Shown: positions 1 through 64,000 of the stretch, piece after piece
Position numbering within the stretch: position 1 is the first letter of the stretch
Layout of the letters: the number at the start of each line of letters is the position of its first letter
Origin: Kaistia dalseonensis
Lineage (GTDB): Bacteria; Pseudomonadota; Alphaproteobacteria; Rhizobiales; Kaistiaceae
Assembly: GCF_030814715.1 (NCBI RefSeq)
Contig: NZ_JAUSVO010000003.1
Location: 434,001 to 498,000 of the forward strand
Direction of reading: 5' to 3'
Length of the DNA stretch: 64,000 nt
Program-made: the position numbers and the translations under genes
Notes under the pieces: model-generated
Seen by the model: the letters and a program-made list of their open reading frames with translations, nothing else
Told to the model about the DNA's origin: nothing
Databases searched by the model: none

Positions 1-467
1 TTGTCGGAGAGGCCGACACGGGCGAGCAGGATCTCGGCCTTGGCCCTGGCCTCACCGACCGGCATGCCGCGCACCCGCAGCGGCGCCTCGATCAGGTTCT
101 CCATCACCGTCATGTGGGAGAAGAGATTGAATGACTGGAACACCATGCCGATATCTGCGCGGCGCTTGCAGAGCAGGCTGTTCTTGACCTCATAGAGCTT
201 GCCGTCGCGCAGATCGTAGCCGACGAACTCTCCGTCCACGAGGAGGATCCCGCCCGATAGCTGCTCCAGATGGTTGATACAGCGCAGGAACGTGCTCTTG
301 CCCGAGCCGGAGGGTCCGATGATGCAGGCGACCGAACCGGCGGGGACCGTCGCGTCGATCCCTTTCAGGACCTCAAGCGGACCATAGGATTTGCGCACCC
401 CGCGGGCGAAGACCATGGCATCGGGCGCCACGCCGAAGCGCGCCTGGTTTTCCGCCTTCGGCGTCAT
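1..467 (-). CDS. Polar amino acid ABC transporter ATP-binding protein (partial)
   Basis: This is the ATPase subunit of a polar amino acid (GlnQ/HisP type) importer, cut off by the window start, so only about the first 155 residues are visible. The Walker A motif GPSGSGKST lies at about residues 51-59 and the Q-loop is within MVFQSFNLF. The Walker B and signature motifs lie outside the window. The ATG at 465-467 overlaps the TGA of the upstream permease gene (464-466), so the two are translationally coupled. It is the last visible gene of a minus-strand operon that runs oxygenase, FAD oxidase, binding protein, permease, ATPase. The family is certain; the substrate cannot be read. Confidence 0.93.
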   Translation of the reverse strand, partial: MTPKAENQARFGVAPDAMVFARGVRKSYGPLEVLKGIDATVPAGSVACIIGPSGSGKSTFLRCINHLEQLSGGILLVDGEFVGYDLRDGKLYEVKNSLLCKRRADIGMVFQSFNLFSHMTVMENLIEAPLRVRGMPVGEARAKAEILLARVGLSD

Positions 468-1411
468 GGCAGCACTCCGACACGGCGCGGGGCAAAGGCG
501 AGGCGTATCAGCCGCGCGAAGGGGCTTTCGTCGAGCTTGTCGCTCCGCCCGTAATAGCGCTCGAGAAAATGCTGTCCGATCGACATCACGGTCACGACGA
601 AGAGATACCAGAACGCCACCACGATCAGCAGCGGGATGGTCTCGAAGGTCCGGGCATAGATGCTCTGCGCCGTATAGAACAGGTCATCCACGGCGATGAA
701 GGTCACGAGCGACGTCATCTTCAAAAGGCTGATCGCCTCATTGCCCGTCGGCGGCACGATGAAGCGCATGGCTTGCGGCAGGATGATCCGCCGCAGGATC
801 TGGCCGTAGGAAAGGCCCAGGCCGCTGGCAGCTTCCGATTGGCCGCTCGGCACGGATTTGATGCCCGCGCGGATGATCTCGGCGAGATAGCCCGCCTCGC
901 AGAGCGACAACGCCACCACCGCCGAAACGAAGGGCGTCATGAAATCGTTGGTGTTGACCGAAAAGACCGGCCCGATCCAGGGCAGCGACAGCGAGAAGGT
1001 GCGGAAGAGCAGCGAGAGGTTGAACCAGAAGATGAGCTGGATCAGCGCGGGGACGCCACGGAAGAACCAGACATAGGCGCTGGCGAAACTCTGCAGCACC
1101 AGGCTCGGCGAGACGCGCATGATGGCGATGATCGTGCCGACGACGATGGCCGCCGCCATGATCACGACAGTGAGCAGAAGCGTCTTGGCGAGGCCGCGCA
1201 TGATCGAGGGATGGAACAGATAGCCGGCAGCGACATCCCAGGCGAAGGCTGGGTTCGTGGCGAGCGCACGGATGATCACGAAGGCGAACAACAGCGCGAC
1301 GACCATGCCAATCCAGATGCCGTAATGCCGGCGCGGCACCACGACCAGATCGTCAATGGGATCGGAAGGACGCTCGATCATGTTGTCCGGCTCGGCCAGG
1401 CTCATCCGCAT
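464..1411 (-). CDS. Polar amino acid ABC transporter permease
   Basis: This is an inner-membrane permease of the HisM/GlnP family, about 315 residues. Several hydrophobic segments are visible and the permease (EAA) loop around EIIRAGIKSVPSGQSEAASG contacts the ATPase. The N-terminal cytoplasmic extension of roughly 30 residues before the first membrane helix is shared with the second permease of this type at 13677-14669. The open frame extends to 1471, but that stretch is basic and leaves no room after the binding-protein stop at 1478. The ATG at 1411, preceded by CCGGGGGAAC, is preferred, and an ATG at 1405 is a close alternative. The gene sits between the binding protein and the ATPase. Confidence 0.92.
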   Translation of the reverse strand: MRMSLAEPDNMIERPSDPIDDLVVVPRRHYGIWIGMVVALLFAFVIIRALATNPAFAWDVAAGYLFHPSIMRGLAKTLLLTVVIMAAAIVVGTIIAIMRVSPSLVLQSFASAYVWFFRGVPALIQLIFWFNLSLLFRTFSLSLPWIGPVFSVNTNDFMTPFVSAVVALSLCEAGYLAEIIRAGIKSVPSGQSEAASGLGLSYGQILRRIILPQAMRFIVPPTGNEAISLLKMTSLVTFIAVDDLFYTAQSIYARTFETIPLLIVVAFWYLFVVTVMSIGQHFLERYYGRSDKLDESPFARLIRLAFAPRRVGVLP

Positions 1412-1477
1412 GTTCCCCCGGAAAGGTAGGGACAGAAAGAAGCGCCGGGAACGCAGAGGCCCCGGCGCCACTCGCGA

Positions 1478-2338
1478 TCAATCGTTGCGGACTTTGTCCA
1501 TGCTGTCGACCAGATAGGGTTCCTTGATGGCATATTTGCCCATGCCGTATTTATCGAGGACCTTCTGATAGGTGCCGTTCTTGAACAATTCCGCGAGCGC
1601 CTCGACCATCATGGTCTGCGTCGCAGCATCGCCCTTGGCGACCGCCATGCCGAGCGGCGCGACGTCATAGAGGGTCGGCAGCACGACCAGCTTGCCGCCG
1701 CTCGTCACCTCGAAATAGCTCGATGCGGTCGCATCGTCGAGCCGCGCATCGACGCGGCCGGAAAGCACCGCCTGGATGATGTCGGTCGAGGCATTGAAGA
1801 CGGATTTCTGGATCGGCGGCAGACCGGCCGTCTTGCATTCCGCATCCAGCTTGTCGACGAGGAAATCGGACGCCGTGCCGGCCGAGACGCCGACGCGCTT
1901 GCCGCAGAGCGGATGATCGCCCGAGAACGACGCCACCAGATCCGGCGTCGTCGAGGCGGCCACGCCGGCCTTCAGGAACATGACGAAATCGACCTGCTTC
2001 AAGCGGTCGGGATTGGCGGAGAACGTCTCCCAGGCGATCTTGAAGCGCCCGGCGGCGAGGCCGGGGATCATCGATGGGAACGGCGTGCGCTGGATATCGA
2101 GCTTGGCGTCGACCATCTTGGCGACTTCGCCGGCCAGCTCGATAATGATGCCGGTCTGCTTGCCGTCGGCATCGAGATATTCGAACGGCGCGTAGTCGAG
2201 CGTATTGGCGATGACCAGCGTGCCGGATTTGGCGACCTCGGGCGATTTGGTGATCTCAGCCGCCATCGCGCCCGCGCTCCATGCGACGACGCCGATCGCC
2301 AGCCCAAGCCCTGCCATGTGCCGCAAATAGTGTTTCAT
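1478..2338 (-). CDS. ABC transporter substrate-binding protein, amino acid type
   Basis: This is a periplasmic solute-binding protein of family 3 (SBP_bac_3), 286 residues. It starts with a clear Sec signal peptide (MKHYLRHMAGLGLAIGVV..., likely cut after AMAA). The typical opening LVIANTLDYAPFEYLDADGK follows, where the first lobe contacts the ligand amino group in this family. The start at 2338 has a good ribosome binding site (AGAGGACAG) and gives a proper signal peptide, while a longer frame to 2383 does not. It delivers substrate to the permease/ATPase pair downstream. It is preceded by a 177-bp gap after the FAD oxidase gene and is probably in the same operon. Confidence 0.92.
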   Translation of the reverse strand: MKHYLRHMAGLGLAIGVVAWSAGAMAAEITKSPEVAKSGTLVIANTLDYAPFEYLDADGKQTGIIIELAGEVAKMVDAKLDIQRTPFPSMIPGLAAGRFKIAWETFSANPDRLKQVDFVMFLKAGVAASTTPDLVASFSGDHPLCGKRVGVSAGTASDFLVDKLDAECKTAGLPPIQKSVFNASTDIIQAVLSGRVDARLDDATASSYFEVTSGGKLVVLPTLYDVAPLGMAVAKGDAATQTMMVEALAELFKNGTYQKVLDKYGMGKYAIKEPYLVDSMDKVRND

Positions 2339-2515
2339 GACCCTGTCCTCTGGATTTGTTTCTGGACCTGCATTGCCTGCCACCCCCGGCGCGATTCACG
2401 CCCTGGCCGGGGATCTTCAAGATCAGGCCCGCGCTCTGTCGGCCGGGTCCGGATCTGAACTTCGAAAGGGATGGTCGCCTTGGCGAGCCGGGTACGGAGG
2501 GGGATCATCATCCGC

Positions 2516-3844
2516 CTAGACCCCCGTGGTCGGCTGCATCTTGGTTCCGTCGATCAGGCGCTCGTAGCGGAAGGGTGCGGGATCGACGATCGGCGTTGCG
2601 CCGCGCACGAGATCGGCGGCGAGGCGCCCTGCCCCCGGGCCAATGCCGAAGCCGTGCCCGGAAAAGCCGGTCGCCACCACGAGACCCGACAGCGCCTCGA
2701 CGGTCGATATGACAGGAACCGCGTCGGGCGTCGCATCGATCATGCCCGCCCAATGCTGGACAACCGGAACGTTCTCGAACACCGGAAACGTCACCTTCAG
2801 CGCCGCATAGGCAGCATCGAGCGTATCGGTGCGCGGCGCCGGATCGAGAACGCGCGTCTTCTCGAACGCGAGGGCGGCCGCAGCCTTCCCCTTCATGCCA
2901 TGGCCCAGCCCCGCAAGGAGCGGCGCGCCGAAATCGAGGCGCATATGCCGCCATTCGCGTTTCAGGATGGGCAGGAAATCGGTGAAATAGCGGAAGCTGT
3001 CCGGCACGACATCGTGCAGGCTTCGCGTGCCGTCGGCGATCGTGTAGCCGCCATCGAGCCGCTTGCGATAGGCGAAGCGCGGCCCCCACGCGGCACCATC
3101 GGGCCCGCGCGGCACCGGGCCCGTTCGCAGCACCGAGGAGCGTATGCCGAGTTGCGGCAGGCGCAACCCCAGCGAGCGCAGCAACTGGCTCGACCATATG
3201 CCGCCGGCAACGACGACGTTCCGCGTGACGATCCGTCCGCGCTCGGTTTCGACCGCCGAAATCGCACCGGCACCGGTCTCGATCGAGCGGACGGCACAAT
3301 CGCCGAGCAGGATCGCTCCGGCTTTCGCGGCTGCCGCGGCGATCGCCGGCGCCGCCTTCTGCGGCTCGGCGCGGCCGTCGCTGGCCGTATAGAGCGCAGC
3401 GTGAAAGGTCGTCGTCGCGCCGGGCAGCAGGCTCGCCAGCGCGGGACCGGAGATGATCCTGGAATCGAGAGCATAGGGTCCGGCGCGGTGCAGCCAATCC
3501 TCGTGCCGCGCCACGTCGGCCTCGCTCTCGCAGAGATACAATATGCCCGTGCGGCGGAAGCCGACATCGCGGCCGACAAGGCTGCCCATCTCGTCCCAGA
3601 GCCGCATGGCCTCGATGACCAGCGGCAACTCCCTGGGATCGCGCCCCATGCGCCGCACCCAGCCCCAATTGCGGCTGGATTGCTCGCCGGCAAACGTCCC
3701 CTTCTCGCAGACGACCACCGACAGGCCAGCACGCGCCAGAAACAGCGCCGTGCTCAGGCCGATGATGCCGCCACCGACGATGACGACGTCAGCGGATGTC
3801 GGCAGCGTCTCGGAGGATCGGACGGGATCGATTGGCGGCCCCAA
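2516..3844 (-). CDS. FAD-dependent oxidoreductase (DAO/DadA family)
   Basis: This is a 442-residue flavoprotein of the D-amino acid oxidase/glycine oxidase fold. The N-terminal dinucleotide-binding motif (VVIVGGGIIGLSTALFLARAG) begins at about residue 20, and the C-terminal FAD-contacting segment ATGFSGHGFGIGPGAG is typical. Members oxidise the C-N bond of amino acids or secondary amines to imines. The longest frame begins at a TTG (3844), with GAAAGGG six bases upstream, so TTG is a plausible start. The gene lies 60 bp after the 2OG-oxygenase gene and before an amino acid-type importer. This suggests that an imported amine or amino acid derivative is oxidised, but the substrate is not known. 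Confidence 0.88.
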   Translation of the reverse strand: MGPPIDPVRSSETLPTSADVVIVGGGIIGLSTALFLARAGLSVVVCEKGTFAGEQSSRNWGWVRRMGRDPRELPLVIEAMRLWDEMGSLVGRDVGFRRTGILYLCESEADVARHEDWLHRAGPYALDSRIISGPALASLLPGATTTFHAALYTASDGRAEPQKAAPAIAAAAAKAGAILLGDCAVRSIETGAGAISAVETERGRIVTRNVVVAGGIWSSQLLRSLGLRLPQLGIRSSVLRTGPVPRGPDGAAWGPRFAYRKRLDGGYTIADGTRSLHDVVPDSFRYFTDFLPILKREWRHMRLDFGAPLLAGLGHGMKGKAAAALAFEKTRVLDPAPRTDTLDAAYAALKVTFPVFENVPVVQHWAGMIDATPDAVPVISTVEALSGLVVATGFSGHGFGIGPGAGRLAADLVRGATPIVDPAPFRYERLIDGTKMQPTTGV

Positions 3845-3904
3845 GCTCGGCCCTTTCGCGGTCGGTCTCCGGCATTGGGCCGGCCCAGACGATCGAGTCG
3901 AACG

Positions 3905-4918
3905 CTACGGCGCCACGGGCGCAGCCGCCGTACCCTTGCGGTAGTGGTAATTCTTGTCGATGCGCTCCATCAGATAGTCGCCATAGAGCACGGGCGCGTA
4001 TTTCGGCTCGGTGCCGGCGGGCAAACAGGGCGGCAGCACTTCGATCATCTCGTCCATCGACGGATCGAAGAAGAAGGGCTGCGAATAGCGCTCGCGCCCC
4101 GACCGGTTGATGACGCGATGCGGCGTCGAGACGAACTGGTCGTTCGACCAGCGGGCGAGGATGTCGCCGACATTCATCACGAAGGTGTCGGGGATCGGCG
4201 GCGCGGCGATCCAGTCGCCGGCCTTGTTCTTGACCTCGAGCCCGCCGACATTGTCCTGCGCGAGCAGCGTGATGTAGCCGTAATCCGTATGTGGCGCGGA
4301 GCCGAACAGCCCCTCCTCCGCCGGCTGCGTCGGATAATGCAGCAGGCGCAGGAACGTGGTCGGGTGCTCGAAATAGCGATCCATGCTGTCGGGCGGCATG
4401 CCGATCGAAATCGAAATAGCGCGGACCAGCTTGCGCGCCAGTTCGCTCATCTCGGCGACATAGCGATCGATGGTCGCGCGGAAGCCAGGCAGCACGGCTT
4501 CATCGGGCCATTGGTTCGGCCCCTGGAGCGGCTTGCCGGCGAGCGCACCGGGATCATCCGCCGCCACCTCGTGCATGAAGAAGATCGATTCACTCTGGTT
4601 CGGCTTGCTCACTTTCGCAACCGACGAGGTGACGATCGTCGACCCGGCAAAGGGCAGGAAGCCGCGGAAGTTCTTGTCGATCTTGAGCTTGAGCTTCTCC
4701 TCGTCGGGCAGCGCGAAGAACGCCTTGCTCATTTCGCGGACCGCCTCGACATCGGCGCGGGATACCTGATGCCCCGCGACATAGAGGAAGCCGACATTTT
4801 CCAGATAGCCGCGGAGCGTCTCCGCAACGGCCGCCACGGCGTCCGGATCGCCCGTGTAGAGCCCCGAGACATCGAGGATCGGAATCTCTGAAAAGTCCCC
4901 GCGCGTCTCGCTATTCAT
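3905..4918 (-). CDS. Isopenicillin N synthase-like 2OG-Fe(II) oxygenase
   Basis: This is a non-haem iron, 2-oxoglutarate-dependent oxygenase of the IPNS/DIOX family, 337 residues. The DIOX_N region opens with EIPILDVSGLYTGD. The iron triad is visible as His210-x-Asp212 (SAPHTDYGY) and His267 (STPHRV). An RYS motif at 277-279 is the usual 2-oxoglutarate anchor. The start at 4918 is chosen because the protein then begins like the family; a longer frame to 5209 only runs across the divergent promoter and the opposing gene. It is the first gene of the minus-strand operon, directly behind a 14-bp palindrome. It is likely a hydroxylase or demethylase acting with the FAD oxidase; substrate unknown. 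Confidence 0.9.
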   Translation of the reverse strand: MNSETRGDFSEIPILDVSGLYTGDPDAVAAVAETLRGYLENVGFLYVAGHQVSRADVEAVREMSKAFFALPDEEKLKLKIDKNFRGFLPFAGSTIVTSSVAKVSKPNQSESIFFMHEVAADDPGALAGKPLQGPNQWPDEAVLPGFRATIDRYVAEMSELARKLVRAISISIGMPPDSMDRYFEHPTTFLRLLHYPTQPAEEGLFGSAPHTDYGYITLLAQDNVGGLEVKNKAGDWIAAPPIPDTFVMNVGDILARWSNDQFVSTPHRVINRSGRERYSQPFFFDPSMDEMIEVLPPCLPAGTEPKYAPVLYGDYLMERIDKNYHYRKGTAAAPVAP

Positions 4919-4944
4919 GGCTTCCACCCGACCTTGAACATAAG

Positions 4945-4958
4945 ATACAGTACTGTAT
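4945..4958. promoter_or_regulatory. Perfect 14-bp palindrome in divergent promoter (operator candidate)
   Basis: ATACAGTACTGTAT is a perfect palindrome centred at 4951/4952. It lies between the divergent starts of the 2OG oxygenase (4918, minus) and the nucleoside hydrolase (5022, plus). Its size and symmetry fit a TetR or GntR dimer site controlling both directions. The string TAAGATACA overlaps its left side (4941-4949) and occurs again at 6048-6056, just upstream of the nearby TetR gene. Confidence 0.55.
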
Positions 4959-5021
4959 TCTGGCGCTTTCCGCTTGGCAAGCGCCGGGCGCCGTTCCCAT
5001 CCGACATGACGAGGAGAGTCC

Positions 5022-5966
5022 GTGGCACCGCGCAAGATCATCATCGATACGGATCCCGGCCAGGACGACGCCTTCGCGATCCTGTTCGCGCTCGGCTCTC
5101 CAGCTGAGCTGGAGGTCGTCGGTATCACCACGGTCGGCGGCAATGTTCCGCTGGCGCTGACGGCGGAAAATGCGCTCAAGGTCATCGAACTGGCCGGCCG
5201 CGCCGACATCCCGGTCTATGCCGGCTGCCCCGGCCCGATGGTCAAGAAGCTCAAGACAGCCGAATATGTGCACGGGCCCACCGGGATGGACGGCGCCGAC
5301 CTGCCCCGCCCCACCACGCCGCTGCAGGACGAACATGCGGTCAACTACCTCGTCCGCGCGATCATGGACGCGCCGGAAGGCGAGCTCACGGTCTGCACGC
5401 TCGGACCGATGACGAACCTCGCCATGGCCATGGTCATGGAGCCGCGGATCATCCCGCGCCTGCGCGAAGTCGTGCTCATGGGCGGCGGCTTCTTCCAAGG
5501 CGGCAATGCGACGCCGGCCGCCGAATTCAACATCTTCGTCGACCCTCACGCCGCCCATGTCGTCTTCGAATCCGGTGTGCCGGTCACGATGTGCCCCATC
5601 GACTGCACCTATACGGCCGAAATGACGGTGGAATGGCTCGACCGCTTGCGCGCGACCGGCAAGCGCGCCGCGATCGAGGCTGCCAACATGGCCGATTTCT
5701 ATCGCCAGTATGGCAGCCACAAATTCGCGACCAGCGCGCGGCCGATTCACGATGCCTGCGTTACCGGCTATCTGCTGGCGCCCGAGCTTTACGAGCAGCG
5801 GCTCTGCAACGTCACGATCGACATCGTCTCGCCCGAGACGATCGGCATGACGCTCGTCGACTGGTGGCACGTTACCGGCAAGCGCAAGAACTGCACGGTG
5901 TTGCGTCGGATCGATCCCGACCCGTTCTTCGCGCTCATGCTGGAGCGGATCGGCGCGCTCGCGTGA
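5022..5966 (+). CDS. Inosine-uridine preferring nucleoside hydrolase family protein
   Basis: This 314-residue enzyme of the IUNH fold hydrolyses the N-glycosidic bond of ribonucleosides to base and ribose. The calcium-binding signature DTDPGQDDA is at residues 9-17. The family's second metal loop appears as the TCTLGPMTNLA region, and the EFNIFVDPHAA motif is present. The start is a GTG at 5022 behind GAGGAGAG. The gene is transcribed divergently from the oxygenase/oxidase/ABC operon and shares with it an intergenic palindrome. This suggests the operon may process a nucleoside-related or N-glycosidic compound. The catalytic Asp and His positions appear intact. The exact nucleoside is not readable. 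Confidence 0.92.
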   Translation: MAPRKIIIDTDPGQDDAFAILFALGSPAELEVVGITTVGGNVPLALTAENALKVIELAGRADIPVYAGCPGPMVKKLKTAEYVHGPTGMDGADLPRPTTPLQDEHAVNYLVRAIMDAPEGELTVCTLGPMTNLAMAMVMEPRIIPRLREVVLMGGGFFQGGNATPAAEFNIFVDPHAAHVVFESGVPVTMCPIDCTYTAEMTVEWLDRLRATGKRAAIEAANMADFYRQYGSHKFATSARPIHDACVTGYLLAPELYEQRLCNVTIDIVSPETIGMTLVDWWHVTGKRKNCTVLRRIDPDPFFALMLERIGALA

Positions 5967-6065
5967 GAGCGGGACCTCGGCCGCTCGCATAGCGGCATGG
6001 TGGCGCGCGGCTCGTCCTGCCACTGGCCGGACGAGGCCGACGCTGCGTAAGATACACCCTGCGAT

Positions 6066-6077
6066 GGTTGTACAACC
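6066..6077. promoter_or_regulatory. Perfect 12-bp palindrome upstream of tetR (operator candidate)
   Basis: GGTTGTACAACC is a perfect palindrome 27 bp before the chosen TTG start of the TetR gene at 6104. This position is typical of an autoregulatory TetR operator. A longer reading of the gene from a TTG at 6068 would place the palindrome inside the coding region, which is another reason to prefer the downstream start. Confidence 0.5.
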
Positions 6078-6103
6078 GAACCCGCTGGCGGCAGGAACCC
6101 GAT

Positions 6104-6724
6104 TTGCCCAAGAGGATCTCATCGGCCAGTGAAACGGAGGCGACACCCGAGCCGAAGCGCAAGACGCTGAGCCGGGAAAGCTGGATTGCTGCCGCCCTCA
6201 AGGCCCTGGAAAAGCGTGGCATCGCAGACGTGAAGATCGACCTGCTCGCCAAGCAGTTCAAAGTGACGCGCGGCAGCTTCTACTTCCATTTCACCGGCAT
6301 CAAGGATCTGCACGAGGCGCTGCTGGAAGAATGGCGCGCGCGGAACTGCCGCCCCTTCGAGGCGCTCGACCGGATCGAGGAGCAGGACGGTCTCGCCTTC
6401 TTCACCCGGATCGTGAAGATCTGGGTCGACGAAGCCCCCTACAGGCCGCTGCTCGATCTCGCCGTCAGGGATTGGTCGCGCACAGCGCGCAAACTCGCCG
6501 ACGAAATGGCCGCGATCGACAATCTGCGCATCTCGCTGCTGACACGGGCGTTTCGGGCCATGAACTATCCCGACGACGAGAGCCTCGTGCGCGCCCGCAT
6601 CACCTATTTCCACCAGATCGGCTATTACACGCTGTCGTTCAAGGAAGCGGCGGCCGACCGCAAGCGCTACCAGCCCCTCTATGGCAAGGTCCTGCTTGGC
6701 CCACTCGGAGACCCGTCCAGCTAG
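6104..6724 (+). CDS. TetR/AcrR family transcriptional regulator
   Basis: This is a 206-residue one-component repressor. The N-terminal helix-turn-helix runs over about residues 20-65 (SRESWIAAALKALEKRG, then IDLLAKQFKVTRGSFYFHF). The ligand-binding domain follows and is not diagnostic. The start is taken as the TTG at 6104 because AGGAA lies seven bases upstream; the frame stays open to a TTG at 6068, but that overlaps a palindrome. It follows the nucleoside hydrolase gene by about 140 bp on the same strand. It is the natural candidate to bind the palindromes at 6066-6077 and 4945-4958. The family call is firm; the target is inference. Confidence 0.88.
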   Translation: MPKRISSASETEATPEPKRKTLSRESWIAAALKALEKRGIADVKIDLLAKQFKVTRGSFYFHFTGIKDLHEALLEEWRARNCRPFEALDRIEEQDGLAFFTRIVKIWVDEAPYRPLLDLAVRDWSRTARKLADEMAAIDNLRISLLTRAFRAMNYPDDESLVRARITYFHQIGYYTLSFKEAAADRKRYQPLYGKVLLGPLGDPSS

Positions 6725-6767
6725 GGCATTTTTCTCGGCGCTAACCGCTTCGCTCGAAGGCTCCGGC

Positions 6768-7595
6768 TCAGATTTCCGTCCCCGTCCTGAGCCGATCCAG
6801 GATGATGGTGCGCATGTTGCGGATGGCGGTCCGGTAGTTGAATTCCGGGAACATCATGTTGCGAAACAGCGCGCCGTCCAGGAATGTCGAGATGAACACC
6901 GCCATCTGCTTCGGCTTGGTCGGGCGGAACATCCCGCTTTCGACGCCCTCTCGGATCGCCTGGCCGAGCACCACCGATTCCTTGTCGTAGAACTGGCGGA
7001 TCGCCTTGTCGATGCGCTCATTGCGGCTGCGGGTGCTGGCATAGTCAAGGCTGACCTTGGCCAGTTTCTGCAACAACGCGAACTCGGTGACATGGATCTC
7101 GATCCAGGACGAGATGACGGCATCGGGCGTATTGGCGTGATCGCGGATGCGGTCGAATTTTTCGAAGGCCGTCGCGACGGTCATCTCGACGGCCTGCAGG
7201 AAGAGCTCTTCCTTGGAGCCGAAATAATAATAGATCAGCGACGGATTGAAGCCTGTCGCGCGCGCGATATCCTTGATCGTGACGGTCGAATAGTTCTGTT
7301 CGGCAAAGAGATCGAGCGCGGCATTGAGCAGCGTATCGGACGCGGAAAGGGTCGCGTCTCCCTTGGCCACGGCCTTCAGCCGCCCGCGCGGCGCCTTCGC
7401 GGCAGGGACCTCCTCGCCGGAACCATCCGCAGCAACTGCGGACTTGCGGGCTCTCGGCGCGGAGGCTGCTCGTGTAACCATCTGGATCCCGTCATTCCTG
7501 GCCTTCGACGGACGGCCTTTGATGTGGCCCTGTCGGAGCGCGTTCACGGAGGCGCCGCGCAGACTCGGCGCCTCCTTGCTTTCCTTGACCGTCAT
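6768..7595 (-). CDS. TetR family transcriptional regulator
   Basis: This is a TetR-type regulator of up to 275 residues. The DNA-binding helices are recognisable around LLNAALDLFAEQNYSTVTIKDIARATGFNPSLIYYYFGSK-like positions, roughly residues 86-130 of the long form. The first 80 or so residues are a low-complexity, basic, Ala/Arg/Lys-rich arm unusual for the family. Either the true start is the ATG at 7481 (about 237 residues), or the arm is real. It lies downstream of, and on the same strand as, the SDR/FAD/AKR/Rieske/LLM genes, and is the best candidate regulator of that cluster. It converges on the other TetR gene at 6724. Confidence 0.85.
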   Translation of the reverse strand: MTVKESKEAPSLRGASVNALRQGHIKGRPSKARNDGIQMVTRAASAPRARKSAVAADGSGEEVPAAKAPRGRLKAVAKGDATLSASDTLLNAALDLFAEQNYSTVTIKDIARATGFNPSLIYYYFGSKEELFLQAVEMTVATAFEKFDRIRDHANTPDAVISSWIEIHVTEFALLQKLAKVSLDYASTRSRNERIDKAIRQFYDKESVVLGQAIREGVESGMFRPTKPKQMAVFISTFLDGALFRNMMFPEFNYRTAIRNMRTIILDRLRTGTEI

Positions 7596-7622
7596 GCTCT
7601 CGGCGATCCTGTCAAGGGAAGT

Positions 7623-7637
7623 TTGCCGCTAGGGCAA
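7623..7637. promoter_or_regulatory. 15-bp inverted repeat upstream of tetR
   Basis: TTGCC-GCTAG-GGCAA is an inverted repeat with 5-bp arms. It lies 28 bp upstream of the long TetR start (7595) and just after the stop of the SDR gene (7705). It could be an autoregulatory site. The short arms make a chance occurrence possible. Confidence 0.3.
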
Positions 7638-7704
7638 CGCGACTGTGGATTGTAGCGGCAGAGACATCCTGAATGGACGCCGCATCGGCCGATCTCGAAA
7701 TGCT

Positions 7705-8514
7705 TCATTTGTCGCCGTCGTAAAGATAGGCCGAGAGATGCCATGTCGCGACGCCGCCGCCATCGACGGGCAGCGTCTGCGCCGTGATGTAGGCCGCATC
7801 GTCCGAGGCGAGAAAGGCGACCGCCTTGGCGATGTCGATCGTCAGCCCTGCCCGCTTCAGGGGAAGGCGCGACACCTCCTTGATCAGCCAGGGCTCGGCC
7901 TCCTGCCAGTTCGTCTCGGGATCGCGGATCGCGCCGGGGCTGACGCCGTTGACGCGGATGCCGAAGGGCGACCATTCGAGCGCCATCTGCTGGGTCAGGC
8001 TGACCACGGCCGCCTTGCTAGAGCCATAGGCGCCCGATCGTGGAAAGGAGCGATGCGCTGAAGCCGCGATGATGTTCACGATCGAGCCGGACTGCTGCTT
8101 CATCATCACACGCGCCACCGCGGCGCTGCAGAGGAACGTGCCCTTGACGTTGACCGCATAGACCGCGTCCCAATCATCCTCGGAAAGCTCAGTCAGCGGC
8201 GCCGCTTTGCCATAGCCGGCATTGTTGACGAGGATATCGACGCGGCCGAGGCGCGCCACCACCTCGTCCACCATCCGGTTCACCGATGCCTGGTTGGTGA
8301 TATCCGCCTCGATCGCGATCGCATCCGGACCGAACGTACCAGCAATCGCCTCGGCGGCGGCGAGATCGCCATGGGTGACGATCGCGATGATGGCACCCTC
8401 CGCCGCGAGTTCGGCCGCGATGGTATGGCCCATGCCGCGCCGACCGCCGGTGACGATTGCCACTCGGCCTTCCAGGCGCCGCCTTGCGGGCGGCGGTGCA
8501 AGCGTTTCCATCAT
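7705..8514 (-). CDS. SDR family NAD(P)-dependent oxidoreductase
   Basis: This is a classical short-chain dehydrogenase/reductase of 269 residues. The cofactor motif TGGRRGMG is at about 22-29, NNAG at 97-100, and the catalytic Tyr163-x3-Lys167 lies within AYGSSKAA. It oxidises or reduces a hydroxyl/carbonyl group, and the double-Arg cofactor loop hints at NADP. The ATG at 8514 has GGGAG upstream and overlaps the TGA of the preceding FAD gene (8511-8513), so the two are co-translated. It is the last enzyme gene of the minus-strand half of the 7.7-15.7 kb cluster, probably acting on a hydroxylated intermediate. Confidence 0.92.
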   Translation of the reverse strand: MMETLAPPPARRRLEGRVAIVTGGRRGMGHTIAAELAAEGAIIAIVTHGDLAAAEAIAGTFGPDAIAIEADITNQASVNRMVDEVVARLGRVDILVNNAGYGKAAPLTELSEDDWDAVYAVNVKGTFLCSAAVARVMMKQQSGSIVNIIAASAHRSFPRSGAYGSSKAAVVSLTQQMALEWSPFGIRVNGVSPGAIRDPETNWQEAEPWLIKEVSRLPLKRAGLTIDIAKAVAFLASDDAAYITAQTLPVDGGGVATWHLSAYLYDGDK

Positions 8515-10172
8515 GTCGTTTCTCCCGGATCGTTCGAGGCGTGATGGGCGACGCGGCTTTCCGCGACGATGGCGCGGCCGCTGATATAGCCCCAGGTCAG
8601 GTTGGGTCCGATCGTCGTGCCGGCGCCAACGGCGCGGGTGCCGATCGGGTTCGCCATGGCGACGCCGGCGCAATAGAGCCCGCCTATGCGCCGGCCATCG
8701 CGCCGCAGGACCGCGCCCGAGGCATCGGTGCGCGGACCGCCCTTGGTCGAGACGAAGGATCGATTGCAGGGAATGGCGACGAAGCGTGGCCGATCGATCG
8801 GCAGCATTACGGTCTTGGCGGGCTTCAGGCCGATCGCGCGCCCGCTCGCCTCGCGACCGAAATCGGCATCGCGGCCTTCGGCGCAAAAACGATTGAAGCG
8901 AGCCACGGTCTCGGCGAGCCGGTCGGAGGGGAGACCGATCTGAACAGCCAGTTCCTCGATCGTTTCGGCCTGCCGCAGCCAGCCGGGCTGGAGGCGTGCG
9001 GCCCGACGCAGCAGCGGCGAGCGCGCCATCAACCGCGCATCGCTGATCACCCAGGCCGGCAGATGAAGCGCCTCGCCCGTCTCGGCGGAACGCGCGTCGA
9101 GCCGTTCGCCGAAATTGAAATCCTGTTCATTTGCAAAGCGATCGCCCATCCGGTCGACGACGATGGCGTTGGGCTCGCGAAAGAAATAGAGGCTGAGACC
9201 CTGCAGCCCGCCTTCATAGCGGTGCGGCGCGGCGGCGCTGAGATTGGCCTGGTCCATATGCGCCAGCGCTGCGCCGACGGCCTCCGCCATGCGATGGCCG
9301 TCACCCGTATTGCCGGGCGGACTGGTGACGAAATCGACCGGGCCGGAAAAATGTCGGGCGCGCCGCTCGGCGTCCCATTCGAAGCCGCCGGTGGCGATGA
9401 CGACGCCGTGTCGGGCCTCGAGCGCGATCCGCCGGCCATTCTGCTCGACGATGCAGCCGCGAACCGCCTCTCCGGCCTCGTCCATGACCAGTTCCGTGAC
9501 GGCCGCGCCGGTTTCGATCCGACAGCCCTGGTCGATGCAGCCTTTCAGCAGCCCGGTGACCAGGGCCGTGCCGTTGGCGCGCTGGCTGGTGAGCCAGCGC
9601 CAGAGCAGGCGCGGCCAGATGCTGAGCGCGCTCGCGATCGGACGATGGAAGACATCGAGCCGCTGCGCCTCCTGATAGGTGAAGATATGCGGCAGCATCG
9701 GGGGGCGCAGATCATGGCGCAGGCGGCCGATCAGCCGCCGGCTGAGCGGTTCCGGCGACAACATGCGACCATGGAGCTGGGCGCCCGGCAGGTCCGGCAT
9801 AGGGTCAGGCTCGGGCGTCAGAGCGAAGCGGAGCGGCGTCCTGGCCTCGACGAAAGCGAGCATTTCCGGCGCGAAATCCGTGAAGGCCTGCCAGAGCGCA
9901 TCCTCGGTCTCCTGCCATCCCGGCGGCGAAGCGGCGCGAATATAGGCAAGCGCCTTGGCCGGCGTATCATCGATTCCGGCGGCGACCGCGTGATGATTGG
10001 CGGGAACCCAGGTGCCGGCGCCGGACATCGCCGTCGTGCCACCGAGCTTCGCCGTCTTCTCCAGTATGACCGTGGACAGGCCGGCGGCCGACGTCACCAG
10101 CGCGGCGGCGAGCGCCGCCGAGCCGGAGCCGATGATGGCGACGTCACAGGACTGGACGAGATCTCGATGCAT
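8511..10172 (-). CDS. FAD-dependent oxidoreductase, KstD/fumarate reductase-like
   Basis: This is a flavoprotein of about 553 residues. The N-terminal FAD motif CDVAIIGSGSAALAAAL is at about residues 9-25, followed by LEKTAKLGGTTAMSGAG. The C-terminal block has the GLYCAGVAMANPIGTRAVGAGTTI-like pattern typical of 3-ketosteroid-Δ1-dehydrogenase, flavocytochrome c and fumarate reductase relatives. Such enzymes introduce or remove C=C bonds next to a carbonyl. The ATG at 10172 is used; a TTG at 10196 is an alternative, and neither has a strong ribosome binding site. The gene overlaps the SDR start by four bases. A dehydrogenase plus SDR pair suggests oxidation of an alicyclic or acyl intermediate rather than a steroid specifically. 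Confidence 0.85.
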   Translation of the reverse strand: MHRDLVQSCDVAIIGSGSAALAAALVTSAAGLSTVILEKTAKLGGTTAMSGAGTWVPANHHAVAAGIDDTPAKALAYIRAASPPGWQETEDALWQAFTDFAPEMLAFVEARTPLRFALTPEPDPMPDLPGAQLHGRMLSPEPLSRRLIGRLRHDLRPPMLPHIFTYQEAQRLDVFHRPIASALSIWPRLLWRWLTSQRANGTALVTGLLKGCIDQGCRIETGAAVTELVMDEAGEAVRGCIVEQNGRRIALEARHGVVIATGGFEWDAERRARHFSGPVDFVTSPPGNTGDGHRMAEAVGAALAHMDQANLSAAAPHRYEGGLQGLSLYFFREPNAIVVDRMGDRFANEQDFNFGERLDARSAETGEALHLPAWVISDARLMARSPLLRRAARLQPGWLRQAETIEELAVQIGLPSDRLAETVARFNRFCAEGRDADFGREASGRAIGLKPAKTVMLPIDRPRFVAIPCNRSFVSTKGGPRTDASGAVLRRDGRRIGGLYCAGVAMANPIGTRAVGAGTTIGPNLTWGYISGRAIVAESRVAHHASNDPGETT

Positions 10173-10238
10173 GACGTGCCGCAAATTGGGGGGCAACGGC
10201 GCGTTGCCGCGCCGTTTCGTTGGCGTTTCGTTTGTTGT

Positions 10239-11213
10239 CTAGAAGCCGGCGATCGCGTGCGGGATGTAGGGCTCTTCCAGCGCCGCGATCTCGTCAGCCG
10301 AGAGCTTCACCGAAAGCGCCGCAACGGCATCGTCGAGATGCTGCAGCTTGGTGGCGCCAATCACCGGCGAGGCGATGGCAGGCTTCTGCAGCAGCCAGGC
10401 GAGTGCGACCTGGGCGGGTGGTAGATCCTTCTTGCCGGAGACCTCGCGCAGCTTCTCGACCACGGCGCTGTCGGCCGCTTCGGTCGCCGCATAGAGCGTG
10501 TTGGCGTACTGGTCGCTCGATGCGCGCGACGTCTCCGGCGTCGTGCGGGCGAGCCGGCCACGGGCGAGCGGGCTCCAGGGCGTGACGCCGACGCCTTCCG
10601 AGGCGCAGAGGCCGATCATCTCGCGCTCTTCCTCGCGGTAGAGCAGGTTCATGTGGTTCTGCATCGAGATGAAGCGCGCCCAGCCGTAGCGCTCGGACAT
10701 CTGCAGCGCCTTGGAAAACTGCCAGGCGAACATGGAGGAGGCGCCGATATAGCGCGCCTTGCCGGCCTTCACGACATCGGAAAGGGCTTCCAGCGTCTCC
10801 TCGATCGGCGTTGTCGGGTCCCAGCGATGGATCACATAGAGATCGACATAGTCGGTGCCGAGCCGCTTCAGGCTGGCGTCGATTTCCGTCATGATCGCCT
10901 TGCGCGACAGGCCCTTGGCGTTGGCGCCCGGACGGATCGGATTATAGAGCTTGGTCGCGATCACGACCTCGTCGCGATTGGCGAGATCGCGGATCGCGCG
11001 GCCGAGCACTTCCTCGCTCGCGCCGGCCGAATAGACATTGGCCGTATCGAAGAAGTTGATGCCGAGTTCCAGCGCGCGCTTGTAGAAGGGGCGGCTCTGT
11101 TCCTCGTTGAGCAGCCAGGAATGGCCGCTATTGCCGGGGATCGTATAGGTCATGCAGCCGAGGCAGAGGCGCGACACCTTGAGGCCGCTCCTGCCGAGAT
11201 TGACGTAGTCCAT
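10239..11213 (-). CDS. Aldo/keto reductase
   Basis: This is a 324-residue (α/β)8-barrel NADPH-dependent oxidoreductase. It opens with the family pattern YVNLGRSGLKVSRLCLGCM. The catalytic tetrad is visible as Asp and Tyr in FFDTANVYSAG, Lys in ATKLYNP and His in VIHRWDPTTP. The length is normal. The ATG at 11213 follows AAGGAAA at a proper distance; the longer open frame to 11810 is a shadow of the Rieske gene. It lies between the Rieske oxygenase and the FAD dehydrogenase genes, so it probably reduces an aldehyde or ketone formed during the pathway. Confidence 0.93.
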   Translation of the reverse strand: MDYVNLGRSGLKVSRLCLGCMTYTIPGNSGHSWLLNEEQSRPFYKRALELGINFFDTANVYSAGASEEVLGRAIRDLANRDEVVIATKLYNPIRPGANAKGLSRKAIMTEIDASLKRLGTDYVDLYVIHRWDPTTPIEETLEALSDVVKAGKARYIGASSMFAWQFSKALQMSERYGWARFISMQNHMNLLYREEEREMIGLCASEGVGVTPWSPLARGRLARTTPETSRASSDQYANTLYAATEAADSAVVEKLREVSGKKDLPPAQVALAWLLQKPAIASPVIGATKLQHLDDAVAALSVKLSADEIAALEEPYIPHAIAGF

Positions 11214-11243
11214 CAGGCGATTTCCTTGGAATGATGCGAGCGG

Positions 11244-11270
11244 CGACACCGGCCTTGACGGCCGGCGTCG
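11244..11270 (-). other. Intercistronic hairpin
   Basis: An 11-bp stem with a 5-nt loop lies between the Rieske and AKR genes (arms CGACACCGGCC and GGCCGGCGTCG, one G:T mismatch). No T-run follows in the direction of transcription. It is more likely an mRNA-stabilising or processing hairpin that tunes expression inside the operon than a true terminator. Confidence 0.4.
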
Positions 11271-11287
11271 CGCAGTCGGGCGGGCGA

Positions 11288-12463
11288 TCAGTCGCGCATG
11301 CGGCCGCGGACGTAATTGGCGAACTGCCAGACCGTCTTTTCGAGATGGCTGAGCCGGCCGACGGTCGCGAGCGACGACTTGGCGCCGATCTGCTGCATGT
11401 CGTTGACCTCGATATCCTCCATGAAGATCGCCATGCCGGTCTCGCGGATATTCTCGATGATCTCCGGGTAGTTCGGCAGCTCGAGCGCCTCTGGCTTCAC
11501 CAGGACCTGGCGGAACCAGATGCACTTGTTGACCGAGACCGGGATGATCGTCGTCCAGTGGATGCGGTCGGAATTGGTGTTGAAGAGCGTCAGCGGATAG
11601 ATGACGTAGAGGCCGCCATTGCGCAGAACTTCCTCGCTTAGCCCCTCGAATTCCGGCAGGCCGGTCTTGTGGCGCTCCTCGATCGGCAGGTCCGGGCGCC
11701 AGGGCGCGTAGCAGACCGTCCAGCCCTTGCCGCCATCGCCGCCAAAGGAGAAGCGACCCGGCGCATGGGGCTCCGCCGTCTTTGAATGCGCACCGATGTG
11801 GTGGTAGCATTCCATGAAGGTCTCAACCGCGATCTTCCAGTTGAAATTGCACTCATATTTGTAGCTGAAGGCAAGGACGAGCTTGTCCATGTCGTAGCGC
11901 GCGAAGGTCGCGTCGAGATCGGCCAGGCGCTCCTTCAGCGGGTCGGCATCGCCCGAGAGGTTGATGTAGATCGTGCCGTGCCAGATCTCGCTGCGGACCT
12001 CCGGCAGCTTGCAATCCTTCGGCTCGAAGCCATCGGCCTGCTCCATATGCGGCGCGGCCTTCAGTTGGCCGTCCAGCCCATAGGCCCAGCGATGGAACGG
12101 GCAGGAGAAGAGCTTGGTATTGCCCTCGCCCGAGGCGACCGGCGCCCAGCGATGCAGGCAGACGCGCGACATGACGCGGATGCGATCGGCGCCACGCACG
12201 ATGACGAGCAGTTCGTCCAGAATGTCGATCGTGACATAGTCGCCGACATTGGGGATCTGGGCGACATGGCCGACGGCGATCCAGTCGGTGCGGAAGATCT
12301 TCTCGACCTCGGCGTCGAAAAAGGCTTCCGACGTATAGGAGCTCGGCGGGAGGGTCTCGGAATGGGCGAGGTCCTGGTTGGAGCCGGCGAGAACCGCCTG
12401 GGTGATGCCTTCGACCTCGACGGCTTCGCTCTCGCCGAGCACGGGATTGACGCGCGGATTCAT
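11288..12463 (-). CDS. Rieske non-haem iron oxygenase, alpha subunit
   Basis: This is a 391-residue ring-hydroxylating oxygenase large subunit. The Rieske [2Fe-2S] ligands are Cys102-x-His104 (VCLHRWAPV) and Cys121-x2-His124 (SCPFHRWAYG). The mononuclear iron site is visible in NWKIAVETFMECYHHIGAH, with His221/222 and His226. The start at 12463 has a near-perfect Shine-Dalgarno (AAGGAGGT at 12472-12479), so the longer frame to 12493 is rejected. No beta subunit, ferredoxin or reductase gene lies nearby, so electrons must come from elsewhere. Such alpha-only enzymes often act as O- or N-demethylases or monooxygenases. It lies next to an LLM monooxygenase gene in a transporter operon; substrate unknown. 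Confidence 0.93.
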   Translation of the reverse strand: MNPRVNPVLGESEAVEVEGITQAVLAGSNQDLAHSETLPPSSYTSEAFFDAEVEKIFRTDWIAVGHVAQIPNVGDYVTIDILDELLVIVRGADRIRVMSRVCLHRWAPVASGEGNTKLFSCPFHRWAYGLDGQLKAAPHMEQADGFEPKDCKLPEVRSEIWHGTIYINLSGDADPLKERLADLDATFARYDMDKLVLAFSYKYECNFNWKIAVETFMECYHHIGAHSKTAEPHAPGRFSFGGDGGKGWTVCYAPWRPDLPIEERHKTGLPEFEGLSEEVLRNGGLYVIYPLTLFNTNSDRIHWTTIIPVSVNKCIWFRQVLVKPEALELPNYPEIIENIRETGMAIFMEDIEVNDMQQIGAKSSLATVGRLSHLEKTVWQFANYVRGRMRD

Positions 12464-12550
12464 GGGTGGGACCTCCTTGGGCTTCTGCGCCATAGCGTGG
12501 GCTGGCGCACGGGATGGGTTCGGAACGGGGACAAGGGCGATGGGAGAACG

Positions 12551-13651
12551 TCAGGCCATGGTGGCCTGGCGAAGCGGAGCACTGAAGGGCTGGCGCAGGC
12601 CGATGCGGTCGAGCGGGCCGACTTCGCGCTCGATCAGCGGCATCACCTCGGCGCCGAAGCGCTCCAACGAGCGCCGCGCCAGCGCGATCGGCAAATCGCC
12701 GAACTGGAAGAACGTGCTGTAGTGATAGGGGTTGAAGGCCCTGATCTCGCGCACGATGCGCTCGGCGACATAATGCGGGTCGCCGACGATGATGTTGTCG
12801 CGCACCGTTTCCAGCGGCGGCTCGCCCGGCAGGGGCGGCGCATCGAGCATGGAGCCGTTCAATTGCGGTTCGGTAACCTTGAGATGCCCGGCGATGCGGC
12901 CGACCGACAGCGCATGCTCCGCCGCGACGATCCCGTCGGCGGCATTGTCGGTAACATGGATATATTGCTGGACCGAGATCGGCGATGACGGGCGGCCGAG
13001 CACTTCCTCCCAGCGCTTGAGCATGGCCGGTGCCTCGACCATCAGCGCCGGCGTGCCGCGCCATCCCGTGGTGATGAAGGGGATCGGATCGAGATGGGCG
13101 AGCCGGCCGAGCACGCGCGCCTCGCTCGTCGTCAGGAAGATTTCCGACAGGATGTTGTGCTGCGGCTTCAGCAGGAACACCGAATCCGGCACCGAAATGT
13201 GCTGGCCCTGATAATGGGCGCGGCCTTCGGTCAGGACCTGCTCGACGATGTCCCAATATTCGAGAAAGATGTCGGTCTTGTTCTTGACCGTCACATTGTA
13301 GCGCTCGAACTCATAGGGCTGGTAGCCCGTGCCGACGCCGAGCATGGCGCGGCCATTGCTGAGCTGGTCGAGCAGCGCGATCTCCTGCGCCACCCGCATC
13401 GGATGATAGAGCGGCAGCACGACCACCGCCGCGCCGACCTTGATGCGGCTGGTTTCGCCCGCCATGTGGGCGGCCATCATCAGCGGCGACACGCTGATCG
13501 AATAATTGGTGAAATGGTGCTCGGCGAACCAGGCCGTCCCGAAGCCGATATCCTCGGCGAGCTTGACCATGGAGCGGGTGTCGGAGACGACGCCCTGCAG
13601 CCCGCCGGGATTGTGGCGGTAGGTCATGAGGTTGAACAGGCCGAATTGCAT
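12551..13651 (-). CDS. LLM class flavin-dependent monooxygenase
   Basis: This 366-residue protein has the bacterial luciferase-like fold, a TIM-barrel enzyme that uses reduced FMN and O2. It opens with MQFGLFNLMTYRHNP, and the segments DIGFGTAWFAEHHFTNY and LDQLSNGRAMLGVGTGYQPYEF are typical of the family. The ATG at 13651 follows GAGAGGC. It has no reductase domain, so it needs an external FMN reductase, and a matching gene is present at 19491-20075 in the divergent arm. It is the first enzyme gene after the permease and probably catalyses an oxygenative C-N, C-S or ring cleavage step. Confidence 0.92.
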   Translation of the reverse strand: MQFGLFNLMTYRHNPGGLQGVVSDTRSMVKLAEDIGFGTAWFAEHHFTNYSISVSPLMMAAHMAGETSRIKVGAAVVVLPLYHPMRVAQEIALLDQLSNGRAMLGVGTGYQPYEFERYNVTVKNKTDIFLEYWDIVEQVLTEGRAHYQGQHISVPDSVFLLKPQHNILSEIFLTTSEARVLGRLAHLDPIPFITTGWRGTPALMVEAPAMLKRWEEVLGRPSSPISVQQYIHVTDNAADGIVAAEHALSVGRIAGHLKVTEPQLNGSMLDAPPLPGEPPLETVRDNIIVGDPHYVAERIVREIRAFNPYHYSTFFQFGDLPIALARRSLERFGAEVMPLIEREVGPLDRIGLRQPFSAPLRQATMA

Positions 13652-13676
13652 GGGAAAGCCTCTCGGAAATGCTGGA

Positions 13677-14669
13677 TCAGGGGGTCGGCAGGCCGGGCAC
13701 GGCGCTGGCGCCCTTGGTCCGGGCCGACATGAAGGGGATCAGGGACAGGAGCGGGTTGCGCTTCGCCGAGCTGCGATGCTGGCTGCGGCCCATGCGGCGC
13801 TCGATCCGGCTCTGGATCGCCGTCAGCACCGTGGTGATGACGAGGTACCAGAAGCAGGCGACGAGCAGCAGCGGGATGGTCTGGTAGGTGCGCGAATAGA
13901 CCATCTGCACCGAATAGAGCAGGTCGCCGAGCGCGATGATCGAGACGATCGACGTGCCCTTCAGCATGCCGATCACCTGGTTGCCGGTGGGCGGGATGAT
14001 CGTGCGCATCGCCTGCGGGATGATGATGCGGCGCATGATCAGCCCCCGGCGCATGCCGAGCGCGCGCGCCGCATCATCCTGGCCGGATTCGATCGAGAGA
14101 ATGCCGGCGCGGATGATCTCGGCCATATAGGCCGCCTCGTTCAGGCCGAGGCAGAGCACGGCCGCCGTATAGGGCGTGATCAGGTCGTTGACCGAGCCAT
14201 CCGCCAGCGTGATGCCGAGGAAGGGAATGCCGAGGAAATAGCGTGGATAGAGCGCGGCCAGATTGTACCAGAAGATCAGCTGGACCATGACCGGCGTGCC
14301 GCGGAAGAACCAGATATAGGCGCCGCTGACGCTCGACAGCACGACATTGTCGGAGATGTGCATCACCGCCAGCACGATGCCGAGCAGGATGCCGACGATC
14401 ATGACGACGATGGTAAGCCAGAGCGTCATCCAGGCGCCCTGCAACACCAGCGGATCGAACAGATAATGCGCGACGATCGGCCAGTTGAAGTTCGGATTGG
14501 TGGAAACCGACCAGGCGACCAGTCCGACAATGGCAAGCAGAAATCCGGCGGCGACCCAGCGCCCGATATGGCGACCCGGCACGACGATGAGATCGTCGCC
14601 CGCGCGGCCATCGTTCACGGCTGCGTCCGCGATCGGCTCGCGCGCCCGTCTGGCTGTATCCTGCAACAT
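13677..14669 (-). CDS. Polar amino acid ABC transporter permease
   Basis: This is a HisM/GlnP-family permease of 330 residues with an N-terminal cytoplasmic arm of about 40 residues. Hydrophobic helices follow, and the EAA loop is around EIIRAGILSIESGQDDAARALG. The ATG at 14669 is preceded by AGAAGGGG. The protein is closely similar in layout to the permease at 464-1411, so the two importers are probably paralogous. It works with the binding protein upstream (14756-15676). Its ATPase is encoded on the other strand at 16081-16893, which is an unusual split. Confidence 0.92.
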   Translation of the reverse strand: MLQDTARRAREPIADAAVNDGRAGDDLIVVPGRHIGRWVAAGFLLAIVGLVAWSVSTNPNFNWPIVAHYLFDPLVLQGAWMTLWLTIVVMIVGILLGIVLAVMHISDNVVLSSVSGAYIWFFRGTPVMVQLIFWYNLAALYPRYFLGIPFLGITLADGSVNDLITPYTAAVLCLGLNEAAYMAEIIRAGILSIESGQDDAARALGMRRGLIMRRIIIPQAMRTIIPPTGNQVIGMLKGTSIVSIIALGDLLYSVQMVYSRTYQTIPLLLVACFWYLVITTVLTAIQSRIERRMGRSQHRSSAKRNPLLSLIPFMSARTKGASAVPGLPTP

Positions 14670-14755
14670 GGTCCCCTTCTCCTCGTGAGGTGGTGGTATT
14701 CACGGGGTGGAGGGAGCCGGCCCCGCTTTGAGCCGGCGCCCTCCCGAGTGACGTC

Positions 14756-15676
14756 TCAGTTGGCGGCGGCCTTGATCGGACGCTCCGTTGCGAGATTGAT
14801 GCCAGGATCGAGCAGCTTGGCGTGCGCGACCTTGTACTTGTCCCAGATCTTGTCGTAGGCGCCGTCGGCGATGACGCCCTTGAGCGCGGCGAGCAGCGCG
14901 TCGGCGAGCGCCTTGTTGTCCTTGTTCACGATCGCGCCCATGTAGCTGTTGATGCCGAGCGTGTTCGGGAAGCTCGCGATCGGAGCCGGAGCCGCCTTCT
15001 GCAATTCGTCGAAGGCGACGAGCGCGCCGAGCGCGAAATCGAACCGGCCGGCATAGACGCCGATCATGACGGCGGAAGCCTGCGGCACTTCGCTGATCTG
15101 GATCGGCGGCTTGCCCTTGGCGATGCAGTAATCGGAGAAGACCTTGAGGCCGTCGATGAAGTTCGTGCCCGACTGGCCGGCCGTCTTCAGGCCGCAGAGG
15201 GACTCGAAATCCTTCTCCTTGATCGCGGTGTTCGACGCCATGTAGTAGACGGAGTTGCCGTAATCATAGGAATAGTCGACGAAGGTCACTTCCTTCTGGC
15301 GCTCGGCCGTATCGGTGATGCATTCGATCGCGAGATCGAAGCGGCCGCTCTTGATGCCGGGGATCAGGCCGGAGAAATCAATCGATTCCGGCTTCACCTC
15401 GACGCCGAGCTTCTGGCCCATGGCGCGCCACAATTCGCCGCCGAAACCGAGGATCGTCTTGTTGTCGTCGGCGAAATATTCGCAGGGCGGATAGTGCGCG
15501 TCGGTGCCGAGCTTCAGAATGCCGGATGCCTTGATGGATTCAGGCAGCAGCGCCGCGGCGGCAGGATCCTTCTGGAGCGGAGCGTAGGCGTCCTCGGCCT
15601 GGGCGGCCAGGGGCACGAGGAACGAGACGGCGAGGCCGAGAGCCGGCAGCAGACGAGACAAATCCTTGAAGAGCAT
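14756..15676 (-). CDS. ABC transporter substrate-binding protein, amino acid type
   Basis: This is a 306-residue family 3 solute-binding protein. It has a cleavable signal peptide (hydrophobic core LGLAVSFLVPLAA, cut near AQA) and the first-lobe pattern GILKLGTDAHYPPCEYFAD. The Cys in that loop and a second Cys near CITDTAE could form a disulfide. The ATG at 15676 follows AAGGAAG. As the first gene of the minus-strand arm it lies directly behind the operator-rich divergent promoter region. It is the best starting point to identify the compound that the whole cluster degrades. Confidence 0.92.
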   Translation of the reverse strand: MLFKDLSRLLPALGLAVSFLVPLAAQAEDAYAPLQKDPAAAALLPESIKASGILKLGTDAHYPPCEYFADDNKTILGFGGELWRAMGQKLGVEVKPESIDFSGLIPGIKSGRFDLAIECITDTAERQKEVTFVDYSYDYGNSVYYMASNTAIKEKDFESLCGLKTAGQSGTNFIDGLKVFSDYCIAKGKPPIQISEVPQASAVMIGVYAGRFDFALGALVAFDELQKAAPAPIASFPNTLGINSYMGAIVNKDNKALADALLAALKGVIADGAYDKIWDKYKVAHAKLLDPGINLATERPIKAAAN

Positions 15677-16080
15677 TGACTTCCTTGCCTTTCATGGGTG
15701 CGCCACGAGGCGCCTCTGGATGGATCGGAGTGCTTGAGAGAACCCTGCTATTGTTTGTTCGAGACCCGCAGCGGAGACCGCCCCGGACTTCCGAAAACAG
15801 GGTAGCAAGCGCCGTGCCAATTAATCGAACGATTAATTAGTGAGGGAGTCTGCCCCTTTGAAACGGCAGCCCGGCTTTACTTTGCCGGATGTCGCCGAAA
15901 TAACAGACATCAATGCAAATTAATTAATCATTCAATTATTGAATTCGCTCCGAACAGCGCATGGGATGGCGCGGAGGCCGCGCGTTTCGAGCGCTTCGGC
16001 GACTGGCACGAGTTTCGCTTCCAACCGGTGCAAAGGGCAGCGACGGCCGTGACCGTCCATCTTGCCGAGGAGACCGACAA
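15677..16080. promoter_or_regulatory. Divergent promoter region with several palindromes
   Basis: This 404-bp gene-free region separates the binding-protein gene (minus) and the ABC ATPase gene (plus). It is much more AT-rich in its middle than the flanking genes. A perfect 20-bp inverted repeat AATTAATCGAACGATTAATT is at 15819-15838, ATTAATTAAT is at about 15919-15928, and a 13-bp palindrome TTCAATTATTGAA is at 15931-15943. A related site occurs at 17076-17097. The layout suggests one dimeric regulator controls both arms of the cluster. Confidence 0.7.
15819..15838. promoter_or_regulatory. 20-bp perfect inverted repeat (operator candidate)
   Basis: The sequence is AATTAATCG-AA-CGATTAATT, with 9-bp arms and a 2-bp centre. 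It is 143 bp upstream of the binding-protein start on the minus strand. Its TTAAT...GAACG core is shared with the palindrome at 17076-17097, which supports recognition by the same protein. Confidence 0.6.
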
Positions 16081-16893
16081 TTGCTTTGGACCACACGAGC
16101 CCGCCCACAGGCCCCCACCCCGCGCGCAGCCGACACACCGATGGTCCTCGCCCAGCAGGTGAAGAAGAGCTATGACGGCGCCATGGTGCTCGGTGGCGTC
16201 GACCTGGTGGTGCGCCATGGCGAGGTGATGTGCCTGATCGGCCCGTCCGGCTCCGGCAAATCGACCTTCCTGCGCTGCATCAATCATCTTGAGAAGATCG
16301 ACGGCGGCGGCCTCTATGTCGACGGCATGCTGGTTGGCTATCGCCAGCACGGCAACCGGCTCTATGAGCTGCGCGACCATGAAGTCGCCGCGCGGCGCGC
16401 CGAAATCGGCATGGTCTTCCAGCGGTTCAACCTGTTCGCCCATATGACGGCGCTGGAAAACGTCATCGAGGCGCCGATCCATGTAAAGGGCGAGAGCCCG
16501 CGCGAGGCGAGCGAGCATGCCCGCGAACTGCTCGACCGCGTCGGGCTCAGCCACCGCATCAACGCCTATCCGAACCAGCTCTCCGGCGGACAGCAGCAGC
16601 GCGTCGCCATCGCCCGCGCGCTCGCCATGCGGCCGAAGCTGATGCTGTTCGACGAGCCGACCAGCGCGCTCGACCCGGAACTGGTCGGCGAAGTGCTCGA
16701 CGTGATGCGCGACCTCGCCGCCGACGGCATGACGATGATCATCGTCACGCATGAGATGAGCTTCGCGCGCGAGGTGGCGCACACGGTCGCCTTCATGGAT
16801 CAGGGCGCCATCGTCGAATCGCATCCGCCGGAGGAGTTCTTCAGCGCGCCGCGCCACCCGCGTACCCGCGCCTTCCTTTCGAAAATTCTCTGA
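16081..16893 (+). CDS. Polar amino acid ABC transporter ATP-binding protein
   Basis: This is a complete GlnQ/HisP-type ATPase of 270 residues. It has Walker [11 protein letters not shown]-loop MVFQRFNLF, signature LSGGQQQR, Walker B LMLFDEP and a switch His in VTHEM. The start is a TTG at 16081 because GAGGAGA lies eight bases upstream; the frame stays open further upstream without a good start. It completes the importer whose binding protein and permease are on the opposite strand. It is highly similar in sequence to the partial ATPase at the left window end. Here the ATPase leads the plus-strand arm, with the creatininase gene 340 bp downstream. Confidence 0.92.
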
Positions 16894-17233
16894 AATGCGC
16901 AACGGACCCGTCTTCCCGGCGACACGCATCCTGAAGCGCCCGGCTCGGGCCATGCCCGTCAGGAAATCGATATTCCCCATTTATTATCAATTGGATAGAT
17001 AGACCGTTACTTCACCGACCCGTCATTCGCCGGTCAGAACGACCGGGCCGGAACGACCGCAAGAAACACCGCGATATTAATTGAACGTTCGGTTAATTGT
17101 CGCTAGGATCAACTCAACGCCTCGACAGGCGGCGCGCTCGCAAGAGCCTCGCAAGGCCTCGTTCGCAAGGGTCTCGACAGCCGATGCGACGGGCCCGCGG
17201 GCAGCCGCCAGGGGCAGATTTCAGGACAATCTC
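16894..17233. other. 340-bp intergenic region with promoter and operator
   Basis: No gene is seen between the ABC ATPase and the creatininase-family gene. The region holds an AT-rich patch at about 16975-17000 and the 22-bp imperfect palindrome at 17076-17097. It is probably a second promoter for the creatininase-GS-FMN reductase-VOC genes. The frame open from 17081 through this region has no start with a good ribosome binding site before 17234. Confidence 0.5.
17076..17097. promoter_or_regulatory. 22-bp imperfect palindrome (operator candidate)
   Basis: The centre GAACGTTC (17083-17090) is a perfect palindrome. Two mismatched pairs follow and then perfect ATTAA/TTAAT outer arms. It resembles the 15819-15838 site in having TTAAT arms around a GAACG core. 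It is 137 bp upstream of the creatininase-family start. Confidence 0.55.
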
Positions 17234-18052
17234 ATGCAGCTCGGCACACCGGTCAGATGGCAGGAACTCTCGTGGGAAGAGATCGCGGCGCTGCGCGAGG
17301 GCGGCATCGACATGGCGATCCTGCCCGTCGGCGCCACCGAGCAGCACGGCCCGCATCTGCCGACCGGCGTCGACACACTCTCGGCGACCGCGGTCGCCGA
17401 GGGCGTCTCGGCGCGGACCGGAATCCCCGTTCTGCCCGCCCTGCCCTATGGCTGCTCGCCGGGCCATTCCGACAAATGGCCCGGCACGCTGTCGCTCCGT
17501 CCCGAGACGCTCGCGGCGCTGGTGCTCGAAATAGCCGGCTGGCTGTGCCGCTCGGGCTTCACGCGGCTGGTGCTGCTCAATGGCCATGTCACCAACTGGG
17601 CGCCGCTGCGCTGCGCGCTGGAGAATATCCGCGCCGACCTGCCGGACATGCGCATCGCGCTGCGCTCGATCTGGGAGATCTCGGCCGATGTGCGCGCGAT
17701 CTATGAATATGACGGCGGCACCAACTGGCACGCCAATGATGCAGAGACCTCGCTGATGCTGCATCTGCGGCCGGAGCTCGTCGACCTCGCCAAGGCAGTA
17801 GACGAGCCGAACCGCGCCGGCTGCTGCTTCTTTTCCTACACCGTCGACAAGGAGAGCGTGACCGGCACTGTCGGTCGCCCGAGCGCCGGCACCGCCGAAT
17901 TCGGCGCCCGGCTGCTCGATCTCTGCGTCACGAGCCTCGCCGGGCAGCTCGAGAGCGCGCTCGTCGAACGTACACCGCTCGAGGACTGGACCGCGGACAC
18001 CATGCCGTTCCCGCCTCGCCCCCTGTCCCGCATGATTGCTGATGGAGTCTGA
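17234..18052 (+). CDS. Creatininase family amidohydrolase
   Basis: This 272-residue protein is of the creatininase/MftE family, metal-dependent hydrolases of cyclic or linear amides. The metal ligands are visible in order: Glu in GATEQHGPHLPTGVDT with the following His and Asp, then His in LLNGHVTNW, and Glu in WHANDAETSLML. The ATG at 17234 has AGGACA upstream. The stop overlaps the start of the glutamine synthetase-like gene (TGATG), implying coupled expression. In this context it may hydrolyse the γ-glutamyl amide, or a lactam, produced in the pathway. That role is inference; true creatininase activity is not implied by the family. Confidence 0.9.
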   Translation: MQLGTPVRWQELSWEEIAALREGGIDMAILPVGATEQHGPHLPTGVDTLSATAVAEGVSARTGIPVLPALPYGCSPGHSDKWPGTLSLRPETLAALVLEIAGWLCRSGFTRLVLLNGHVTNWAPLRCALENIRADLPDMRIALRSIWEISADVRAIYEYDGGTNWHANDAETSLMLHLRPELVDLAKAVDEPNRAGCCFFSYTVDKESVTGTVGRPSAGTAEFGARLLDLCVTSLAGQLESALVERTPLEDWTADTMPFPPRPLSRMIADGV

Positions 18053-19425
18053 TGAGAATGGATGCGAAGCTCGAGAGCACGGCCTCCGTCGAGATAGCCG
18101 ATGTAAAGACGAAGCTGGCCGATTCCTCGGTCCAGTATCTGATGGCGAGCTATGTCGACATGCATGGCGTGTCGAAGGCGAAGATGGTCCCCGTCGATCA
18201 TCTGCCGCAGATGATGGAGGGCTCCGAGCTCTTCACCGGCGCCGCCCTCGACGGCGTGCCGCAGGAGGTCAATGACGAGGAGGTTTCGGCCCATCCCGAC
18301 GCCAAATCGCTGACGGTCCTGCCCTGGCGGCCGAACGTCGCCTGGTTTGCGAGCGACCTCTGGCTCGCCGGCGCGCCGTTCGAATCCTGCAGCCGCGGTA
18401 TCCTGAAGCGCCAGATGAGCGAGGCCGCCAAGCTCGGCTATACCTTCAATCTCGGCATGGAAGCCGAGTTCTACGTCATGGCCGACACGCCCGACGGCCC
18501 GATGCCCCTCTCCGAGCGCCGCCTCTCCAAGCCCTGCTATGACGGCTCCATGCTGCTCGACAACATGGACTGGATCGAGGAAATGGTCTCGGCCATGAAC
18601 AATCTCGGCTGGGACGTCTATTCCTTCGATCAGGAAGACGGCCTCGGCCAGTTCGAGATCGATTTCACCTATGCCGACGCGGTGACGATGTCGGACCGCT
18701 TCACCTTCCTGCGCCTGATGGCCTCGAACATTGCGCGGCAGAATGGCGCCTTCGCCAGCTTCATGCCCAAGCCCTATGCCGACCGCACCGGCAGCGGCGC
18801 CCATTTCAACATGTCGTTCGCCGATATTGCGAGCGGCAAGAACGCCTTCGCCGACCGCGCCGATCCGCGCGGCTGCGGCCTCTCCAAGCTGGGCTACCAG
18901 TTCATCGCCGGCGTGCTGCGCCATCTGCCCGCGATCTGCGCGGTCGTCGCGCCGACGGTCAACAGCTACAAGCGCCTCGTCAAGCAGGGCTCGATGTCAG
19001 GCTTCACCTGGGCGCCGATCTTCGCCTGCTATGGCGGCAACAACCGCACCAATGCGCTGCGCATTCCGCTCTCAGGCGGCCGCGTGGAACTGCGCGCCGC
19101 CGACAGCGCCTGCAACCCCTATCTCGGCGCCGCCATGGTGCTCGCCGCCGGCCTCGAGGGCATTCGCGAACAGCTCGATCCGGGCGAGCCGAACCGCGGC
19201 AACATGTATGAAAGCTCGGAAGCGGAGCTGACCGCACGCGGCATCAAGCAATTGCCGCGCACGCTCGGCGAAGCGGTCGAGGCCTTCGCCGCCGATCCGC
19301 TGTCGCGCCAGGTTATGGGCGACGCGATGGCCGATTCCTGGACCAACTACAAGCGCGGCGAATGGCTCTCCTACATGGCCCATGTCTCGCAGTGGGAGCA
19401 GGACCGCTACCTGCGTTTCTTCTAG
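18052..19425 (+). CDS. Glutamine synthetase family protein, GSIII/γ-glutamylmethylamide synthetase-like
   Basis: This is a 457-residue ATP-dependent ligase of the glutamine synthetase fold, resembling the rhizobial GSIII (GlnT) and γ-glutamylmethylamide synthetase (GMAS) proteins. Visible are the N-terminal beta-grasp pattern VQYLMASYVDMHGVSKAK, the metal Glu residues in NLGMEAEFY and GQFEIDFTY, the metal His in GSGAHFNMS, NSYKRL, and the phosphate-binding Arg patterns in NNRTNALRIP and VELRAADSACNPYLGA. It joins the γ-carboxylate of glutamate to ammonia or an amine. Its place between an amidohydrolase and oxygenase-related genes, in an amine-type transporter cluster, favours γ-glutamylation of an amine substrate over ammonia assimilation. 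It overlaps the upstream gene and is 65 bp before the FMN reductase. Confidence 0.9.
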   Translation: MRMDAKLESTASVEIADVKTKLADSSVQYLMASYVDMHGVSKAKMVPVDHLPQMMEGSELFTGAALDGVPQEVNDEEVSAHPDAKSLTVLPWRPNVAWFASDLWLAGAPFESCSRGILKRQMSEAAKLGYTFNLGMEAEFYVMADTPDGPMPLSERRLSKPCYDGSMLLDNMDWIEEMVSAMNNLGWDVYSFDQEDGLGQFEIDFTYADAVTMSDRFTFLRLMASNIARQNGAFASFMPKPYADRTGSGAHFNMSFADIASGKNAFADRADPRGCGLSKLGYQFIAGVLRHLPAICAVVAPTVNSYKRLVKQGSMSGFTWAPIFACYGGNNRTNALRIPLSGGRVELRAADSACNPYLGAAMVLAAGLEGIREQLDPGEPNRGNMYESSEAELTARGIKQLPRTLGEAVEAFAADPLSRQVMGDAMADSWTNYKRGEWLSYMAHVSQWEQDRYLRFF

Positions 19426-19490
19426 TCTATGCCCCCCGCCCGCGCGGCCTCGTGCCGTGCGGGCCCCCTTCGCAACCGGGACAAGAGACC

Positions 19491-20075
19491 ATGGTCGTTC
19501 CCTCGGCCGGCAGGATCGTCGGCATCAGCGGCAACATCACGCGGCCGTCCAAGACACGCGCCCTCGTCGAGACGATCGCGGCGGCGATCGGCGAACGGCA
19601 CGAGCTCGCGCCGCACGTGTTCGATCTCGTCGATTTCGGCCCGTCGCTCGGTGCCGCGACCAGCCTCGCCGGGCTCGATGCGCACGGCCAGGCGATCGTC
19701 GCCGAAATCCTCTCGGCCGATCTGCTCGTGGTCGCCTCGCCAATCTTCAAGGGCAGCTATTCCGGCCTCTTCAAGCATCTGTTCGACCTGCTCGATCCGG
19801 CCTCGCTCGCCGGCAAGACGGTCGTACTCGCAGCGACCGGCGGCAGCGACCGCCACACGCTCGCGCTCGACCACCAGCTTCGGCCGCTGCTCGGCTTCTT
19901 CATGACGCATACGATCCCGACCGGGATCTTCGCGACCGCCGCCGATTTCATCGACGGCAAGCCGGCAAGCGCCGGCTTCCGCGCCCGGCTCGATCTCGCG
20001 CTCGCCGACGTTGATCGACTGCTCACACCACCGATCCCATCCACGCTTCAACGCCAAACCCGAAAGACAGCCTGA
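19491..20075 (+). CDS. NAD(P)H-dependent FMN reductase (MsuE-like)
   Basis: This is a flavodoxin-like FMN reductase of 194 residues. The N-terminal phosphate loop [16 protein letters not shown] binds FMN, and the central [22 protein letters not shown] segment is typical of the MsuE/SsuE/ArsH group. It delivers FMNH2 to two-component monooxygenases, and the LLM monooxygenase at 12551-13651 is the obvious partner. The ATG at 19491 follows AAGAGA. Its stop overlaps the start of the VOC gene (TGATG), so the two are translated together. Confidence 0.9.
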
Positions 20076-20500
20076 TGGCCATAACCCCCTTCCACATCGC
20101 CTTCCCCGTCGACGACCTGGCTGCGGCCCGCACCTTCTACGGGTCCGTGCTCGGCTGCGAGGAGGGCCGCAGCTCCGACCAATGGATCGATTTCAGCCTG
20201 TTCGGCCACCAGATCGTCGCCCATTACAAGCCCAAGGACGAGACCGCCAAAGGCCCGCACCACAACCCCGTCGACGGTCATGACGTTCCGGTGCCGCATT
20301 TCGGCGTCGTACTGGAAATGGCGGATTGGGAAGCGCTGGCCGAGCGGCTGCGGGCTACCGGGATCAAATTCGTGATCGAGCCCTATGTCCGCTTCAAGGG
20401 ACAGGTCGGCGAGCAGGCGACAATGTTCTTCTACGATCCGGCCGGCAATGCGCTGGAGTTCAAGTCGTTTGCCGATATGAGCCAGATCTTCGCGAAGTAA
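20075..20500 (+). CDS. VOC family protein
   Basis: This is a 141-residue protein with the vicinal oxygen chelate fold (glyoxalase, dioxygenase or bleomycin-resistance type). It opens with [26 protein letters not shown], where the first His is the usual metal ligand. A second His lies in PHFGVVLEM, and Glu in GNALEFKSF is the C-terminal ligand. The metal site therefore looks intact, and an enzymatic role such as isomerase, lyase or dioxygenase is likely. It is the last gene of the plus-strand arm and is followed at once by a strong terminator. Confidence 0.9.
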
Positions 20501-20514
20501 CGCGCCAGGAGACT

Positions 20515-20550
20515 GCGCGTGCGCCGGATTGCGGCGCACGCGCTTATTTT
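20515..20550. terminator. Rho-independent terminator between convergent genes
   Basis: A perfect 12-bp GC-rich stem (GCGCGTGCGCCG and its complement) with loop GATTG is followed by TTATTTT on the plus strand. It ends the VOC gene operon and separates it from qorB, which converges from the other side. Confidence 0.85.
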
Positions 20551-20567
20551 ATCGGCCCTTCGGCGCC

Positions 20568-21413
20568 TCAGCCTTTGAGCGCCTGGGTGACGACCTCGGA
20601 GATCGGCGAGGTGGGATGGCCGATCAGCTTCGACAGCGTGTGGCTCTCGTCATGGAGAGCGCCCTTCGAGATCGGAACGTCCCAGCTCGCGATCGTCGCG
20701 GCGAGACCCTCGGGCAGGCCGAAGCTCGCGAGAGCGGCGGCATAATCGGCCTCGCTCAGATTGTTGTAGGGAATGACCTTGCCGGTCTGCTTCGATATTT
20801 CGGCGGCGAGATCGGCGAGGGTGAAGGCCGTATCGCCCGCAAGCTCATAGACCTTGCCGGCCTGGCCTTCCGACGTCAGCGCCACGACGGCCGCATCGGC
20901 ATAGTCGGCGCGCGAAGCGGCCGAGATCTTGCCTTCGCCGGCGCTGCCGATCAGTGCGCCGCCCGCGACGGCACCGGGGATCGAGCCGGCATAGTTTTCC
21001 GTGTACCAGCCATTGCGCAGGAAGACGAAGGGAAGGCCCGACGCCCTGATGTCGGCTTCCGTCTGCCGATGGTCGACGGCGAGGCCGATCTCCGACGTGT
21101 CGGCATGCAGGATGCTCGTATAGCCGATCAGCTTAACGCCGGCGCGCTTGGCGGCCGCAACGACATTGGCGTGCTGCGCGGCGCGCTTGCCGAATTCGTT
21201 CGACGAGATCAGCAGCAGCGTATCGATGCCGGCGAACGCCGCGTCGAGCGTCTCGGGATTGTCATACTCGGCCTTGCGGACGACGACGCCGAGATCGGCC
21301 GCCTTGGCGGGGTCGCGGACGATTGCCACGATTTCGGAGGCGGGAACCTTGGCCAGAAGCTTCTTGACGATCAAGCGGCCGAGCTGGCCGGTCGCCCCTG
21401 TAATGCCTATCAT
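20568..21413 (-). CDS. qorB: NAD(P)H:quinone oxidoreductase / NmrA-like SDR
   Basis: This is an atypical short-chain dehydrogenase of 281 residues that begins MIGITGATGQLGRLIV, matching the QorB/YtfG quinone oxidoreductases. It lacks the classical SDR Tyr-x3-Lys pair, as expected for this NmrA-like group. It probably reduces quinones with NADPH and protects against redox cycling. The ATG at 21413 is chosen over 21419 because AAGGA is at the right distance and the protein start is canonical. It is divergent from an HxlR regulator, the same arrangement as ytfG-ytfH in E. coli, with a palindromic site between them. Confidence 0.9.
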   Translation of the reverse strand: MIGITGATGQLGRLIVKKLLAKVPASEIVAIVRDPAKAADLGVVVRKAEYDNPETLDAAFAGIDTLLLISSNEFGKRAAQHANVVAAAKRAGVKLIGYTSILHADTSEIGLAVDHRQTEADIRASGLPFVFLRNGWYTENYAGSIPGAVAGGALIGSAGEGKISAASRADYADAAVVALTSEGQAGKVYELAGDTAFTLADLAAEISKQTGKVIPYNNLSEADYAAALASFGLPEGLAATIASWDVPISKGALHDESHTLSKLIGHPTSPISEVVTQALKG

Positions 21414-21463
21414 CTGCATGTCCTTGTTGCGGTGGGAACTGGATGCGATATAGACCAGACAAT

Positions 21464-21478
21464 TACTTTTCGTAAGTA
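21464..21478. promoter_or_regulatory. HxlR-type operator candidate (TACTT-N5-AAGTA)
   Basis: The inverted repeat TACTTTTCGTAAGTA lies between the divergent qorB and hxlR starts. It resembles the TACT-N6-AGTA sites bound by redox/quinone-sensing HxlR proteins such as YodB of Bacillus. It is likely bound by the HxlR protein encoded at 21499-21909. Confidence 0.6.
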
Positions 21479-21498
21479 CGCACAAAAAGGTTAGCTTG

Positions 21499-21909
21499 AT
21501 GAGCGCGGTGATGCAGGCCGACGAGACGGCGACCACCCTTTCCGAGCAATTGGGGCGCGGAGACCTTCTGGCGGCCAATTGCCCCTCGCGCGACGTGCTG
21601 AAGCACCTGACCAACCGCTGGGGCGTGCTGGTGCTGATCGCGCTGCTTTCGGGCACGCACCGCTTCAGCGATTTGCGGCGCAAGATCGGCGGCGTCAGCG
21701 AGCGGATGCTGTCGCAGACGCTGCAATGGCTGGAGAGCGACGGCATGCTCGACCGGAAATCCTATCCCGTCGTGCCGCCGCATGTGGAATACAGCCTGAC
21801 GCCGCTCGGCCGCGAGGCGGCGGAGAAGGTCCGCAGCCTCGCCGACTGGATCGAGATCAGCATGCCACGCATCGCAAGGGCCCAGCGCCCCGAGCGCGCC
21901 CCGGCCTGA
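21499..21909 (+). CDS. HxlR family transcriptional regulator
   Basis: This is a 136-residue winged-helix regulator of the HxlR family. The core pattern NCPSRDVLKHLTNRWGVLVLIALLSGTHRFSDLRRKIGGVSERMLSQTL-like region is at about residues 27-77. A single Cys precedes the winged helix in NCPSRDVL, at the position used by quinone/aldehyde-sensing relatives (YodB, HypR), so thiol-based control of qorB is plausible. The ATG at 21499 is used with AAAGG upstream. It is divergent from qorB and sits next to a matching palindrome. Confidence 0.9.
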   Translation: MSAVMQADETATTLSEQLGRGDLLAANCPSRDVLKHLTNRWGVLVLIALLSGTHRFSDLRRKIGGVSERMLSQTLQWLESDGMLDRKSYPVVPPHVEYSLTPLGREAAEKVRSLADWIEISMPRIARAQRPERAPA

Positions 21910-22002
21910 ACCATCTCGCTACCGCCTGCGACGGCGAAGCGATAGGATGGCCTGAAGGCCCGCCTGTGTGGTGCCGGCCCTTTTCGAGAAGACAAGGCCA
22001 TC

Positions 22003-23238
22003 ATGGCGAAGCGAACGGGAAGCGCCGACCTTCCGCTCCATAGCGGCCAGGTACCGCGCTGGCTGGCCGACCGGATGACGCGCCTCGGCGCCGTCATCGC
22101 CGAGGCGATCGTGCAGGAATATGGCCGCGACGAGCTGTTGCGCCGGCTGGCCCATCCCTTCTGGTTCCAGTCCTTCGGCGCGGTGATGGGCATGGACTGG
22201 CACTCCTCCGGCATCACCACCAGCGTGATCGGCGCGCTGAAGCGCGGACTGACGCCGCTTTCCGCCGAGCTCGGCATCCATGTCTGCGGCGGACGCGGCA
22301 AATATTCCCGCCAGACGCCGCATGAGCTGGTCGCGATCGGCGAGCGCGTCGGCTTCGACGGGGCGGAACTCGCAAGGGCCAGCCGTCTCGTCGCCAAGGT
22401 CGACAGCGCCGCCGTCCAGGACGGCTTCGATCTCTATTTGCACGGCTTCATTGTCACCGATGACGGCCAATGGGTAGTCGTACAGCAGGGCATGAACGAT
22501 GCACGCCGGCAGGCCCGCCGCTATCACTGGCTTTCGGAAGGCCTGAAGAGCTTCATCGAGGCACCGCATGCCGCGATCGAAGGCCGGACGCAGGGCGCCA
22601 TCATCAACCTGACCGACCAGCGCGCCGGCGCCTCGCGCAATGCGCAACTCGGTCTGCTCAAATCGCTCGGACCGGACCGGATCGCCGTCGAACACGCGAA
22701 GATGCTGCGCGCCGCGTCCGGAACCGCGGTCGAGCAAGAGCCCGAGCAGCCCATGCTGCCGCATCTGATCATGCCGGGGCATCACGATGTGCGGCCCGAA
22801 AATGTCGATGCGCGCCGCCTAGCCGGCAACCTCGCCGCGGCTGCCGATGCCGGCCCGGCCGATTTCACGGAACTGCTGCTCGTGCCGGGCGTCGGCGCCC
22901 GCACGGTCGAGGCGCTGGCGCTGGTTGCCGAGGTCGTGCATGGCGTGCCCTGCCGCTTCGACGATCCGGCGCGGTTTTCCTTCGCCCATGGCGGCAAGGA
23001 CCGTCATCCCTTCCCCGTGCCGCTGCGCGTCTATGACCACACGATCGACGTGATGCGCTCGGCCGTGCGCAAGGCGAAGCTCGGCAATGACGAGGAACTC
23101 GCCGCGCTGAAACGGCTCGATGAGCAATCGCGGCGGCTGGAGCAGGAAGTGCGCGGCGTCGATGTCCGCGAGGAGATCATGCGCGAGCGGGAGCGCTCGC
23201 CGGCCTATGGCGGCCGCAGCGTGTTCGGCTGGGAATAG
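22003..23238 (+). CDS. DUF763 domain-containing protein
   Basis: This 411-residue protein matches the conserved, uncharacterised DUF763 family. It opens with GSADLPLHSGQVPRWLADRM, and CGGRGKYSRQTPHEL and QQGMNDARRQARRYHWL are family hallmarks. A helix-hairpin-helix-like segment (FTELLLVPGVGARTVEALALVAEVVHG) lies at about residues 288-315, followed by FSFAHGGKDRHPFPVP. The HhH suggests contact with nucleic acid, but no catalytic role is established. The ATG at 22003 is preceded by AAGACAAGG. It stands alone, 94 bp after hxlR, with no obvious operon partner. Confidence 0.85.
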   Translation: MAKRTGSADLPLHSGQVPRWLADRMTRLGAVIAEAIVQEYGRDELLRRLAHPFWFQSFGAVMGMDWHSSGITTSVIGALKRGLTPLSAELGIHVCGGRGKYSRQTPHELVAIGERVGFDGAELARASRLVAKVDSAAVQDGFDLYLHGFIVTDDGQWVVVQQGMNDARRQARRYHWLSEGLKSFIEAPHAAIEGRTQGAIINLTDQRAGASRNAQLGLLKSLGPDRIAVEHAKMLRAASGTAVEQEPEQPMLPHLIMPGHHDVRPENVDARRLAGNLAAAADAGPADFTELLLVPGVGARTVEALALVAEVVHGVPCRFDDPARFSFAHGGKDRHPFPVPLRVYDHTIDVMRSAVRKAKLGNDEELAALKRLDEQSRRLEQEVRGVDVREEIMRERERSPAYGGRSVFGWE

Positions 23239-23350
23239 GGCGTCGGCCCGACGGCAGTATGACGCGGTGCGAAGGCGCAGCTTCCCCTTTCGCACTGCGA
23301 TGCGGCATGCAGAAATCGGTCACCAAAAAACGGGAACCGGGGAACTTTCT

Positions 23351-23833
23351 ATGGAATTCGTGACGCTGCTGGCGCAAACGCTTCTGGTGGCCGCCCAGGC
23401 GGTCTGGCTCGGGATCGGCGCCTTCGAAAATCTGCGCATACCGAAAGCCAATGGCGACATGGTCGCCGATGTCTTGTCGCTGCGCCAATTGAAGATCGAG
23501 GCGCCGGATATCCATGCGGCCTGCGAGACGCACCGCATCGACAATCCATTCATCCAGCGCCTGCTCTTCGCCGGCATCGTCATCGGCGAGAGCGTCGCCG
23601 CCCTGATCCTGATTGTCGGCACCTTCGCCCTGCTCGGCGCCCTCCTCGGCTTCTGGGCGGCCGAGACCCCGCGCATCATCGCCGCCCTCGGCGTGCTCGG
23701 CTTCACCATGGTCTGGGGCAGCTTCCTGGCCGTCGGCCAGTGGTTCCACTATTGGGCCGCCTACCAGAACGCGCAGCACACCCATTTCATGCTGGCGATC
23801 TGGGGCACGGTCACGCTCGCCTTGCTGCTGTGA
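23351..23833 (+). CDS. DUF2165 family small integral membrane protein
   Basis: This 160-residue protein has about four transmembrane segments and the DUF2165 patterns AVWLGIGAFENLR and HRIDNPFIQRLLFAGIVIGESVAALIL. The function of the family is unknown. The ATG at 23351 has GGGGAA upstream; an open frame back to 23120 overlaps DUF763 and has no family match. About 270 bp of gene-free sequence follow. Confidence 0.8.
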   Translation: MEFVTLLAQTLLVAAQAVWLGIGAFENLRIPKANGDMVADVLSLRQLKIEAPDIHAACETHRIDNPFIQRLLFAGIVIGESVAALILIVGTFALLGALLGFWAAETPRIIAALGVLGFTMVWGSFLAVGQWFHYWAAYQNAQHTHFMLAIWGTVTLALLL

Positions 23834-24101
23834 GAAAGAGTTGATCGGATACCGGCATCCAGGCAGGGATATCCGGGCGCGATCGCGCTATGTTGGTGAC
23901 GCCCTCGCCAAGAGGGCAGTCTGACTAGCAGCCTCGTGGCGAAGGTTGGCCTCGGCGCCCCGCTCTTCATCCGCCTTCGGCGCAGCCTTATCGCTGGCAT
24001 GTCGATGGGCGCCGTGAAATAGGACTGATAGTCCGGTCATCTCTCCACCAACCACAACATGAGAGGCGAGGCAGCGGTCTCGCCCGACAGGAATTCTCAT
24101 C

Positions 24102-25301
24102 ATGGGCAGTTCGGCGTCGCACGACGCGTTCGACTTGATCCTCTCCGGCGGCCGCGTTCTCGACGAGCGCAACGGCATTGACGGCATTCTCGATATCGGC
24201 GTGCGCGACGGGCGCGTCGCGGCCATTGCGAGCGAGTTGCCCAAGACCGGCGCTGCGACCGTCCGCGACGTCACCGGCGCGATCGTGGCGCCAGGCCTGA
24301 TCGACATCCACACCCATATCTACCATAAGGCGACATCGCTCAGCGTTGCCCCGGACCCGATCGCGCGGCGTTCCGCCATCACCACGCTCGTCGATGCGGG
24401 CAGCGCCGGCGCCGGCAATTTCGAGGGCCTGCGCGACTACATCATCGGCCCGTCGCCCTATCGCATCCTCGCCTATCTCAACATTTCCTTCCCCGGCATC
24501 TTCGCCTTCGACAAGAACCTCTTCGTCGGCGAGGCGGCCGAGCGCGCGCTGCTGATCGTCGATCGCTGCGTCGAGGTCTGCAAGGCGCATCCGGAGATCA
24601 TCGTCGGCGTGAAGGTCAGGATCGGCGGCCCGGCCTCGGGCGATCTCGGCCTCGAAGCGCTCGATATCGCGCTCGAAGCCGCCGAGAAGGCCGGCCTGCC
24701 GCTGATGACGCATATTGGTGGCCCGCCCCCCTCCTATGCGGAGGTGGTCGAGCGGCTGCGCCCCGGCGACATCCTGACCCATTGCTATCGGCCCGATCCG
24801 AATTCGGCCTTCACCGAAAACGGCGCCGTGTTGCCCGCCGTCCAGGCGGCGCAGGCGCGCGGCGTGCTGTTCGACATCGGCCACGGCATGGGCGCGTTCG
24901 GCTATGAGAGCGTCGACCGGGCGCTCGCGGCCGGCTTTCTGCCCGACATGATCTCGAGCGACGTGCACCAGCTTTCGGTCAACGGCCCCGCCTTCGACCT
25001 GCTGCACACGATGAGCAAGCTGATCAATTCGGGCGTGCCGCTGGAATCTGCAATCGGCATGGCCTCGAGCCGCCCCGCGCTCGCCATGAGACGGCCGGAA
25101 CTCGGCCATCTCGGCATCGGCGCGCCGGCCGATATCAGCATCCTGAAGCTCGTCGAGGCGCGCTATCCCTTCACCGACGTGAGCGGCGCGATCCGCGAGG
25201 GCCAGACCCTGCTGCAGCCGGTCGCGACCTATCTCGGCGGCCAGGAGATGGAAACGACCCGGCGCCCCTTCGAGGAACGCTTCATCTGCAATTGCTGCTG
25301 A
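24102..25301 (+). CDS. Amidohydrolase/deacetylase family metallohydrolase
   Basis: This is a 399-residue TIM-barrel metallohydrolase of the amidohydrolase superfamily, similar to the EF_0837/AHA_3915 subgroup. The metal-binding signature is in APGLIDIHTHIYHK; a bridging Lys candidate is in IIVGVKVRIGG; further ligands appear in LTHCYRPD and the Asp of ISSDVHQLS. The ATG at 24102 has AGGAA upstream. A dihydroorotase-like or N-acyl amino acid deacetylase activity is likely, but the substrate is not known. The C-terminal tail carries a CNCC cysteine cluster that is not part of the barrel core. Confidence 0.87.
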   Translation: MGSSASHDAFDLILSGGRVLDERNGIDGILDIGVRDGRVAAIASELPKTGAATVRDVTGAIVAPGLIDIHTHIYHKATSLSVAPDPIARRSAITTLVDAGSAGAGNFEGLRDYIIGPSPYRILAYLNISFPGIFAFDKNLFVGEAAERALLIVDRCVEVCKAHPEIIVGVKVRIGGPASGDLGLEALDIALEAAEKAGLPLMTHIGGPPPSYAEVVERLRPGDILTHCYRPDPNSAFTENGAVLPAVQAAQARGVLFDIGHGMGAFGYESVDRALAAGFLPDMISSDVHQLSVNGPAFDLLHTMSKLINSGVPLESAIGMASSRPALAMRRPELGHLGIGAPADISILKLVEARYPFTDVSGAIREGQTLLQPVATYLGGQEMETTRRPFEERFICNCC

Positions 25302-25385
25302 GGCGGGACGATCGAGCCGGAATTGCCGGCGGGAATAAAGGCACCGCCCTCGCCTTCATGGCGCGAGGCCGGCGCCGGCGCGCTG

Positions 25386-25577
25386 CTATCGCGCGAGCGT
25401 CTCGCGCTCCTTGAGGAGGACGGCGAGGATTTCCTCCTGCTCCGCGATCCGCGTGGCGGCGAGGTCCTCGTCGGCGGCGCCAGAATAGGCGGCGGCCTGC
25501 TCGGTCAGCGTGCGGATGTTCTCACGCACGGCTGCGATGCGTTCGTCGAGCTCGATCAGGGTGGCCGAGTCTGTCAT
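25386..25577 (-). CDS. Small coiled-coil protein, function unknown
   Basis: This is a 63-residue, acidic, Glu/Ala/Leu-rich protein predicted to form one or two helices with heptad-like spacing (LIELDERIAAVRENIRTLTEQ). A strong ribosome binding site (GGAGGAA) precedes the ATG at 25577, which supports a real gene. No family is recognised. It converges on the amidohydrolase gene. Confidence 0.6.
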   Translation of the reverse strand: MTDSATLIELDERIAAVRENIRTLTEQAAAYSGAADEDLAATRIAEQEEILAVLLKERETLAR

Positions 25578-25765
25578 TGGCGTTCCTCCATGAGGCTTGT
25601 GATGGCGAAGCTTAGCATGCCGGTGACCGGGCCGCAGGATCCACCTGCGGCACCGTCCACTGCCGGCGTGCCTTCTGGAAAGTGCCTCCGCTCAGGGCGG
25701 ATTGGGCGGGCCAGCCGCACGCGGCCGACGATCGGAACCGCCGGCCGGGCGCGAAGGCGACTGGC

Positions 25766-26524
25766 TCAGGCCTCTTTCAGATAATCGTAGACGACCTCGC
25801 CGAGGCCGAGCGTCAAGTCTGTGATGAAGTGGTTCGCGACCAGGACCTCATGCACCGGCAGGCGGCCGACATCGCACATCACATGGCGGAAGAGCTGCAA
25901 TTCGGCCGGGCCGGTCCAGGCGCCCTTCAGCGTCACATCCTCCAGATAATAGCGCACCAGTTCCAGGATGCGCGGCGTGCCGTCGACATGCGGAATGATC
26001 TTCAGCATGAAATTCGGCTTGGCGAGCGACTTCAGCAGCGGCTCCAGCGGGATTTCGCGATGCTTGTAGCCCATGGTCGCGACGGCGCAGAGGATCGAGC
26101 CATAATGCAGCTTGCCCACCAGCACCTCGCCTTCATGCGTGACCTCCGGCTTGGCGAGCTTCTTCGGGAATCCCCAGAGTTCGCGGCCACCGGCAATCGG
26201 CGAATCATCGTCGAGATACATGTCGAGCACATAGCCGCCCTCCTGCACCACGCCGTCTGCGCCGGTGAAGCGGACGGGGATCACCTGCCCGGTTTCCGTA
26301 TAATCGCCGAAGCCGGTCGAATCCGGCATGCGGATAAATTCGTAGGTCACGGTGTCGCCGATGACCTCGAGCGGCTCGGGAACGAGTTCGCGCACCAGTT
26401 CGATATCGGTGCGGTAGGAAATGGTGATGAATTCGCGGTTGTAGAACTTGTAGGGCGGGCGCGGATAGGAGGGGTTGTGCAGCGGCATGGCGAATGCCTT
26501 GCTGCGCACGTCGGAGATCTTCAT
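25766..26524 (-). CDS. adc: Acetoacetate decarboxylase
   Basis: This 252-residue enzyme converts acetoacetate to acetone and CO2 through a Schiff base. The key motif ELWGFPKKLAKPE contains the catalytic Lys and its pKa-shifting neighbour at about residues 115-116. The start MKISDVRSKAFAMPLHNPSYPRPPY is typical for the family. The ATG at 26524 has AAGGAAG upstream; the longer frame to 26635 is not needed. It stands alone, with a 291-bp gene-free region upstream. A related decarboxylase of another 3-oxo acid is possible. Confidence 0.9.
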   Translation of the reverse strand: MKISDVRSKAFAMPLHNPSYPRPPYKFYNREFITISYRTDIELVRELVPEPLEVIGDTVTYEFIRMPDSTGFGDYTETGQVIPVRFTGADGVVQEGGYVLDMYLDDDSPIAGGRELWGFPKKLAKPEVTHEGEVLVGKLHYGSILCAVATMGYKHREIPLEPLLKSLAKPNFMLKIIPHVDGTPRILELVRYYLEDVTLKGAWTGPAELQLFRHVMCDVGRLPVHEVLVANHFITDLTLGLGEVVYDYLKEA

Positions 26525-26815
26525 CGCTACTTCCTTTCGATCGGTCCGGCTCGCGCACAGCCCGTCCCGGACCGATCGAGCGGACATGCCTCCGGCCGCG
26601 CGCATCCGATCGCATCGATCACGCCCCGCCGTCATCCGACAGGATAGCCCGAAACCTGCCCGTGGCTATGACAACGGCGCCGCAACCGGAATGCCGAAGC
26701 CCGGAACGACGTGATCGCGACGATTTTGCTAAAATTCGACCATCCTGCCGCCACGGCATGCCGCCAGACCGGCTGGACAGGCCGTAAAATGCAGTGAATA
26801 TCGCAGGCGTGATTC

Positions 26816-27007
26816 ATGGTTGAGGTCGGTTTCTCCTTGTTTCCCTTCCTGCTCTATGGTGGCGCAGTCATGATCGCCGTGATGATGGCGCAGGCCTTCT
26901 GGCCGAGCGAGATCCTTCAGGATGCGCATCACCAGCGCCTCTACTGGACCGGCGTCATCGCCGCGCTCGCCTTGCTCGGCCTGTTCGTGAACACGATCGC
27001 GGCCTGA
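26816..27007 (+). CDS. Small membrane protein, function unknown
   Basis: This 63-residue protein has two predicted transmembrane helices (about residues 5-27 and 43-62) linked by a short loop with HHQRLYW. No family is recognised. A weak ribosome binding site (GCAGG) precedes the ATG at 26816. The hydrophobic periodicity and the 78-bp spacing to the next gene on the same strand support it being real. Confidence 0.5.
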   Translation: MVEVGFSLFPFLLYGGAVMIAVMMAQAFWPSEILQDAHHQRLYWTGVIAALALLGLFVNTIAA

Positions 27008-27094
27008 CGCCGAGCATGCCGGCGCCGCCGTCCCGGGACGGCGCGATCCGGTTGCCGACGGGATCCTACGCGGCACAGAAGAGGAGTGACCGAC

Positions 27095-27484
27095 ATGCCG
27101 ACGAACCGCACCACGAAGCCGACCCGCGCCGGGCTCTACCGGCTGATCGCGCCGGCCATGTTGCTGCTTGCCTTTTCCGCCGGCGCGCCGCCGGCGAGCG
27201 CCGCGAGCTTTCCCTGCGCCAAGGCTTCGGCCCCGGACGAGATCGCGATCTGCACCCATCCCGACCTGAACGACAGCGATGTCGAGATGGCGACGCGCTA
27301 CCAGATGCTGCTGGCGCTTTTGCCGATGGGCGGCGCCGGCGCACTCCGCGACGACCAGAAGGCGTGGCTGCAGGGCCGCCAGGCGTGCGGCGGCAATGTC
27401 GCCTGCCTCAGGAGCGCCTATGCCGCGCGGATCGGCGCGCTCAAGAGCCAGTTCCAGCAGATCGTGAGCCGCGGCCCCTATTAG
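27095..27484 (+). CDS. LprI-like secreted protein (lysozyme inhibitor LprI/DUF1311 type)
   Basis: This is a 129-residue exported protein with an N-terminal signal peptide (LIAPAMLLLAFSAGAPPASAAS). Four cysteines follow in the mature part (FPCAKASAPDEIAICTHPDL and ACGGNVACLRSAY), spaced as in the LprI/DUF1311 family. It is probably periplasmic and disulfide-bonded. GAGGAG at 27081-27086 is correctly placed for the ATG at 27095. The function in this group is only guessed, possibly lysozyme inhibition or an envelope role. It converges on the L,D-transpeptidase gene with 18 bp between stops. Confidence 0.75.
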   Translation: MPTNRTTKPTRAGLYRLIAPAMLLLAFSAGAPPASAASFPCAKASAPDEIAICTHPDLNDSDVEMATRYQMLLALLPMGGAGALRDDQKAWLQGRQACGGNVACLRSAYAARIGALKSQFQQIVSRGPY

Positions 27485-27502
27485 GGCGCCGCCCCTTCTC
27501 CC

Positions 27503-28921
27503 CTATCGCGCGATCGAGGCCGTCGTCGTCGGGTCGACGAATTCGACCACGACGCCGGGCTTCACCAGCTTGACCAGTTCCTTCGCGTCCCAGTTGGTGA
27601 GGCGCAGGCAGCCATGGCTGTTGGTCTTGTCGATCTTGCTCGGCTCCGGCGAGCCGTGAATGCCATAGGTCGGCTTGTCGAGACCGATCCAGACCTCGCC
27701 GACGGGATTGTTCGGCCCCGGCGCGAGCTTGAGCGCCTTGGTGTTCTTGCCCTGCTGGAAATTGACCTGCGGGCGATACCAATAGACCGGATCGACCGCC
27801 ACCGCCTTGATCGCATGCATGCCCGAGGGCGACGGCATGTCGGTGCTGCCGATCGTGGCGGGATAGGCGACGACGAGGTTCCAGTCATTGTCGTAGCCGA
27901 GCAATTGCTTGGTGCTCGAATCGGCAACGAGATGGGCCACCTTGGCGGTCGCGTTCGGGCCGACATCGGCGACCGTGATCACCGTGCCGGGCACGTCGAA
28001 GGTCGCGCCCGGATTGAGGCGGCGCAGGAAGCCTTCATCCATGTGGAAGCGCTCGGCCAGTTCCTCGACGACATTGCGATAGCCGAGCCAGTCCAGCTTG
28101 GCGAGTTCGGCATAGTCGCGCGGGAAATTGGGCACGAACGGCCCGGCGAGGTCCTGCGGTGTGATCGTGTAGGAGACGAAGAGCGGCTCGGCCGAGACGG
28201 CGGCCAGGATCGCGTCGATATCGGGCCCCATCCGCCCGGTCGAGGGCAGGCCGTGCATGTTCTGCAGCGCGCCGACCGCCTTGCCGAGATTGTTGCCGGA
28301 GAAGCCGTCAATGACGCCGGGCGAGACATTGGAACGATCGAGCAGGATCTGCAGACGTGCGACGCGCGGATCGGGATCGTCGCTGCGCTTGAACCCCTTC
28401 GGCAGGACGCGTTCCTCGGCGAGCGCCACGAATTCGGTCGGCGAGAGCTTCGGCATCGCCGCCGGATCAGTGGCCTGCGAGCCGGAGGGCGGCATGGCGG
28501 CGACAGGCGCCGGCTGTGCCTGGAAGCTGTCGGCCGGGATGATCGCGGCAGCCGCAGCGGGCGATGCCGGCACCGAGGCGGCGGGCGGTGTCGACGCTGT
28601 GGCAGCCCTCACGGCGGAGCCGCGGGCGCGAGGCAAGGGAACCATCGACGGTGTCGGACCGACATTGCGCATGACCGGCGCGGGCGCTTCGGCAATCGGC
28701 GCCGCGTTCTGCTGCGGGAGCGGATCGACCGGCGTCGCGAGCGGTGCCTGATCGGCCGGGGTGGCTGCGGCCGTATCAGTCACCGCCTCGCTCTGAGCGG
28801 CGCGGTACTTCTGATAATATTGCGAGCCGACAAATTGTGCCGACGCCGTCTGCGCCCAGAATAGGGCTGCGACGGACAAAAGTCCCACGCGACTGGCTGC
28901 ACTCAGCACGCTCAACTCCAC
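27503..28921 (-). CDS. L,D-transpeptidase (YkuD) with peptidoglycan-binding-like domain
   Basis: This is a periplasmic cell wall cross-linking enzyme of up to 472 residues. Its domains in order are a signal peptide (VGLLSVAALFWAQTASAQ), a long Pro/Ala-rich linker (about 45-170), a peptidoglycan-binding-like repeat around RVARLQILLDRSNVSPGVIDG, and a YkuD domain with the catalytic motif HGSPEP...SHGCLRL holding the Cys nucleophile near the end. The annotated start is a GTG at 28921. A GTG at 28909 with GGAG upstream is equally plausible and still keeps the signal peptide. It makes 3-3 peptide cross-links, which are common in Hyphomicrobiales. Confidence 0.92.
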   Translation of the reverse strand: MELSVLSAASRVGLLSVAALFWAQTASAQFVGSQYYQKYRAAQSEAVTDTAAATPADQAPLATPVDPLPQQNAAPIAEAPAPVMRNVGPTPSMVPLPRARGSAVRAATASTPPAASVPASPAAAAAIIPADSFQAQPAPVAAMPPSGSQATDPAAMPKLSPTEFVALAEERVLPKGFKRSDDPDPRVARLQILLDRSNVSPGVIDGFSGNNLGKAVGALQNMHGLPSTGRMGPDIDAILAAVSAEPLFVSYTITPQDLAGPFVPNFPRDYAELAKLDWLGYRNVVEELAERFHMDEGFLRRLNPGATFDVPGTVITVADVGPNATAKVAHLVADSSTKQLLGYDNDWNLVVAYPATIGSTDMPSPSGMHAIKAVAVDPVYWYRPQVNFQQGKNTKALKLAPGPNNPVGEVWIGLDKPTYGIHGSPEPSKIDKTNSHGCLRLTNWDAKELVKLVKPGVVVEFVDPTTTASIAR

Positions 28922-29115
28922 ACAACGCCCGATCGGCCCGCCCAGACCAAGGCACAGTCTAGGAAAACTTGGTTAATTTTCCCTGATGTCTCCGGAGGCA
29001 CCGCGGCGGCAAAGGACCCGGTGGATGACCCGATCCGGCCCTGGACCGGGACTGTATTGTCACACGGCTTTGTTCTATGCGTTGTCCGCTGCAGCACGGG
29101 GAGCAAGAGCGGATC

Positions 29116-29751
29116 ATGACCGATGGTTTCGGCATTTCGGATGTCATCCTTCTGCTCTTCGTGACGATCGGGCCGCTCAAGGCCGCGATCATGTATGCGA
29201 AGCTCACCGCCAAGGCCGGTCCTGCGCTCAGGCGCACGATCGCCTTCAACACGGTGTTCGTGGCGACGATCGTCTCGCTCGTCTTCGTGTTTCTCGGCCA
29301 GAACCTGCTCAGCCTCTTCCATGTCTCGCTGCCGGCCCTGAAGATCGCCGGCGGCCTGATCCTGCTGCTCTTCGCGCTCGACATGGTGATCGGCGAGCAC
29401 AAGGACGAGGTCGGCGACGCGCTGCCATCGACAGATATCGCGATCTATCCGCTCGCCATGCCTTTGATGGCGACGCCGCAAGGCCTCGTCGCCATCACCG
29501 CGATCGTCGCCGAGACCCAGACCTTCGGCCAGAAGCTGGTCATCGCGGCGATCGTGCTCGGCATCATGGCGCTCAATCTCGCCATCCTTCTTTCCGCCGG
29601 CTTCCTGTTCAAGGGCGGCAACGCGTCCGGGCGACAGGTCGTCGTCAGCAAGGTGATGGGGCTGCTGCTCTCGGCACTGGCGATCCAGCTGATGATCAGC
29701 GCCTTCCGCGACCTCGGCGTGATCGCGCCGCTGGCCGCCGCGGCGCATTGA
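29116..29751 (+). CDS. MarC family integral membrane protein
   Basis: This 211-residue inner-membrane protein has about six transmembrane segments and matches the MarC/UPF0056 family. Family patterns include LLFVTIGPLKAAIMYAKL and AIYPLAMPLMATPQGLVAI. The function of the family is unresolved, and the old link to multiple antibiotic resistance was not upheld. The ATG at 29116 is used. The HlyD-like gene follows after 13 bp, so the three genes 29116-32012 are probably one operon. Confidence 0.88.
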   Translation: MTDGFGISDVILLLFVTIGPLKAAIMYAKLTAKAGPALRRTIAFNTVFVATIVSLVFVFLGQNLLSLFHVSLPALKIAGGLILLLFALDMVIGEHKDEVGDALPSTDIAIYPLAMPLMATPQGLVAITAIVAETQTFGQKLVIAAIVLGIMALNLAILLSAGFLFKGGNASGRQVVVSKVMGLLLSALAIQLMISAFRDLGVIAPLAAAAH

Positions 29752-29764
29752 AGCGAGGGCTGCC

Positions 29765-30961
29765 ATGGCGAAGGGCCCGGTGTCGACCGAATATACTGAA
29801 TACACCGAATATACGGTGATCGAGGCGAAGCCCGTCGCACCCGGCGCGGCGCCGGAGCTGAAGCCCGAGACGAAGCCGACGCTACCAGAGGAGGAGGCGA
29901 CACCGGCAAACCCGCTGCGGCGGACCGCTTTCGTCGTGCTCGCGATCGCGATCATCCTCTTCATCGCCTCGATCGTCGTCGAGCGGCTGACGCCCTATAC
30001 GTCGCAGGCGAGCGTGCAGGCCTATGTCGTGCGTATCGCGCCGGAAGTCGCCGGCAAGGTGATCGAGATCGGCGTCGTCGACAATGCGGTGGTGAAGGCC
30101 GGCGATGTCCTCTTCCGCCTCGATCCGCAGCCCTTCGAAATCGCCGTCGAGCAGGCGGAAGCACGGCTGGCGCAGGTCGGACAGACCATCGGCGCCTCGA
30201 CATCCGCCGTCGATTCGGCACAGGCCCGGCTCGTCGAGGCCAAGGCCGCCCTCGACAACCAGCGTGAACAGACGCAGCGCGCCGTCGAACTGGTGAAGAG
30301 GAACGTCTACGCCAAGACGAAGCAGGACGATGCCGAAGCCGCACTGAGAATCGCCGAGGCGACGGTCACGCGGACCGAAGCCGATCTCGCCAGGGCGCAG
30401 AGCGAGCTCGGCCCGGCCGGCAACGACAATCCGCAGCTGCGCGACGCGCTGGCAGCCCTCGAGACGGCGCGGCTCAACCTGCTGCGGACCACGGTCCTCT
30501 CGCCTTCCGATGGCGCTGTCACCAATCTCCAGCTCGCCATCGGCCAGTTCGTCGCCGTCGGCCAGGCCGCGATGACCTTCATCGATGCCCGCACGATCTG
30601 GATCAACGCCAATATCAAGGAAAACAGCCTCGAATATCTGGCGCCGGGCGATCCGGCCGAAGTGGTGTTCGATTCCCTGCCGGGCCAGGTCTTCGCCGCC
30701 TCGGTGGAGAGCATCGGCTGGGGCGTTTCGCAGGGCAGCATCGACCCGGCCACCGGCCTGCCCAAGATCAGCAACCAGAGCGGCTGGGTGCGCGATCCGC
30801 AGCTCTTCCCGCTCCGCCTGGTCTTCCCCGATAGCATGCCGCGCGGCGTCCGCTACGGCTCGCAGGCGAACATCGTCATCTATACCGGCGATCATCCGAT
30901 CGTGAATGCGCTCGGATGGCTCTGGATTCGCATCGTCTCCGTGCTGAGCTATGCAACCTGA
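29765..30961 (+). CDS. HlyD family secretion protein (membrane fusion protein)
   Basis: This is a 398-residue periplasmic adaptor of the EmrA/HlyD type. The short cytoplasmic arm contains a threefold Thr-Glu-Tyr repeat (STEYTEYTEYTV). One transmembrane helix follows at about 60-80 (FVVLAIAIILFIASIVV), then the biotinyl-lipoyl half (VRIAPEVAGKVIEIGV), a coiled-coil hairpin around 120-220, and the second lipoyl half (LSPSDGAVTNLQLAIGQFV). It links an inner-membrane pump to the outer membrane. The ATG at 29765 has GCGAGGG upstream. The partner is the DUF2955 protein, whose gene overlaps it by 11 bp. Confidence 0.9.
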   Translation: MAKGPVSTEYTEYTEYTVIEAKPVAPGAAPELKPETKPTLPEEEATPANPLRRTAFVVLAIAIILFIASIVVERLTPYTSQASVQAYVVRIAPEVAGKVIEIGVVDNAVVKAGDVLFRLDPQPFEIAVEQAEARLAQVGQTIGASTSAVDSAQARLVEAKAALDNQREQTQRAVELVKRNVYAKTKQDDAEAALRIAEATVTRTEADLARAQSELGPAGNDNPQLRDALAALETARLNLLRTTVLSPSDGAVTNLQLAIGQFVAVGQAAMTFIDARTIWINANIKENSLEYLAPGDPAEVVFDSLPGQVFAASVESIGWGVSQGSIDPATGLPKISNQSGWVRDPQLFPLRLVFPDSMPRGVRYGSQANIVIYTGDHPIVNALGWLWIRIVSVLSYAT

Positions 30962-32012
30962 CGCCACCCTGCCCGACCCACGCGCGCGGACCCAACTGAT
31001 CCGCGCGCGGCATCTCGGCCTGCGCCTCGCCTTCGTGGTCTCGGTCGGCTTCACGGTCTCGGTGCTGCTCGGATCGCCGCTGGCCTTTCTCGCGCCGATG
31101 CTGGCGCTGCAGTTCATCACCGCCAGCCCGAAACCGCCGACGCTCGCCGCGACCATCACCATGGCCGGCATCGTCGTCTTTCTGGGTGAGACGCTGACAA
31201 TCGCCATGGCGCTGCTCGGTGATCGTCCCGCCGTGCTGCTGGTGATGATCGGGCTGCTCTATTTTCTCTGCTTCATGACGCAGGCGCTGGGCAAGGCGCT
31301 GCCGATCGTCGGCCTGGTGCTGACGATCTCGACCGTGACGCTCGTGCTCGGCATGGCGAATATCGATCTCGGCGAATCGATCGTGCTGACGCTGGCGAAA
31401 TCGATCCTGATGGGCGTGGTGCTGGTCTGGTTCGCGCACGCCTTCTTCCCGGAGCCGGACGGCGCGAACGCGAAGCCGGCGCAGCCGGTGCACGTGCTGA
31501 CCGCGCCAGGGCTGCGCGCGCTTGCCAATACGGCGATCCTGCTCGGTGCGGTGCTGATCTGCTTCGTCGGCCGCAATTTCTCGACCGCGATCGTCGTGCC
31601 GCTGACCGTGATCTCGCTGATCGGACAGGCCGACATCGTCACCAACCAGCGCGCTTTCACCGGCCTCCTGGTCGTCAACATGATCGGCGGCATCGTGGCG
31701 TCGATCGCCTTCACGATCCTGTCGATGCGGCCCGAGCTGGTGTTCCTGTTCCCGATCCTGCTGATCGTCTCGCTCTTCTTTGGCGGCCGCGCGGCCGATC
31801 CGAAGAGCGGCAGGATCTTCGCCGGCGCGCTCGGCATTTTCCTGATCCTGTTCGGCCTCGGCGTCTCGCCGATCCCGACCACCGCCACGGAATCCTTCGT
31901 GACGCGCATCGGCCTCGTATTGTTCGCGATCCTCTACACGATCACCGGCATAGGCCTCCTCTGGCGCGCCGAACCGCTCGCCAAGCCCGAGGCCCCGGCG
32001 ATGACGGGGTAG
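30951..32012 (+). CDS. DUF2955/FUSC-like efflux membrane protein
   Basis: This 353-residue membrane protein has about ten hydrophobic segments in two halves separated by a hydrophilic loop (AFFPEPDGANAKPAQ, about 165-180). It fits the DUF2955 branch of the FUSC-like transporters, which pair with HlyD proteins to export small aromatic or toxic compounds. Its start overlaps the end of the HlyD gene by 11 bp. It is the terminal gene of the MarC-HlyD-DUF2955 set. Substrate unknown. Confidence 0.85.
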   Translation: MQPDATLPDPRARTQLIRARHLGLRLAFVVSVGFTVSVLLGSPLAFLAPMLALQFITASPKPPTLAATITMAGIVVFLGETLTIAMALLGDRPAVLLVMIGLLYFLCFMTQALGKALPIVGLVLTISTVTLVLGMANIDLGESIVLTLAKSILMGVVLVWFAHAFFPEPDGANAKPAQPVHVLTAPGLRALANTAILLGAVLICFVGRNFSTAIVVPLTVISLIGQADIVTNQRAFTGLLVVNMIGGIVASIAFTILSMRPELVFLFPILLIVSLFFGGRAADPKSGRIFAGALGIFLILFGLGVSPIPTTATESFVTRIGLVLFAILYTITGIGLLWRAEPLAKPEAPAMTG

Positions 32013-32102
32013 CCGAAGCCACGCGGCAGCCTTTGGCGGGCCCGCCGTCTCATGGTTGGACTGTCTGGTGGCCAAATCGGCGATACGACCGACGCGGCTT
32101 GA

Positions 32103-32504
32103 TCAGCGCTCAGCGAGGGCTGGGGTTCCGAAGCGTTCGATCGGGGTGAGGTTCGGCAATTCGGCGTCGTCGAACAGGCGGGAGCGGGTCAGGAACCTGA
32201 CCTCTCGGCCGTTCTCCAGCGAGAACATGCCGCCACGGCCCGGCACGACGTCGATGATCAGTTGCGTGTGCTTCCAGTAATCGAACTGGGAGGGGCTCAT
32301 GTAGAACGGCGCGCCGCCGATCTCGCCGAGCCGGATATCCTCGTCACCGATGATGAATTCATCCTTGCGGAAGCACATCGGCGACGAGCCGTCGCAGCAA
32401 CCGCCCGACTGGTGAAACAGGATATCGCCATGCTCTGCCCGCAACACATGGAGGAGGTCGAGTGCGGCGGGCGTCACGGTCACGCGAGGAACGGCAGGGG
32501 TCAT
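32103..32504 (-). CDS. DUF779 domain-containing protein
   Basis: This 133-residue protein of the DUF779 family is commonly encoded next to aldehyde dehydrogenases of the AcoD/ExaC type. The hallmark GDILFHQSGGCCDGSSPMCF has a Cys pair and a third Cys that could bind metal or protect a thiol. WKHTQLIIDVVPGRGGMFSLE closes the conserved core. Its role is unknown but presumably linked to the dehydrogenase, for example maturation or protection of the active-site Cys. It lies 138 bp downstream of the dehydrogenase gene and very likely depends on the same σ54 promoter. Confidence 0.88.
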   Translation of the reverse strand: MTPAVPRVTVTPAALDLLHVLRAEHGDILFHQSGGCCDGSSPMCFRKDEFIIGDEDIRLGEIGGAPFYMSPSQFDYWKHTQLIIDVVPGRGGMFSLENGREVRFLTRSRLFDDAELPNLTPIERFGTPALAER

Positions 32505-32642
32505 GACCGGGGCTCCTGTTCAGGTCGAAGGTGCCGCGCCGATATCCGGCTCGGCGATCGGGGCTCGGCGATGCCCGCTCGGCAAGGGGGCGGCTCCGAG
32601 CGGCGGACGGGCCCTTGGGCCCGCCCGTTTCGTCGAGCCCGT

Positions 32643-34163
32643 TTAGAAGAAGCCGAGCTTCTTCGGGCTGTAGCTCACCAGCAGGTTCTTGGTCTGCTGG
32701 TAATGGTCGAGCATCTGCTTGTGGTTCTCGCGACCGATGCCGGACTGCTTGTAGCCGCCGAAGGCCGCATGCGCGGGATAGGCGTGGTAGCAATTGGTCC
32801 AGACGCGGCCGGCCTGGATTTCCCGGCCGAAGCGATAGGCGCGGTTGCCGTCGCGGGTCCACACGCCGGCGCCGAGGCCATAGAGCGTGTCATTGGCGAT
32901 TTCGAGCGCCTCTTCCTCGGTCTTGAACGTCGTGACCGATACCACCGGCCCGAAGATCTCCTCCTGGAAGATGCGCATCTTGTTGTGGCCCTTGAACACG
33001 GTCGGCTTGACGTAATAGCCGCCCGCGAGCTCGCCCGGCAGGATGTTGCGCTCGCCGCCGATCAGCACTTCGGCGCCTTCCTGGCGGCCGATGTCGAGAT
33101 AGGAGAGGATCTTCTCGAGCTGCTCGCTGGAGGCCTGGGCGCCGATCGCGGTGGTCGGGTCGAGCGGGCTCGCCTGCTTGATCGCCGCAATGCGCGGCAG
33201 CGCCTTCTCCATGAAGCGATCGTAGATGTCTTCCTGGATCAGCGCGCGGCTCGGGCAGGTGCAGACCTCGCCCTGGTTGAAGGCGAAGAGCACGAAGCCT
33301 TCGATCGCCTTGTCGAAGAAATCGTCGTCCGCGGCCGCGACGTCGGAGAAGAAAATGTTCGGCGACTTGCCGCCGAGTTCCAGCGTCACGGGAATGAGGT
33401 TCTGGCTGGCATATTGCATGATCAGCCGGCCCGTCGTCGTCTCGCCGGTAAAGGCGATCTTGGCGATGCGCGACGAGGACGCGAGCGGCTTGCCGGCCTC
33501 GAGGCCGAAACCGTTGACGATGTTGAGCACGCCCGCCGGCAGCAGGTCCTGGATCAGTTCGGCGAGGATCAGGATCGAGGCCGGCGTCTGCTCGGCCGGC
33601 TTCAGCACCACGCAATTGCCAGCGGCAAGCGCCGGGGCGAGCTTCCAGACCGCCATCAGTAGCGGGAAGTTCCACGGGATGATCTGGCCGACGACGCCGA
33701 GGGGCTCATGGAAGTGATAGGCGACGGTGTCGTCGTCGAGCTGTGAGAGCGAACCTTCCTGCGCACGGATGGCGCCCGCGAAATAGCGGAAATGGTCGGC
33801 TGCCAGCGGCACGTCGGCCGCCGTCGTCTCGCGGATCGGCTTGCCATTGTCCCAGGTCTCGGCAAGGGCCAGCAGGTCGAGATTTTCCTCGATCCGGTCG
33901 GCGATCCTGTTCAGGATCAGCGCGCGGGCGGCCGGGCTGGTCTTGCCCCAGGCCGTCTTGGCGGCATGGGCGGCATCGAGGGCGAGCTCGATGTCTTCCT
34001 TCTGCGAGCGGGGGACCTCGGTCAGCTTCTCGCCGGTGATCGGCGTCGTATTGTCGAAATAGCGGCCGCCGACAGGCGCGACCCATTGGCCGCCGATGAA
34101 GTTCTCATAGCGTGCCTTGAAGGGCGACTTGGTCTTGGAGGTGAGAAATTCGGGCTTGTTCAT
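32643..34163 (-). CDS. NAD-dependent aldehyde dehydrogenase (AcoD/ExaC/AldB type)
   Basis: This is a 506-residue class I-like aldehyde dehydrogenase that oxidises aliphatic aldehydes to acids with NAD. The cofactor motif is FTGETTTG, the general base is the Glu in [11 protein letters not shown], and the nucleophile is Cys301 in [13 protein letters not shown], where a second Cys follows at 303. Length and motifs match acetaldehyde dehydrogenases that work in ethanol or acetoin breakdown. The start at 34163 ([20 protein letters not shown]) is canonical; the open frame to 34727 is an artefact. A σ54 promoter lies at 34197-34212 and the divergent gene encodes a σ54 activator. Confidence 0.93.
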
Positions 34164-34196
34164 GGTTTCCTCCCATGGTGAACACGCCCTCTCATC

Positions 34197-34212
34197 AGCA
34201 CCGGCCGTGCCA
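34197..34212 (-). promoter_or_regulatory. σ54 (-24/-12) promoter of the aldehyde dehydrogenase gene
   Basis: Read on the minus strand, TGGCACG-GCCG-GTGCT starts at 34212 and ends at 34197. The GG at -24 and the GC at -12 are both present with correct spacing, matching TGGCACG-N4-TTGC except for one base in the -12 box. The dehydrogenase ATG is 34 bp downstream of the -12 element. Confidence 0.75.
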
Positions 34213-34228
34213 TCACCGTCCCGCGCAG

Positions 34229-34247
34229 TGCAGCAATCGTTGCTGCA
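34229..34247. promoter_or_regulatory. Activator site candidate: TGCAGCAA-TCG-TTGCTGCA
   Basis: A perfect inverted repeat with 8-bp arms and a 3-bp centre lies 17 bp upstream of the -24 element. It shares the GCAA/TTGC core with the repeats at 34365-34393. It may be a promoter-proximal site for the divergent AcoR-type activator, or an IHF-independent docking site. The role is inferred from position. Confidence 0.55.
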
Positions 34248-34364
34248 TGACGGTAAGAGCTTGAGATAGAACACGCGGCGCCAAGATGCCGGAATGTTCA
34301 TTCGGCCGCCTATGGACGTACTGGGAAAATCGGTGCAACAGTTTCCCGATGAACTGGGGTGTAC

Positions 34365-34393
34365 TGCAACGACTGTTGCAGAACGCAACAGTC
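34365..34393. promoter_or_regulatory. Overlapping inverted repeats, upstream activating sequence candidates
   Basis: Two inverted repeats share one arm: TGCAACGACTGTTGCA (34365-34380, 6-bp arms) and GACTGTTGC-N5-GCAACAGTC (34371-34393, 9-bp arms). A further half site, GTGCAACAG, is at 34333-34341. They lie about 155-180 bp from the σ54 promoter, the typical distance for an enhancer bound by an AcoR-type protein. The right edge is only 15 bp before the activator ATG, so the same sites could also mediate autorepression. Confidence 0.65.
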
Positions 34394-34407
34394 GGGAGGA
34401 CAGGCTC

Positions 34408-36282
34408 ATGCAATCGACGATCGTCAAGGATACTGTCCAGACGGCGCGCCGGCGCTTTTTCGACGAAGGCTCGTTGCCGGAGGGTCTCGTCGCCGCGCCG
34501 ATCCTGCGGTCGTGGCAACGCTGCGCCACGCAGGGACTGAACGCCGAGGACAAGCCGCGCGTCGAGCCGCTGAGCGCACCGGAACTGCGCCTCCTGCACG
34601 AGCGCAACGATCTGCTGCGCCGGATCACGCGGCCGGAAATGGCGGCTCTGCGCGCCGAGGCGCGGTTGACCGACAGCGTCGTCATCCTGACCGACAATAG
34701 CGGGCTGGTGCTCGACATGGTCGGCAATGCGGAATTCGCCGGCCGCGCCTCGCGCGTGGCGCTGCGCCCGGGCGTTCAATGGGACGAGATGGCGATCGGC
34801 ACCAATGCGATCGGCACGGCGCTGGTCGAGAAGCGGCCGATCGGCGTGCATGGCAGCGAGCATTTCTTCGATCCCCACCGGATCCTGACCTGCGCGGCGG
34901 CGCCGATCTTCGGACCGCGCGGTGAACTCTCCGGCGTGCTCGACATGTCAGGCCATGCCTCGGTCCGCCATGTCCATGCGCTCGGCCTGGTGCGCCTTGC
35001 CGTCGAGCAGGTCGAGCATCGGCTGTTCGAGCGCGGCTTCGAGGATTGCACCGTGCTGCGCTTCCACCAGGACGCGGAGCTGGTCGGAACCGCGCAGGAG
35101 GCCGTGCTCGTCTTCCGCGACGATCGCCTGGTCGCCGCCAACCGGCGCGGGCTGGGCTTCCTGAAGCTCGATTGGAGCGCGCTCGACCAGACGCGGCTGA
35201 GCGAACTCTTCGAGCAGCCCGACCGGATCGGCGAACTCGGCCAGCTCAGGACCCGGACCGGCGAGGATTTTCGCGGCCGGATCGCCGCGCCGGAGGAGCG
35301 TTCGGTGCGCGCCGTCGCGGTCGCCCCGCGCGCCTCGGCCGAGGTCGAACCCTTTTTCGGCCAGGCGACCCGCGCAGCCCTTGCCCGCGCCATCCGCCTC
35401 GTCGATGCCGACGTGCCAGTGCTGGTCCATGGCGAGACCGGCAGCGGCAAGGAGGTCTTCGCCCGCCGCATCCATGCCGGCAGCGCCCGTTCGGCCAAGC
35501 CCCTCGTCGCCATCAACTGCGCGGCCCTGCCGGAGGGGCTGATCGAATCCGAACTGTTCGGCTATGAGGAAGGCGCCTTCACGGGCGCGCGGCGGCGGGG
35601 CCATGAGGGGCTGTTGCGCCAGGCCGATGGCGGCATCCTGTTCCTCGACGAGATCGGCGACATGCCGCTCGTCCTGCAGGGTCGGCTGCTCAGAGCGCTG
35701 CAGGACCGGCAGGTCGTGCCGCTCGGCGGCGACAAGCCCGTCAGCGTCGATTTCGCCCTGCTCTGCGCCACACACAGGCCGCTGGCCGATCTGGTCTCGA
35801 GCGGCACCTTCCGCTCCGATCTCTATTTCCGCATCGCGCAATATGTCGTCGAACTGCCGCCGCTCCGCGACCATGCCGATCGATCCGCCCTGATCGACAC
35901 CCTGTGGGACGAGCTCGGCGGCCGGCGGGCCGGCGTGACATTGGCGCCTGAAACCTTGCGGCGGCTCGCGGCCCATGACTGGCCCGGCAATTTCCGGCAA
36001 CTGGTCGGCACGCTGCGCGCGCTGCTCGCCCTCGCCGAGCCGGGCGAGCCACTCGATGCCTCCGCCCTGCCGGCTGATATCGGCATGGGCGACAAGCCGG
36101 CCACGCGCAAGGAAGAGGTTGTACCGCCCCGCACCGCCAATACGCTCTCCGCACTGACGCGCGAGGCGATGAGCGAGGCGCTCGCGGCCCATAATGGCAA
36201 TGTCTCCCGCGCCGCCAGGAGCCTCGGCATCGACCGCACGACGCTTTATCGCCGGCTGCTCTGGCGGGGCGCGCAATCCTGA
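34408..36282 (+). CDS. acoR: AcoR-type σ54-dependent transcriptional activator
   Basis: This is a 624-residue bacterial enhancer-binding protein. An N-terminal GAF sensor domain is at about residues 40-210. The AAA+ domain has Walker A GETGSGKE at 342-349, the σ54-contact loop GAFTGA at 389-394 and Walker [13 protein letters not shown]-terminal Fis-type helix-turn-helix ([30 protein letters not shown]) follows. The start at 34408 has GGGAGGACAG upstream. It most likely senses an alcohol, acetoin or an aldehyde-related metabolite and activates the divergent dehydrogenase/DUF779 genes from the inverted repeats between the genes. The family is secure; the effector is unknown. Confidence 0.92.
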
Positions 36283-36616
36283 GCCGAAGGACCGTCCGAA
36301 CGCACGTCGTCACCTGAACCGGCCCGATTCGAGCGCACGCTCGCCATAGCGCCCGACGGGATGGCGAAGGCCTTGTTTTCGCTCGAACCGGCGGCCGCGC
36401 AGCATGGTCCCGGGGCCGCCCGGCGCGCCGAACCAATCTGTGACTTATGCGCCATAGAAAGAAAATTCTTCGGAGCCGATTGGCTGATTTCCGCCATTTC
36501 GACGGTTAACGCTCCGTTTTCGCGGTCTCGATTCAAACCCTTCGTTAACGCTGTCCTCCTTATCCCTGAGTGGGTCTCAAACAGATGGCGCACGAGCGCC
36601 AGGGTCAGCGGTAAAC
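36283..36616. promoter_or_regulatory. 334-bp upstream region of ftsK
   Basis: No gene is seen here. The region carries an AT-rich stretch (about 36440-36570) with GTTAACG twice (near 36508 and 36553) and one GATTC (36529), so a CtrA or CcrM link is conceivable. The GTTAACG repeats are not in the standard TTAA-N7-TTAA arrangement. It is the likely promoter of ftsK. Confidence 0.35.
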
Positions 36617-39127
36617 ATGCGTTCTTCGACACGGCCTCCACATTTGATCGACGGTCAAAACTTGGACAAGACCGCCTCGCCGAACGGCAGGGAGGTCGGT
36701 CTCACGCGCGGCAATCCGCAGGCGCCACGGCCCGACGATCCAAGGCTACGCACGGCGGCGGTTCCGCCTGTCACCGAACTCGTCGATCCGGAAGCGGTTC
36801 CGAGCTGGTTGCGGCCCTTCACGGCGACGCCGACCACACGTTTTACGCGCACGCCCGAATATCTCATGAAGTCGAAGGGCGCGCAGGCGGAGGAGCCGGC
36901 CGAGCCGACTCTGGCCCGCTCGCGGCCCGAACCGCAGGCGCCAATGCCGGCGGCTCCGGCCACTCCGACGCCTGCACCAGCCGCCAGCACGCCGGCACGG
37001 ACGGCACCACCCGCACCTGTCCAGGGCACGCCGCCCGGCATGGCGAACCGTCAGCCGGTTGCGCCAGCTCCCGTCGCGCCGGTTCAGCGCGCCCCCGTGC
37101 CGCCGCAGGCCGCACGGCCCGCTCCCGTTCCTCCGGCGCCGGTTCCGGCCGCGCCCGTGGCCGAAGAAGAGCGCCCGGTGGCGCCGCCGCTGCATATCCG
37201 CAAGCTGGCGCGCATGATCCAGACCGACGTCCGCGAGCCGGCCAAGCCGGAAACGCAGGACGACCGGCCGATCCGCGAGATTAGGGCAGAACGGCGCGCC
37301 GAGAGCATGGCGACGGCGCAACCCGTCGAGACCGCCCCGGTGCAGCCCACGATCCTGCCGATCCAGGCGCCGCTCCGCGCCTCGATCAGCGTTTCCTTCT
37401 CCTGGCCCGTCGAGGAGCCGCTCGCGCCGCCGCCGCCGGTCCAGGCCATCGAGCCGGCAGCGCCGGTTGTCGCCCGGCCGCGGCTGGTCGTCGTCGAGCC
37501 GGAAGAGATCGTCGAGGACGAGGCGCCTGTCGTGGATCATCGTCCCGAAGGCGCGGCGCTCGACGCGCTGCGCTATTATGACGGCGACGATTACGAGCAC
37601 CCCTCGCTCGAACTCCTGGCCGAGCCGCCGGAAATGGAGCCGGATTCGGAGCTTTCCGAAGAGGCGCTCAACAAGAACTCCGTCACGCTTCAGCAGACGC
37701 TGCGCGATTTCGGCGTGCGCGGCGAGATCATCGACGCCAATCCCGGCCCGGTCGTAACCCTCTATGAGCTGGAGCCGGCGCCCGGCACCAAATCGTCCCG
37801 CGTCATCGCCCTTTCCGGCGATATCGCCCGCTCGATGAGCGCGGTTTCGGCCCGCGTCGCCGTGGTCGAGGGCCGCAACGTCATCGGCATCGAGCTGCCG
37901 AACGCCCGCCGCGACACGGTCTGGCTGCGCGAGCTGCTCGCGAGCCATGACTTCGCGGAGGCCAAGGCCAAGCTCGGCCTCTGCCTCGGCAAGACGATCG
38001 GCGGCGTGCCCGTCATCGCCGATCTCGCCAAGATGCCTCACCTGCTCGTTGCCGGCACCACCGGCTCGGGCAAGTCGGTCGCGATCAACACCATGATCCT
38101 GTCGCTGCTCTACCGGCACCGCCCGGAAGAGTGCCGCCTGATCATGATCGACCCCAAGATGCTGGAACTCTCCGTCTATGACGGCATCCCTCATCTGCTG
38201 ACGCCCGTCGTCACCGATCCGCGCAAGGCCGTCGTGGCGCTGAAATGGGCCGTCCGCGAGATGGAGGAGCGCTATCGCAAGATGTCGCGCCTCGGCGTGC
38301 GCAACATTGACGGCTTCAATGCCCGCGTCGCCGAGGCCTCGGCCAAGGGCGAGATCATCACGCGCCAGATCCAGACCGGCTTCGATCGCGAGTCGGGCGA
38401 CACGATCTTCGAAGACGAGATCATGGACCTGACGCCCCTGCCCTTCATCGTCGTCATCGTCGACGAGATGGCAGACCTGATGATGGTCGCCGGCAAGGAC
38501 ATCGAAGGGGCGATCCAGCGCCTCGCACAGATGGCGCGCGCCGCCGGCATCCATCTGATCATGGCGACGCAGCGCCCCTCGGTCGACGTCATCACCGGCA
38601 CGATCAAGGCGAACTTCCCGACCCGTATCTCCTTCCAGGTCACCTCCAAGATCGACAGCCGCACCATCCTCGGCGAGATGGGCGCGGAGCAACTGCTCGG
38701 CCAGGGCGACATGCTCTACATGGCCGGCGGCGGCCGCATCCAGCGCGTCCACGGCCCCTTCGTCTCCGACCACGAGGTCGAGAAGGTCGTGGCGCACCTG
38801 AAGCTGCAGGCGCGTCCCGAATATCTCGATGCCGTCACCTCCGATGAGGACGAGGAGGCTGGGGCCGGACCGGCGCCCGCAGCGGCTGGCTCGGAAGACG
38901 GCGCTGTCTTCGACAAGGGCGCATTCGGCGACGACGGCGCGGACATGTACGACCAGGCCGTGGCGATCGTCTTCCGCGACCGCAAGGCCTCGACGAGCTA
39001 CATCCAGCGCCGGCTGCAGATCGGCTACAACCGCGCCGCCTCGATCATGGAGCGGATGGAAAACGAGCGCATCGTCGGCCCGGCCAACCACGCCGGCAAG
39101 CGCGAGATCCTCGTCGACGGGCGGTAG
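36617..39127 (+). CDS. ftsK: FtsK/SpoIIIE-type DNA translocase lacking the membrane domain
   Basis: This 836-residue DNA motor has the C-terminal half of FtsK but no N-terminal 4-TM anchor. The first 320 residues are a Pro/Ala-rich, disordered linker without hydrophobic helices. The alpha/beta motor follows (Walker A GTTGSGKS at about 480-487; Walker B around [15 protein letters not shown]) with the conserved [20 protein letters not shown] loop. The C-terminal winged-helix γ domain (about 770-832) normally reads KOPS. The ATG at 36617 follows AGCGGTAAAC, a weak site. It would be a soluble or partner-recruited translocase for chromosome segregation, possibly beside a canonical FtsK elsewhere. 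A terminator follows at once. Confidence 0.9.
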
Positions 39128-39155
39128 GCAAACTGATCAGTCGGAACGACGAAGG

Positions 39156-39185
39156 GGCCGGTGCTTAGCACCGGCCTTTTCTTTT
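39156..39185 (+). terminator. Rho-independent terminator of ftsK
   Basis: A perfect 9-bp stem GGCCGGTGC-TTA-GCACCGGCC is followed by TTTTCTTTT. It begins 29 bp after the ftsK stop. Confidence 0.9.
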
Positions 39186-39385
39186 GAGCGTTTGAGCTGA
39201 ACTCCATCAACGCGTCGTTTTCCGTCGGGATTAGCTAAAAGAAGCGTCCCAACTGGTGTGTCAGCCAAGGTGGCACAGAATGACACTTTCAATCGTATGC
39301 TGCAGCCAAGTCGAGTGATTGCGGTTGCACCAATCTCATTTCCACGCTTCTCTTGATCCGAGACACTGAGTTTTCGGGGGCCCAT

Positions 39386-39883
39386 ATGAAACGAATAGTG
39401 TTGCCGCTGGCGGCATTTTGCATTGTCGTCTTGCCGTCCATCGCGCGTGCCGATTGGCTCACCAACGTCGAAGACGACATTTTCTCAGGCGGCAAGAAAG
39501 CGACCATGCTCGGCTATATTTCAGCCGGATCATTTTTTACTGCCGACTGCGTCACTGATGGATCGGTCAGCTTGGCCTATGCGGAAAAGGGCAAGTGGGT
39601 GGATGGATTGGACCTTCTGAAGTTCCGCCTGCTCGTTAAGGTCGACGCGGGCGCTGTGCGAGAATTTGTCGGCAAGGCGAGCCAGCGCAACGATGAAACC
39701 TGGCAGGTCGAGGCAACAGACCAGGATGATGTGCTGGCAACCATCAAGGCGATCGGAAACACCAAAAAGCAGGTTCTTATCGGTCTACAAGAGCCTGTGA
39801 CAGGTATGAAGTATTCTGGAACTGTGACAGCCCGTGGCTCGACTCGAGCCGTCAAGCAGTTTGTCGAAGCCTGCGGCATCTGA
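39386..39883 (+). CDS. Secreted protein of unknown function
   Basis: This 165-residue protein has a clear signal peptide (MKRIVLPLAAFCIVVLPSIARA, cut before DWLTNV). The mature part contains two Cys residues (TADCVTDG and VEACGI) that could form a disulfide, and no known domain is recognised. The ATG at 39386 follows a GGGGG tract. The gene and the 200 bp before it are less GC-rich and use more A/T-ending codons than the neighbours (for example GTTCTTATC, GGTATGAAG), which suggests recent acquisition or weak expression. It converges on the M24 peptidase gene with 23 bp between stops. Confidence 0.75.
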   Translation: MKRIVLPLAAFCIVVLPSIARADWLTNVEDDIFSGGKKATMLGYISAGSFFTADCVTDGSVSLAYAEKGKWVDGLDLLKFRLLVKVDAGAVREFVGKASQRNDETWQVEATDQDDVLATIKAIGNTKKQVLIGLQEPVTGMKYSGTVTARGSTRAVKQFVEACGI

Positions 39884-39906
39884 TCTATTGTCACATCGGC
39901 TGTCGG

Positions 39907-41097
39907 TCACACCAGCAGGACGATCTCGTTCTGGATCGGCGTGGTGACGCTCGGGCCGGCGACGGGGTCGAGATAGACGTTGATCTCGAGCCGGACGCCG
40001 AACTCCGGCAGGTAGATCGCCGGCTCGATCGAGAAGCCCGTGCGCGGCAGGATGCGGCGCGTGTCATGCGTCTCGAGATTGTCGAGATTGACCCCGAGCG
40101 CGTGCAGCCTTTTGCCCGGACCCATGCTGTGGCCGGTGCGGTGGTGGAAATTGTCGCCATAGCCCGCCGTCGCGATGATGCCGCGCGCGACGTCGTCGAC
40201 CTGCCAGCCGGCCAATGTCTCGCCGCGCGCCCAGGCGGAGCGGATCGCCTCCAGCGCCGCGTCGCGGGCGTGCTTGACGATGTCGAACACGCTCTGCAGC
40301 TTCTCCGGGATCTCGCGGCCGGCATAGGCGCCCCAGGCAATATCGGAATAGACGTTGCGCTCGCCCGGATAGCGGGCCCAGAAATCGATCAGCAGCCAGT
40401 CGCCGAGCCCGATCGGCGACGAGGACTCCGGCCGCGGCTCGTAATGCGGCGTGCCGGAATGGCCGTTGACCTGCACGACCGGATGACCCTCGGTCTCGAG
40501 CCCGAGCCGCTCGAATTCGGACACCATGAAGCTCTGCACCTCATATTCCGAGACCGCGCCGCCCTTGCGGATGGCGCTGCGCACGAGGTCGAAGGCCGCA
40601 TCCTTGATGCCGGCGACCGCGACGCAGGCGCGCTGGTGGCTGTCGATCGCGAAGTCATCCCAGGCGGAGGCCGAGACCTGAAACAGATCGGCGGACGAAA
40701 CGAGATCGTAGCCGACCTCGCGCAGCCATTCGACCGTGCCGGCATCGATGAAGGAGGCGGTCGGCACGGCGCCCATCGGCGAATATTCCACCGCGAGCCG
40801 CTTCGTATTGCCCAGCAGTTCGCGGACGATGGCGCGCATCTCCTCCCAGCCGCGATAGATCCGCTTCTCGACCTTGAAGTCGATGAAGAACATCTGGTCG
40901 ACGGTGTGCAGCACGAGCACCGGCTCGCCTTCGCGCGGGACGATCAGGAAGGCCCGACGCGTCGGCGCCCTGCTCTCGCCGAGCAGACTCCAGAAGAACA
41001 GATTGCTGCCGCGATAATCATAGAGCAGCCAGCCATCGATCCCCTCTGCCTTCATGAAGGACTGCGCGGCGGGAAGCGAAAACATGTTTGGCCTCAT
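39907..41097 (-). CDS. M24 family metallopeptidase (Xaa-Pro peptidase/creatinase fold)
   Basis: This is a 396-residue pita-bread-fold enzyme with the creatinase N-terminal domain at about 5-150 and the M24 domain after it. The five dimetal ligands look conserved: Asp in LLIDFWARY, Asp in VYSDIAWGA, His in HHRTGHSMG, Glu in FSIEPAIYL and Glu in VRLEINVYL. It may cleave Xaa-Pro bonds or hydrolyse an amide or amidine (creatinase and DoeA share the fold). The ATG at 41097 is used; one at 41085 has AGGCC upstream and is also possible. It is the last gene collinear with the PotABCD/aminotransferase/NtaA genes, separated by a repeat region. Confidence 0.88.
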   Translation of the reverse strand: MRPNMFSLPAAQSFMKAEGIDGWLLYDYRGSNLFFWSLLGESRAPTRRAFLIVPREGEPVLVLHTVDQMFFIDFKVEKRIYRGWEEMRAIVRELLGNTKRLAVEYSPMGAVPTASFIDAGTVEWLREVGYDLVSSADLFQVSASAWDDFAIDSHQRACVAVAGIKDAAFDLVRSAIRKGGAVSEYEVQSFMVSEFERLGLETEGHPVVQVNGHSGTPHYEPRPESSSPIGLGDWLLIDFWARYPGERNVYSDIAWGAYAGREIPEKLQSVFDIVKHARDAALEAIRSAWARGETLAGWQVDDVARGIIATAGYGDNFHHRTGHSMGPGKRLHALGVNLDNLETHDTRRILPRTGFSIEPAIYLPEFGVRLEINVYLDPVAGPSVTTPIQNEIVLLV

Positions 41098-41138
41098 TGT
41101 GGATACTGGTCGTCATTTCTCTGCCATCTCCACGCGCT

Positions 41139-41186
41139 GCCGTCATCCCGGGCGGAGCGAAGCGGAGACCCGGGACCCATTCATCC
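41139..41186. repeat. Dispersed palindromic element, copy 1
   Basis: The element begins CCGTCATCCCGGGC, has an inner GGAGCGAAGCGGAG segment, and ends ACCCGGGACCCATTCA. The same unit occurs as an inverted pair at 45728-45841. It resembles the short interspersed palindromes common in Hyphomicrobiales genomes. Confidence 0.75.
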
Positions 41187-41224
41187 GTGAACGGGGTTCA
41201 AGCGTTGACAGTAGAGCGTGGCAT

Positions 41225-41349
41225 GCCCCCTCCCTAACCCTCCCCCGCTTTGCGGGAGAGGGGACATACCGCGCTCTACGAAGCGTCGAGCCCGCCGAAT
41301 TCAAGCGGGTCCCCTCTCCCGCAAAGCGGGGGAGGGTTAGGGAGGGGGC
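41225..41349. repeat. Perfect 41-bp inverted repeat with 43-bp centre
   Basis: The arm at 41225-41265 (GCCCCCTCCCTAACCCTCCC...) is exactly complementary to the arm at 41309-41349. Each arm also contains its own smaller palindrome around CCCGC-TTT-GCGGG. The 43-bp centre is unique. It could be two dispersed repeat units in opposite orientation. As RNA it would form a very stable hairpin inside the operon. A degenerate relative (AACCCTCCC...GGGAGGGTT) lies at 45884-45906. Confidence 0.85.
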
Positions 41350-41360
41350 GTCACAGAACA

Positions 41361-42731
41361 TCAACCCCGCCAGAATTTCTTGCCCGGGTGATCATCCCGA
41401 AGCCGTGCCTGGCCGGCGCCATAGATGTTCTCCCGAAACGTCGTGCCTTGATAGGCCGGCCGCATCAGGCCGCGGCGACGCAGTTCCGGCACGACATATT
41501 TCACCGTGTCGGCGAAGGTACCGGGGCGGATCGCATAGGTGATGTTGAAGCCGTCGAGATCGGCGATGTCGACCCAGCGCTGCATCTCGTCGACGATCGT
41601 CTTGCCCGAGCCGACGAATTTCGGCCCCATGCCGCCGACGCCCATATAGTCGGCGATGTCGCGCAGCGTCCAGACGCGGTCCGGATCGGCATCGGCGAAG
41701 AGGTGCCGCGTGAAATGGGCGGCGTTCGGGTTGATTTCGGTCAGAGGCTGGTCGGGGTCGAATTTCGACACGTCGACACCCAGCGGGCCGGCAAACTGCA
41801 CCATCGCGCCCTCATAATCGGCATAGGAGAGCAGCTCGGCATATTTCGCCTGCGCCGCCTCATCCGTCTCGGCCGCGACGATGGTCGTCACGGCGAAGGC
41901 CCTGACGCTCCTGGGATCACGACCAAGGGCCGCGGCCCGCGCGCGGACATTGGCGACGACCGGCGCGATCACCTCGGGCCGCGTGCCATGCACGAACACG
42001 CCCTCGGCATGCGTTGCCGCGAATTGCTGGCCGCGCGCGGACGAGCCGGCCTGGAACAGCACCGGCGTGCGCTGTGGCGACGGTTCGGCGATGAAGGCAT
42101 CGGGCACGCTGAAATACGGACCCTGATGGCGGATTGGATGGACCTTCGCCGGGTCGACATAGACGCCCCTCGCCTTGTCGATCACGACGGCATCGTCCTC
42201 CCACGAGCCCTCCCAGAGCTTGTAGAGCACCTCCATGAACTCGTCGCCGCGATCATAGCGCTCGTCATGCGACATCTGCTCGGCCCGGCCGAGATTGCGC
42301 GCGGCGCTATCGAGATAGGAGGTGACGATGTTCCAGCCGACACGGCCGCCGCTCACATGGTCGAGGCTCGTCATGGTGCGGGCGAAGGCATAGGGCTGCT
42401 CATAGGTGAGCGAGACCGTCATGGCGAAGCCGATATGCCGCGTCGCCGCCGCCATCGCCGAAACCAGCGTGGTCGGGTCGTTGATCGGGACCTGGGTCGC
42501 TGTCCGCAGCGCCGCGTCGGGCTTGCCCTGATAGACGTCGAGCATGCCGAGCACATCGGCCATGAAGATGCTGTCGAAGCCCGCCCCTTCCAGCATCTGC
42601 GCCAGTTCGATCCAGTAACGGACATCCTTGTAGCGATGCGACTGGTCTTCCGGATGGCGCCAGAGGCCGGAGGAAATATTGACCGGCGAGGCGTTCTCGA
42701 AGGCGTTCAGATGGATGAGCCGTTCGGCCAT
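41361..42731 (-). CDS. NtaA/DszA/SnaA-type FMN-dependent monooxygenase
   Basis: This is a 456-residue LLM-class monooxygenase of the nitrilotriacetate monooxygenase subfamily, longer than simple luciferase-like proteins. Family patterns are LWRHPEDQSHRYKDVRYWIELAQ, FMADVLGMLDVY, SGGRVGWNIVTSY and GPYFSVPDAF. It oxidises a C-N or C-S bond using FMNH2 and O2 and needs a separate FMN reductase, none of which is in this operon. The ATG at 42731 is used. It lies directly after a class V aminotransferase gene and a PotABCD-type importer, which points to an imported amino-carboxylate or polyamine-like nitrogen compound. Confidence 0.92.
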   Translation of the reverse strand: MAERLIHLNAFENASPVNISSGLWRHPEDQSHRYKDVRYWIELAQMLEGAGFDSIFMADVLGMLDVYQGKPDAALRTATQVPINDPTTLVSAMAAATRHIGFAMTVSLTYEQPYAFARTMTSLDHVSGGRVGWNIVTSYLDSAARNLGRAEQMSHDERYDRGDEFMEVLYKLWEGSWEDDAVVIDKARGVYVDPAKVHPIRHQGPYFSVPDAFIAEPSPQRTPVLFQAGSSARGQQFAATHAEGVFVHGTRPEVIAPVVANVRARAAALGRDPRSVRAFAVTTIVAAETDEAAQAKYAELLSYADYEGAMVQFAGPLGVDVSKFDPDQPLTEINPNAAHFTRHLFADADPDRVWTLRDIADYMGVGGMGPKFVGSGKTIVDEMQRWVDIADLDGFNITYAIRPGTFADTVKYVVPELRRRGLMRPAYQGTTFRENIYGAGQARLRDDHPGKKFWRG

Positions 42732-42758
42732 GCGCGCTTGCTCCGGATGATCGACGGT

Positions 42759-43898
42759 TCAGAGAATGGCGAGCGCATAGGTGAGCGCCACGGCCTCGGC
42801 CGCCGCGCCGACATCGACCGTGATGCCGAGCTTGCCGAGCGCCGCGCCATAGCCGACGACGCTGGCAATGACGGAGGCAAAGGCCGCGCGCGCGCCGGTA
42901 TGATCGAAGCGCACCAGCCGATCCTTGATATCGCCGAAGCCACGGCCGAGCGCGATGCCGAATTCGGCCGCCGTCGCGATCAGCACTTCCGCGTCGATCC
43001 CTTCCGGCACCGGCGCAGCCGTCACGAGCGCCGAGGCGGCATGGTCATCCCTGATCCATGGCTCGATGCCGAGCGCGCGCAGCCCTGCCCGGCTGGCGCG
43101 AGCCGCCAGCTGATGCCGCGCGACGAGGCGGTCTATGCCCTCGGCCTCGACGCGGTCAACGGCGGCTTCCAGCGCCCAGAAGTCGAGCGGCGGTGGCGTA
43201 CCGGGCAGCACGCCACGGCCGCGATCGAGCCAGTTTTCCTTGAGGTCCAGCAGCGAGAGAATCGAGGGCGAGAAGCGCGGCGTCGCGGCGATGTGCGCCC
43301 AGGCGCGTTCGCTCACCGTCACGGCCGAGAGCCCCACCGGCCCGCCCAGCGCCTTTTGCGGCCCGATCGCGACGATGTCGACGCCGAGTGAATCGATGGC
43401 GAGCGGATGGGCACCGACCGAGGCGACGGCATCGACGACGACGAGGGCATCGCGCGCCCGGGCGAGCGCCGCGATCTCGGCGATCGGGTTCAACGCGCCA
43501 TTCGCCGCCTCGCCATGGACAACGGCGAGGATATCGAGCGACGGCAGATCGTTGATCGCGGCCTTCACCGCCACGAGCTCGATCGGCTGTCCCGGCTCGG
43601 CGACCACGTCATGGACCGTGACGCCGCCGCGCCTGAGCCAGGCACTGAAATAGGTGCCATAGGGGCTGGTGATGATGTTGATCGCGGTGAGCCCCGGCCG
43701 CGCAATACTGGCCGCGACCGCCTCCAGCGCCAGGATCGCCTCGGCCTGGATGAACAGAAGATCCGCCTCGGTGGCGAGTAGCCGCTTCAGCCGGTCGGCG
43801 AGCGAGGCATAGCGATCGGCCGGATAGTTCGGGACGTCGAGAAGGGCGTTATAAGACGGCATCGGCACGGGCGCGGACCTTGTTGGGGCGATAGTCAT
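42759..43898 (-). CDS. Class V aminotransferase (alanine/serine-glyoxylate type)
   Basis: This is a 379-residue PLP enzyme of fold type I. The cofactor Lys lies in VAIGPQKALGGPVGL at about residue 183. VVVDAVASVGAHPL has the usual Asp and Ser contacts, and VHGEAANGALNPI the loop before it. Relatives transfer amino groups to glyoxylate or pyruvate, or cleave amino-phosphonate-like substrates. If the monooxygenase downstream releases glyoxylate, as NtaA does, this enzyme could convert it to glycine. That link is inference. The ATG at 43898 has a weak site; an internal ATG at 43862 is an alternative. It follows the permease gene by 20 bp. Confidence 0.87.
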   Translation of the reverse strand: MTIAPTRSAPVPMPSYNALLDVPNYPADRYASLADRLKRLLATEADLLFIQAEAILALEAVAASIARPGLTAINIITSPYGTYFSAWLRRGGVTVHDVVAEPGQPIELVAVKAAINDLPSLDILAVVHGEAANGALNPIAEIAALARARDALVVVDAVASVGAHPLAIDSLGVDIVAIGPQKALGGPVGLSAVTVSERAWAHIAATPRFSPSILSLLDLKENWLDRGRGVLPGTPPPLDFWALEAAVDRVEAEGIDRLVARHQLAARASRAGLRALGIEPWIRDDHAASALVTAAPVPEGIDAEVLIATAAEFGIALGRGFGDIKDRLVRFDHTGARAAFASVIASVVGYGAALGKLGITVDVGAAAEAVALTYALAIL

Positions 43899-43918
43899 GA
43901 TCTCGGGCGATCGTCATC

Positions 43919-44767
43919 TCAGGCGATCGTCATGGCGGCGCCCGACCGTCGCGCCAGCCGATAGAGCAGTGCGGCGATGCCGAGCATCAGGAGCGTGAAG
44001 ACGAACACGACGGCGGCGGCAGCATAGACGGCCGGCGACGGGCCATATTGCAGGCTGCCATAGAGATAGACCGGCAGCGTGTTGACCTGCGGCGTGGTCA
44101 GGAATGCCGAGACAACGAGATTATCGAATGAAAACGTATAGGCCATGATGCCGCCCGCAGCGACGGCCGGGGCGATCTGCGGCAGGATGATGAACCAGAG
44201 CGTCTTCAGCCGCGAACTGCCGAGATCGGCGGCGGCCTCCTCCACGCGCCGGTCGAGCGTCAAGACGCGCGCCCGCACGATCAGCGCCACGACGGCGATC
44301 GCCATCGGCGTGATGCCGGCGACGAGCGTCGCCATGCCGAGCGGAATGCGCGTCACCGCATAGGCCAGCAGCAGCGAGACGCCGATCACCGTCTCCGGCA
44401 CGATCAGCAGCACATAGGTCAAGCCGGCCAGAACCTTGCGCGCGATCTGGCTCGGGTGGCGCACCAGCGCATAGCCGAGCGCCGAGCCGATGATGATCGA
44501 TATCAGCGCCGACCAGAAGGCCAGGACGAGGCTCGTCTGCACGGCACGGCGCAACGAGAGATCGTTCCAGGCCGCCGGGTACCATTTGAGCGTCCAGCCG
44601 GTGATGGTCGCGGTCTGCTTGTTCACGACGCCCAGATTGAACGAATAGACGAGAGCCGCGAAAATCGGTCCGAACAGGAAGACGATGGCGGCGACATACC
44701 AGAGGAACAGCCCCCAATCGGTGGCGCGCTGACCCCATTGCCCCCGGCTGGCTGTCGAAATGCTCAT
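43919..44767 (-). CDS. ABC transporter permease, PotC type
   Basis: This 282-residue inner-membrane permease has six predicted helices and the BPD_transp_1 EAA loop (RVEEAAADLGSSRLKTLWFIILPQI). It belongs to the spermidine/putrescine and opine-like subfamily. Its ATG (44765-44767) overlaps the stop of the partner permease gene (ATGA), so the heterodimer halves are translated together. It works with the PotB-like, PotD-like and PotA-like proteins of the same operon. The substrate is not established. Confidence 0.92.
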   Translation of the reverse strand: MSISTASRGQWGQRATDWGLFLWYVAAIVFLFGPIFAALVYSFNLGVVNKQTATITGWTLKWYPAAWNDLSLRRAVQTSLVLAFWSALISIIIGSALGYALVRHPSQIARKVLAGLTYVLLIVPETVIGVSLLLAYAVTRIPLGMATLVAGITPMAIAVVALIVRARVLTLDRRVEEAAADLGSSRLKTLWFIILPQIAPAVAAGGIMAYTFSFDNLVVSAFLTTPQVNTLPVYLYGSLQYGPSPAVYAAAAVVFVFTLLMLGIAALLYRLARRSGAAMTIA

Positions 44768-45672
44768 TGGCCGACCTCCGCGAAACCCTTGGTGAGCCGC
44801 GCGAGGCCGGCGACGATCACCGCGATCGCGAGCAGGATCAGCACCGCCATGGCGGAGCCGAGGGGATAATTCTGCGATTGCAGATATTGCGAGGAGAGCG
44901 CCTGCCCCATCAGCACGCCGCGGCTGCCGCCGAGCAGCTTCGGGATCACCATTTCGCCCAGCATGGGCACGGCCGTCAGGAGCACGGCCGTCGCGATGCC
45001 GGGCCGGCTCATCGGCAGCGTCACGAACAAAAAGGTCTCGAGCCGCGAGGCGCCGAGATCGCGGCTCGCCTCCAAGAGCGGCCGCGGAATGCGGTCGAGC
45101 ACGACATAGAGCGGCACGATGGCGATCGGCAGATAGGCATAGACCATGCCGATGAAGACGGCGGTCTGCGTATCGAGCACGTCAAGCGGCCCCGAGTGAA
45201 GATTCAGCACGTTCAGCACCGCTTCGGCAAAGCCATCGCGCGACATCAGCATGTGCAGCGACATCACGCGGATCAGGAAGCTCGAAAAATAGGGAATGAG
45301 GATCAGCACGATCGCCAGCACGCGATGGCGGCTGGTGTGGCGCGCGATGAAATAGGCGACCGGATAGGCGACGGCGAGGCAAAGCGCCGAGGCCGACGCG
45401 GCGAAGATGATGGTGCGGATGAACGTCGCGCCATAGAAGCCGGACAGCGCGGTCCTGTAATTGTCGAGGGTGAAGGCGAGTTCGACGCCACCGAAAATAT
45501 TGCGCCCGAACGAGAACACGACGGTGAAGCCGAGCGGCGCCAGGAAGAACAGCGCGAGCCAGAGCGTCGGGATGCCCGCCAGAAGATGATCGACCAACCG
45601 GGCGGAGGGCGCACCGAGCCGGCCGCGAGCAGGCTTGATTACGTCAAGAGGTACTGAGGTGAGGGTCGACAC
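44764..45672 (-). CDS. ABC transporter permease, PotB type
   Basis: This 302-residue permease half carries the EAA loop (PRPLLEASRDLGASRLETFLFVTLPMSRPGI) and about six transmembrane helices. The start is a GTG at 45672 with a poor ribosome binding site, and a later start is possible. The gene overlaps potC by four bases. Upstream lies a 267-bp stretch of palindromic repeats that separates it from the binding-protein gene, so its expression may be reduced relative to that gene. Confidence 0.9.
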   Translation of the reverse strand: MSTLTSVPLDVIKPARGRLGAPSARLVDHLLAGIPTLWLALFFLAPLGFTVVFSFGRNIFGGVELAFTLDNYRTALSGFYGATFIRTIIFAASASALCLAVAYPVAYFIARHTSRHRVLAIVLILIPYFSSFLIRVMSLHMLMSRDGFAEAVLNVLNLHSGPLDVLDTQTAVFIGMVYAYLPIAIVPLYVVLDRIPRPLLEASRDLGASRLETFLFVTLPMSRPGIATAVLLTAVPMLGEMVIPKLLGGSRGVLMGQALSSQYLQSQNYPLGSAMAVLILLAIAVIVAGLARLTKGFAEVGQ

Positions 45673-45727
45673 GGCCGAGATCTATTCCATTCCAGCATTT
45701 GCAACCAGACGCCAACGCCTTTCGCGT

Positions 45728-45841
45728 CCGTCATCCCGGGCTTGACCCGGGACCCATTCAGCGGAAGCGAAGGTCGCCTTGCGGCAAACAATACGGCTGA
45801 ATGGGTCCCGGGTCGAAGCTCCGCTTCGCCCGGGATGACGG
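45728..45841. repeat. Dispersed palindromic elements in inverted pair
   Basis: The outer arms CCGTCATCCCGGGC (45728-45741) and GCCCGGGATGACGG (45828-45841) and the inner arms GACCCGGGACCCATTCAGC (45744-45762) and its exact complement (45796-45814) make a long stem. The right half has an extra 13 bases with a small hairpin (GAAGC...GCTTC). Each half is a copy of the unit at 41139-41186. It lies between the binding-protein and potB genes. Confidence 0.82.
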
Positions 45842-45883
45842 AGCTTTCTTGAGAGCATCGCTGCTCGATCCAAACTCCGCTTG

Positions 45884-45906
45884 AACCCTCCCGCGAGGGG
45901 AGGGTT
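45884..45906. repeat. Short hairpin related to the 41-bp inverted repeat
   Basis: AACCCTCCC-N5-GGGAGGGTT forms a 9-bp stem. The CCCTCCC/GGGTTAGG content resembles the arms at 41225-41349. It lies 34 bp after the stop of the binding-protein gene and may act as a weak terminator or mRNA 3' end. Confidence 0.5.
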
Positions 45907-45939
45907 AGGCTGTGCGGGCTGCCGAACCGTTCCGGGAAC

Positions 45940-47052
45940 TCAGCCGGCGGCCGCCTGGATCTCCGTCTGAACCTGGAGATAGGTGCCGATGGTCTCGGGA
46001 TTGACGACGAAGGAGGTCAGCTTCTTGAAGTCGAGATCCTTGCCGCCGAAAATCAGGTCGGCATTCGGCGTATCGGCGCCGATCTTCTCGCGCAGCCCCG
46101 CGACCGCCGCCGGGAAGCCGACATATTTCGTCTCGGCGAGCTGGACGTCGGGCTGCAGCATGAACGACAGGAAATCATAGGCCTGGTCGACATTCGGCGC
46201 GTTCTTGGGAATCGCGTAATTGTCGACCCAGAGCTCGCTGAACGGACCCGGAACCGACCATTTCAGCTTCGGATTGAGGCCGATCGCGGCCCGCGCCGTA
46301 CCCTGGTTGGTCTGTGCCATCACGATCGAGCCGTTTGCGACCGCGTTCGGATCGAGGCCCGAGAAGGATTTCACATGCTTGGCGAAGCTCTTCAGCCGCT
46401 CGCCGGCCGCCTTGATCTCCTCGACGGTCGCGGTGTTCCAGTCCTTGCCCTGCAGCCAGAGCTCGGTGCCGATCGTCTCCCAGCCCGAATCCGACAGGCG
46501 GATCTTGCCGGAGACCTCGGGCCGCTCGCCGGCCTTGAAGAAATCCTCCCAGGTCTTGATCTCGCCGCCGGTCGCTTCAGGATCGTAGACGACGCCGAGC
46601 AGGCCCCAATCCTTCGGGATCGAATATTTGTTGCCGCGATCATAGTCGCGATCGAGCAGGTCCTGGTCGAGCGAGGCGAGGTTCAGCCGGGTGTGGTCGA
46701 GCTCGGCCAAGAGGCCTTTATCGGCCAGCTGCTTGATCCAGCTCGACGACGGGATGACGATATCGAAGCCGGCGCCGGCCGGGCTGTTCAGCTTGGCAAA
46801 CAGCGTCTCGTTGGAATCATAGGTCGTGATGTTCGGCGTCACGCCCGACTTCTTGGCGTAGGTGGCGAGGTTGTCGGCCGAGAAATAGTCCGGCCAGCTA
46901 TAGATGTTGAGCTGGCCCGTGCCGGCCGCATTCGCCCGGAGCGAGCCGGGAAAGGCCGCGGAGAGCGCCGCCGTTGCGGGGGCCGCACCGAGCAGGCCGA
47001 GCATGGTGCGCCGGCTGAGCAGGGATTTCGGAGGAGATGAGCGATCGACCAT
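45940..47052 (-). CDS. ABC transporter substrate-binding protein, PotD type
   Basis: This is a 370-residue family 1/8-like extracellular solute-binding protein of the spermidine/putrescine group. The N terminus has a twin-arginine motif (LLSRRTMLGLLGAAPATAALSAAF), so Tat export is likely. GQLNIYSWPDYFSADNL opens the mature protein and is a PotD/PotF hallmark. The ATG at 47052 has GAGGAATAA upstream. It supplies the substrate to the PotB/PotC permeases. The binding-site residues were not compared with polyamine-binding proteins, so a polyamine substrate is only one possibility. Confidence 0.92.
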   Translation of the reverse strand: MVDRSSPPKSLLSRRTMLGLLGAAPATAALSAAFPGSLRANAAGTGQLNIYSWPDYFSADNLATYAKKSGVTPNITTYDSNETLFAKLNSPAGAGFDIVIPSSSWIKQLADKGLLAELDHTRLNLASLDQDLLDRDYDRGNKYSIPKDWGLLGVVYDPEATGGEIKTWEDFFKAGERPEVSGKIRLSDSGWETIGTELWLQGKDWNTATVEEIKAAGERLKSFAKHVKSFSGLDPNAVANGSIVMAQTNQGTARAAIGLNPKLKWSVPGPFSELWVDNYAIPKNAPNVDQAYDFLSFMLQPDVQLAETKYVGFPAAVAGLREKIGADTPNADLIFGGKDLDFKKLTSFVVNPETIGTYLQVQTEIQAAAG

Positions 47053-47081
47053 CGGCGTTATTCCTCTATTGAAAACGAAAA

Positions 47082-48236
47082 TCAGGCTGTGGGCTCGTCG
47101 CGATAGGCGCGGACCGACGCCGCGCCGAAGGTGACGAGAACGGGATCGCCGGGCGCCAGCGCCTCGGGCGAAGAAGAGGCGGAACCGGGCGCGAAATCGG
47201 CTCCAGGACGATCGGACTGACGCTGCACCACCGCCTCGAAGGCCGTGCCGCCCGCCGTCACCGCGCGCAGGCGCAGCGATGGCCCGATTGCGACACTGTC
47301 GACGATCCGCGCCGCAATGCGGTTCGGGCCTGTGGCCGCGCCGGCATCGGCCGGCAGAAAATGCGTCGCCTCCGGCCGGACGACGACCAGCGCGACATCG
47401 CCGACGCCAAGCTCCGGCGCGACATAGCCAGCCGCGATCGGCCCGTAATCGGAGACCAGTGCCCCCCCTGCCCGCTCGACGCGCGCGCGAAAGACATTGG
47501 CGCTGCCGACGAAGAGCGCGACCCAGGCATTGGCCGGCTCGTCATAGACTGCGGCCGGGGCACCGATCTGCTCGAAGCGGCCATCGCGCATGACGGCGAG
47601 CCGGTCGGCCATGCCGAAGGCCTCGTCCTGGTCGTGCGTCACATAGATGAAGGTGGCGCCGAGTTCGGTCTGGACCCGGCGCAGCTCGCGCTGCATCTCG
47701 TCGCGCAGCTTGCGGTCGAGCGCGCCGAGCGGCTCGTCGAGCAGCAGCACCGCCGGCCCGTTGGCGAGCGCGCGGGCGAGCGCCACGCGCTGCTGCATGC
47801 CGCCGGACAGTTCGTGCGGCCGCCGCTCGGCCGCCTCGGAGAGGCGCACGAGATCGAGCAATTCCCGCGCCTTGGCCCGCCGCGCCGCGCGCGAAGCGCC
47901 CTGCATGCGCGGCCCATAGGCGACGTTCTCGAGCACGCTCATATGGGGAAACAGCGCATAGGACTGGAAGACCGTATTGACCTTGCGCCTTTCGGCCGGG
48001 AGGAAGGTCACATCCTCGCCCGCAATCGCGACCGTGCCCGCATCCGGCGTCTCGAAGCCGCCGATGATCCGCATGACGGTCGTCTTGCCGCTGCCACTCG
48101 GGCCGACAATGGCGAGAAATTCGCCGGGCGCGACATCGAGGGACAGCTCGCTCAGTACCAGGCGGCCGTCATAGCTCTTGCTGATCCCGGAAAGCGAGAC
48201 CGCGTCGGTGAGGGGCTTCGATGCCGCGAGAGTCAT
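47082..48236 (-). CDS. ABC transporter ATP-binding protein, PotA type
   Basis: This is a 384-residue ATPase. Walker A is GPSGSGKTT (about 45-53), the Q-loop VFQSYALFPHM, the signature LSGGMQQR, Walker B VLLLDEPLGALD and the switch His in VTHDQDEA. A C-terminal TOBE domain starts at about 290 (VFRARVERAGG). The start at 48236 is chosen because the open frame further upstream (to 48365) has no family similarity. It is the first gene of the 48.2-39.9 kb minus-strand operon, with a leader of about 195 bases behind the promoter at 48437-48466. Confidence 0.92.
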   Translation of the reverse strand: MTLAASKPLTDAVSLSGISKSYDGRLVLSELSLDVAPGEFLAIVGPSGSGKTTVMRIIGGFETPDAGTVAIAGEDVTFLPAERRKVNTVFQSYALFPHMSVLENVAYGPRMQGASRAARRAKARELLDLVRLSEAAERRPHELSGGMQQRVALARALANGPAVLLLDEPLGALDRKLRDEMQRELRRVQTELGATFIYVTHDQDEAFGMADRLAVMRDGRFEQIGAPAAVYDEPANAWVALFVGSANVFRARVERAGGALVSDYGPIAAGYVAPELGVGDVALVVVRPEATHFLPADAGAATGPNRIAARIVDSVAIGPSLRLRAVTAGGTAFEAVVQRQSDRPGADFAPGSASSSPEALAPGDPVLVTFGAASVRAYRDEPTA

Positions 48237-48757
48237 GTCGTTCCATATCCAGGCCGCGAACAGGCGCCGCGACCATTCTTCGGCGAAGACCTCGACACCG
48301 CCGCGCCATCGGCCAGAACCGTCGGCCGGGATCGATCGAACAGGGACGCGCCCCGGGTCGATCACGACAACCAGAACGCATCAACAGCCCCAAGGACAGC
48401 CCAGCCTCGCAAACCTTTCGAGCATTATTGTTCAAAATCATAAAGTTGACAGGGGTATGATTTCAATTCGGCCCCCGAATTTCAATTTTCACCGCGATTT
48501 TGTCGCGAAACTCGCAAATGCGTTCCAACCTCATGGAGAGCCGGCGATCAGGCCGTCTGCGGCAGGCATGAAAAGCCCCTTCCCGAGGCTCGCGCCCCGC
48601 CCGTACCGCGCGATCCCGCCCCAGGCGATCACCTCTGGGATGCATCGCATCGCCCCGCCTGCGATCCGGGGATAGCGCGCGATCCATCGCCATTCACCAT
48701 TGAAGCGGCGAGATCGTTCGGCTATGAAGACCGCGACGCGCCTTGGCGCGACCGGCC
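48237..48757. other. 521-bp gene-free region between potA and tRNA-Arg
   Basis: No convincing gene is present on either strand. An AT-rich patch at 48425-48500 contains the candidate promoter of the pot operon. Frames open across the region are shadows with no ribosome binding site or family match. Confidence 0.5.
48437..48466 (-). promoter_or_regulatory. σ70-type promoter of the potA operon
   Basis: On the minus strand, a -35 box TTGAAA (48461-48466) and a -10 box TATGAT (48437-48442) are separated by 18 bp, each five of six to consensus. It lies in the only AT-rich stretch upstream of potA. On the plus strand a TTGACA occurs at 48445-48450 without a matching -10. Confidence 0.5.
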
Positions 48758-48834
<77 letters not shown>

Positions 48835-48927
48835 TACTTCAATTCAGAACTGTGAACCGCAAACGCTGCCGTTTTCCCGCTCGAAGCGTACAGTCTCTGT
48901 GGGCTCATGCCCGCGCGAAGCGACGCC

Positions 48928-49644
48928 TCACCGGGCGGATGGCGGGGCCGGATGTAGATGGAGATGGCTGTGCGTATGGGCATGGGCGTGGATCTCCGCA
49001 GGCTGAAGCGTGCCGCCGTCGATGATCATGGCGCGGGTCGCGAAGTCTGCCACGAAGGCCGCGTCGTGCGAGACGGGCAGCATCGCGCCCGGGAAGGCGC
49101 GGAGTGCGTACCTCAGACGGCGGCCGTTCTTATTGTCGACGCCGTTGGTGGGCTCGTCGAGCATGAGCACATCCGGCTTCATGGCGAGGAGTCCGGCGAA
49201 GCAGACGAGGCGTTTCTCACCGCCTGACAGGCGATGGCTAATGCGCTCCGCAAGATGGCCGATGCCGAGATCTGCCAGTGCGGCCACACCGCGTCGTTCC
49301 GCCTCCGTCTCATCGCAGCCAGTATTGAGCGGGCCGAAGGCGACGTCTTCGATCACCGTCGGGCAGAAGAGCTGATCGTCGCTGTCCTGGAAGAGATAGC
49401 CGATCCGCGGCCGGTACTGCCGGAACGGGCGCTCTTCGCCGCAGGCGGCTCCGAACAGCCGCACTGTGCCGCTCGCAGGCTTTTCGAGGCCGACGATCGT
49501 GCGCAGCAGCGTCGTCTTGCCCGCGCCGTTGGGGCCGACGATCGCGAGGCGCTGGCCGGCGACAAGGCTGAGGGTGGCGCCGTGCAATACGGCGATGCCA
49601 TCGCGCGTGACGCCGACATCCTCCAACGCGATGAGCGCGCTCAA
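48928..49644 (-). CDS. nikO: Energy-coupling factor nickel/cobalt transporter ATPase
   Basis: This is a 238-residue CbiO/NikO-type ATPase. Walker A is GPNGAGKTT, the Q-loop LFQDSDDQLFCPT (typical of ECF ATPases), the signature LSGGEKR and Walker B VLMLDEPTNGVD. The C terminus is His-rich (HAHAHTHSHLHLH), consistent with Ni or Co handling. The start is a TTG at 49644 overlapping the stop of the nikQ reading frame. The ATPase itself looks intact. Its transmembrane partner is frameshifted and no CbiM/NikM substrate-binding gene is present, so it is unlikely to serve a working transporter here. Confidence 0.85.
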   Translation of the reverse strand: MSALIALEDVGVTRDGIAVLHGATLSLVAGQRLAIVGPNGAGKTTLLRTIVGLEKPASGTVRLFGAACGEERPFRQYRPRIGYLFQDSDDQLFCPTVIEDVAFGPLNTGCDETEAERRGVAALADLGIGHLAERISHRLSGGEKRLVCFAGLLAMKPDVLMLDEPTNGVDNKNGRRLRYALRAFPGAMLPVSHDAAFVADFATRAMIIDGGTLQPAEIHAHAHTHSHLHLHPAPPSAR

Positions 49645-50334
49645 AATCTGTCTGCCCCGACGACGGCGACGGCGGCGAAACGCATCCAGTCCGGCCCCGT
49701 CGGCGGCGAGTGTGCACGACGTGGGAAGCGCCCGCCATAGCCACGGCACAGCATCGCCTCCTCGATGCGGCGCGACCTGTCGAGCGCGCACACCTGCAGC
49801 ATGCCGATCAGATTGCCGTGGCTCCGCCATGTGTGACGGCTGGAGCGGGGTCGAAAGCCGCGCGCGCATCGCGTCGTGAAGCCGGCGGGCCTCGTCGCGG
49901 ACCAACTGGAGATAGCGCGCCGTCATGGCGATGAGGCGTGCTACCGGCTCCGGCAATCCAAGATCGCGCAACGCCGCGCCGAGGCGAGACGCTTCGACCT
50001 GCCCGAGCATCACCATCAGCACGAGAACGCAGGCGGAAGCCTTGCAGGCTATCAGCGCGGCCCGCTCCAGCCCTTCGAGGCTGGCCGTGACGACGCCGAT
50101 CGAGGCGATCGGCTGTGCCGGCGTCGTCAGCGGCAGCATCAGGAAGAGCAGCGCCATGAAGCCCTCGACATGCTGCAGCCGATGCCAAAGGTGCCTTTCC
50201 AGTCGCATGAGCCAGGCGACCGTCACAGACACGGCAAGGACGATCGCCGCCACAGGCAGCAGATGGACCTGCGAGATGCAAAGGATGAGGATGAAGGCGG
50301 CGACGATCTGCAGTCTGAGATCGTGCGCCGCCAT
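49641..50334 (-). pseudogene. nikQ: Ni/Co ECF transporter transmembrane protein, frameshifted
   Basis: The first two thirds read as a CbiQ/NikQ T-component from ATG 50334 (HDLRLQIVAAFILIL..., LPEPVARLIAMTARYLQLVRDEARRLHDAMRAR). The frame is then lost at about 49857-49867 inside an alternating CG tract. In the shifted frame the protein continues with GFRPRSSRHTW...NLIGML, the coupling-helix motif RSRRIEEAMLCRGYGGRFP and a stop at 49641-49643. Restoring one CG dinucleotide would give ATG CGC GCG CGC GGC TTT and a full-length protein. It is either a true inactivating slippage, a phase-variable switch, or a base-calling error in a GC repeat. The naive open frame fuses it falsely to NikO. Confidence 0.8.
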
Positions 50335-50516
50335 CGCTTGCGACGACCCAAGACCCAGTTCGCCATGCCGGCCAAGCCGAGAATCAGGAAGACGCCGGAG
50401 ACCGCATCGGTGAGGCGCAGCCGCAAATCCATCTGGTCGATCTGCTCCATCAGCGGCTCGACCTGTCGCTGGACGGCAGCGTCGACCAGCGCAGCGCAGT
50501 TCTTCGGGCTGTTCGT
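50331..50516 (-). pseudogene. nikL: C-terminal fragment of NikL-like ECF transporter component
   Basis: About 60 codons encode the typical tail of the NikL/CbiL accessory component: VDAAVQRQVEPLMEQIDQMD, then one transmembrane helix DAVSGVFLILGLAGMANWVL and GRRKR. Two in-frame stops (TAA and TGA, about 50517-50522) precede it and no extracellular domain is seen, so the 5' part of the gene has been lost. The nikQ ATG overlaps its end, as in intact operons. Confidence 0.65.
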
Positions 50517-50796
50517 TTATCATGTCGTGGCCGCAGCCGGGCGGCCCCGCGAGCCAGGTGTTCGCGCGCATATCGGCGATACTGTAGGCGTTCTCCCGCA
50601 CGGCGGCACAGTCAAGCAGGCAGCTTATCGCGAGCATCGGTGCGGTTCCGCCCGCGCTCCAGGCTTCCCTCGGCGTCACGTGGCTGGCCTTGACCTCAGC
50701 GGCTGCAATCGCGCTGGGGATTGTCCTTCGTCCGCGTCCTTTTCAGCAAGATGCTCGTGCCCTGCGGCCCGAGATCGTACGCTCTGCTCCGATCCC
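50517..50796. other. Rearranged segment with possible transporter remnant
   Basis: No intact gene lies here. A plus-strand frame from about 50570 reads AFSRTAAQSSRQLIASIGAV...SLGVTWLALTSAAAIALGIVLRPRP, which looks like the last membrane helix of a permease or MFS-type exporter, in opposite orientation to nikLQO. This suggests a rearrangement junction near 50.52-50.57 kb. The similarity is only a visual impression. Confidence 0.3.
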
Positions 50797-52566
50797 TCAG
50801 GCCGCGCGGTAGACGCTCTTTCCCTCCTTGATCGTCTCGACGACTTTGAGTGTGATCAACTCCTCGGGTTTCACGGCGAGCGGGTTGGCGCTCAGGATCA
50901 CGAAGTCGGCGAGCTTGCCGGTCTCGATCGTGCCCTTGCTCGCCTCCTCGAAGTACTGAATGGCCGGCCAGATCGTCATGGCTTTGAGCGCGGTCAGCGT
51001 ATCAACCCTTTCCTCGGGCCCGAGCACATAGCCTGAGCGCGTCACGCGGGTAACCGTCGCCGACAGCACGCGGATCGCGTCCGGGTTCGCGACCGGCGCG
51101 TCGTGATGGCTCGTAAAGATCATGCCGAGTTTCCGCGCCGAGTTGCAGGGCGAGATGCGTTCAGCCCGCTCTGGTCCCAAGACCGAACTGCGATGCCAGT
51201 CGCCCCAATAGTAGGTATGCATCGGGAAGAAGGAGGGCAGGACAGCGAGTTCTTTCAGCTTCGGCAACTGGTCGAGCCTCGCAGTCTGGCCGTGTACCAG
51301 GACAGCGCGCCGATCGCCGGGACCGTGCTTCGCGGTCGCCGTCCCGACCGCCTCGATCAACCAGTCGACCGCCGCGTCGCCGTTGGCATGGGTGAGGATC
51401 TGCCACCCATTGGCGAAGGCGAGATCGACGGCGTCGACGATTTGCTCCTTGGTGATCGCCGCGTAGCCGCGATAGTCGGGGCGCTGCCCCTCCGGCGGCT
51501 TGTAGTAGGGCTGCGAGAGAAACGCCGTCTTGCCCTGGGGCGAACCATCGATGGTCGCCTTCGCGCCGCCGATCCGGACGCGGTTCTTGTAGTCGCGCGA
51601 CGGCGCAATCTCCCCAATTGACTGAAAGATGTCGGGATAAACGACGACATCGACATCGAGCAGCCCGGCCTCGCCTGCCCTCGCCAGCATGGTCGCGCTG
51701 CCGGGCATGGCACGACCCTCCTGGACGGTCGTGTAGCCGAAAGAAGCATAGAACGCGGCGCCCGCCTTGATCATTTCAAGATAGGCTTGCGCGTCGAGAC
51801 GGCCGAGAAGCTTGCCGGCGGCACCGAAGAAGGCCGCCTCCTCGCAAACGCCGTTTGGCGTCTCTCCATCGGCTTCGCGACGCAGCGCGCCGCCGGGCGG
51901 ATTGGGCGCCCCCTTCATCAGACCTGCATCCTCGAGGGCTTTGCTGTTCAGGACCCCGAGGTGGCCCGACTGGTGGACGATCAGGATCGGAGTTGCCGGT
52001 GAAACGGCGTCGAGGTCGGCGCGGGTCGGGTGGCGTTGCTCCTCAAGCTGTGAGTCATCGTAGCCGAAGCCGACGATGACGCCGTAGCGATTGATGACCT
52101 CGCTGTTCCTGGCGATCCAGTCGCGCAGGATGCGCTGCAACGCAGGAATGCTGTTGCCCTCGCCGTCAGGCGCCGGCAGAAGGTTCGCTGCGAGGGCCTG
52201 CAGCCCGACCATCACGACATGGCCGTGCGGATCGACGAAGCCGGGGAGCATCGTCTTGCCCATGAGGTTGACGGTCGTGATCAGACCTGTCGCTTGGCTT
52301 TCGACCTCGGCACGGGAGCCCACGGCGACAATTCTGCCGCCACGCACGAGCACCGCCTCGGCGGACGGCTGAGAATCATTGATCGTGACGATCGGGCCGC
52401 CAACATAGAGCGTATCGACGCTCTCAGTCGCCGCCTGCGCCGGGCTGCAAAGGAAGCTACGCGCCGTGCCGGCAAGGGCGATGCCAGCGATCGTTTGTTT
52501 CAGAACTCTTCGGCGCGAGATGGCTTTGGCGAGGGCGCCGGCGAACGGACTGCAAGCGATACACAT
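50797..52566 (-). CDS. Tat-exported amidohydrolase (YtcJ-like)
   Basis: This is a 589-residue amidohydrolase-superfamily enzyme of the YtcJ/amidohydrolase_3 group. The N terminus has a twin-arginine signal (ISRRRVLKQTIAGIALAG, then LCSPAQAA). Metal-site motifs are GFVDPHGHV (first His pair), a Glu/Lys region in the middle barrel, LTHANGDAAVD, VHGQTA and FTSHHDAPV with the final Asp. SKGTIETGKLADFVIL is the usual C-terminal hallmark. The ATG at 52566 is preceded by GGGGAG; a TTG at 52584 is also open. It probably hydrolyses an amide or imide in the periplasm; substrate unknown. It sits between decayed genes. Confidence 0.88.
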   Translation of the reverse strand: MCIACSPFAGALAKAISRRRVLKQTIAGIALAGTARSFLCSPAQAATESVDTLYVGGPIVTINDSQPSAEAVLVRGGRIVAVGSRAEVESQATGLITTVNLMGKTMLPGFVDPHGHVVMVGLQALAANLLPAPDGEGNSIPALQRILRDWIARNSEVINRYGVIVGFGYDDSQLEEQRHPTRADLDAVSPATPILIVHQSGHLGVLNSKALEDAGLMKGAPNPPGGALRREADGETPNGVCEEAAFFGAAGKLLGRLDAQAYLEMIKAGAAFYASFGYTTVQEGRAMPGSATMLARAGEAGLLDVDVVVYPDIFQSIGEIAPSRDYKNRVRIGGAKATIDGSPQGKTAFLSQPYYKPPEGQRPDYRGYAAITKEQIVDAVDLAFANGWQILTHANGDAAVDWLIEAVGTATAKHGPGDRRAVLVHGQTARLDQLPKLKELAVLPSFFPMHTYYWGDWHRSSVLGPERAERISPCNSARKLGMIFTSHHDAPVANPDAIRVLSATVTRVTRSGYVLGPEERVDTLTALKAMTIWPAIQYFEEASKGTIETGKLADFVILSANPLAVKPEELITLKVVETIKEGKSVYRAA

Positions 52567-52584
52567 GGATTGATCGCTCCCCAA

Positions 52585-52803
52585 GAATTTCTCGTGTCGC
52601 GCTAGTCGATCCTCCGGTCGGGATAGAGCGACCCATCACGGCATCAAATGCCCTCTTCGACAGCGAACGCTAGCACCGGAACCATTTTGCCACTTTGACT
52701 TGCATCAATATCGGAGACGTTGGGGCCGAGCCACCAAAAGGCTCACTCACGGCTCTTCAAAGAGCTTCCACTTCTGATACGCCTCGGACGACGGTCGAGA
52801 TCA
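52585..52803. other. Gene-free stretch beside the transposase remnant
   Basis: No gene is recognised in these 219 bp. They form the upstream region of the amidohydrolase gene and the 3' flank of the transposase remnant. No clear terminal inverted repeats could be seen by eye. Confidence 0.4.
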
Positions 52804-53121
52804 TCATGGCAGCGGGATGGGGTGGAAACCCTCGGCTGAAGCACGGGCGGGAAGGTTCATGAGTCGACGCCCTTGGCCGCTCACTGCAGTGTCGTGAGCC
52901 TTCAGATGCGCCGCATCGATCATGATGCGCTCGGGCGTCGGCCGCTCGTCGGCGCGTCCGACGAAGATACGGTCAAACACGCCCAGCCCGCTCAAGCGTA
53001 TGACGCGGCTGTTGAGAGTCTTGAGTGCACCGCAGCCCGGCTGCGTCCTTCCGCTGGAGGCCGTTGTCGACCGCGTATCGGGATCGATGCTGATGGCATC
53101 GACCCCGAGGTGACACGACAA
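52804..53121 (-). pseudogene. IS5-family transposase remnant
   Basis: A degraded reading frame contains RVIRLSGLGVFDRIF followed by ERIMIDAAHLKAHDTAVS. This corresponds to the IS5-type pattern in which a ...RWxRLGVFDRIF segment precedes the first catalytic Asp in MIDATHLKAH. The N-terminal helix-turn-helix part is scrambled in other frames and the rest of the DDE domain is missing, so the element is dead. Its location between the amidohydrolase and formate dehydrogenase genes marks the edge of the rearranged region. Confidence 0.6.
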
Positions 53122-53236
53122 AAAGCAGGAGCCGGCCGATCCAGGCGCTCACGACAGCGGAGACGACAAGCACCAGAGCGAGATGCGCGGCGCCGTGACA
53201 ATCCCGCCGCCTCTTGGCGGTCGTAATCCGCGGCCC

Positions 53237-54397
53237 TCAACGCAGCTTGTATGATTGCGCGCCGGTGCCCGCGAGCTTGCCGCCATCGACGATCAGATAT
53301 TCCGGACGGATCGGACGGCCCTCGAAGAAGCATTCGAGGATCTCGAGCGTGCCGGCGGCATAGCGTGCCTGGGCCGATAGCGAGCTGCCGGACATATGCG
53401 GCGTCATGCCATTGAAAGGCATCGTCCGCCAGGGATGATCGGCCGGGGCCGGCTGCGGGAACCACACATCGCCAGCATAGCCCGCGAGCTTGCCCGAGTT
53501 CAGCGCCCGCACCACCGCGTCGCGATCGCAGAGCTTGCCGCGCGCAGTATTGATCAGATAGGAGCCGCGCTTCACATGCTCGAACATGCGGTCGTCGAAC
53601 ATGTTCTCGGTCGAGGGATAGAGCGGCGTCTGAAGGTTGATCACGTCGCAGGCCGCGACGAGCGATTCCGGCGTCTCGTGGAAGGTCAGTCCCAGTTCCT
53701 TCTCGACCGCCTCGGGCAGACGATGCTGGTCCATATAGTGCAGATGAACATCGAAGGGCTTCAGGCGCCTCAGCACGGCGAGGCCGATGCGGCCGGCCGC
53801 GATCGTGCCGAAATGCATGCCTTCGAGATCATAGCTGCGGCTGACGCAATCGGCGATGTTCCAGCCGCCATTGGCCGCAATCTGATGCGCCGGCAGGTAG
53901 TTGCGGACCAGCGACAGCACCATCATCACGACATGCTCGGCGACGCTGATGCTGTTGGAATAGGTCTCCTCGGCGACGGTGACGCCGTGGGCGGCGGCGG
54001 CCTGCAGATCGACATGGTCGGAGCCGATGCCGGCGGTCAGCGCCAACTTCAGCTTCTTGGCCTTGGCGATCCGCTCCGCCGTCAGATAGGCGGGCCAGAA
54101 GGGCTGCGAGATCACGACATCCGCATCCGGCAGATGGCGATCGAACTCCGAATCGGCGCCGTCCTTGTCGCTGGTGACGATCAATTCGTGGCCGAGCTTC
54201 TCCAGATAGGAGCGCAGGCCGAGCTCGCCCGAAACGCAGCCGACGAGTTCGCCCGGCTTGAAGCCGAGCGGCCCGACCGGGGTCGGGGTCGTCTGGCCGC
54301 CGGGATAGGCGGTGATCGCGGGGATTGTGTCCCGGGCATAGGCCGGCGGATAGCCGGTGACGGGATCGGGATAGAGAACGCAGAGAACCTTGGCCAT
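53237..54397 (-). CDS. fdhA: NAD-dependent formate dehydrogenase
   Basis: This 386-residue D-2-hydroxyacid dehydrogenase-fold enzyme oxidises formate to CO2 with NAD, without metals. It matches the methylotroph-type FDH across its length: AKVLCVLYPDPVTGYP start, QPFWPAYLTAERIAKAK, LALTAGIGSDHVDLQAA, GTIAAGRIGLAVLRRL (a Rossmann motif variant) and CDRDAVVRALNSGKLAGYAGDVWFPQPAPADHPWR with the catalytic His region. The ATG at 54397 has AAAGGAGC upstream; the frame to 54757 is spurious. It lies downstream of oxalate decarboxylase on the same strand, so it likely consumes the formate released there and yields NADH. Confidence 0.95.
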   Translation of the reverse strand: MAKVLCVLYPDPVTGYPPAYARDTIPAITAYPGGQTTPTPVGPLGFKPGELVGCVSGELGLRSYLEKLGHELIVTSDKDGADSEFDRHLPDADVVISQPFWPAYLTAERIAKAKKLKLALTAGIGSDHVDLQAAAAHGVTVAEETYSNSISVAEHVVMMVLSLVRNYLPAHQIAANGGWNIADCVSRSYDLEGMHFGTIAAGRIGLAVLRRLKPFDVHLHYMDQHRLPEAVEKELGLTFHETPESLVAACDVINLQTPLYPSTENMFDDRMFEHVKRGSYLINTARGKLCDRDAVVRALNSGKLAGYAGDVWFPQPAPADHPWRTMPFNGMTPHMSGSSLSAQARYAAGTLEILECFFEGRPIRPEYLIVDGGKLAGTGAQSYKLR

Positions 54398-54809
54398 GAT
54401 GGGCTCCTTTCGGGGAGGACGAAAAATGGGGCGCGACCGGGATGGCCCGAGACGGGGGCGGCGCGGTGGACGCGGAGGGCTCGGCGAAGGGCTTTGCTTC
54501 GCTGGCGGTTGCCCCCCCGGGAAGGACGGGCCAACCGAACGCGGACGACGGTGGCATCCCGGGCGCGAGGGGATTTTCAGGGCCGGATCCCTGCATATCT
54601 CGAATATCCGGCGTCGTTTCCTGATCGAAAGCCGCCGCGTCGCGCGAAGCTGATCGAGCGGCTTCGGCAGGCGGGCGATCCGCTGGAGACGGCGTCGCCG
54701 AGGCGAAGCGGCAGAGCGGAGCGGTATCCGGACCGTCCGATCATCGCCGCTTGCCATGGGCGTTATTGTGCCGGCCGAGTATCCTCTGCGCCGGCACGGA
54801 CGCTTCGGG
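54398..54809. other. 412-bp region between oxdC and fdhA
   Basis: No gene is recognised between the oxalate decarboxylase stop and the formate dehydrogenase start. Open frames here are GC-rich shadows. It may hold a separate fdhA promoter, but no convincing -35/-10 pair or palindrome was seen. Its length leaves open whether the two genes are co-transcribed. Confidence 0.4.
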
Positions 54810-55943
54810 TCAGCCCTTCACCACAGGCTGACGCGTGGAACGGAGTGACGACATCAGCGGATCACCGACATCGAGATGGCCCTCGACGAGATGCTTCGGC
54901 GTCAGCGCCAGCCAGTTATTGAGCGAGACATCCTTGTACTCGCCGGTATGGAAGACATTCAGGACGCGCATCGGCTCGTCGCCGATATTCTCGATATAGT
55001 GGGCGAGCGTCTTGGGAACGTAACCGACATCGCCGGCGACGAAGTCGAACGTGCGAGCATTGGCGACCGCATCGAAGACCGTCATGCGGGCCTTGCCACT
55101 GACGTAATACTGAATCTCATCGGCATCCGGGTGCCAGTGGATCTCGCGCAGGCCGCCCGGCTCGAGATCGATGAAGAGGGCTGCGAGATTGGTGACGCCG
55201 AAGGTCTTCGAGTCGATCACCTTCGTGGCGCCCCCCGGGAACGGCGTCGCGGCGACTTCGGAGGCGCGGAAGACATATTTGTCGGTGAATGTGACGGCAC
55301 CGAGCTGCTTGCGCACTTCGTCGAGCGGCGGCGGGACCGGCTGGCGGAAGATGTACTTCTCCTGAGCCGGGGTGCCCTCGAAGGCCTCGGGGGGAACGCC
55401 GAAGTTCTTGGCCAGCACCTCGCGCGGCGTATGGGCGAACAGTTCCGTCACGAGCAGCGTCTGATTCTCGGAGAAATTGCCGTCGTTGAAAACGAGCACG
55501 AACTCCGTGCCTTCCTCGAGGCCCTGGATCGCATGCGGGAAGCCGGCCGGAGCCAGCCACAGATCACCAGGACCGAGATCCTCGATGAGCGTCTGGCGCT
55601 GGTCGTCGACGAGATAGAAGCGCACGCGGCCCTTGAGCACATAGGCCCATTCGGCCTCCTTATGCCAGTGCAGTTCACGCACCACGCCAGCCGGCAGGCG
55701 CATGTTGACCATCGCGAGTTCCTTGAGCGAGCCGAGCTCCCGCTGTGTCACCTCGCGTGCCCAGCCGCCGTCCTCCAGACGATTGTGCGCCATGGCAAAG
55801 GGAAATTTGAGGTTCGGGATGCCGCCATGGTCGGAAAGCGGCGGGATCAGGATGTCGGGGTTCTGCGCCTCGACTTCCGGATTGCGCGGCCCGACGATGT
55901 CCGCACCTTTGGTGCCAACGATCGGTTGCTTCAGGATAGTCAT
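54810..55943 (-). CDS. oxdC: Oxalate decarboxylase (bicupin)
   Basis: This 377-residue Mn-dependent bicupin splits oxalate into formate and CO2. Cupin 1 has metal ligands His92, His94, Glu98 (ELHWHKEAEW) and His137 (FPHAIQG). Cupin 2 has His269, His271, Glu276 (EIHWHPDADEI) and His315 (LAHYIEN). The active-site lid reads SENQT at 158-162, keeping the Glu that distinguishes decarboxylase from oxidase. No signal peptide is seen at the chosen start (55943, RBS GAGGATC), so the enzyme is cytoplasmic. It is paired with formate dehydrogenase downstream and has a strong palindrome 58 bp upstream. Confidence 0.95.
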   Translation of the reverse strand: MTILKQPIVGTKGADIVGPRNPEVEAQNPDILIPPLSDHGGIPNLKFPFAMAHNRLEDGGWAREVTQRELGSLKELAMVNMRLPAGVVRELHWHKEAEWAYVLKGRVRFYLVDDQRQTLIEDLGPGDLWLAPAGFPHAIQGLEEGTEFVLVFNDGNFSENQTLLVTELFAHTPREVLAKNFGVPPEAFEGTPAQEKYIFRQPVPPPLDEVRKQLGAVTFTDKYVFRASEVAATPFPGGATKVIDSKTFGVTNLAALFIDLEPGGLREIHWHPDADEIQYYVSGKARMTVFDAVANARTFDFVAGDVGYVPKTLAHYIENIGDEPMRVLNVFHTGEYKDVSLNNWLALTPKHLVEGHLDVGDPLMSSLRSTRQPVVKG

Positions 55944-56504
55944 CGAGAGATCCTCGCTATTGGGACTAGATTTGATGGCAATTCCAAGCAGATCGTCCGA
56001 TGATACAGCGTGTATCAAATATAGATTTCGCCTATATCTGGATATTTTGCGAAATCCCAGTCGGATGTCTCTGGTGTTTCTGCCCAATAAAGATAGCCCT
56101 GGCCGGATATAGGGCTCCATTGAATGGCGGTATGAATTACCTATACGATCGTATGACTGCGATCTGACTGTCCGGTGATCGCGTCAACATCAGTATGATG
56201 GCAGCGGTCGGCACAGAGTGCGACCTTCGGCAAGGCACCGCGCCGCTTCCGTTTCGAAGCGTCGATCGTCAAACGACGCCGCGTGACGGCCGAACGCTCT
56301 CGGCCAATTCCTGCCATCTCGTCGCAGCGGGTCGGTCCGCCGCGGCGGCACTCATGCCGCCGGATGACCGACGTCGTGGTCGACGTCATGGCCGACAGGA
56401 TTCGGGTCCGTCTTCCCGACATGTCTGTCCCAGAGGTGGGCGGTGCCAGCCGAGCCGAAGCGCTTGCTTCGCATTGTCCCAACCTCCCGAGGCGACGTAT
56501 CGAT
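55944..56504. promoter_or_regulatory. Divergent promoter region of oxdC and the DUF1275 gene
   Basis: This 561-bp region holds no gene. The 200 bp nearest oxdC are AT-rich and contain TGATACA-GCG-TGTATCA (56001-56017), an ATATAG...CTATAT inverted repeat (about 56019-56038) and the perfect palindrome ATACGATCGTAT (56143-56154). The rest (56160-56500) is GC-rich with only shadow frames. The density of palindromes suggests tight control of oxalate use. Confidence 0.55.
56001..56017. promoter_or_regulatory. 17-bp inverted repeat upstream of oxdC (operator candidate)
   Basis: TGATACA-GCG-TGTATCA is a perfect repeat with 7-bp arms. The TGATACA/TGTATCA arms are of the kind recognised by GntR-family (FadR/VanR) regulators. 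No GntR gene is in the window, so the regulator would be encoded elsewhere. Confidence 0.6.
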
Positions 56505-57236
56505 ATGACCGCAAATATCCCCCTGCAAATCCCAGTTGCTGCCGACCTCAAGGCCCCGACGGCCAGCGCGCCGCTGCCGTCCACCGCCCCTCAAGGAGGC
56601 TCGGCGGCGCGCTACCCGTTTGCTTTCGCCCTCACGCTGACGGGTCTCGCCGGCTTTCTCGATGCGGCTGCCTATGTCCGCTTCAACCACCTCTATGTCT
56701 CGTTCATGAGCGGCAACAGCACCCATCTCGGCATCTCCGTCGCCGACTGGGCGGTGCCCGACCTCGTCGCCGTTCTCGGCGTCATCTCCGCTTTCGTCGC
56801 GGGCTCTGCCGTCGGCACATGGGTCGCCGACCATTTCGGCGCCCGGCTGATCGTTCGCGTACTCGCGCTCGAGGCTGGACTGTTCGCTGCCGCGATCCTG
56901 GCATCGCTCGCTTCGCTTTCGCTTTTCTGCGTGATGATCGTCGCCCTGACGATGGGCATCCAGAACGTCCTGCATCAGGCGGTTGGCGGGGTCGATGTCG
57001 GCAAGGGCTTCGTGACCGGCATGCTCTTCCGCTTCGGGCAGTCGATCGCGCGCATATCGGAGGCCAAGGTGACATGGCCCAATGCATCGACCTCGCTCTT
57101 GAACTGGCTGGCCTTTGTCGGCGGCGCGGCCTTGGGCGCGGTGGCCATTCGGCTACTCGACTTCACCGCATGCCTTGTCATCGGTTTCTGTCTGATCGTC
57201 GCCATGCTCGTCGTCGTGCCGTTGCGCCATCGGTGA
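56505..57236 (+). CDS. DUF1275 (YoaK-like) membrane protein
   Basis: This 243-residue protein has about six transmembrane helices. It matches DUF1275: the first helix ends in TGLAGFLDAAAYVRFNHLYVSFMSGNSTHLG, the family signature, and GIQNVLHQ...TGMLF lies in the middle. Its function is unknown; a transporter role has been suggested for the family. The ATG at 56505 is preceded by GAGGCG at a long distance, and upstream in-frame ATGs give no family match. It ends at a bidirectional terminator. Confidence 0.85.
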   Translation: MTANIPLQIPVAADLKAPTASAPLPSTAPQGGSAARYPFAFALTLTGLAGFLDAAAYVRFNHLYVSFMSGNSTHLGISVADWAVPDLVAVLGVISAFVAGSAVGTWVADHFGARLIVRVLALEAGLFAAAILASLASLSLFCVMIVALTMGIQNVLHQAVGGVDVGKGFVTGMLFRFGQSIARISEAKVTWPNASTSLLNWLAFVGGAALGAVAIRLLDFTACLVIGFCLIVAMLVVVPLRHR

Positions 57237-57272
57237 CGCCCCTCCCGGAGTAGCCGGCATCTCGATGAGCAA

Positions 57273-57302
57273 GGGGGCCGCGAAGATCGCGGCCCCCCTT
57301 TT
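57273..57302. terminator. Rho-independent terminator between convergent genes
   Basis: An 11-bp stem GGGGGCCGCGA-AGA-TCGCGGCCCCC is followed by CTTTTC on the plus strand. It terminates the DUF1275 gene and may also serve the HlyD-like gene from the other side. Confidence 0.85.
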
Positions 57303-57348
57303 CATGAGCTCGTCCTCATTGGCCGGGCCCCTCGACGTCATCGCCGCC

Positions 57349-58269
57349 TCAGTCGGGAACGATGGACACCGTTGCCGTGAGCCCGGCCACCAGCTCAAGC
57401 GAGGGCGGCACGGCGTCGAGCACGACGCGGACCGGCACGCGCTGGGCGAGACGAACCCAGGTGAAGACCGGGTTCACCGTGGCGAGACCCGAGCCGTCCG
57501 GCTCGGCATTGGCGACGGCGATGCCGCGTCCGATGCCGACAACACGGCCCGGCAACGGTTCAGGATGCGCCATGAGCGACACCCTCGCGGCATCTCCGAC
57601 GCGGATGCCGGAGAGCAGTGTCTCCTCGAAATAGCCGTCGACCCAGAAGCTGTCGCTGTCGACGACGGAAAGCGCCCGCTGGCCGCTCGTCGCATAGTCG
57701 CCGGGCTGCGTCTGCAGATTCGTGACATAGCCATTCACGGGGGAGACGATCCGCGTGCGCTCGAGGTCGAGCTTGGCCTTGTCGCGCACGGCGATCGCCT
57801 GCTGCAGTGCGGCGGCAGCCACGGCCGCCGACGCGGCGAAGCTCTGCTGTTCCTCCTTGGAGACGACGAGCGCGTTGAGCGCGGCGCGCCTTTGCGCCTC
57901 CAGATTCTTGTTGTCGAGATCGGCCTGCGCGCCGGTGACCGCGGCTTCCGCATTGGCCAGTGCGATCTCATAGTCGCTCTGGTCGATCGCCATGAGCAGA
58001 TCGCCTTTGTGCACGAACTGATCCGCCTTCACGGGAAGCGCCGTAATCCGCCCCGAGACCTGCGGCGTCACGGTCACGACATAGGCGCGCACGGTTCCGT
58101 CCCGAGTCCAAGGCGTGGACATGTAGATCTGCCACATGCGCCAGCCGAGATAGCCGGCCAGCGCGACGGCCGCGATCGTCACGAGAAAAGCAGACAGCGA
58201 CCGAAGCAACGAGATCAGCCGCCCACCCCGTGGGGACATCGGCTCGACTGAAGTATTGGACGCACTCAT
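57349..58269 (-). CDS. HlyD family efflux adaptor (AaeA-like)
   Basis: This 306-residue membrane fusion protein is like AaeA. One N-terminal transmembrane helix (SAFLVTIAAVALAGYLG) is followed by TPWTRDGTVRAYVVTVTPQVSGRI, the lipoyl half that defines this subgroup, a coiled-coil hairpin (about 100-165) and the second lipoyl half IVSPVNGYVTNLQTQPGDY. The ATG at 58269 has GGAGAAT upstream and overlaps the stop of the DUF1656 gene. It forms a tripartite pump with the FUSC protein at 58491-60503. By analogy the cargo would be an aromatic carboxylate. Confidence 0.92.
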   Translation of the reverse strand: MSASNTSVEPMSPRGGRLISLLRSLSAFLVTIAAVALAGYLGWRMWQIYMSTPWTRDGTVRAYVVTVTPQVSGRITALPVKADQFVHKGDLLMAIDQSDYEIALANAEAAVTGAQADLDNKNLEAQRRAALNALVVSKEEQQSFAASAAVAAAALQQAIAVRDKAKLDLERTRIVSPVNGYVTNLQTQPGDYATSGQRALSVVDSDSFWVDGYFEETLLSGIRVGDAARVSLMAHPEPLPGRVVGIGRGIAVANAEPDGSGLATVNPVFTWVRLAQRVPVRVVLDAVPPSLELVAGLTATVSIVPD

Positions 58270-58472
58270 GGATATTCTCCAAAATAGATCACGATAAGCG
58301 AAAGGGTGATCACGTAGAGGCAGAGATTGAACAGGCCCGGGTGCCACATACGGCTGAAAAGCCGGTAGCGCGTCGTGATCATGGTGACCGGCGTGATGAT
58401 CAGCCAGGCGGCGAACATCATCACGACGAAGGGTGAGATAAAGACGCCGAGAATATTGACCTCGGTAAACAT
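58266..58472 (-). CDS. DUF1656 small membrane protein (AaeX-like)
   Basis: This 68-residue protein has two transmembrane helices. It matches DUF1656/AaeX: EVNILGVFISPFVVMMFAAWLI, then LYVITLSLIVIYFG. It is always found between the FUSC pump and the HlyD adaptor. Its four-base overlap with the adaptor gene and 18-bp spacing from the pump gene show a tight operon. Confidence 0.9.
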   Translation of the reverse strand: MFTEVNILGVFISPFVVMMFAAWLIITPVTMITTRYRLFSRMWHPGLFNLCLYVITLSLIVIYFGEYP

Positions 58473-58490
58473 GGATTATGCTCCTAGCCT

Positions 58491-60503
58491 TCAAGCGGTT
58501 GCTGCGCCGCCCGAGGTCAGCAGGTGCGGATGACCGTCAATGGCGTCGATGATCACGGCGATCGCGGCCCCGATCCGGTCGCCCATTGCAGACGCCGCGG
58601 CGGCGCCCGCCATCGCCCCCAGATGAGTGCGGGCAGCGTCCAGACGCGCATCTGCAAGAGCATCGAGCCCCTGGCGGAGAAAGTGCCGCTCAACGGCATC
58701 GAGCTGTGCCGATTTCAGTGAAATCACGGCCTGGCCCACGGCCAGCAACGAAAGAAGTGCGCTGACATCGGCGAGGGTGGCCCCGGCGGGAGCGGTCTCG
58801 AGCCGTCTTTCAAGTCGCTGCGTCCAGATCTCGATACGATCCGGCGTCTCGCGGCGCATGCACGCGCGGAGTTCGTGCAGCGAGTGCGTGATGAGGCGCC
58901 TCATCCGAAGCTGCGGGCTGGGCACCGGCAGAACCACGAAGAAGAGCACCCCCGCGAGATTACCAACGATGATGGCCAGGCAGAGATTGAAATAGGCGGC
59001 CGCGTCATAGGTGGTCGGGTTGCCAAGGCCGAGCATCGGCAGCGCGCTGATCGTCATGGCGAGGAAGACGATCGGGTGCCAGGTGCCGGCCTGCAAGAAA
59101 CCGAGCATCGCGAACAGCAGGAACAGGAGGCACAGCAGCGCGGGGAAAGTCGTGAAGGCTGGCAGAAGCCCGAAATAGATCAATCCCCCCGCGACGGCCA
59201 TCAAGGTCGTGCCGATTGCATTGTCCCTGGCAAACGCCGGCGCCGCATCATCGCGTGCAACGAAGACGAGCGTCACCACGGCGGTGAAGACGATGGCGAA
59301 GGAGCCGCTCGACCAGCCCGTCACGATGGCGAAGATCGAGATCGCAAGGACGGCAGCGAAGGCGCGGAAGCCCGCGAGAAATGTGAGGAGCGGATCGTCA
59401 ATGACGAGGCGACGCCTTCGGATTGGCCGCACCTCGGCCGCGCAGCCACGGAGTACCAGGAGCGCATCCGCCGTCGTGGCCAGATAGCAGACGACATCGC
59501 GGGTCGCGCTCTTCAACAGGCCGTCGAGCGATCCGGCGCCCGGCATGGCGTCGAGGTCGCGCAGTGTCCTGACGCTCGCCGCTTTGAGTGTGGCGGGATC
59601 ACGCCCGATCGTCGCGGCGGCGAGAGACCTCACCAGTTCCGCGAGATGCGCCCGTGTCGCGGCTCCGTCTGCGCCAGGGCGGCCGGGGTGGTGCCCCACA
59701 TTGCGCCAGCCTACCAGAGCGGCAAGCAGGGCGTCGCGAACGGCGTTGAGATTGCCGCGCCTCGCGTGACGATGCGGCGAGCCCGCTATCGTCGCTTCGA
59801 TGGCCGCATTCAGCGGCGCGAGCGCGTGCGTAGCCTCGCGCCTTGCCGCGCGCATGTCGTCGGTTTCGGTTGCGCTGGCCATCGAAGCGACGAAGCCGGA
59901 TGCGACCTCGCCGGCGCTGCGCTCCAAAAGGCCAGCGAGCTGGCGGCCGGCCTGGTCGAGATCGGTGACGAGCATCACGAGCGTCGCCGCCCCGATGCCA
60001 ATGCCGATTTCGCTGACGCGAATGAGGGACAGGAAAAAGGCGTTGGTCGGATCGGTGAGCGTATCGGCGAAGATGATCGTTGCCGTGATGCCAGCCAGCG
60101 CCGCCGCATAGGCCGCAAAGCCCTGCAGGGCGACCGCGGCGAAACCGCAAAGCCCACAAAAGAGCGCCATGCTGAGAATGAGCATGTCGCGTTCCTGGGC
60201 GAAAAGACCGAGCAGCGCCACCATGACCAGAGCGCCCGTCAGCGTGCCGAGGATCCGGTAGCGCCCTTTCTGCAGCGAGGCGCCGAAATTGGCCTGACAG
60301 ACGATGGCCGCAGTCGTCGCGGCCCAGAACGAGTTCTGGAGTTCGAGATAATAGGTGATCGCAAGTGCCAGGCACACTGATATCGCGAGGCGAAATGCGA
60401 AGAATAGGCGCTGGCCGAGCGAACCCCGCAGATACAGGATCACTTTCAGCGGGCGATGGGCCTGCGAGCCCATCGGCAGACCGAGGCGGGACGTCACGCT
60501 CAT
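58491..60503 (-). CDS. FUSC family efflux pump (AaeB-like)
   Basis: This 670-residue inner-membrane transporter is of the aromatic acid exporter/FUSC family. Two groups of about six helices (residues 30-170 and 360-510) are each followed by a cytoplasmic domain, as in AaeB. LQNSFWAATTAAIVCQANFGASLQKGRYRILGT is the family signature. The ATG at 60503 has GGAGATGG upstream. With the adaptor and DUF1656 it should export phenolic or hydroxybenzoate-like acids. The AraC-type gene at 60835 on the same strand, upstream, is a plausible regulator. Confidence 0.92.
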   Translation of the reverse strand: MSVTSRLGLPMGSQAHRPLKVILYLRGSLGQRLFFAFRLAISVCLALAITYYLELQNSFWAATTAAIVCQANFGASLQKGRYRILGTLTGALVMVALLGLFAQERDMLILSMALFCGLCGFAAVALQGFAAYAAALAGITATIIFADTLTDPTNAFFLSLIRVSEIGIGIGAATLVMLVTDLDQAGRQLAGLLERSAGEVASGFVASMASATETDDMRAARREATHALAPLNAAIEATIAGSPHRHARRGNLNAVRDALLAALVGWRNVGHHPGRPGADGAATRAHLAELVRSLAAATIGRDPATLKAASVRTLRDLDAMPGAGSLDGLLKSATRDVVCYLATTADALLVLRGCAAEVRPIRRRRLVIDDPLLTFLAGFRAFAAVLAISIFAIVTGWSSGSFAIVFTAVVTLVFVARDDAAPAFARDNAIGTTLMAVAGGLIYFGLLPAFTTFPALLCLLFLLFAMLGFLQAGTWHPIVFLAMTISALPMLGLGNPTTYDAAAYFNLCLAIIVGNLAGVLFFVVLPVPSPQLRMRRLITHSLHELRACMRRETPDRIEIWTQRLERRLETAPAGATLADVSALLSLLAVGQAVISLKSAQLDAVERHFLRQGLDALADARLDAARTHLGAMAGAAAASAMGDRIGAAIAVIIDAIDGHPHLLTSGGAATA

Positions 60504-60834
60504 TGATGCGCCATCTCCTATGCACGTGGAAATGGCGTGAGACTAGGCGTTTGGCCCGCAAGCGAAATCATACGATGGGAACAGGCGATAGCACCTTGGT
60601 TTGCCCCGCCTGATGCCAATCAGGCGATCAGCACGTCACACCAAAGGCCGACCCATCGCCCGCGCCGACACGCCGACGACAGGCCTCATCGGATGCACGG
60701 TCGCCGCAGCTCGCCGGTGGAAGCGGAGCGGCCGGTCCGGGTCGGTCTGGATGGCTTCTCGACCACCGCCATCGTCTTGCAGATCGGGCCGTGGCGGGGA
60801 CGCGGGTGGCACCCCGTCGCATCGGTGCCGGACA
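60504..60834. other. 331-bp gene-free region upstream of the efflux operon
   Basis: No gene is recognised between the araC-like gene and the FUSC pump gene. It should contain the promoter of the efflux operon. No clear palindrome or -35/-10 pair was seen, and the open frames are shadows. Confidence 0.4.
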
Positions 60835-61740
60835 TCAGCGTCGCTGTGCATCCTGCCACGCCTTCGGCGACACCCCCATCTCGCGTGAGAAGACTCTCGT
60901 GAAATGGCTCTGGTCCGCGAATCCGCAGGCCACCGCGATCTCGGCGATAGTCATCCGCGACTCCACGAGAAGTTGCCGCCCCCTGTCGACGCGCATCTTG
61001 AGGAGCCAGCGATGCGGGGTCATTCCGGTCACGCGGGCGAACTGGCGTGCGAAATAGCTGGGCGTCAGGCCGCAGGCTGCCGCGATCTCCATGATTGTGA
61101 GGTTTCCGTCGAGCCTGCTCGCGATCATCTCCTGGGCCCGTTTCAATTGCCAGGCCGCGAGCCCTCTTGCGACGGCGCGAGGTTCGAGCTCCGTGCCATA
61201 GGCAGCCGCGATATGCGTGCACAGCGCGACCATTGCCTGATCCAGGAAGAGCTGACTGAGCTCGGCCGAATGCTCGAGCGCCGCCGTCATGGCGAGTCCC
61301 AGATGGGTGATCACGGGGTCGTGGAAGCCCTGCCCCGTCACAACGCGAAGGTCGCCCATTGGCGGCCGACCGCCGGCGAGCGCGAGATTGTCGAAGTAGC
61401 GCCTCGGTATATGGAAATGCAGCGTGTCGAACGGATCTTCGAGCTTCGCCTCGACGCTGTTGCGAAGATCGAAGAAGGCGCAGTTGTTCCGCAGCAGTCC
61501 TGTCTGCGACGTGCTTCGGCCGTCGAGCCAGAGCTCGCCCTTCGCGTAGTCGATCAATTCGAGCGAGAGCGCATAGCCTTCCTGAGCGGGCACGGGATCG
61601 ACGAAGCCGAAATCGGCGCCGCCGGTGATGCGGGCAATGGTGACATCGGGCGCCAGCGATCCACCAACCGAGAGCGCCGTGACAATCGTCTTGCTGTGCC
61701 AATGCTGGTCGAGGCGCTCGCCATAAGAACCCTTATCCAT
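60835..61740 (-). CDS. AraC family transcriptional regulator
   Basis: This 301-residue regulator has a C-terminal double helix-turn-helix (about 200-298). The first motif is around NLTIMEIAAACGLTPSYFARQFARVTGMTPHRWL and the second around TIAEIAVACGFADQSHFTRVFSREMGVSPKAW, both close to the AraC/XylS signature. The N-terminal 180 residues are a non-cupin-like effector domain with RSTSQTGLLRNN. The ATG at 61740 is used. It precedes the AaeXAB-like operon on the same strand and probably controls it in response to an aromatic acid. Confidence 0.9.
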   Translation of the reverse strand: MDKGSYGERLDQHWHSKTIVTALSVGGSLAPDVTIARITGGADFGFVDPVPAQEGYALSLELIDYAKGELWLDGRSTSQTGLLRNNCAFFDLRNSVEAKLEDPFDTLHFHIPRRYFDNLALAGGRPPMGDLRVVTGQGFHDPVITHLGLAMTAALEHSAELSQLFLDQAMVALCTHIAAAYGTELEPRAVARGLAAWQLKRAQEMIASRLDGNLTIMEIAAACGLTPSYFARQFARVTGMTPHRWLLKMRVDRGRQLLVESRMTIAEIAVACGFADQSHFTRVFSREMGVSPKAWQDAQRR

Positions 61741-61926
61741 GACCCTCGTCCCGTGATTGTCCGATCAGGAGCGTCCGCGCCGCAGACCCGATCTGTTCGC
61801 ATTTCTTCAAAACCGTCGCAATGCGTTCAATCCCTTCCCATTGCACGTCGCTATGTTTTTTACGGGCCCATAACGGGGCCCCCGGCTTGGCAGGACATTG
61901 CCACGCTGAACGTCCTGCAGTGGAGC

Positions 61927-62643
61927 ATGAAGATGGACCGGCCCCCCACGTCCGGAAACGACAATGAAGTGCTCACCCGACGGCGCTTCCGGCCCCTCCG
62001 ACATCTGGAGAAAGGCGTATCCACACCTGTCGCCGTGGTCGCCGGCCTCCTGATTTTCAGCATCGATGCGCTTGTCGCGCCGGCCTATGGCCTGAACGTT
62101 CTCTATATCGTCCTGCTGATCGCCATGATCCCTTGCGGATCCAAGCGCCAGATCGCCTGGATAACAGCAGGATGCATGTTGCTGTCGGCGCTCGGCTTCG
62201 TGATCGGCCAAGGCGGGACACCTTCGGGAGAGAACGTCGCGAGGCTCGTCATCAATCTTGGCGCCCTCGCCATCACGGCCTTGCTGATCATCGGCCTGTA
62301 CACGCATGGGCCGGGGCTCTTCCTCGGAAGAGCACGAACGGAAGATCGAGAAATCCCCATGCGCGATCCCGAACGTGTCGCCCTGTTCGCGCGCCTCGCA
62401 GAGACGGTGTCGATCGCCGATGAGGCCATTCAACAGCTGACAGCGACCATTCTCGGGAGCGCAGCCTGCCGCAACTGGCTCGACAAACCCGTTCCGGACC
62501 TCGCAGAAGCGCGGGCCGCGATCGACGACTCGATCGCATCCGCGCGCCGCGCCGGCGAACTGGTCCAGCGCCTGCGACGTTTCAGGCCGGGCTTGTCCTG
62601 CCGGGCAATGGCTCTGCCGGAACCTGGCCTCGATCGAAGGTGA
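61927..62643 (+). CDS. Membrane protein with degenerate histidine-kinase dimerisation domain
   Basis: This 238-residue protein has about three to four transmembrane helices (about 30-130), as in the membrane sensor of NtrB/FixL-like kinases. A DHp-like segment follows: VALFARLAETVSIADEAIQQLTATILGSAACRNWLDKPVPDLAEARAAIDDSIASARRAGELVQRLRRF. In active kinases the motif reads SIAHEVNQPLAAI...RWL. Here the phospho-accepting His is replaced by Asp and the ATP-binding domain is absent, the protein ending soon after the dimerisation helix. It may be a dead remnant or a kinase-modulating partner. It converges on cydB. Confidence 0.7.
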   Translation: MKMDRPPTSGNDNEVLTRRRFRPLRHLEKGVSTPVAVVAGLLIFSIDALVAPAYGLNVLYIVLLIAMIPCGSKRQIAWITAGCMLLSALGFVIGQGGTPSGENVARLVINLGALAITALLIIGLYTHGPGLFLGRARTEDREIPMRDPERVALFARLAETVSIADEAIQQLTATILGSAACRNWLDKPVPDLAEARAAIDDSIASARRAGELVQRLRRFRPGLSCRAMALPEPGLDRR

Positions 62644-62664
62644 CATTGATCCTCCTGCAACATT

Positions 62665-62698
62665 GACAGGCAGACCCTTGGTCTGCCTGTCTTCGTTT
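62665..62698. terminator. Bidirectional rho-independent terminator
   Basis: A perfect 11-bp stem GACAGGCAGAC-CCTTG-GTCTGCCTGTC is followed by TTCGTTT on the plus strand. It lies between the sensor-like gene (plus) and cydB (minus). Confidence 0.75.
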
Positions 62699-62719
62699 GT
62701 GGAGCCTCTGGCACGGCGC

Positions 62720-63703
62720 TCAGTAACGACGCTCCTCGACGATCTTCCCGCGGAATACGAAGTAGACGATCAGCGTATAGGCCAGCGTAAGCGGAAGAAC
62801 GAAGAGACCCGCGCCCCAGAAGAGGAACTCGAGCGAGGAAGCCGGCGATGCGGCCTCCCAGATCGTTAGCGAGAACGGCAGCATATAGGGGAGGAAAGAC
62901 CCGGCCAGCGCAGCGAAGGCGGCGATGAAGATCGTCGCGCCGCCGAGATACAGGAAACGATCGCTTCCGCGGCGGACCGCCTGCACGAGGCCGGCAAATG
63001 CGATGAAGCCGAGCAAGGGGCAGAGCAGAAGGATGGGGCGTTCAATCCAGCGATGCAGCACCGGCAGGCGAATCGCCAGCGACCAGACGAAGACGGCTAT
63101 GAGAAAGGCCAGCAGCGCGGCCATCAGCCCCGGCAGGGCGCGAAAGCCGAATGCCCGCAGCGAGCCCTCTGATTTTTGCGCGATCCAGCACGCGCCGAGC
63201 AGAGCATAGCCGAGGCAAAGCCCGACACCGCAGAAGAGTGCGAAGGGGCTGATCCAGCTCAGCGCATTGCCGGTGAAGACGCCGTTCTCGATCGGCAGGC
63301 CCTGCACGATGGCGCCGACGGCCGCTCCTTGCACGAAGGCTGCCGCATAGGATCCCACCACGAATCCGGCGTCCCAGAGGGGCCGGCTGCGGGTGGCCTT
63401 GTAGCGGAACTCGAATGCAACTCCGCGCAGGATGAGGCCCGCCAGCATGATGAAGAGCGGCAGATAGAAGGCCGCGAGGACGATGGAGAAGACCGCCGGA
63501 AAGGCGCCGAACAGGGTGGCGGCGGAAACCACGAGCCAGGTCTCGTTGCCATCCCAGACCGGGGAGATCGATGCGAGCATCCTGCGCCGCTGGTCCTCAT
63601 TTGCGGCGAAGGGTGAGAGCATGCCGACGCCCAGATCGAAGCCGTCGAGCAGGATGTAGAGCAGGATTGATAGCCCGAGCACGAAGGCCCAAAACTCGAC
63701 CAT
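62720..63703 (-). CDS. cydB: Cytochrome bd-type quinol oxidase subunit II
   Basis: This 327-residue inner-membrane subunit of a bd-type (cyanide-insensitive CIO branch) terminal oxidase couples quinol oxidation to O2 reduction. The start MVEFWAFVLGLSILLYILLDGFDLGVGML and the motif SISPVWDGNETWLV are diagnostic. About eight transmembrane helices are present. The ATG at 63703 is preferred to 63709 because AGGAG is then correctly spaced. It overlaps or abuts the cydA stop. It supports respiration at low oxygen or when other oxidases are inhibited. Confidence 0.95.
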   Translation of the reverse strand: MVEFWAFVLGLSILLYILLDGFDLGVGMLSPFAANEDQRRRMLASISPVWDGNETWLVVSAATLFGAFPAVFSIVLAAFYLPLFIMLAGLILRGVAFEFRYKATRSRPLWDAGFVVGSYAAAFVQGAAVGAIVQGLPIENGVFTGNALSWISPFALFCGVGLCLGYALLGACWIAQKSEGSLRAFGFRALPGLMAALLAFLIAVFVWSLAIRLPVLHRWIERPILLLCPLLGFIAFAGLVQAVRRGSDRFLYLGGATIFIAAFAALAGSFLPYMLPFSLTIWEAASPASSLEFLFWGAGLFVLPLTLAYTLIVYFVFRGKIVEERRY

Positions 63704-63705
63704 GA

Positions 63706-64000
63706 TCATTCTCCTATGCCTGCAGCGCCCGTCACACCCGGGCTGGCGCCGGGCAGGGACAGAGGACGCTTGGGATTGGTGCCACCAAGGGAAATATCAG
63801 CGTTGGGGATCGGACCGGCGCGGAGCAGCCTGTAGATATAGAGAACGCCGAAGCCGAATATGACCGCATAGATCACCGCGAGCAGCGTGAGCGTTATCGC
63901 GACCTCGGTCGACGTCAGCGACGGCGTCACGGCGTCCGCGGTCCGCAACTGGCCATAGATGACCCAGGGCTGCCGGCCTACTTCGGCCGTGAACCAGCCC
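63706..64000 (-). CDS. cydA: Cytochrome bd-type quinol oxidase subunit I (partial)
   Basis: The last 97 codons of cydA are visible; the rest lies beyond the window end. GWFTAEVGRQPWVIYGQLRTADAVTPSL is the canonical CydA segment before the last helix (VAITLTLLAVIYAVIFGFGVLYIYRLL). The stop at 63706-63708 adjoins the cydB start, so the subunits are co-expressed. Confidence 0.95.
   Translation of the reverse strand, partial: GWFTAEVGRQPWVIYGQLRTADAVTPSLTSTEVAITLTLLAVIYAVIFGFGVLYIYRLLRAGPIPNADISLGGTNPKRPLSLPGASPGVTGAAGIGE

Follow-up and report, generated by a model that had tools for sequence, protein, structure and literature searches.

The oxdC locus of Kaistia dalseonensis may form an oxalate-catabolic module, a reading to which we assign a probability of about one half. 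A DUF1275 membrane protein would import oxalate, the oxalate decarboxylase OxdC would cleave it, and the formate dehydrogenase (FDH) FdhA would yield NADH, under shared control at a conserved dyad. The locus was analysed within a window of 64,000 nucleotides (contig NZ_JAUSVO010000003.1) and compared with oxdC loci of other genomes.

Identification of OxdC

We identified oxdC at 54810–55943 on the minus strand (377 aa) by its match to TIGR03404 (500.3 bits, cut-off 254.2, residues 11–375 in a profile search) and by alignment to Bacillus subtilis OxdC (YvrK, PDB 1j58 and 5vg3). Both proteins align as full-length bicupins, and the Mn ligands His-His-Glu-His are present in both cupins of the window enzyme. 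The ligands lie in the stretches HWHKEAEW/PHAI and HWHPDADE/AHYI, which are invariant among the seven aligned OxdC sequences. A catalytic lid Glu, within a SEN motif, sets oxalate decarboxylase apart from oxalate oxidase. The lid of the window enzyme reads SENQT at residues 158–162, its Glu159 is equivalent to Glu162 of the Bacillus enzyme, and SEN is invariant in 7/7 sequences. These results bear out the claim of the first-pass annotation that OxdC has both Mn sites and the lid Glu, and they indicate that OxdC is, as judged from its sequence, a genuine decarboxylase-type bicupin. The window enzyme differs from B. subtilis OxdC in its second Mn site, where Asn329 replaces Glu333, and we count this replacement against the oxalate-catabolic reading. 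It also differs in its surroundings, the genes adjoining oxdC encoding an FDH and a DUF1275 protein. A longer oxdC frame is open from 56120; the alignments of relatives begin at the start at 55943.

The divergent DUF1275 protein

A six-helix membrane protein is encoded divergently from oxdC at 56505–57236 on the plus strand, with an uncertain start codon. Its score against PF06912 (DUF1275) was 97.3 bits, above the gathering cut-off of 25.4. The AF2 model (pLDDT 89.7, pTM 0.82) resembled a six-helix half of the MFS fold, with VIA-align Z values of 11.9–13.8 among the 50 matches listed. We take 49 of these 50 titles to denote MFS-type transporters; the remaining title, 9d7u, is uninformative. 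Of the 243 residues, about 160 are covered by the match, at Z 12–14; helical bundles can attain such values through their arrangement alone. The best Foldseek E-value with the model was 0.23. The protein agrees with the DUF1275/YoaK family, TC 9.B.143, whose members are described by TCDB as a six-helix MFS unit of unknown family function in the part of PMC7778945 consulted.

The first-pass annotation had stated that no oxalate transporter is visible nearby. This holds for OxlT, as no match to TIGR04259 above the cut-off was found in the genome, but the divergent DUF1275 protein had been overlooked. The model fits one six-helix half of the MFS protein OxlT (PDB 8hpk; Z 12.3, 3.7 Å over 162 residues; 37th of the 50 VIA-align matches listed), whereas the DUF1275 protein is about half as long as OxlT. 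OxlT was not recovered in a profile search of PDB sequences with the DUF1275 protein. Since its family recurs beside oxdC in distant microbes, the DUF1275 protein is a good candidate for the missing carrier, with oxalate or formate as its putative cargo.

DUF1275 genes beside oxdC in other genomes

Of 81 oxdC loci, 27 have a DUF1275 gene no more than 1 kb away. Chance would give about 0.1 such neighbours by our estimate, given the 25 copies of DUF1275 found in 13 genomes (about 66 Mb). Since 80 of the loci were retrieved as best matches, the counts are not independent. The pairing was found in 15/36 loci at an OxdC identity of ≥72%, in 7/24 at 59–67%, and in 5/21 below 59%. These last five belong to Solirubrobacterales, Ktedonobacteraceae, a Nitrososphaeraceae archaeon, Anaerolineae and Actinomycetes, all as metagenome-assembled genomes; metagenome-assembled genomes with the pair include Chloroflexota, Actinomycetota and one archaeon. 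Three gene arrangements, together with subfamilies that are about 20% identical, indicate that the pairing arose repeatedly. By its coordinates, the neighbour recorded for locus L110 overlaps the downstream end of oxdC. No DUF1275 gene was found in 51 control loci (46 FDH loci of other families and 5 other TPP-enzyme loci, with flanks of 1.5–2 kb). Among 59 plasmid records with an OxdC relative, six regions were examined, and one, from Granulicella tundricola, carries a YoaK family (DUF1275) gene two genes downstream of oxdC. A printed link between DUF1275 and oxdC was not found in the portions of the open-access literature searched.

With regard to the loci lacking the pair, 54/81 have no DUF1275 gene within 1 kb, some of them with short flanks, and 20 of the 25 DUF1275 copies in the genus are not beside oxdC, plus one that is beside a second FDH. 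In 16/81 loci an AEC permease gene (PF03547) is found within 1 kb of oxdC, and none of these 16 also has DUF1275 there (hypergeometric P 0.0006, uncorrected for kinship). The AEC permease family includes carboxylate carriers. No DUF1275 gene was found near the oxalyl-CoA decarboxylase gene oxc in 19 alphaproteobacterial loci, some on short contigs. This result counts against a general oxalate carrier, for which such company might be expected. One Acetobacter aceti region is given as uctB-oxc-uctC-duf1275 in the part of PMC3720670 consulted.

It is rather unlikely that the DUF1275 protein carries a cargo other than oxalate, be it formate or bicarbonate for export or an amide. The second FDH gene, which is also adjoined by a DUF1275 gene with no oxdC in the 18 kb read there, is consistent with such a cargo. 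Amide transport was suggested from amidohydrolase neighbours, as repeated in the portion of PMC12316277 consulted, and an Amidohydro_3 protein is encoded in the window at 50797–52584. However, relatives do not keep this amidohydrolase near oxdC: L059 (27% identity) was the only instance among 87 loci searched at E 1e-25, and we rejected the amidohydrolase as a part of the module. The exchange of DUF1275 for an AEC permease at oxdC loci likewise argues against a cargo other than oxalate.

Other genes of the locus and a possible role in acid resistance

Acid resistance would be a different role for the locus: OxdC would serve mainly to consume protons in the cytoplasm, the FDH and the membrane protein would clear formate, and any energy gain would be incidental. 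By eye, the oxdC clusters of the two nearest relatives (G018 and G024) contain genes for a CPA1-type sodium/proton antiporter, a Dps-like protein and two-component regulators, and the title of a reference cited in the consulted part of PMC10192776 calls the B. subtilis enzyme acid-induced. These genes are absent from the window locus, where the unrelated amidohydrolase follows fdhA, and proton consumption needs no NADH-returning FDH. We consider this role unlikely. A transposase remnant suspected by eye at 52804–53226 gave no Pfam match and was dropped.

FdhA and its linkage to oxdC

The fdhA gene (53237–54397, minus strand, 386 aa) matched the NAD-FDH profile NF005750 with 690.6 bits (cut-off 329), and the closest solved structures to FdhA are formate dehydrogenases. 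The roles of Asp221 and Arg222 in the cofactor choice of FDH are treated in PMC4410396, as far as the part consulted goes. The loop HYMDQHRL of FdhA has Asp at the position of Asp221 (PseFDH numbering), and Gln replaces Arg222. FdhA is thus assigned by its profile match and its Asp at the cofactor position to the NAD type, as the first-pass annotation had proposed. A second FDH encoded elsewhere in the genome is 97% identical to FdhA and has Gln-Arg at the cofactor positions, an NADP-type loop, compared with Asp-Gln in the window copy. In this respect the second FDH resembles the NADP-dependent FDH of Burkholderia stabilis, whereas FdhA does not.

The gap between oxdC and fdhA (54398–54809, minus strand, from the ORF coordinates) is 412 bp, compared with about 270–276 bp in the two nearest relatives, and is unlike that of a tight operon. 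No terminator-like or sigma-70-like site above shuffles was found in this region. FDHs of the FdhA type occur in 3/14 genomes of the genus and in 4/28 of the family. All three of these genus genomes have a copy just downstream of oxdC, which makes a linked route from oxalate to CO2 plausible.

It is quite unlikely that the two genes are loose neighbours, with OxdC detoxifying oxalate, FdhA taking formate from elsewhere under its own promoter, and the adjacency in three close species reflecting one event: the 412-bp gap, the low number of oxdC loci with an FDH gene within 10 kb (6/81) and the position of the second fdh away from oxdC in both the window genome and G024 favour it, but a separate adjacency exists in Rhizobium sp. 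Root708 (L071), where fdh lies about 120 bp upstream of oxdC on the same strand, in the opposite gene order, and an FDH gene also lies within 10 kb of oxdC in L079, L080 and L082. An ORF of L107, 7.5 kb from oxdC, clustered with FDHs and was missed by the direct FDH search; it was not counted.

The control region

The dyad ATAC-N4-GTAT (ATACGATCGTAT, 56143–56154, no strand) lies between the divergent oxdC and DUF1275 genes. Its arms are kept in G018 and G024, and its spacer is variable. The oxdC locus holds 3 of 8 genome-wide copies in G018 and 4 of 7 in G024, each set within about 10.1 kb (binomial values of 6e-7 and 7e-10, respectively, for a span of about 10 kb picked after the sites were seen). 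Of the seven dyads in the window genome, only one is at oxdC, and the reversed control pattern occurs more often (12 times). The oxdC region of the unrelated L103 also has the dyad, which we count against it. The longer form CATAC-N4-GTATA occurs in three places in the window genome, compared with none for the control: one at oxdC, one at the locus of the second FDH, where it precedes by 145 bp a small gene that is DUF1344-like by eye, and one elsewhere. We do not claim a regulon in the window genome, the dyad not being upstream of the second fdh or of its adjoining DUF1275 gene.

The first-pass annotation had proposed a 17-bp TGATACA/TGTATCA repeat as the control site of a GntR-type regulator. 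The palindrome is present exactly (TGATACAGCGTGTATCA, 56001–56017, no strand), but we judge it a chance occurrence. When the intergenic region was shuffled 500 times with its dinucleotides preserved, 167 shuffles contained a perfect palindrome with 7-bp arms and a spacer of 0–8 (27 when the spacer had to be exactly 3). Such palindromes also occurred in 41 of the 84 400-bp upstream regions of relatives, 3 of the 84 being second copies from the same genomes. The motif itself was found with fewer than four mismatches in 0/84 of these regions and is absent from G018 and G024. There is no second exact copy in the genome, and allowing two mismatches gave three further places compared with two for a control pattern. 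We rejected the palindrome as an operator, since it is at chance level, not conserved and not repeated in the genome. GntR-type control is likewise not supported, a different dyad being conserved and the regulator gene seen in the oxdC cluster of relatives being of the AraC type. No GntR gene was found among the seven window proteins scanned. The conserved dyad is a better operator candidate.

Proposed pathway

In the oxalate-catabolic reading, the DUF1275 protein would act as a half-size MFS carrier, presumably dimeric, that brings oxalate into the cell. Cytoplasmic OxdC would split oxalate into formate and CO2, taking up a proton, and FdhA, if co-expressed, would oxidise formate to CO2, with NADH as the likely benefit. 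The divergent DUF1275 and oxdC genes would share the control region with the dyad, which is probably read by a local regulator, possibly of the AraC type, rather than by a GntR protein at the palindrome. The pathway shares with type II oxalate degradation (oxdC), in the scheme of the consulted part of PMC10192776, the decarboxylation of oxalate by OxdC. That scheme gives OxlT as a possible carrier and ends the type III route with formate dehydrogenase, whereas the window genome has no OxlT above the cut-off and its FDH gene adjoins oxdC. Oxalyl-CoA decarboxylase (TIGR03254) was above the cut-off in 0/5 genus genomes searched, the window genome included.

Beyond this locus, we tentatively suggest that oxdC-linked DUF1275 proteins could be new half-size MFS carriers of oxalate or oxalate:formate. 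Such carriers, for which AEC permeases could be exchanged, would have been recruited repeatedly in both bacteria and archaea, and with OxdC and an NAD- or NADP-type FDH they would form a previously unrecognised oxalotrophic module. DUF1275 is a widespread family of unknown function, and its company with oxdC makes it a direct carrier candidate. The pair of near-identical FDHs with different cofactor loops would show a possible split of formate electrons between NADH and NADPH in one genome.

oxdC and fdhA

The genome containing the window is 5.18 Mb in size. The oxdC gene (54810-55943, minus strand) encodes a protein of the bicupin oxalate decarboxylase family (500.3 bits versus a cut-off of 254.2), and fdhA (53237-54397, minus strand) lies 412 bp after it. 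The first-pass annotation had assigned both Mn sites and the lid Glu to OxdC and had regarded FdhA as an NAD-type formate dehydrogenase (FDH). The alignment with Bacillus OxdC, which spans residues 4 to 376, bears out the former, with both Mn sites present and SENQT as the lid; at the second Mn site, Glu333 of the Bacillus enzyme corresponds to Asn329 (codon 54957-54959). FdhA passed the NAD-FDH model and possesses Asp at the cofactor position, which confirms the latter. Both proteins are ordinary members of known families, and their enzyme identities are very likely. An FDH gene was found near oxdC at 6 of 81 loci (the window, L032, L071, L079, L080, and L082). OxdC relatives with 52-53% identity are carried by archaeal metagenome-assembled genomes (MAGs) of Nitrososphaerales and Nitrosocosmicus (L094, L096, L098, and L099), and in L094 a DUF1275 gene lies 279 bp downstream of oxdC.

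DUF1275 and Other Neighbours of oxdC

A gene for the membrane protein family DUF1275 (PF06912; 56505-57236, plus strand) is divergent from oxdC and was missed by the initial reading. We examined 81 oxdC loci, the window and 80 from the species collection, by neighbour clustering and profile search. Of these 81, 27 had DUF1275 no more than 1 kb from oxdC; the 80 loci were the best 80 of 346, a selection that over-represents close relatives, and the counts are not independent events. The gene was upstream on the same strand in 12 cases, downstream on the same strand in 12, and divergent in 3 (the orientation at L110 was assigned by its coordinates). The linkage was 15/36, 7/24, and 5/21 at OxdC identities of ≥72%, 59-67%, and <59%, respectively, and the five most distant cases were all from MAGs. 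DUF1275 was found in none of 51 control loci; a DUF1275 gene does lie next to this genome's second FDH, which was outside that control set.

Copies approximately 20% identical to that of the window are also linked to oxdC, in three arrangements. In the tree, one group (support 1.0) comprised nine copies belonging to the oxdC-upstream type, from Acetobacter, Gluconobacter, Kaistia hirudinis, Methylobacterium, and others. The window copy fell into a group of 15 (support 0.89) together with other oxdC-locus copies, the second-FDH-locus copy, and one unlinked copy of the genus Kaistia; the remaining 19 unlinked copies of the genus formed three groups of 5, 6, and 8. The copies of L035, L069, and L076, in the window's group, are 4-8 kb away from oxdC. 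DUF1275 was absent from all 19 alphaproteobacterial loci of the oxalyl-CoA decarboxylase gene oxc, which counts against a general oxalate carrier. An Acetobacter aceti oxc region that includes a duf1275 gene is named in PMC3720670. A functional tie between DUF1275 and OxdC is likely, and a role as the oxalate carrier is a tentative assignment.

The AF2 model of the window DUF1275 (26 sequences; mean pLDDT 89.7, pTM 0.82) predicted a twofold repeat, each unit made up of a helix, a short helix, and a long helix pair. Foldseek gave no significant match to the model (best E 0.23). The top rows of Foldseek and VIA-align were MFS-type transporters (VIA-align Z 11.9-13.8, approximately 160 residues), and the oxalate-bound form of OxlT, a known MFS oxalate transporter, matched at Z 12.3 (row 37 of VIA-align). 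The half-MFS fold is not new, because TCDB already lists DUF1275 (9.B.143), a family with no known function, with others that share the MFS unit of six helices (PMC7778945). To our knowledge, the new aspect is the link to oxdC, not the fold.

An AEC permease gene (PF03547) was located within 1 kb of oxdC at 16 of the 81 loci (two permeases were checked by a Pfam-type scan), and none of the 81 had both this gene and DUF1275. The AEC permease is a second candidate carrier. AEC-oxdC neighbours (L036-L063 and others) occur in Proteobacteria and in Sphingobacterium/Flavobacterium. ABC ATPase and UPF0014-type membrane genes lie near oxdC and DUF1275 in L073, L079, L082, and L105 (Rhizobium-type loci and one Anaerolineae MAG; the Pfam run covered L079 and L105). 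The two nearest relatives, G018 and G024, have conserved the HlyD-like, FUSC-type efflux, and AraC-type genes (57349-61740 in the window) next to their DUF1275-oxdC block.

Second FDH and Cofactor Loops

The second FDH (L018/L025; G000:C3:625514-626668) is 97% identical to FdhA and has a HlyD/FUSC-like set, judged by eye, in its vicinity. The DNA similarity ends at the borders of the coding sequence (window 53244-54407). Among the 41 nucleotide differences, 18 fall within 43 bases (positions 662-704, 0-based) corresponding to the cofactor loop, as do 7 of the 12 amino-acid differences. The loop is HYMDQHRLPEAVEK in the oxdC copy and HYTQRHRLADEVER in the second copy. We infer that the copies are probably alike through recent copying or gene conversion, the loop excepted.

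In the cited parts of two reports, the NAD specificity of PseFDH derives from Asp221, with Arg222 taking part in NADP binding (PMC4410396), and NADP goes with Asp221Gln and with the Gln that B. stabilis FDH carries naturally (PMC5817062). An order-level survey of 397 genomes gave 55 FDH matches, 49 of them outside this family, and Asp occupied the cofactor position in all 46 examined of these 49. Gln was found in the second FDH and in the FDHs of L079 and L082, approximately 6-7 kb from oxdC. A G024 paralogue away from oxdC (L031/L122; G024:C10:8754-9908) possesses Glu-Arg-Tyr at the cofactor positions. The loop differences, together with the residue roles, indicate that the genome probably holds NAD and NADP versions of one FDH.

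Putative Control Sites

The first-pass annotation had proposed a 17-bp palindrome as the site of a GntR-type regulator. The sequence TGATACAGCGTGTATCA exists at 56001-56017, and no such repeat occurs at the corresponding position in the alignment with G018 and G024, whose OxdCs are 97% and 96% identical. A further 84 upstream regions, which represent 81 different genomes or loci because L022-L024 repeat L032, L033, and L061, gave a best match with at least 4 mismatches to the motif. When the region was shuffled 500 times, a palindrome of equal quality arose in 167 cases, and 41 of the 84 regions had one. These observations count against the palindrome as an operator.

The dyad ATAC-N4-GTAT in the oxdC/DUF1275 gap (56143-56154) is matched in the alignment by a dyad in both G018 and G024, with a different spacer in each of the three, and is a better candidate control site than the palindrome. 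The dyad occurs 7, 8, and 7 times genome-wide in this genome, G018, and G024, respectively, and the reversed control pattern 12, 2, and 4 times; the counts of this genome by themselves are no proof. In the relatives, 3/8 (G018) and 4/7 (G024) copies fall within approximately 10.1 kb at the oxdC locus; the binomial values of this clustering, 6e-7 and 7e-10, refer to a span of 10.2 kb that was picked after the sites were seen. Apart from the copy in the oxdC/DUF1275 gap, both relatives have a dyad upstream of an AraC-type gene and one at a further place, and G024 has another upstream of a small gene. The second FDH locus of this genome contains a homologue of this AraC-type gene (53% identity, 236 residues) and one of the small gene (41% over 92), the latter preceded by a dyad at a distance of 145 bp. 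This arrangement suggests an ancestral cluster that was split in this genome.

Proposed Pathway

DUF1275 would import oxalate, OxdC would decarboxylate it, and FdhA would oxidise formate. We consider this whole scheme the best reading, with a probability of roughly 0.5; cooperation of OxdC and FDH is, as a separate matter, rather probable. The arrangement may instead serve formate export or acid resistance, or the genes may be unrelated neighbours. The link of DUF1275 with oxdC, its exchange for AEC permeases, and two FDH copies whose cofactor loops differ may be unexpected to a specialist.
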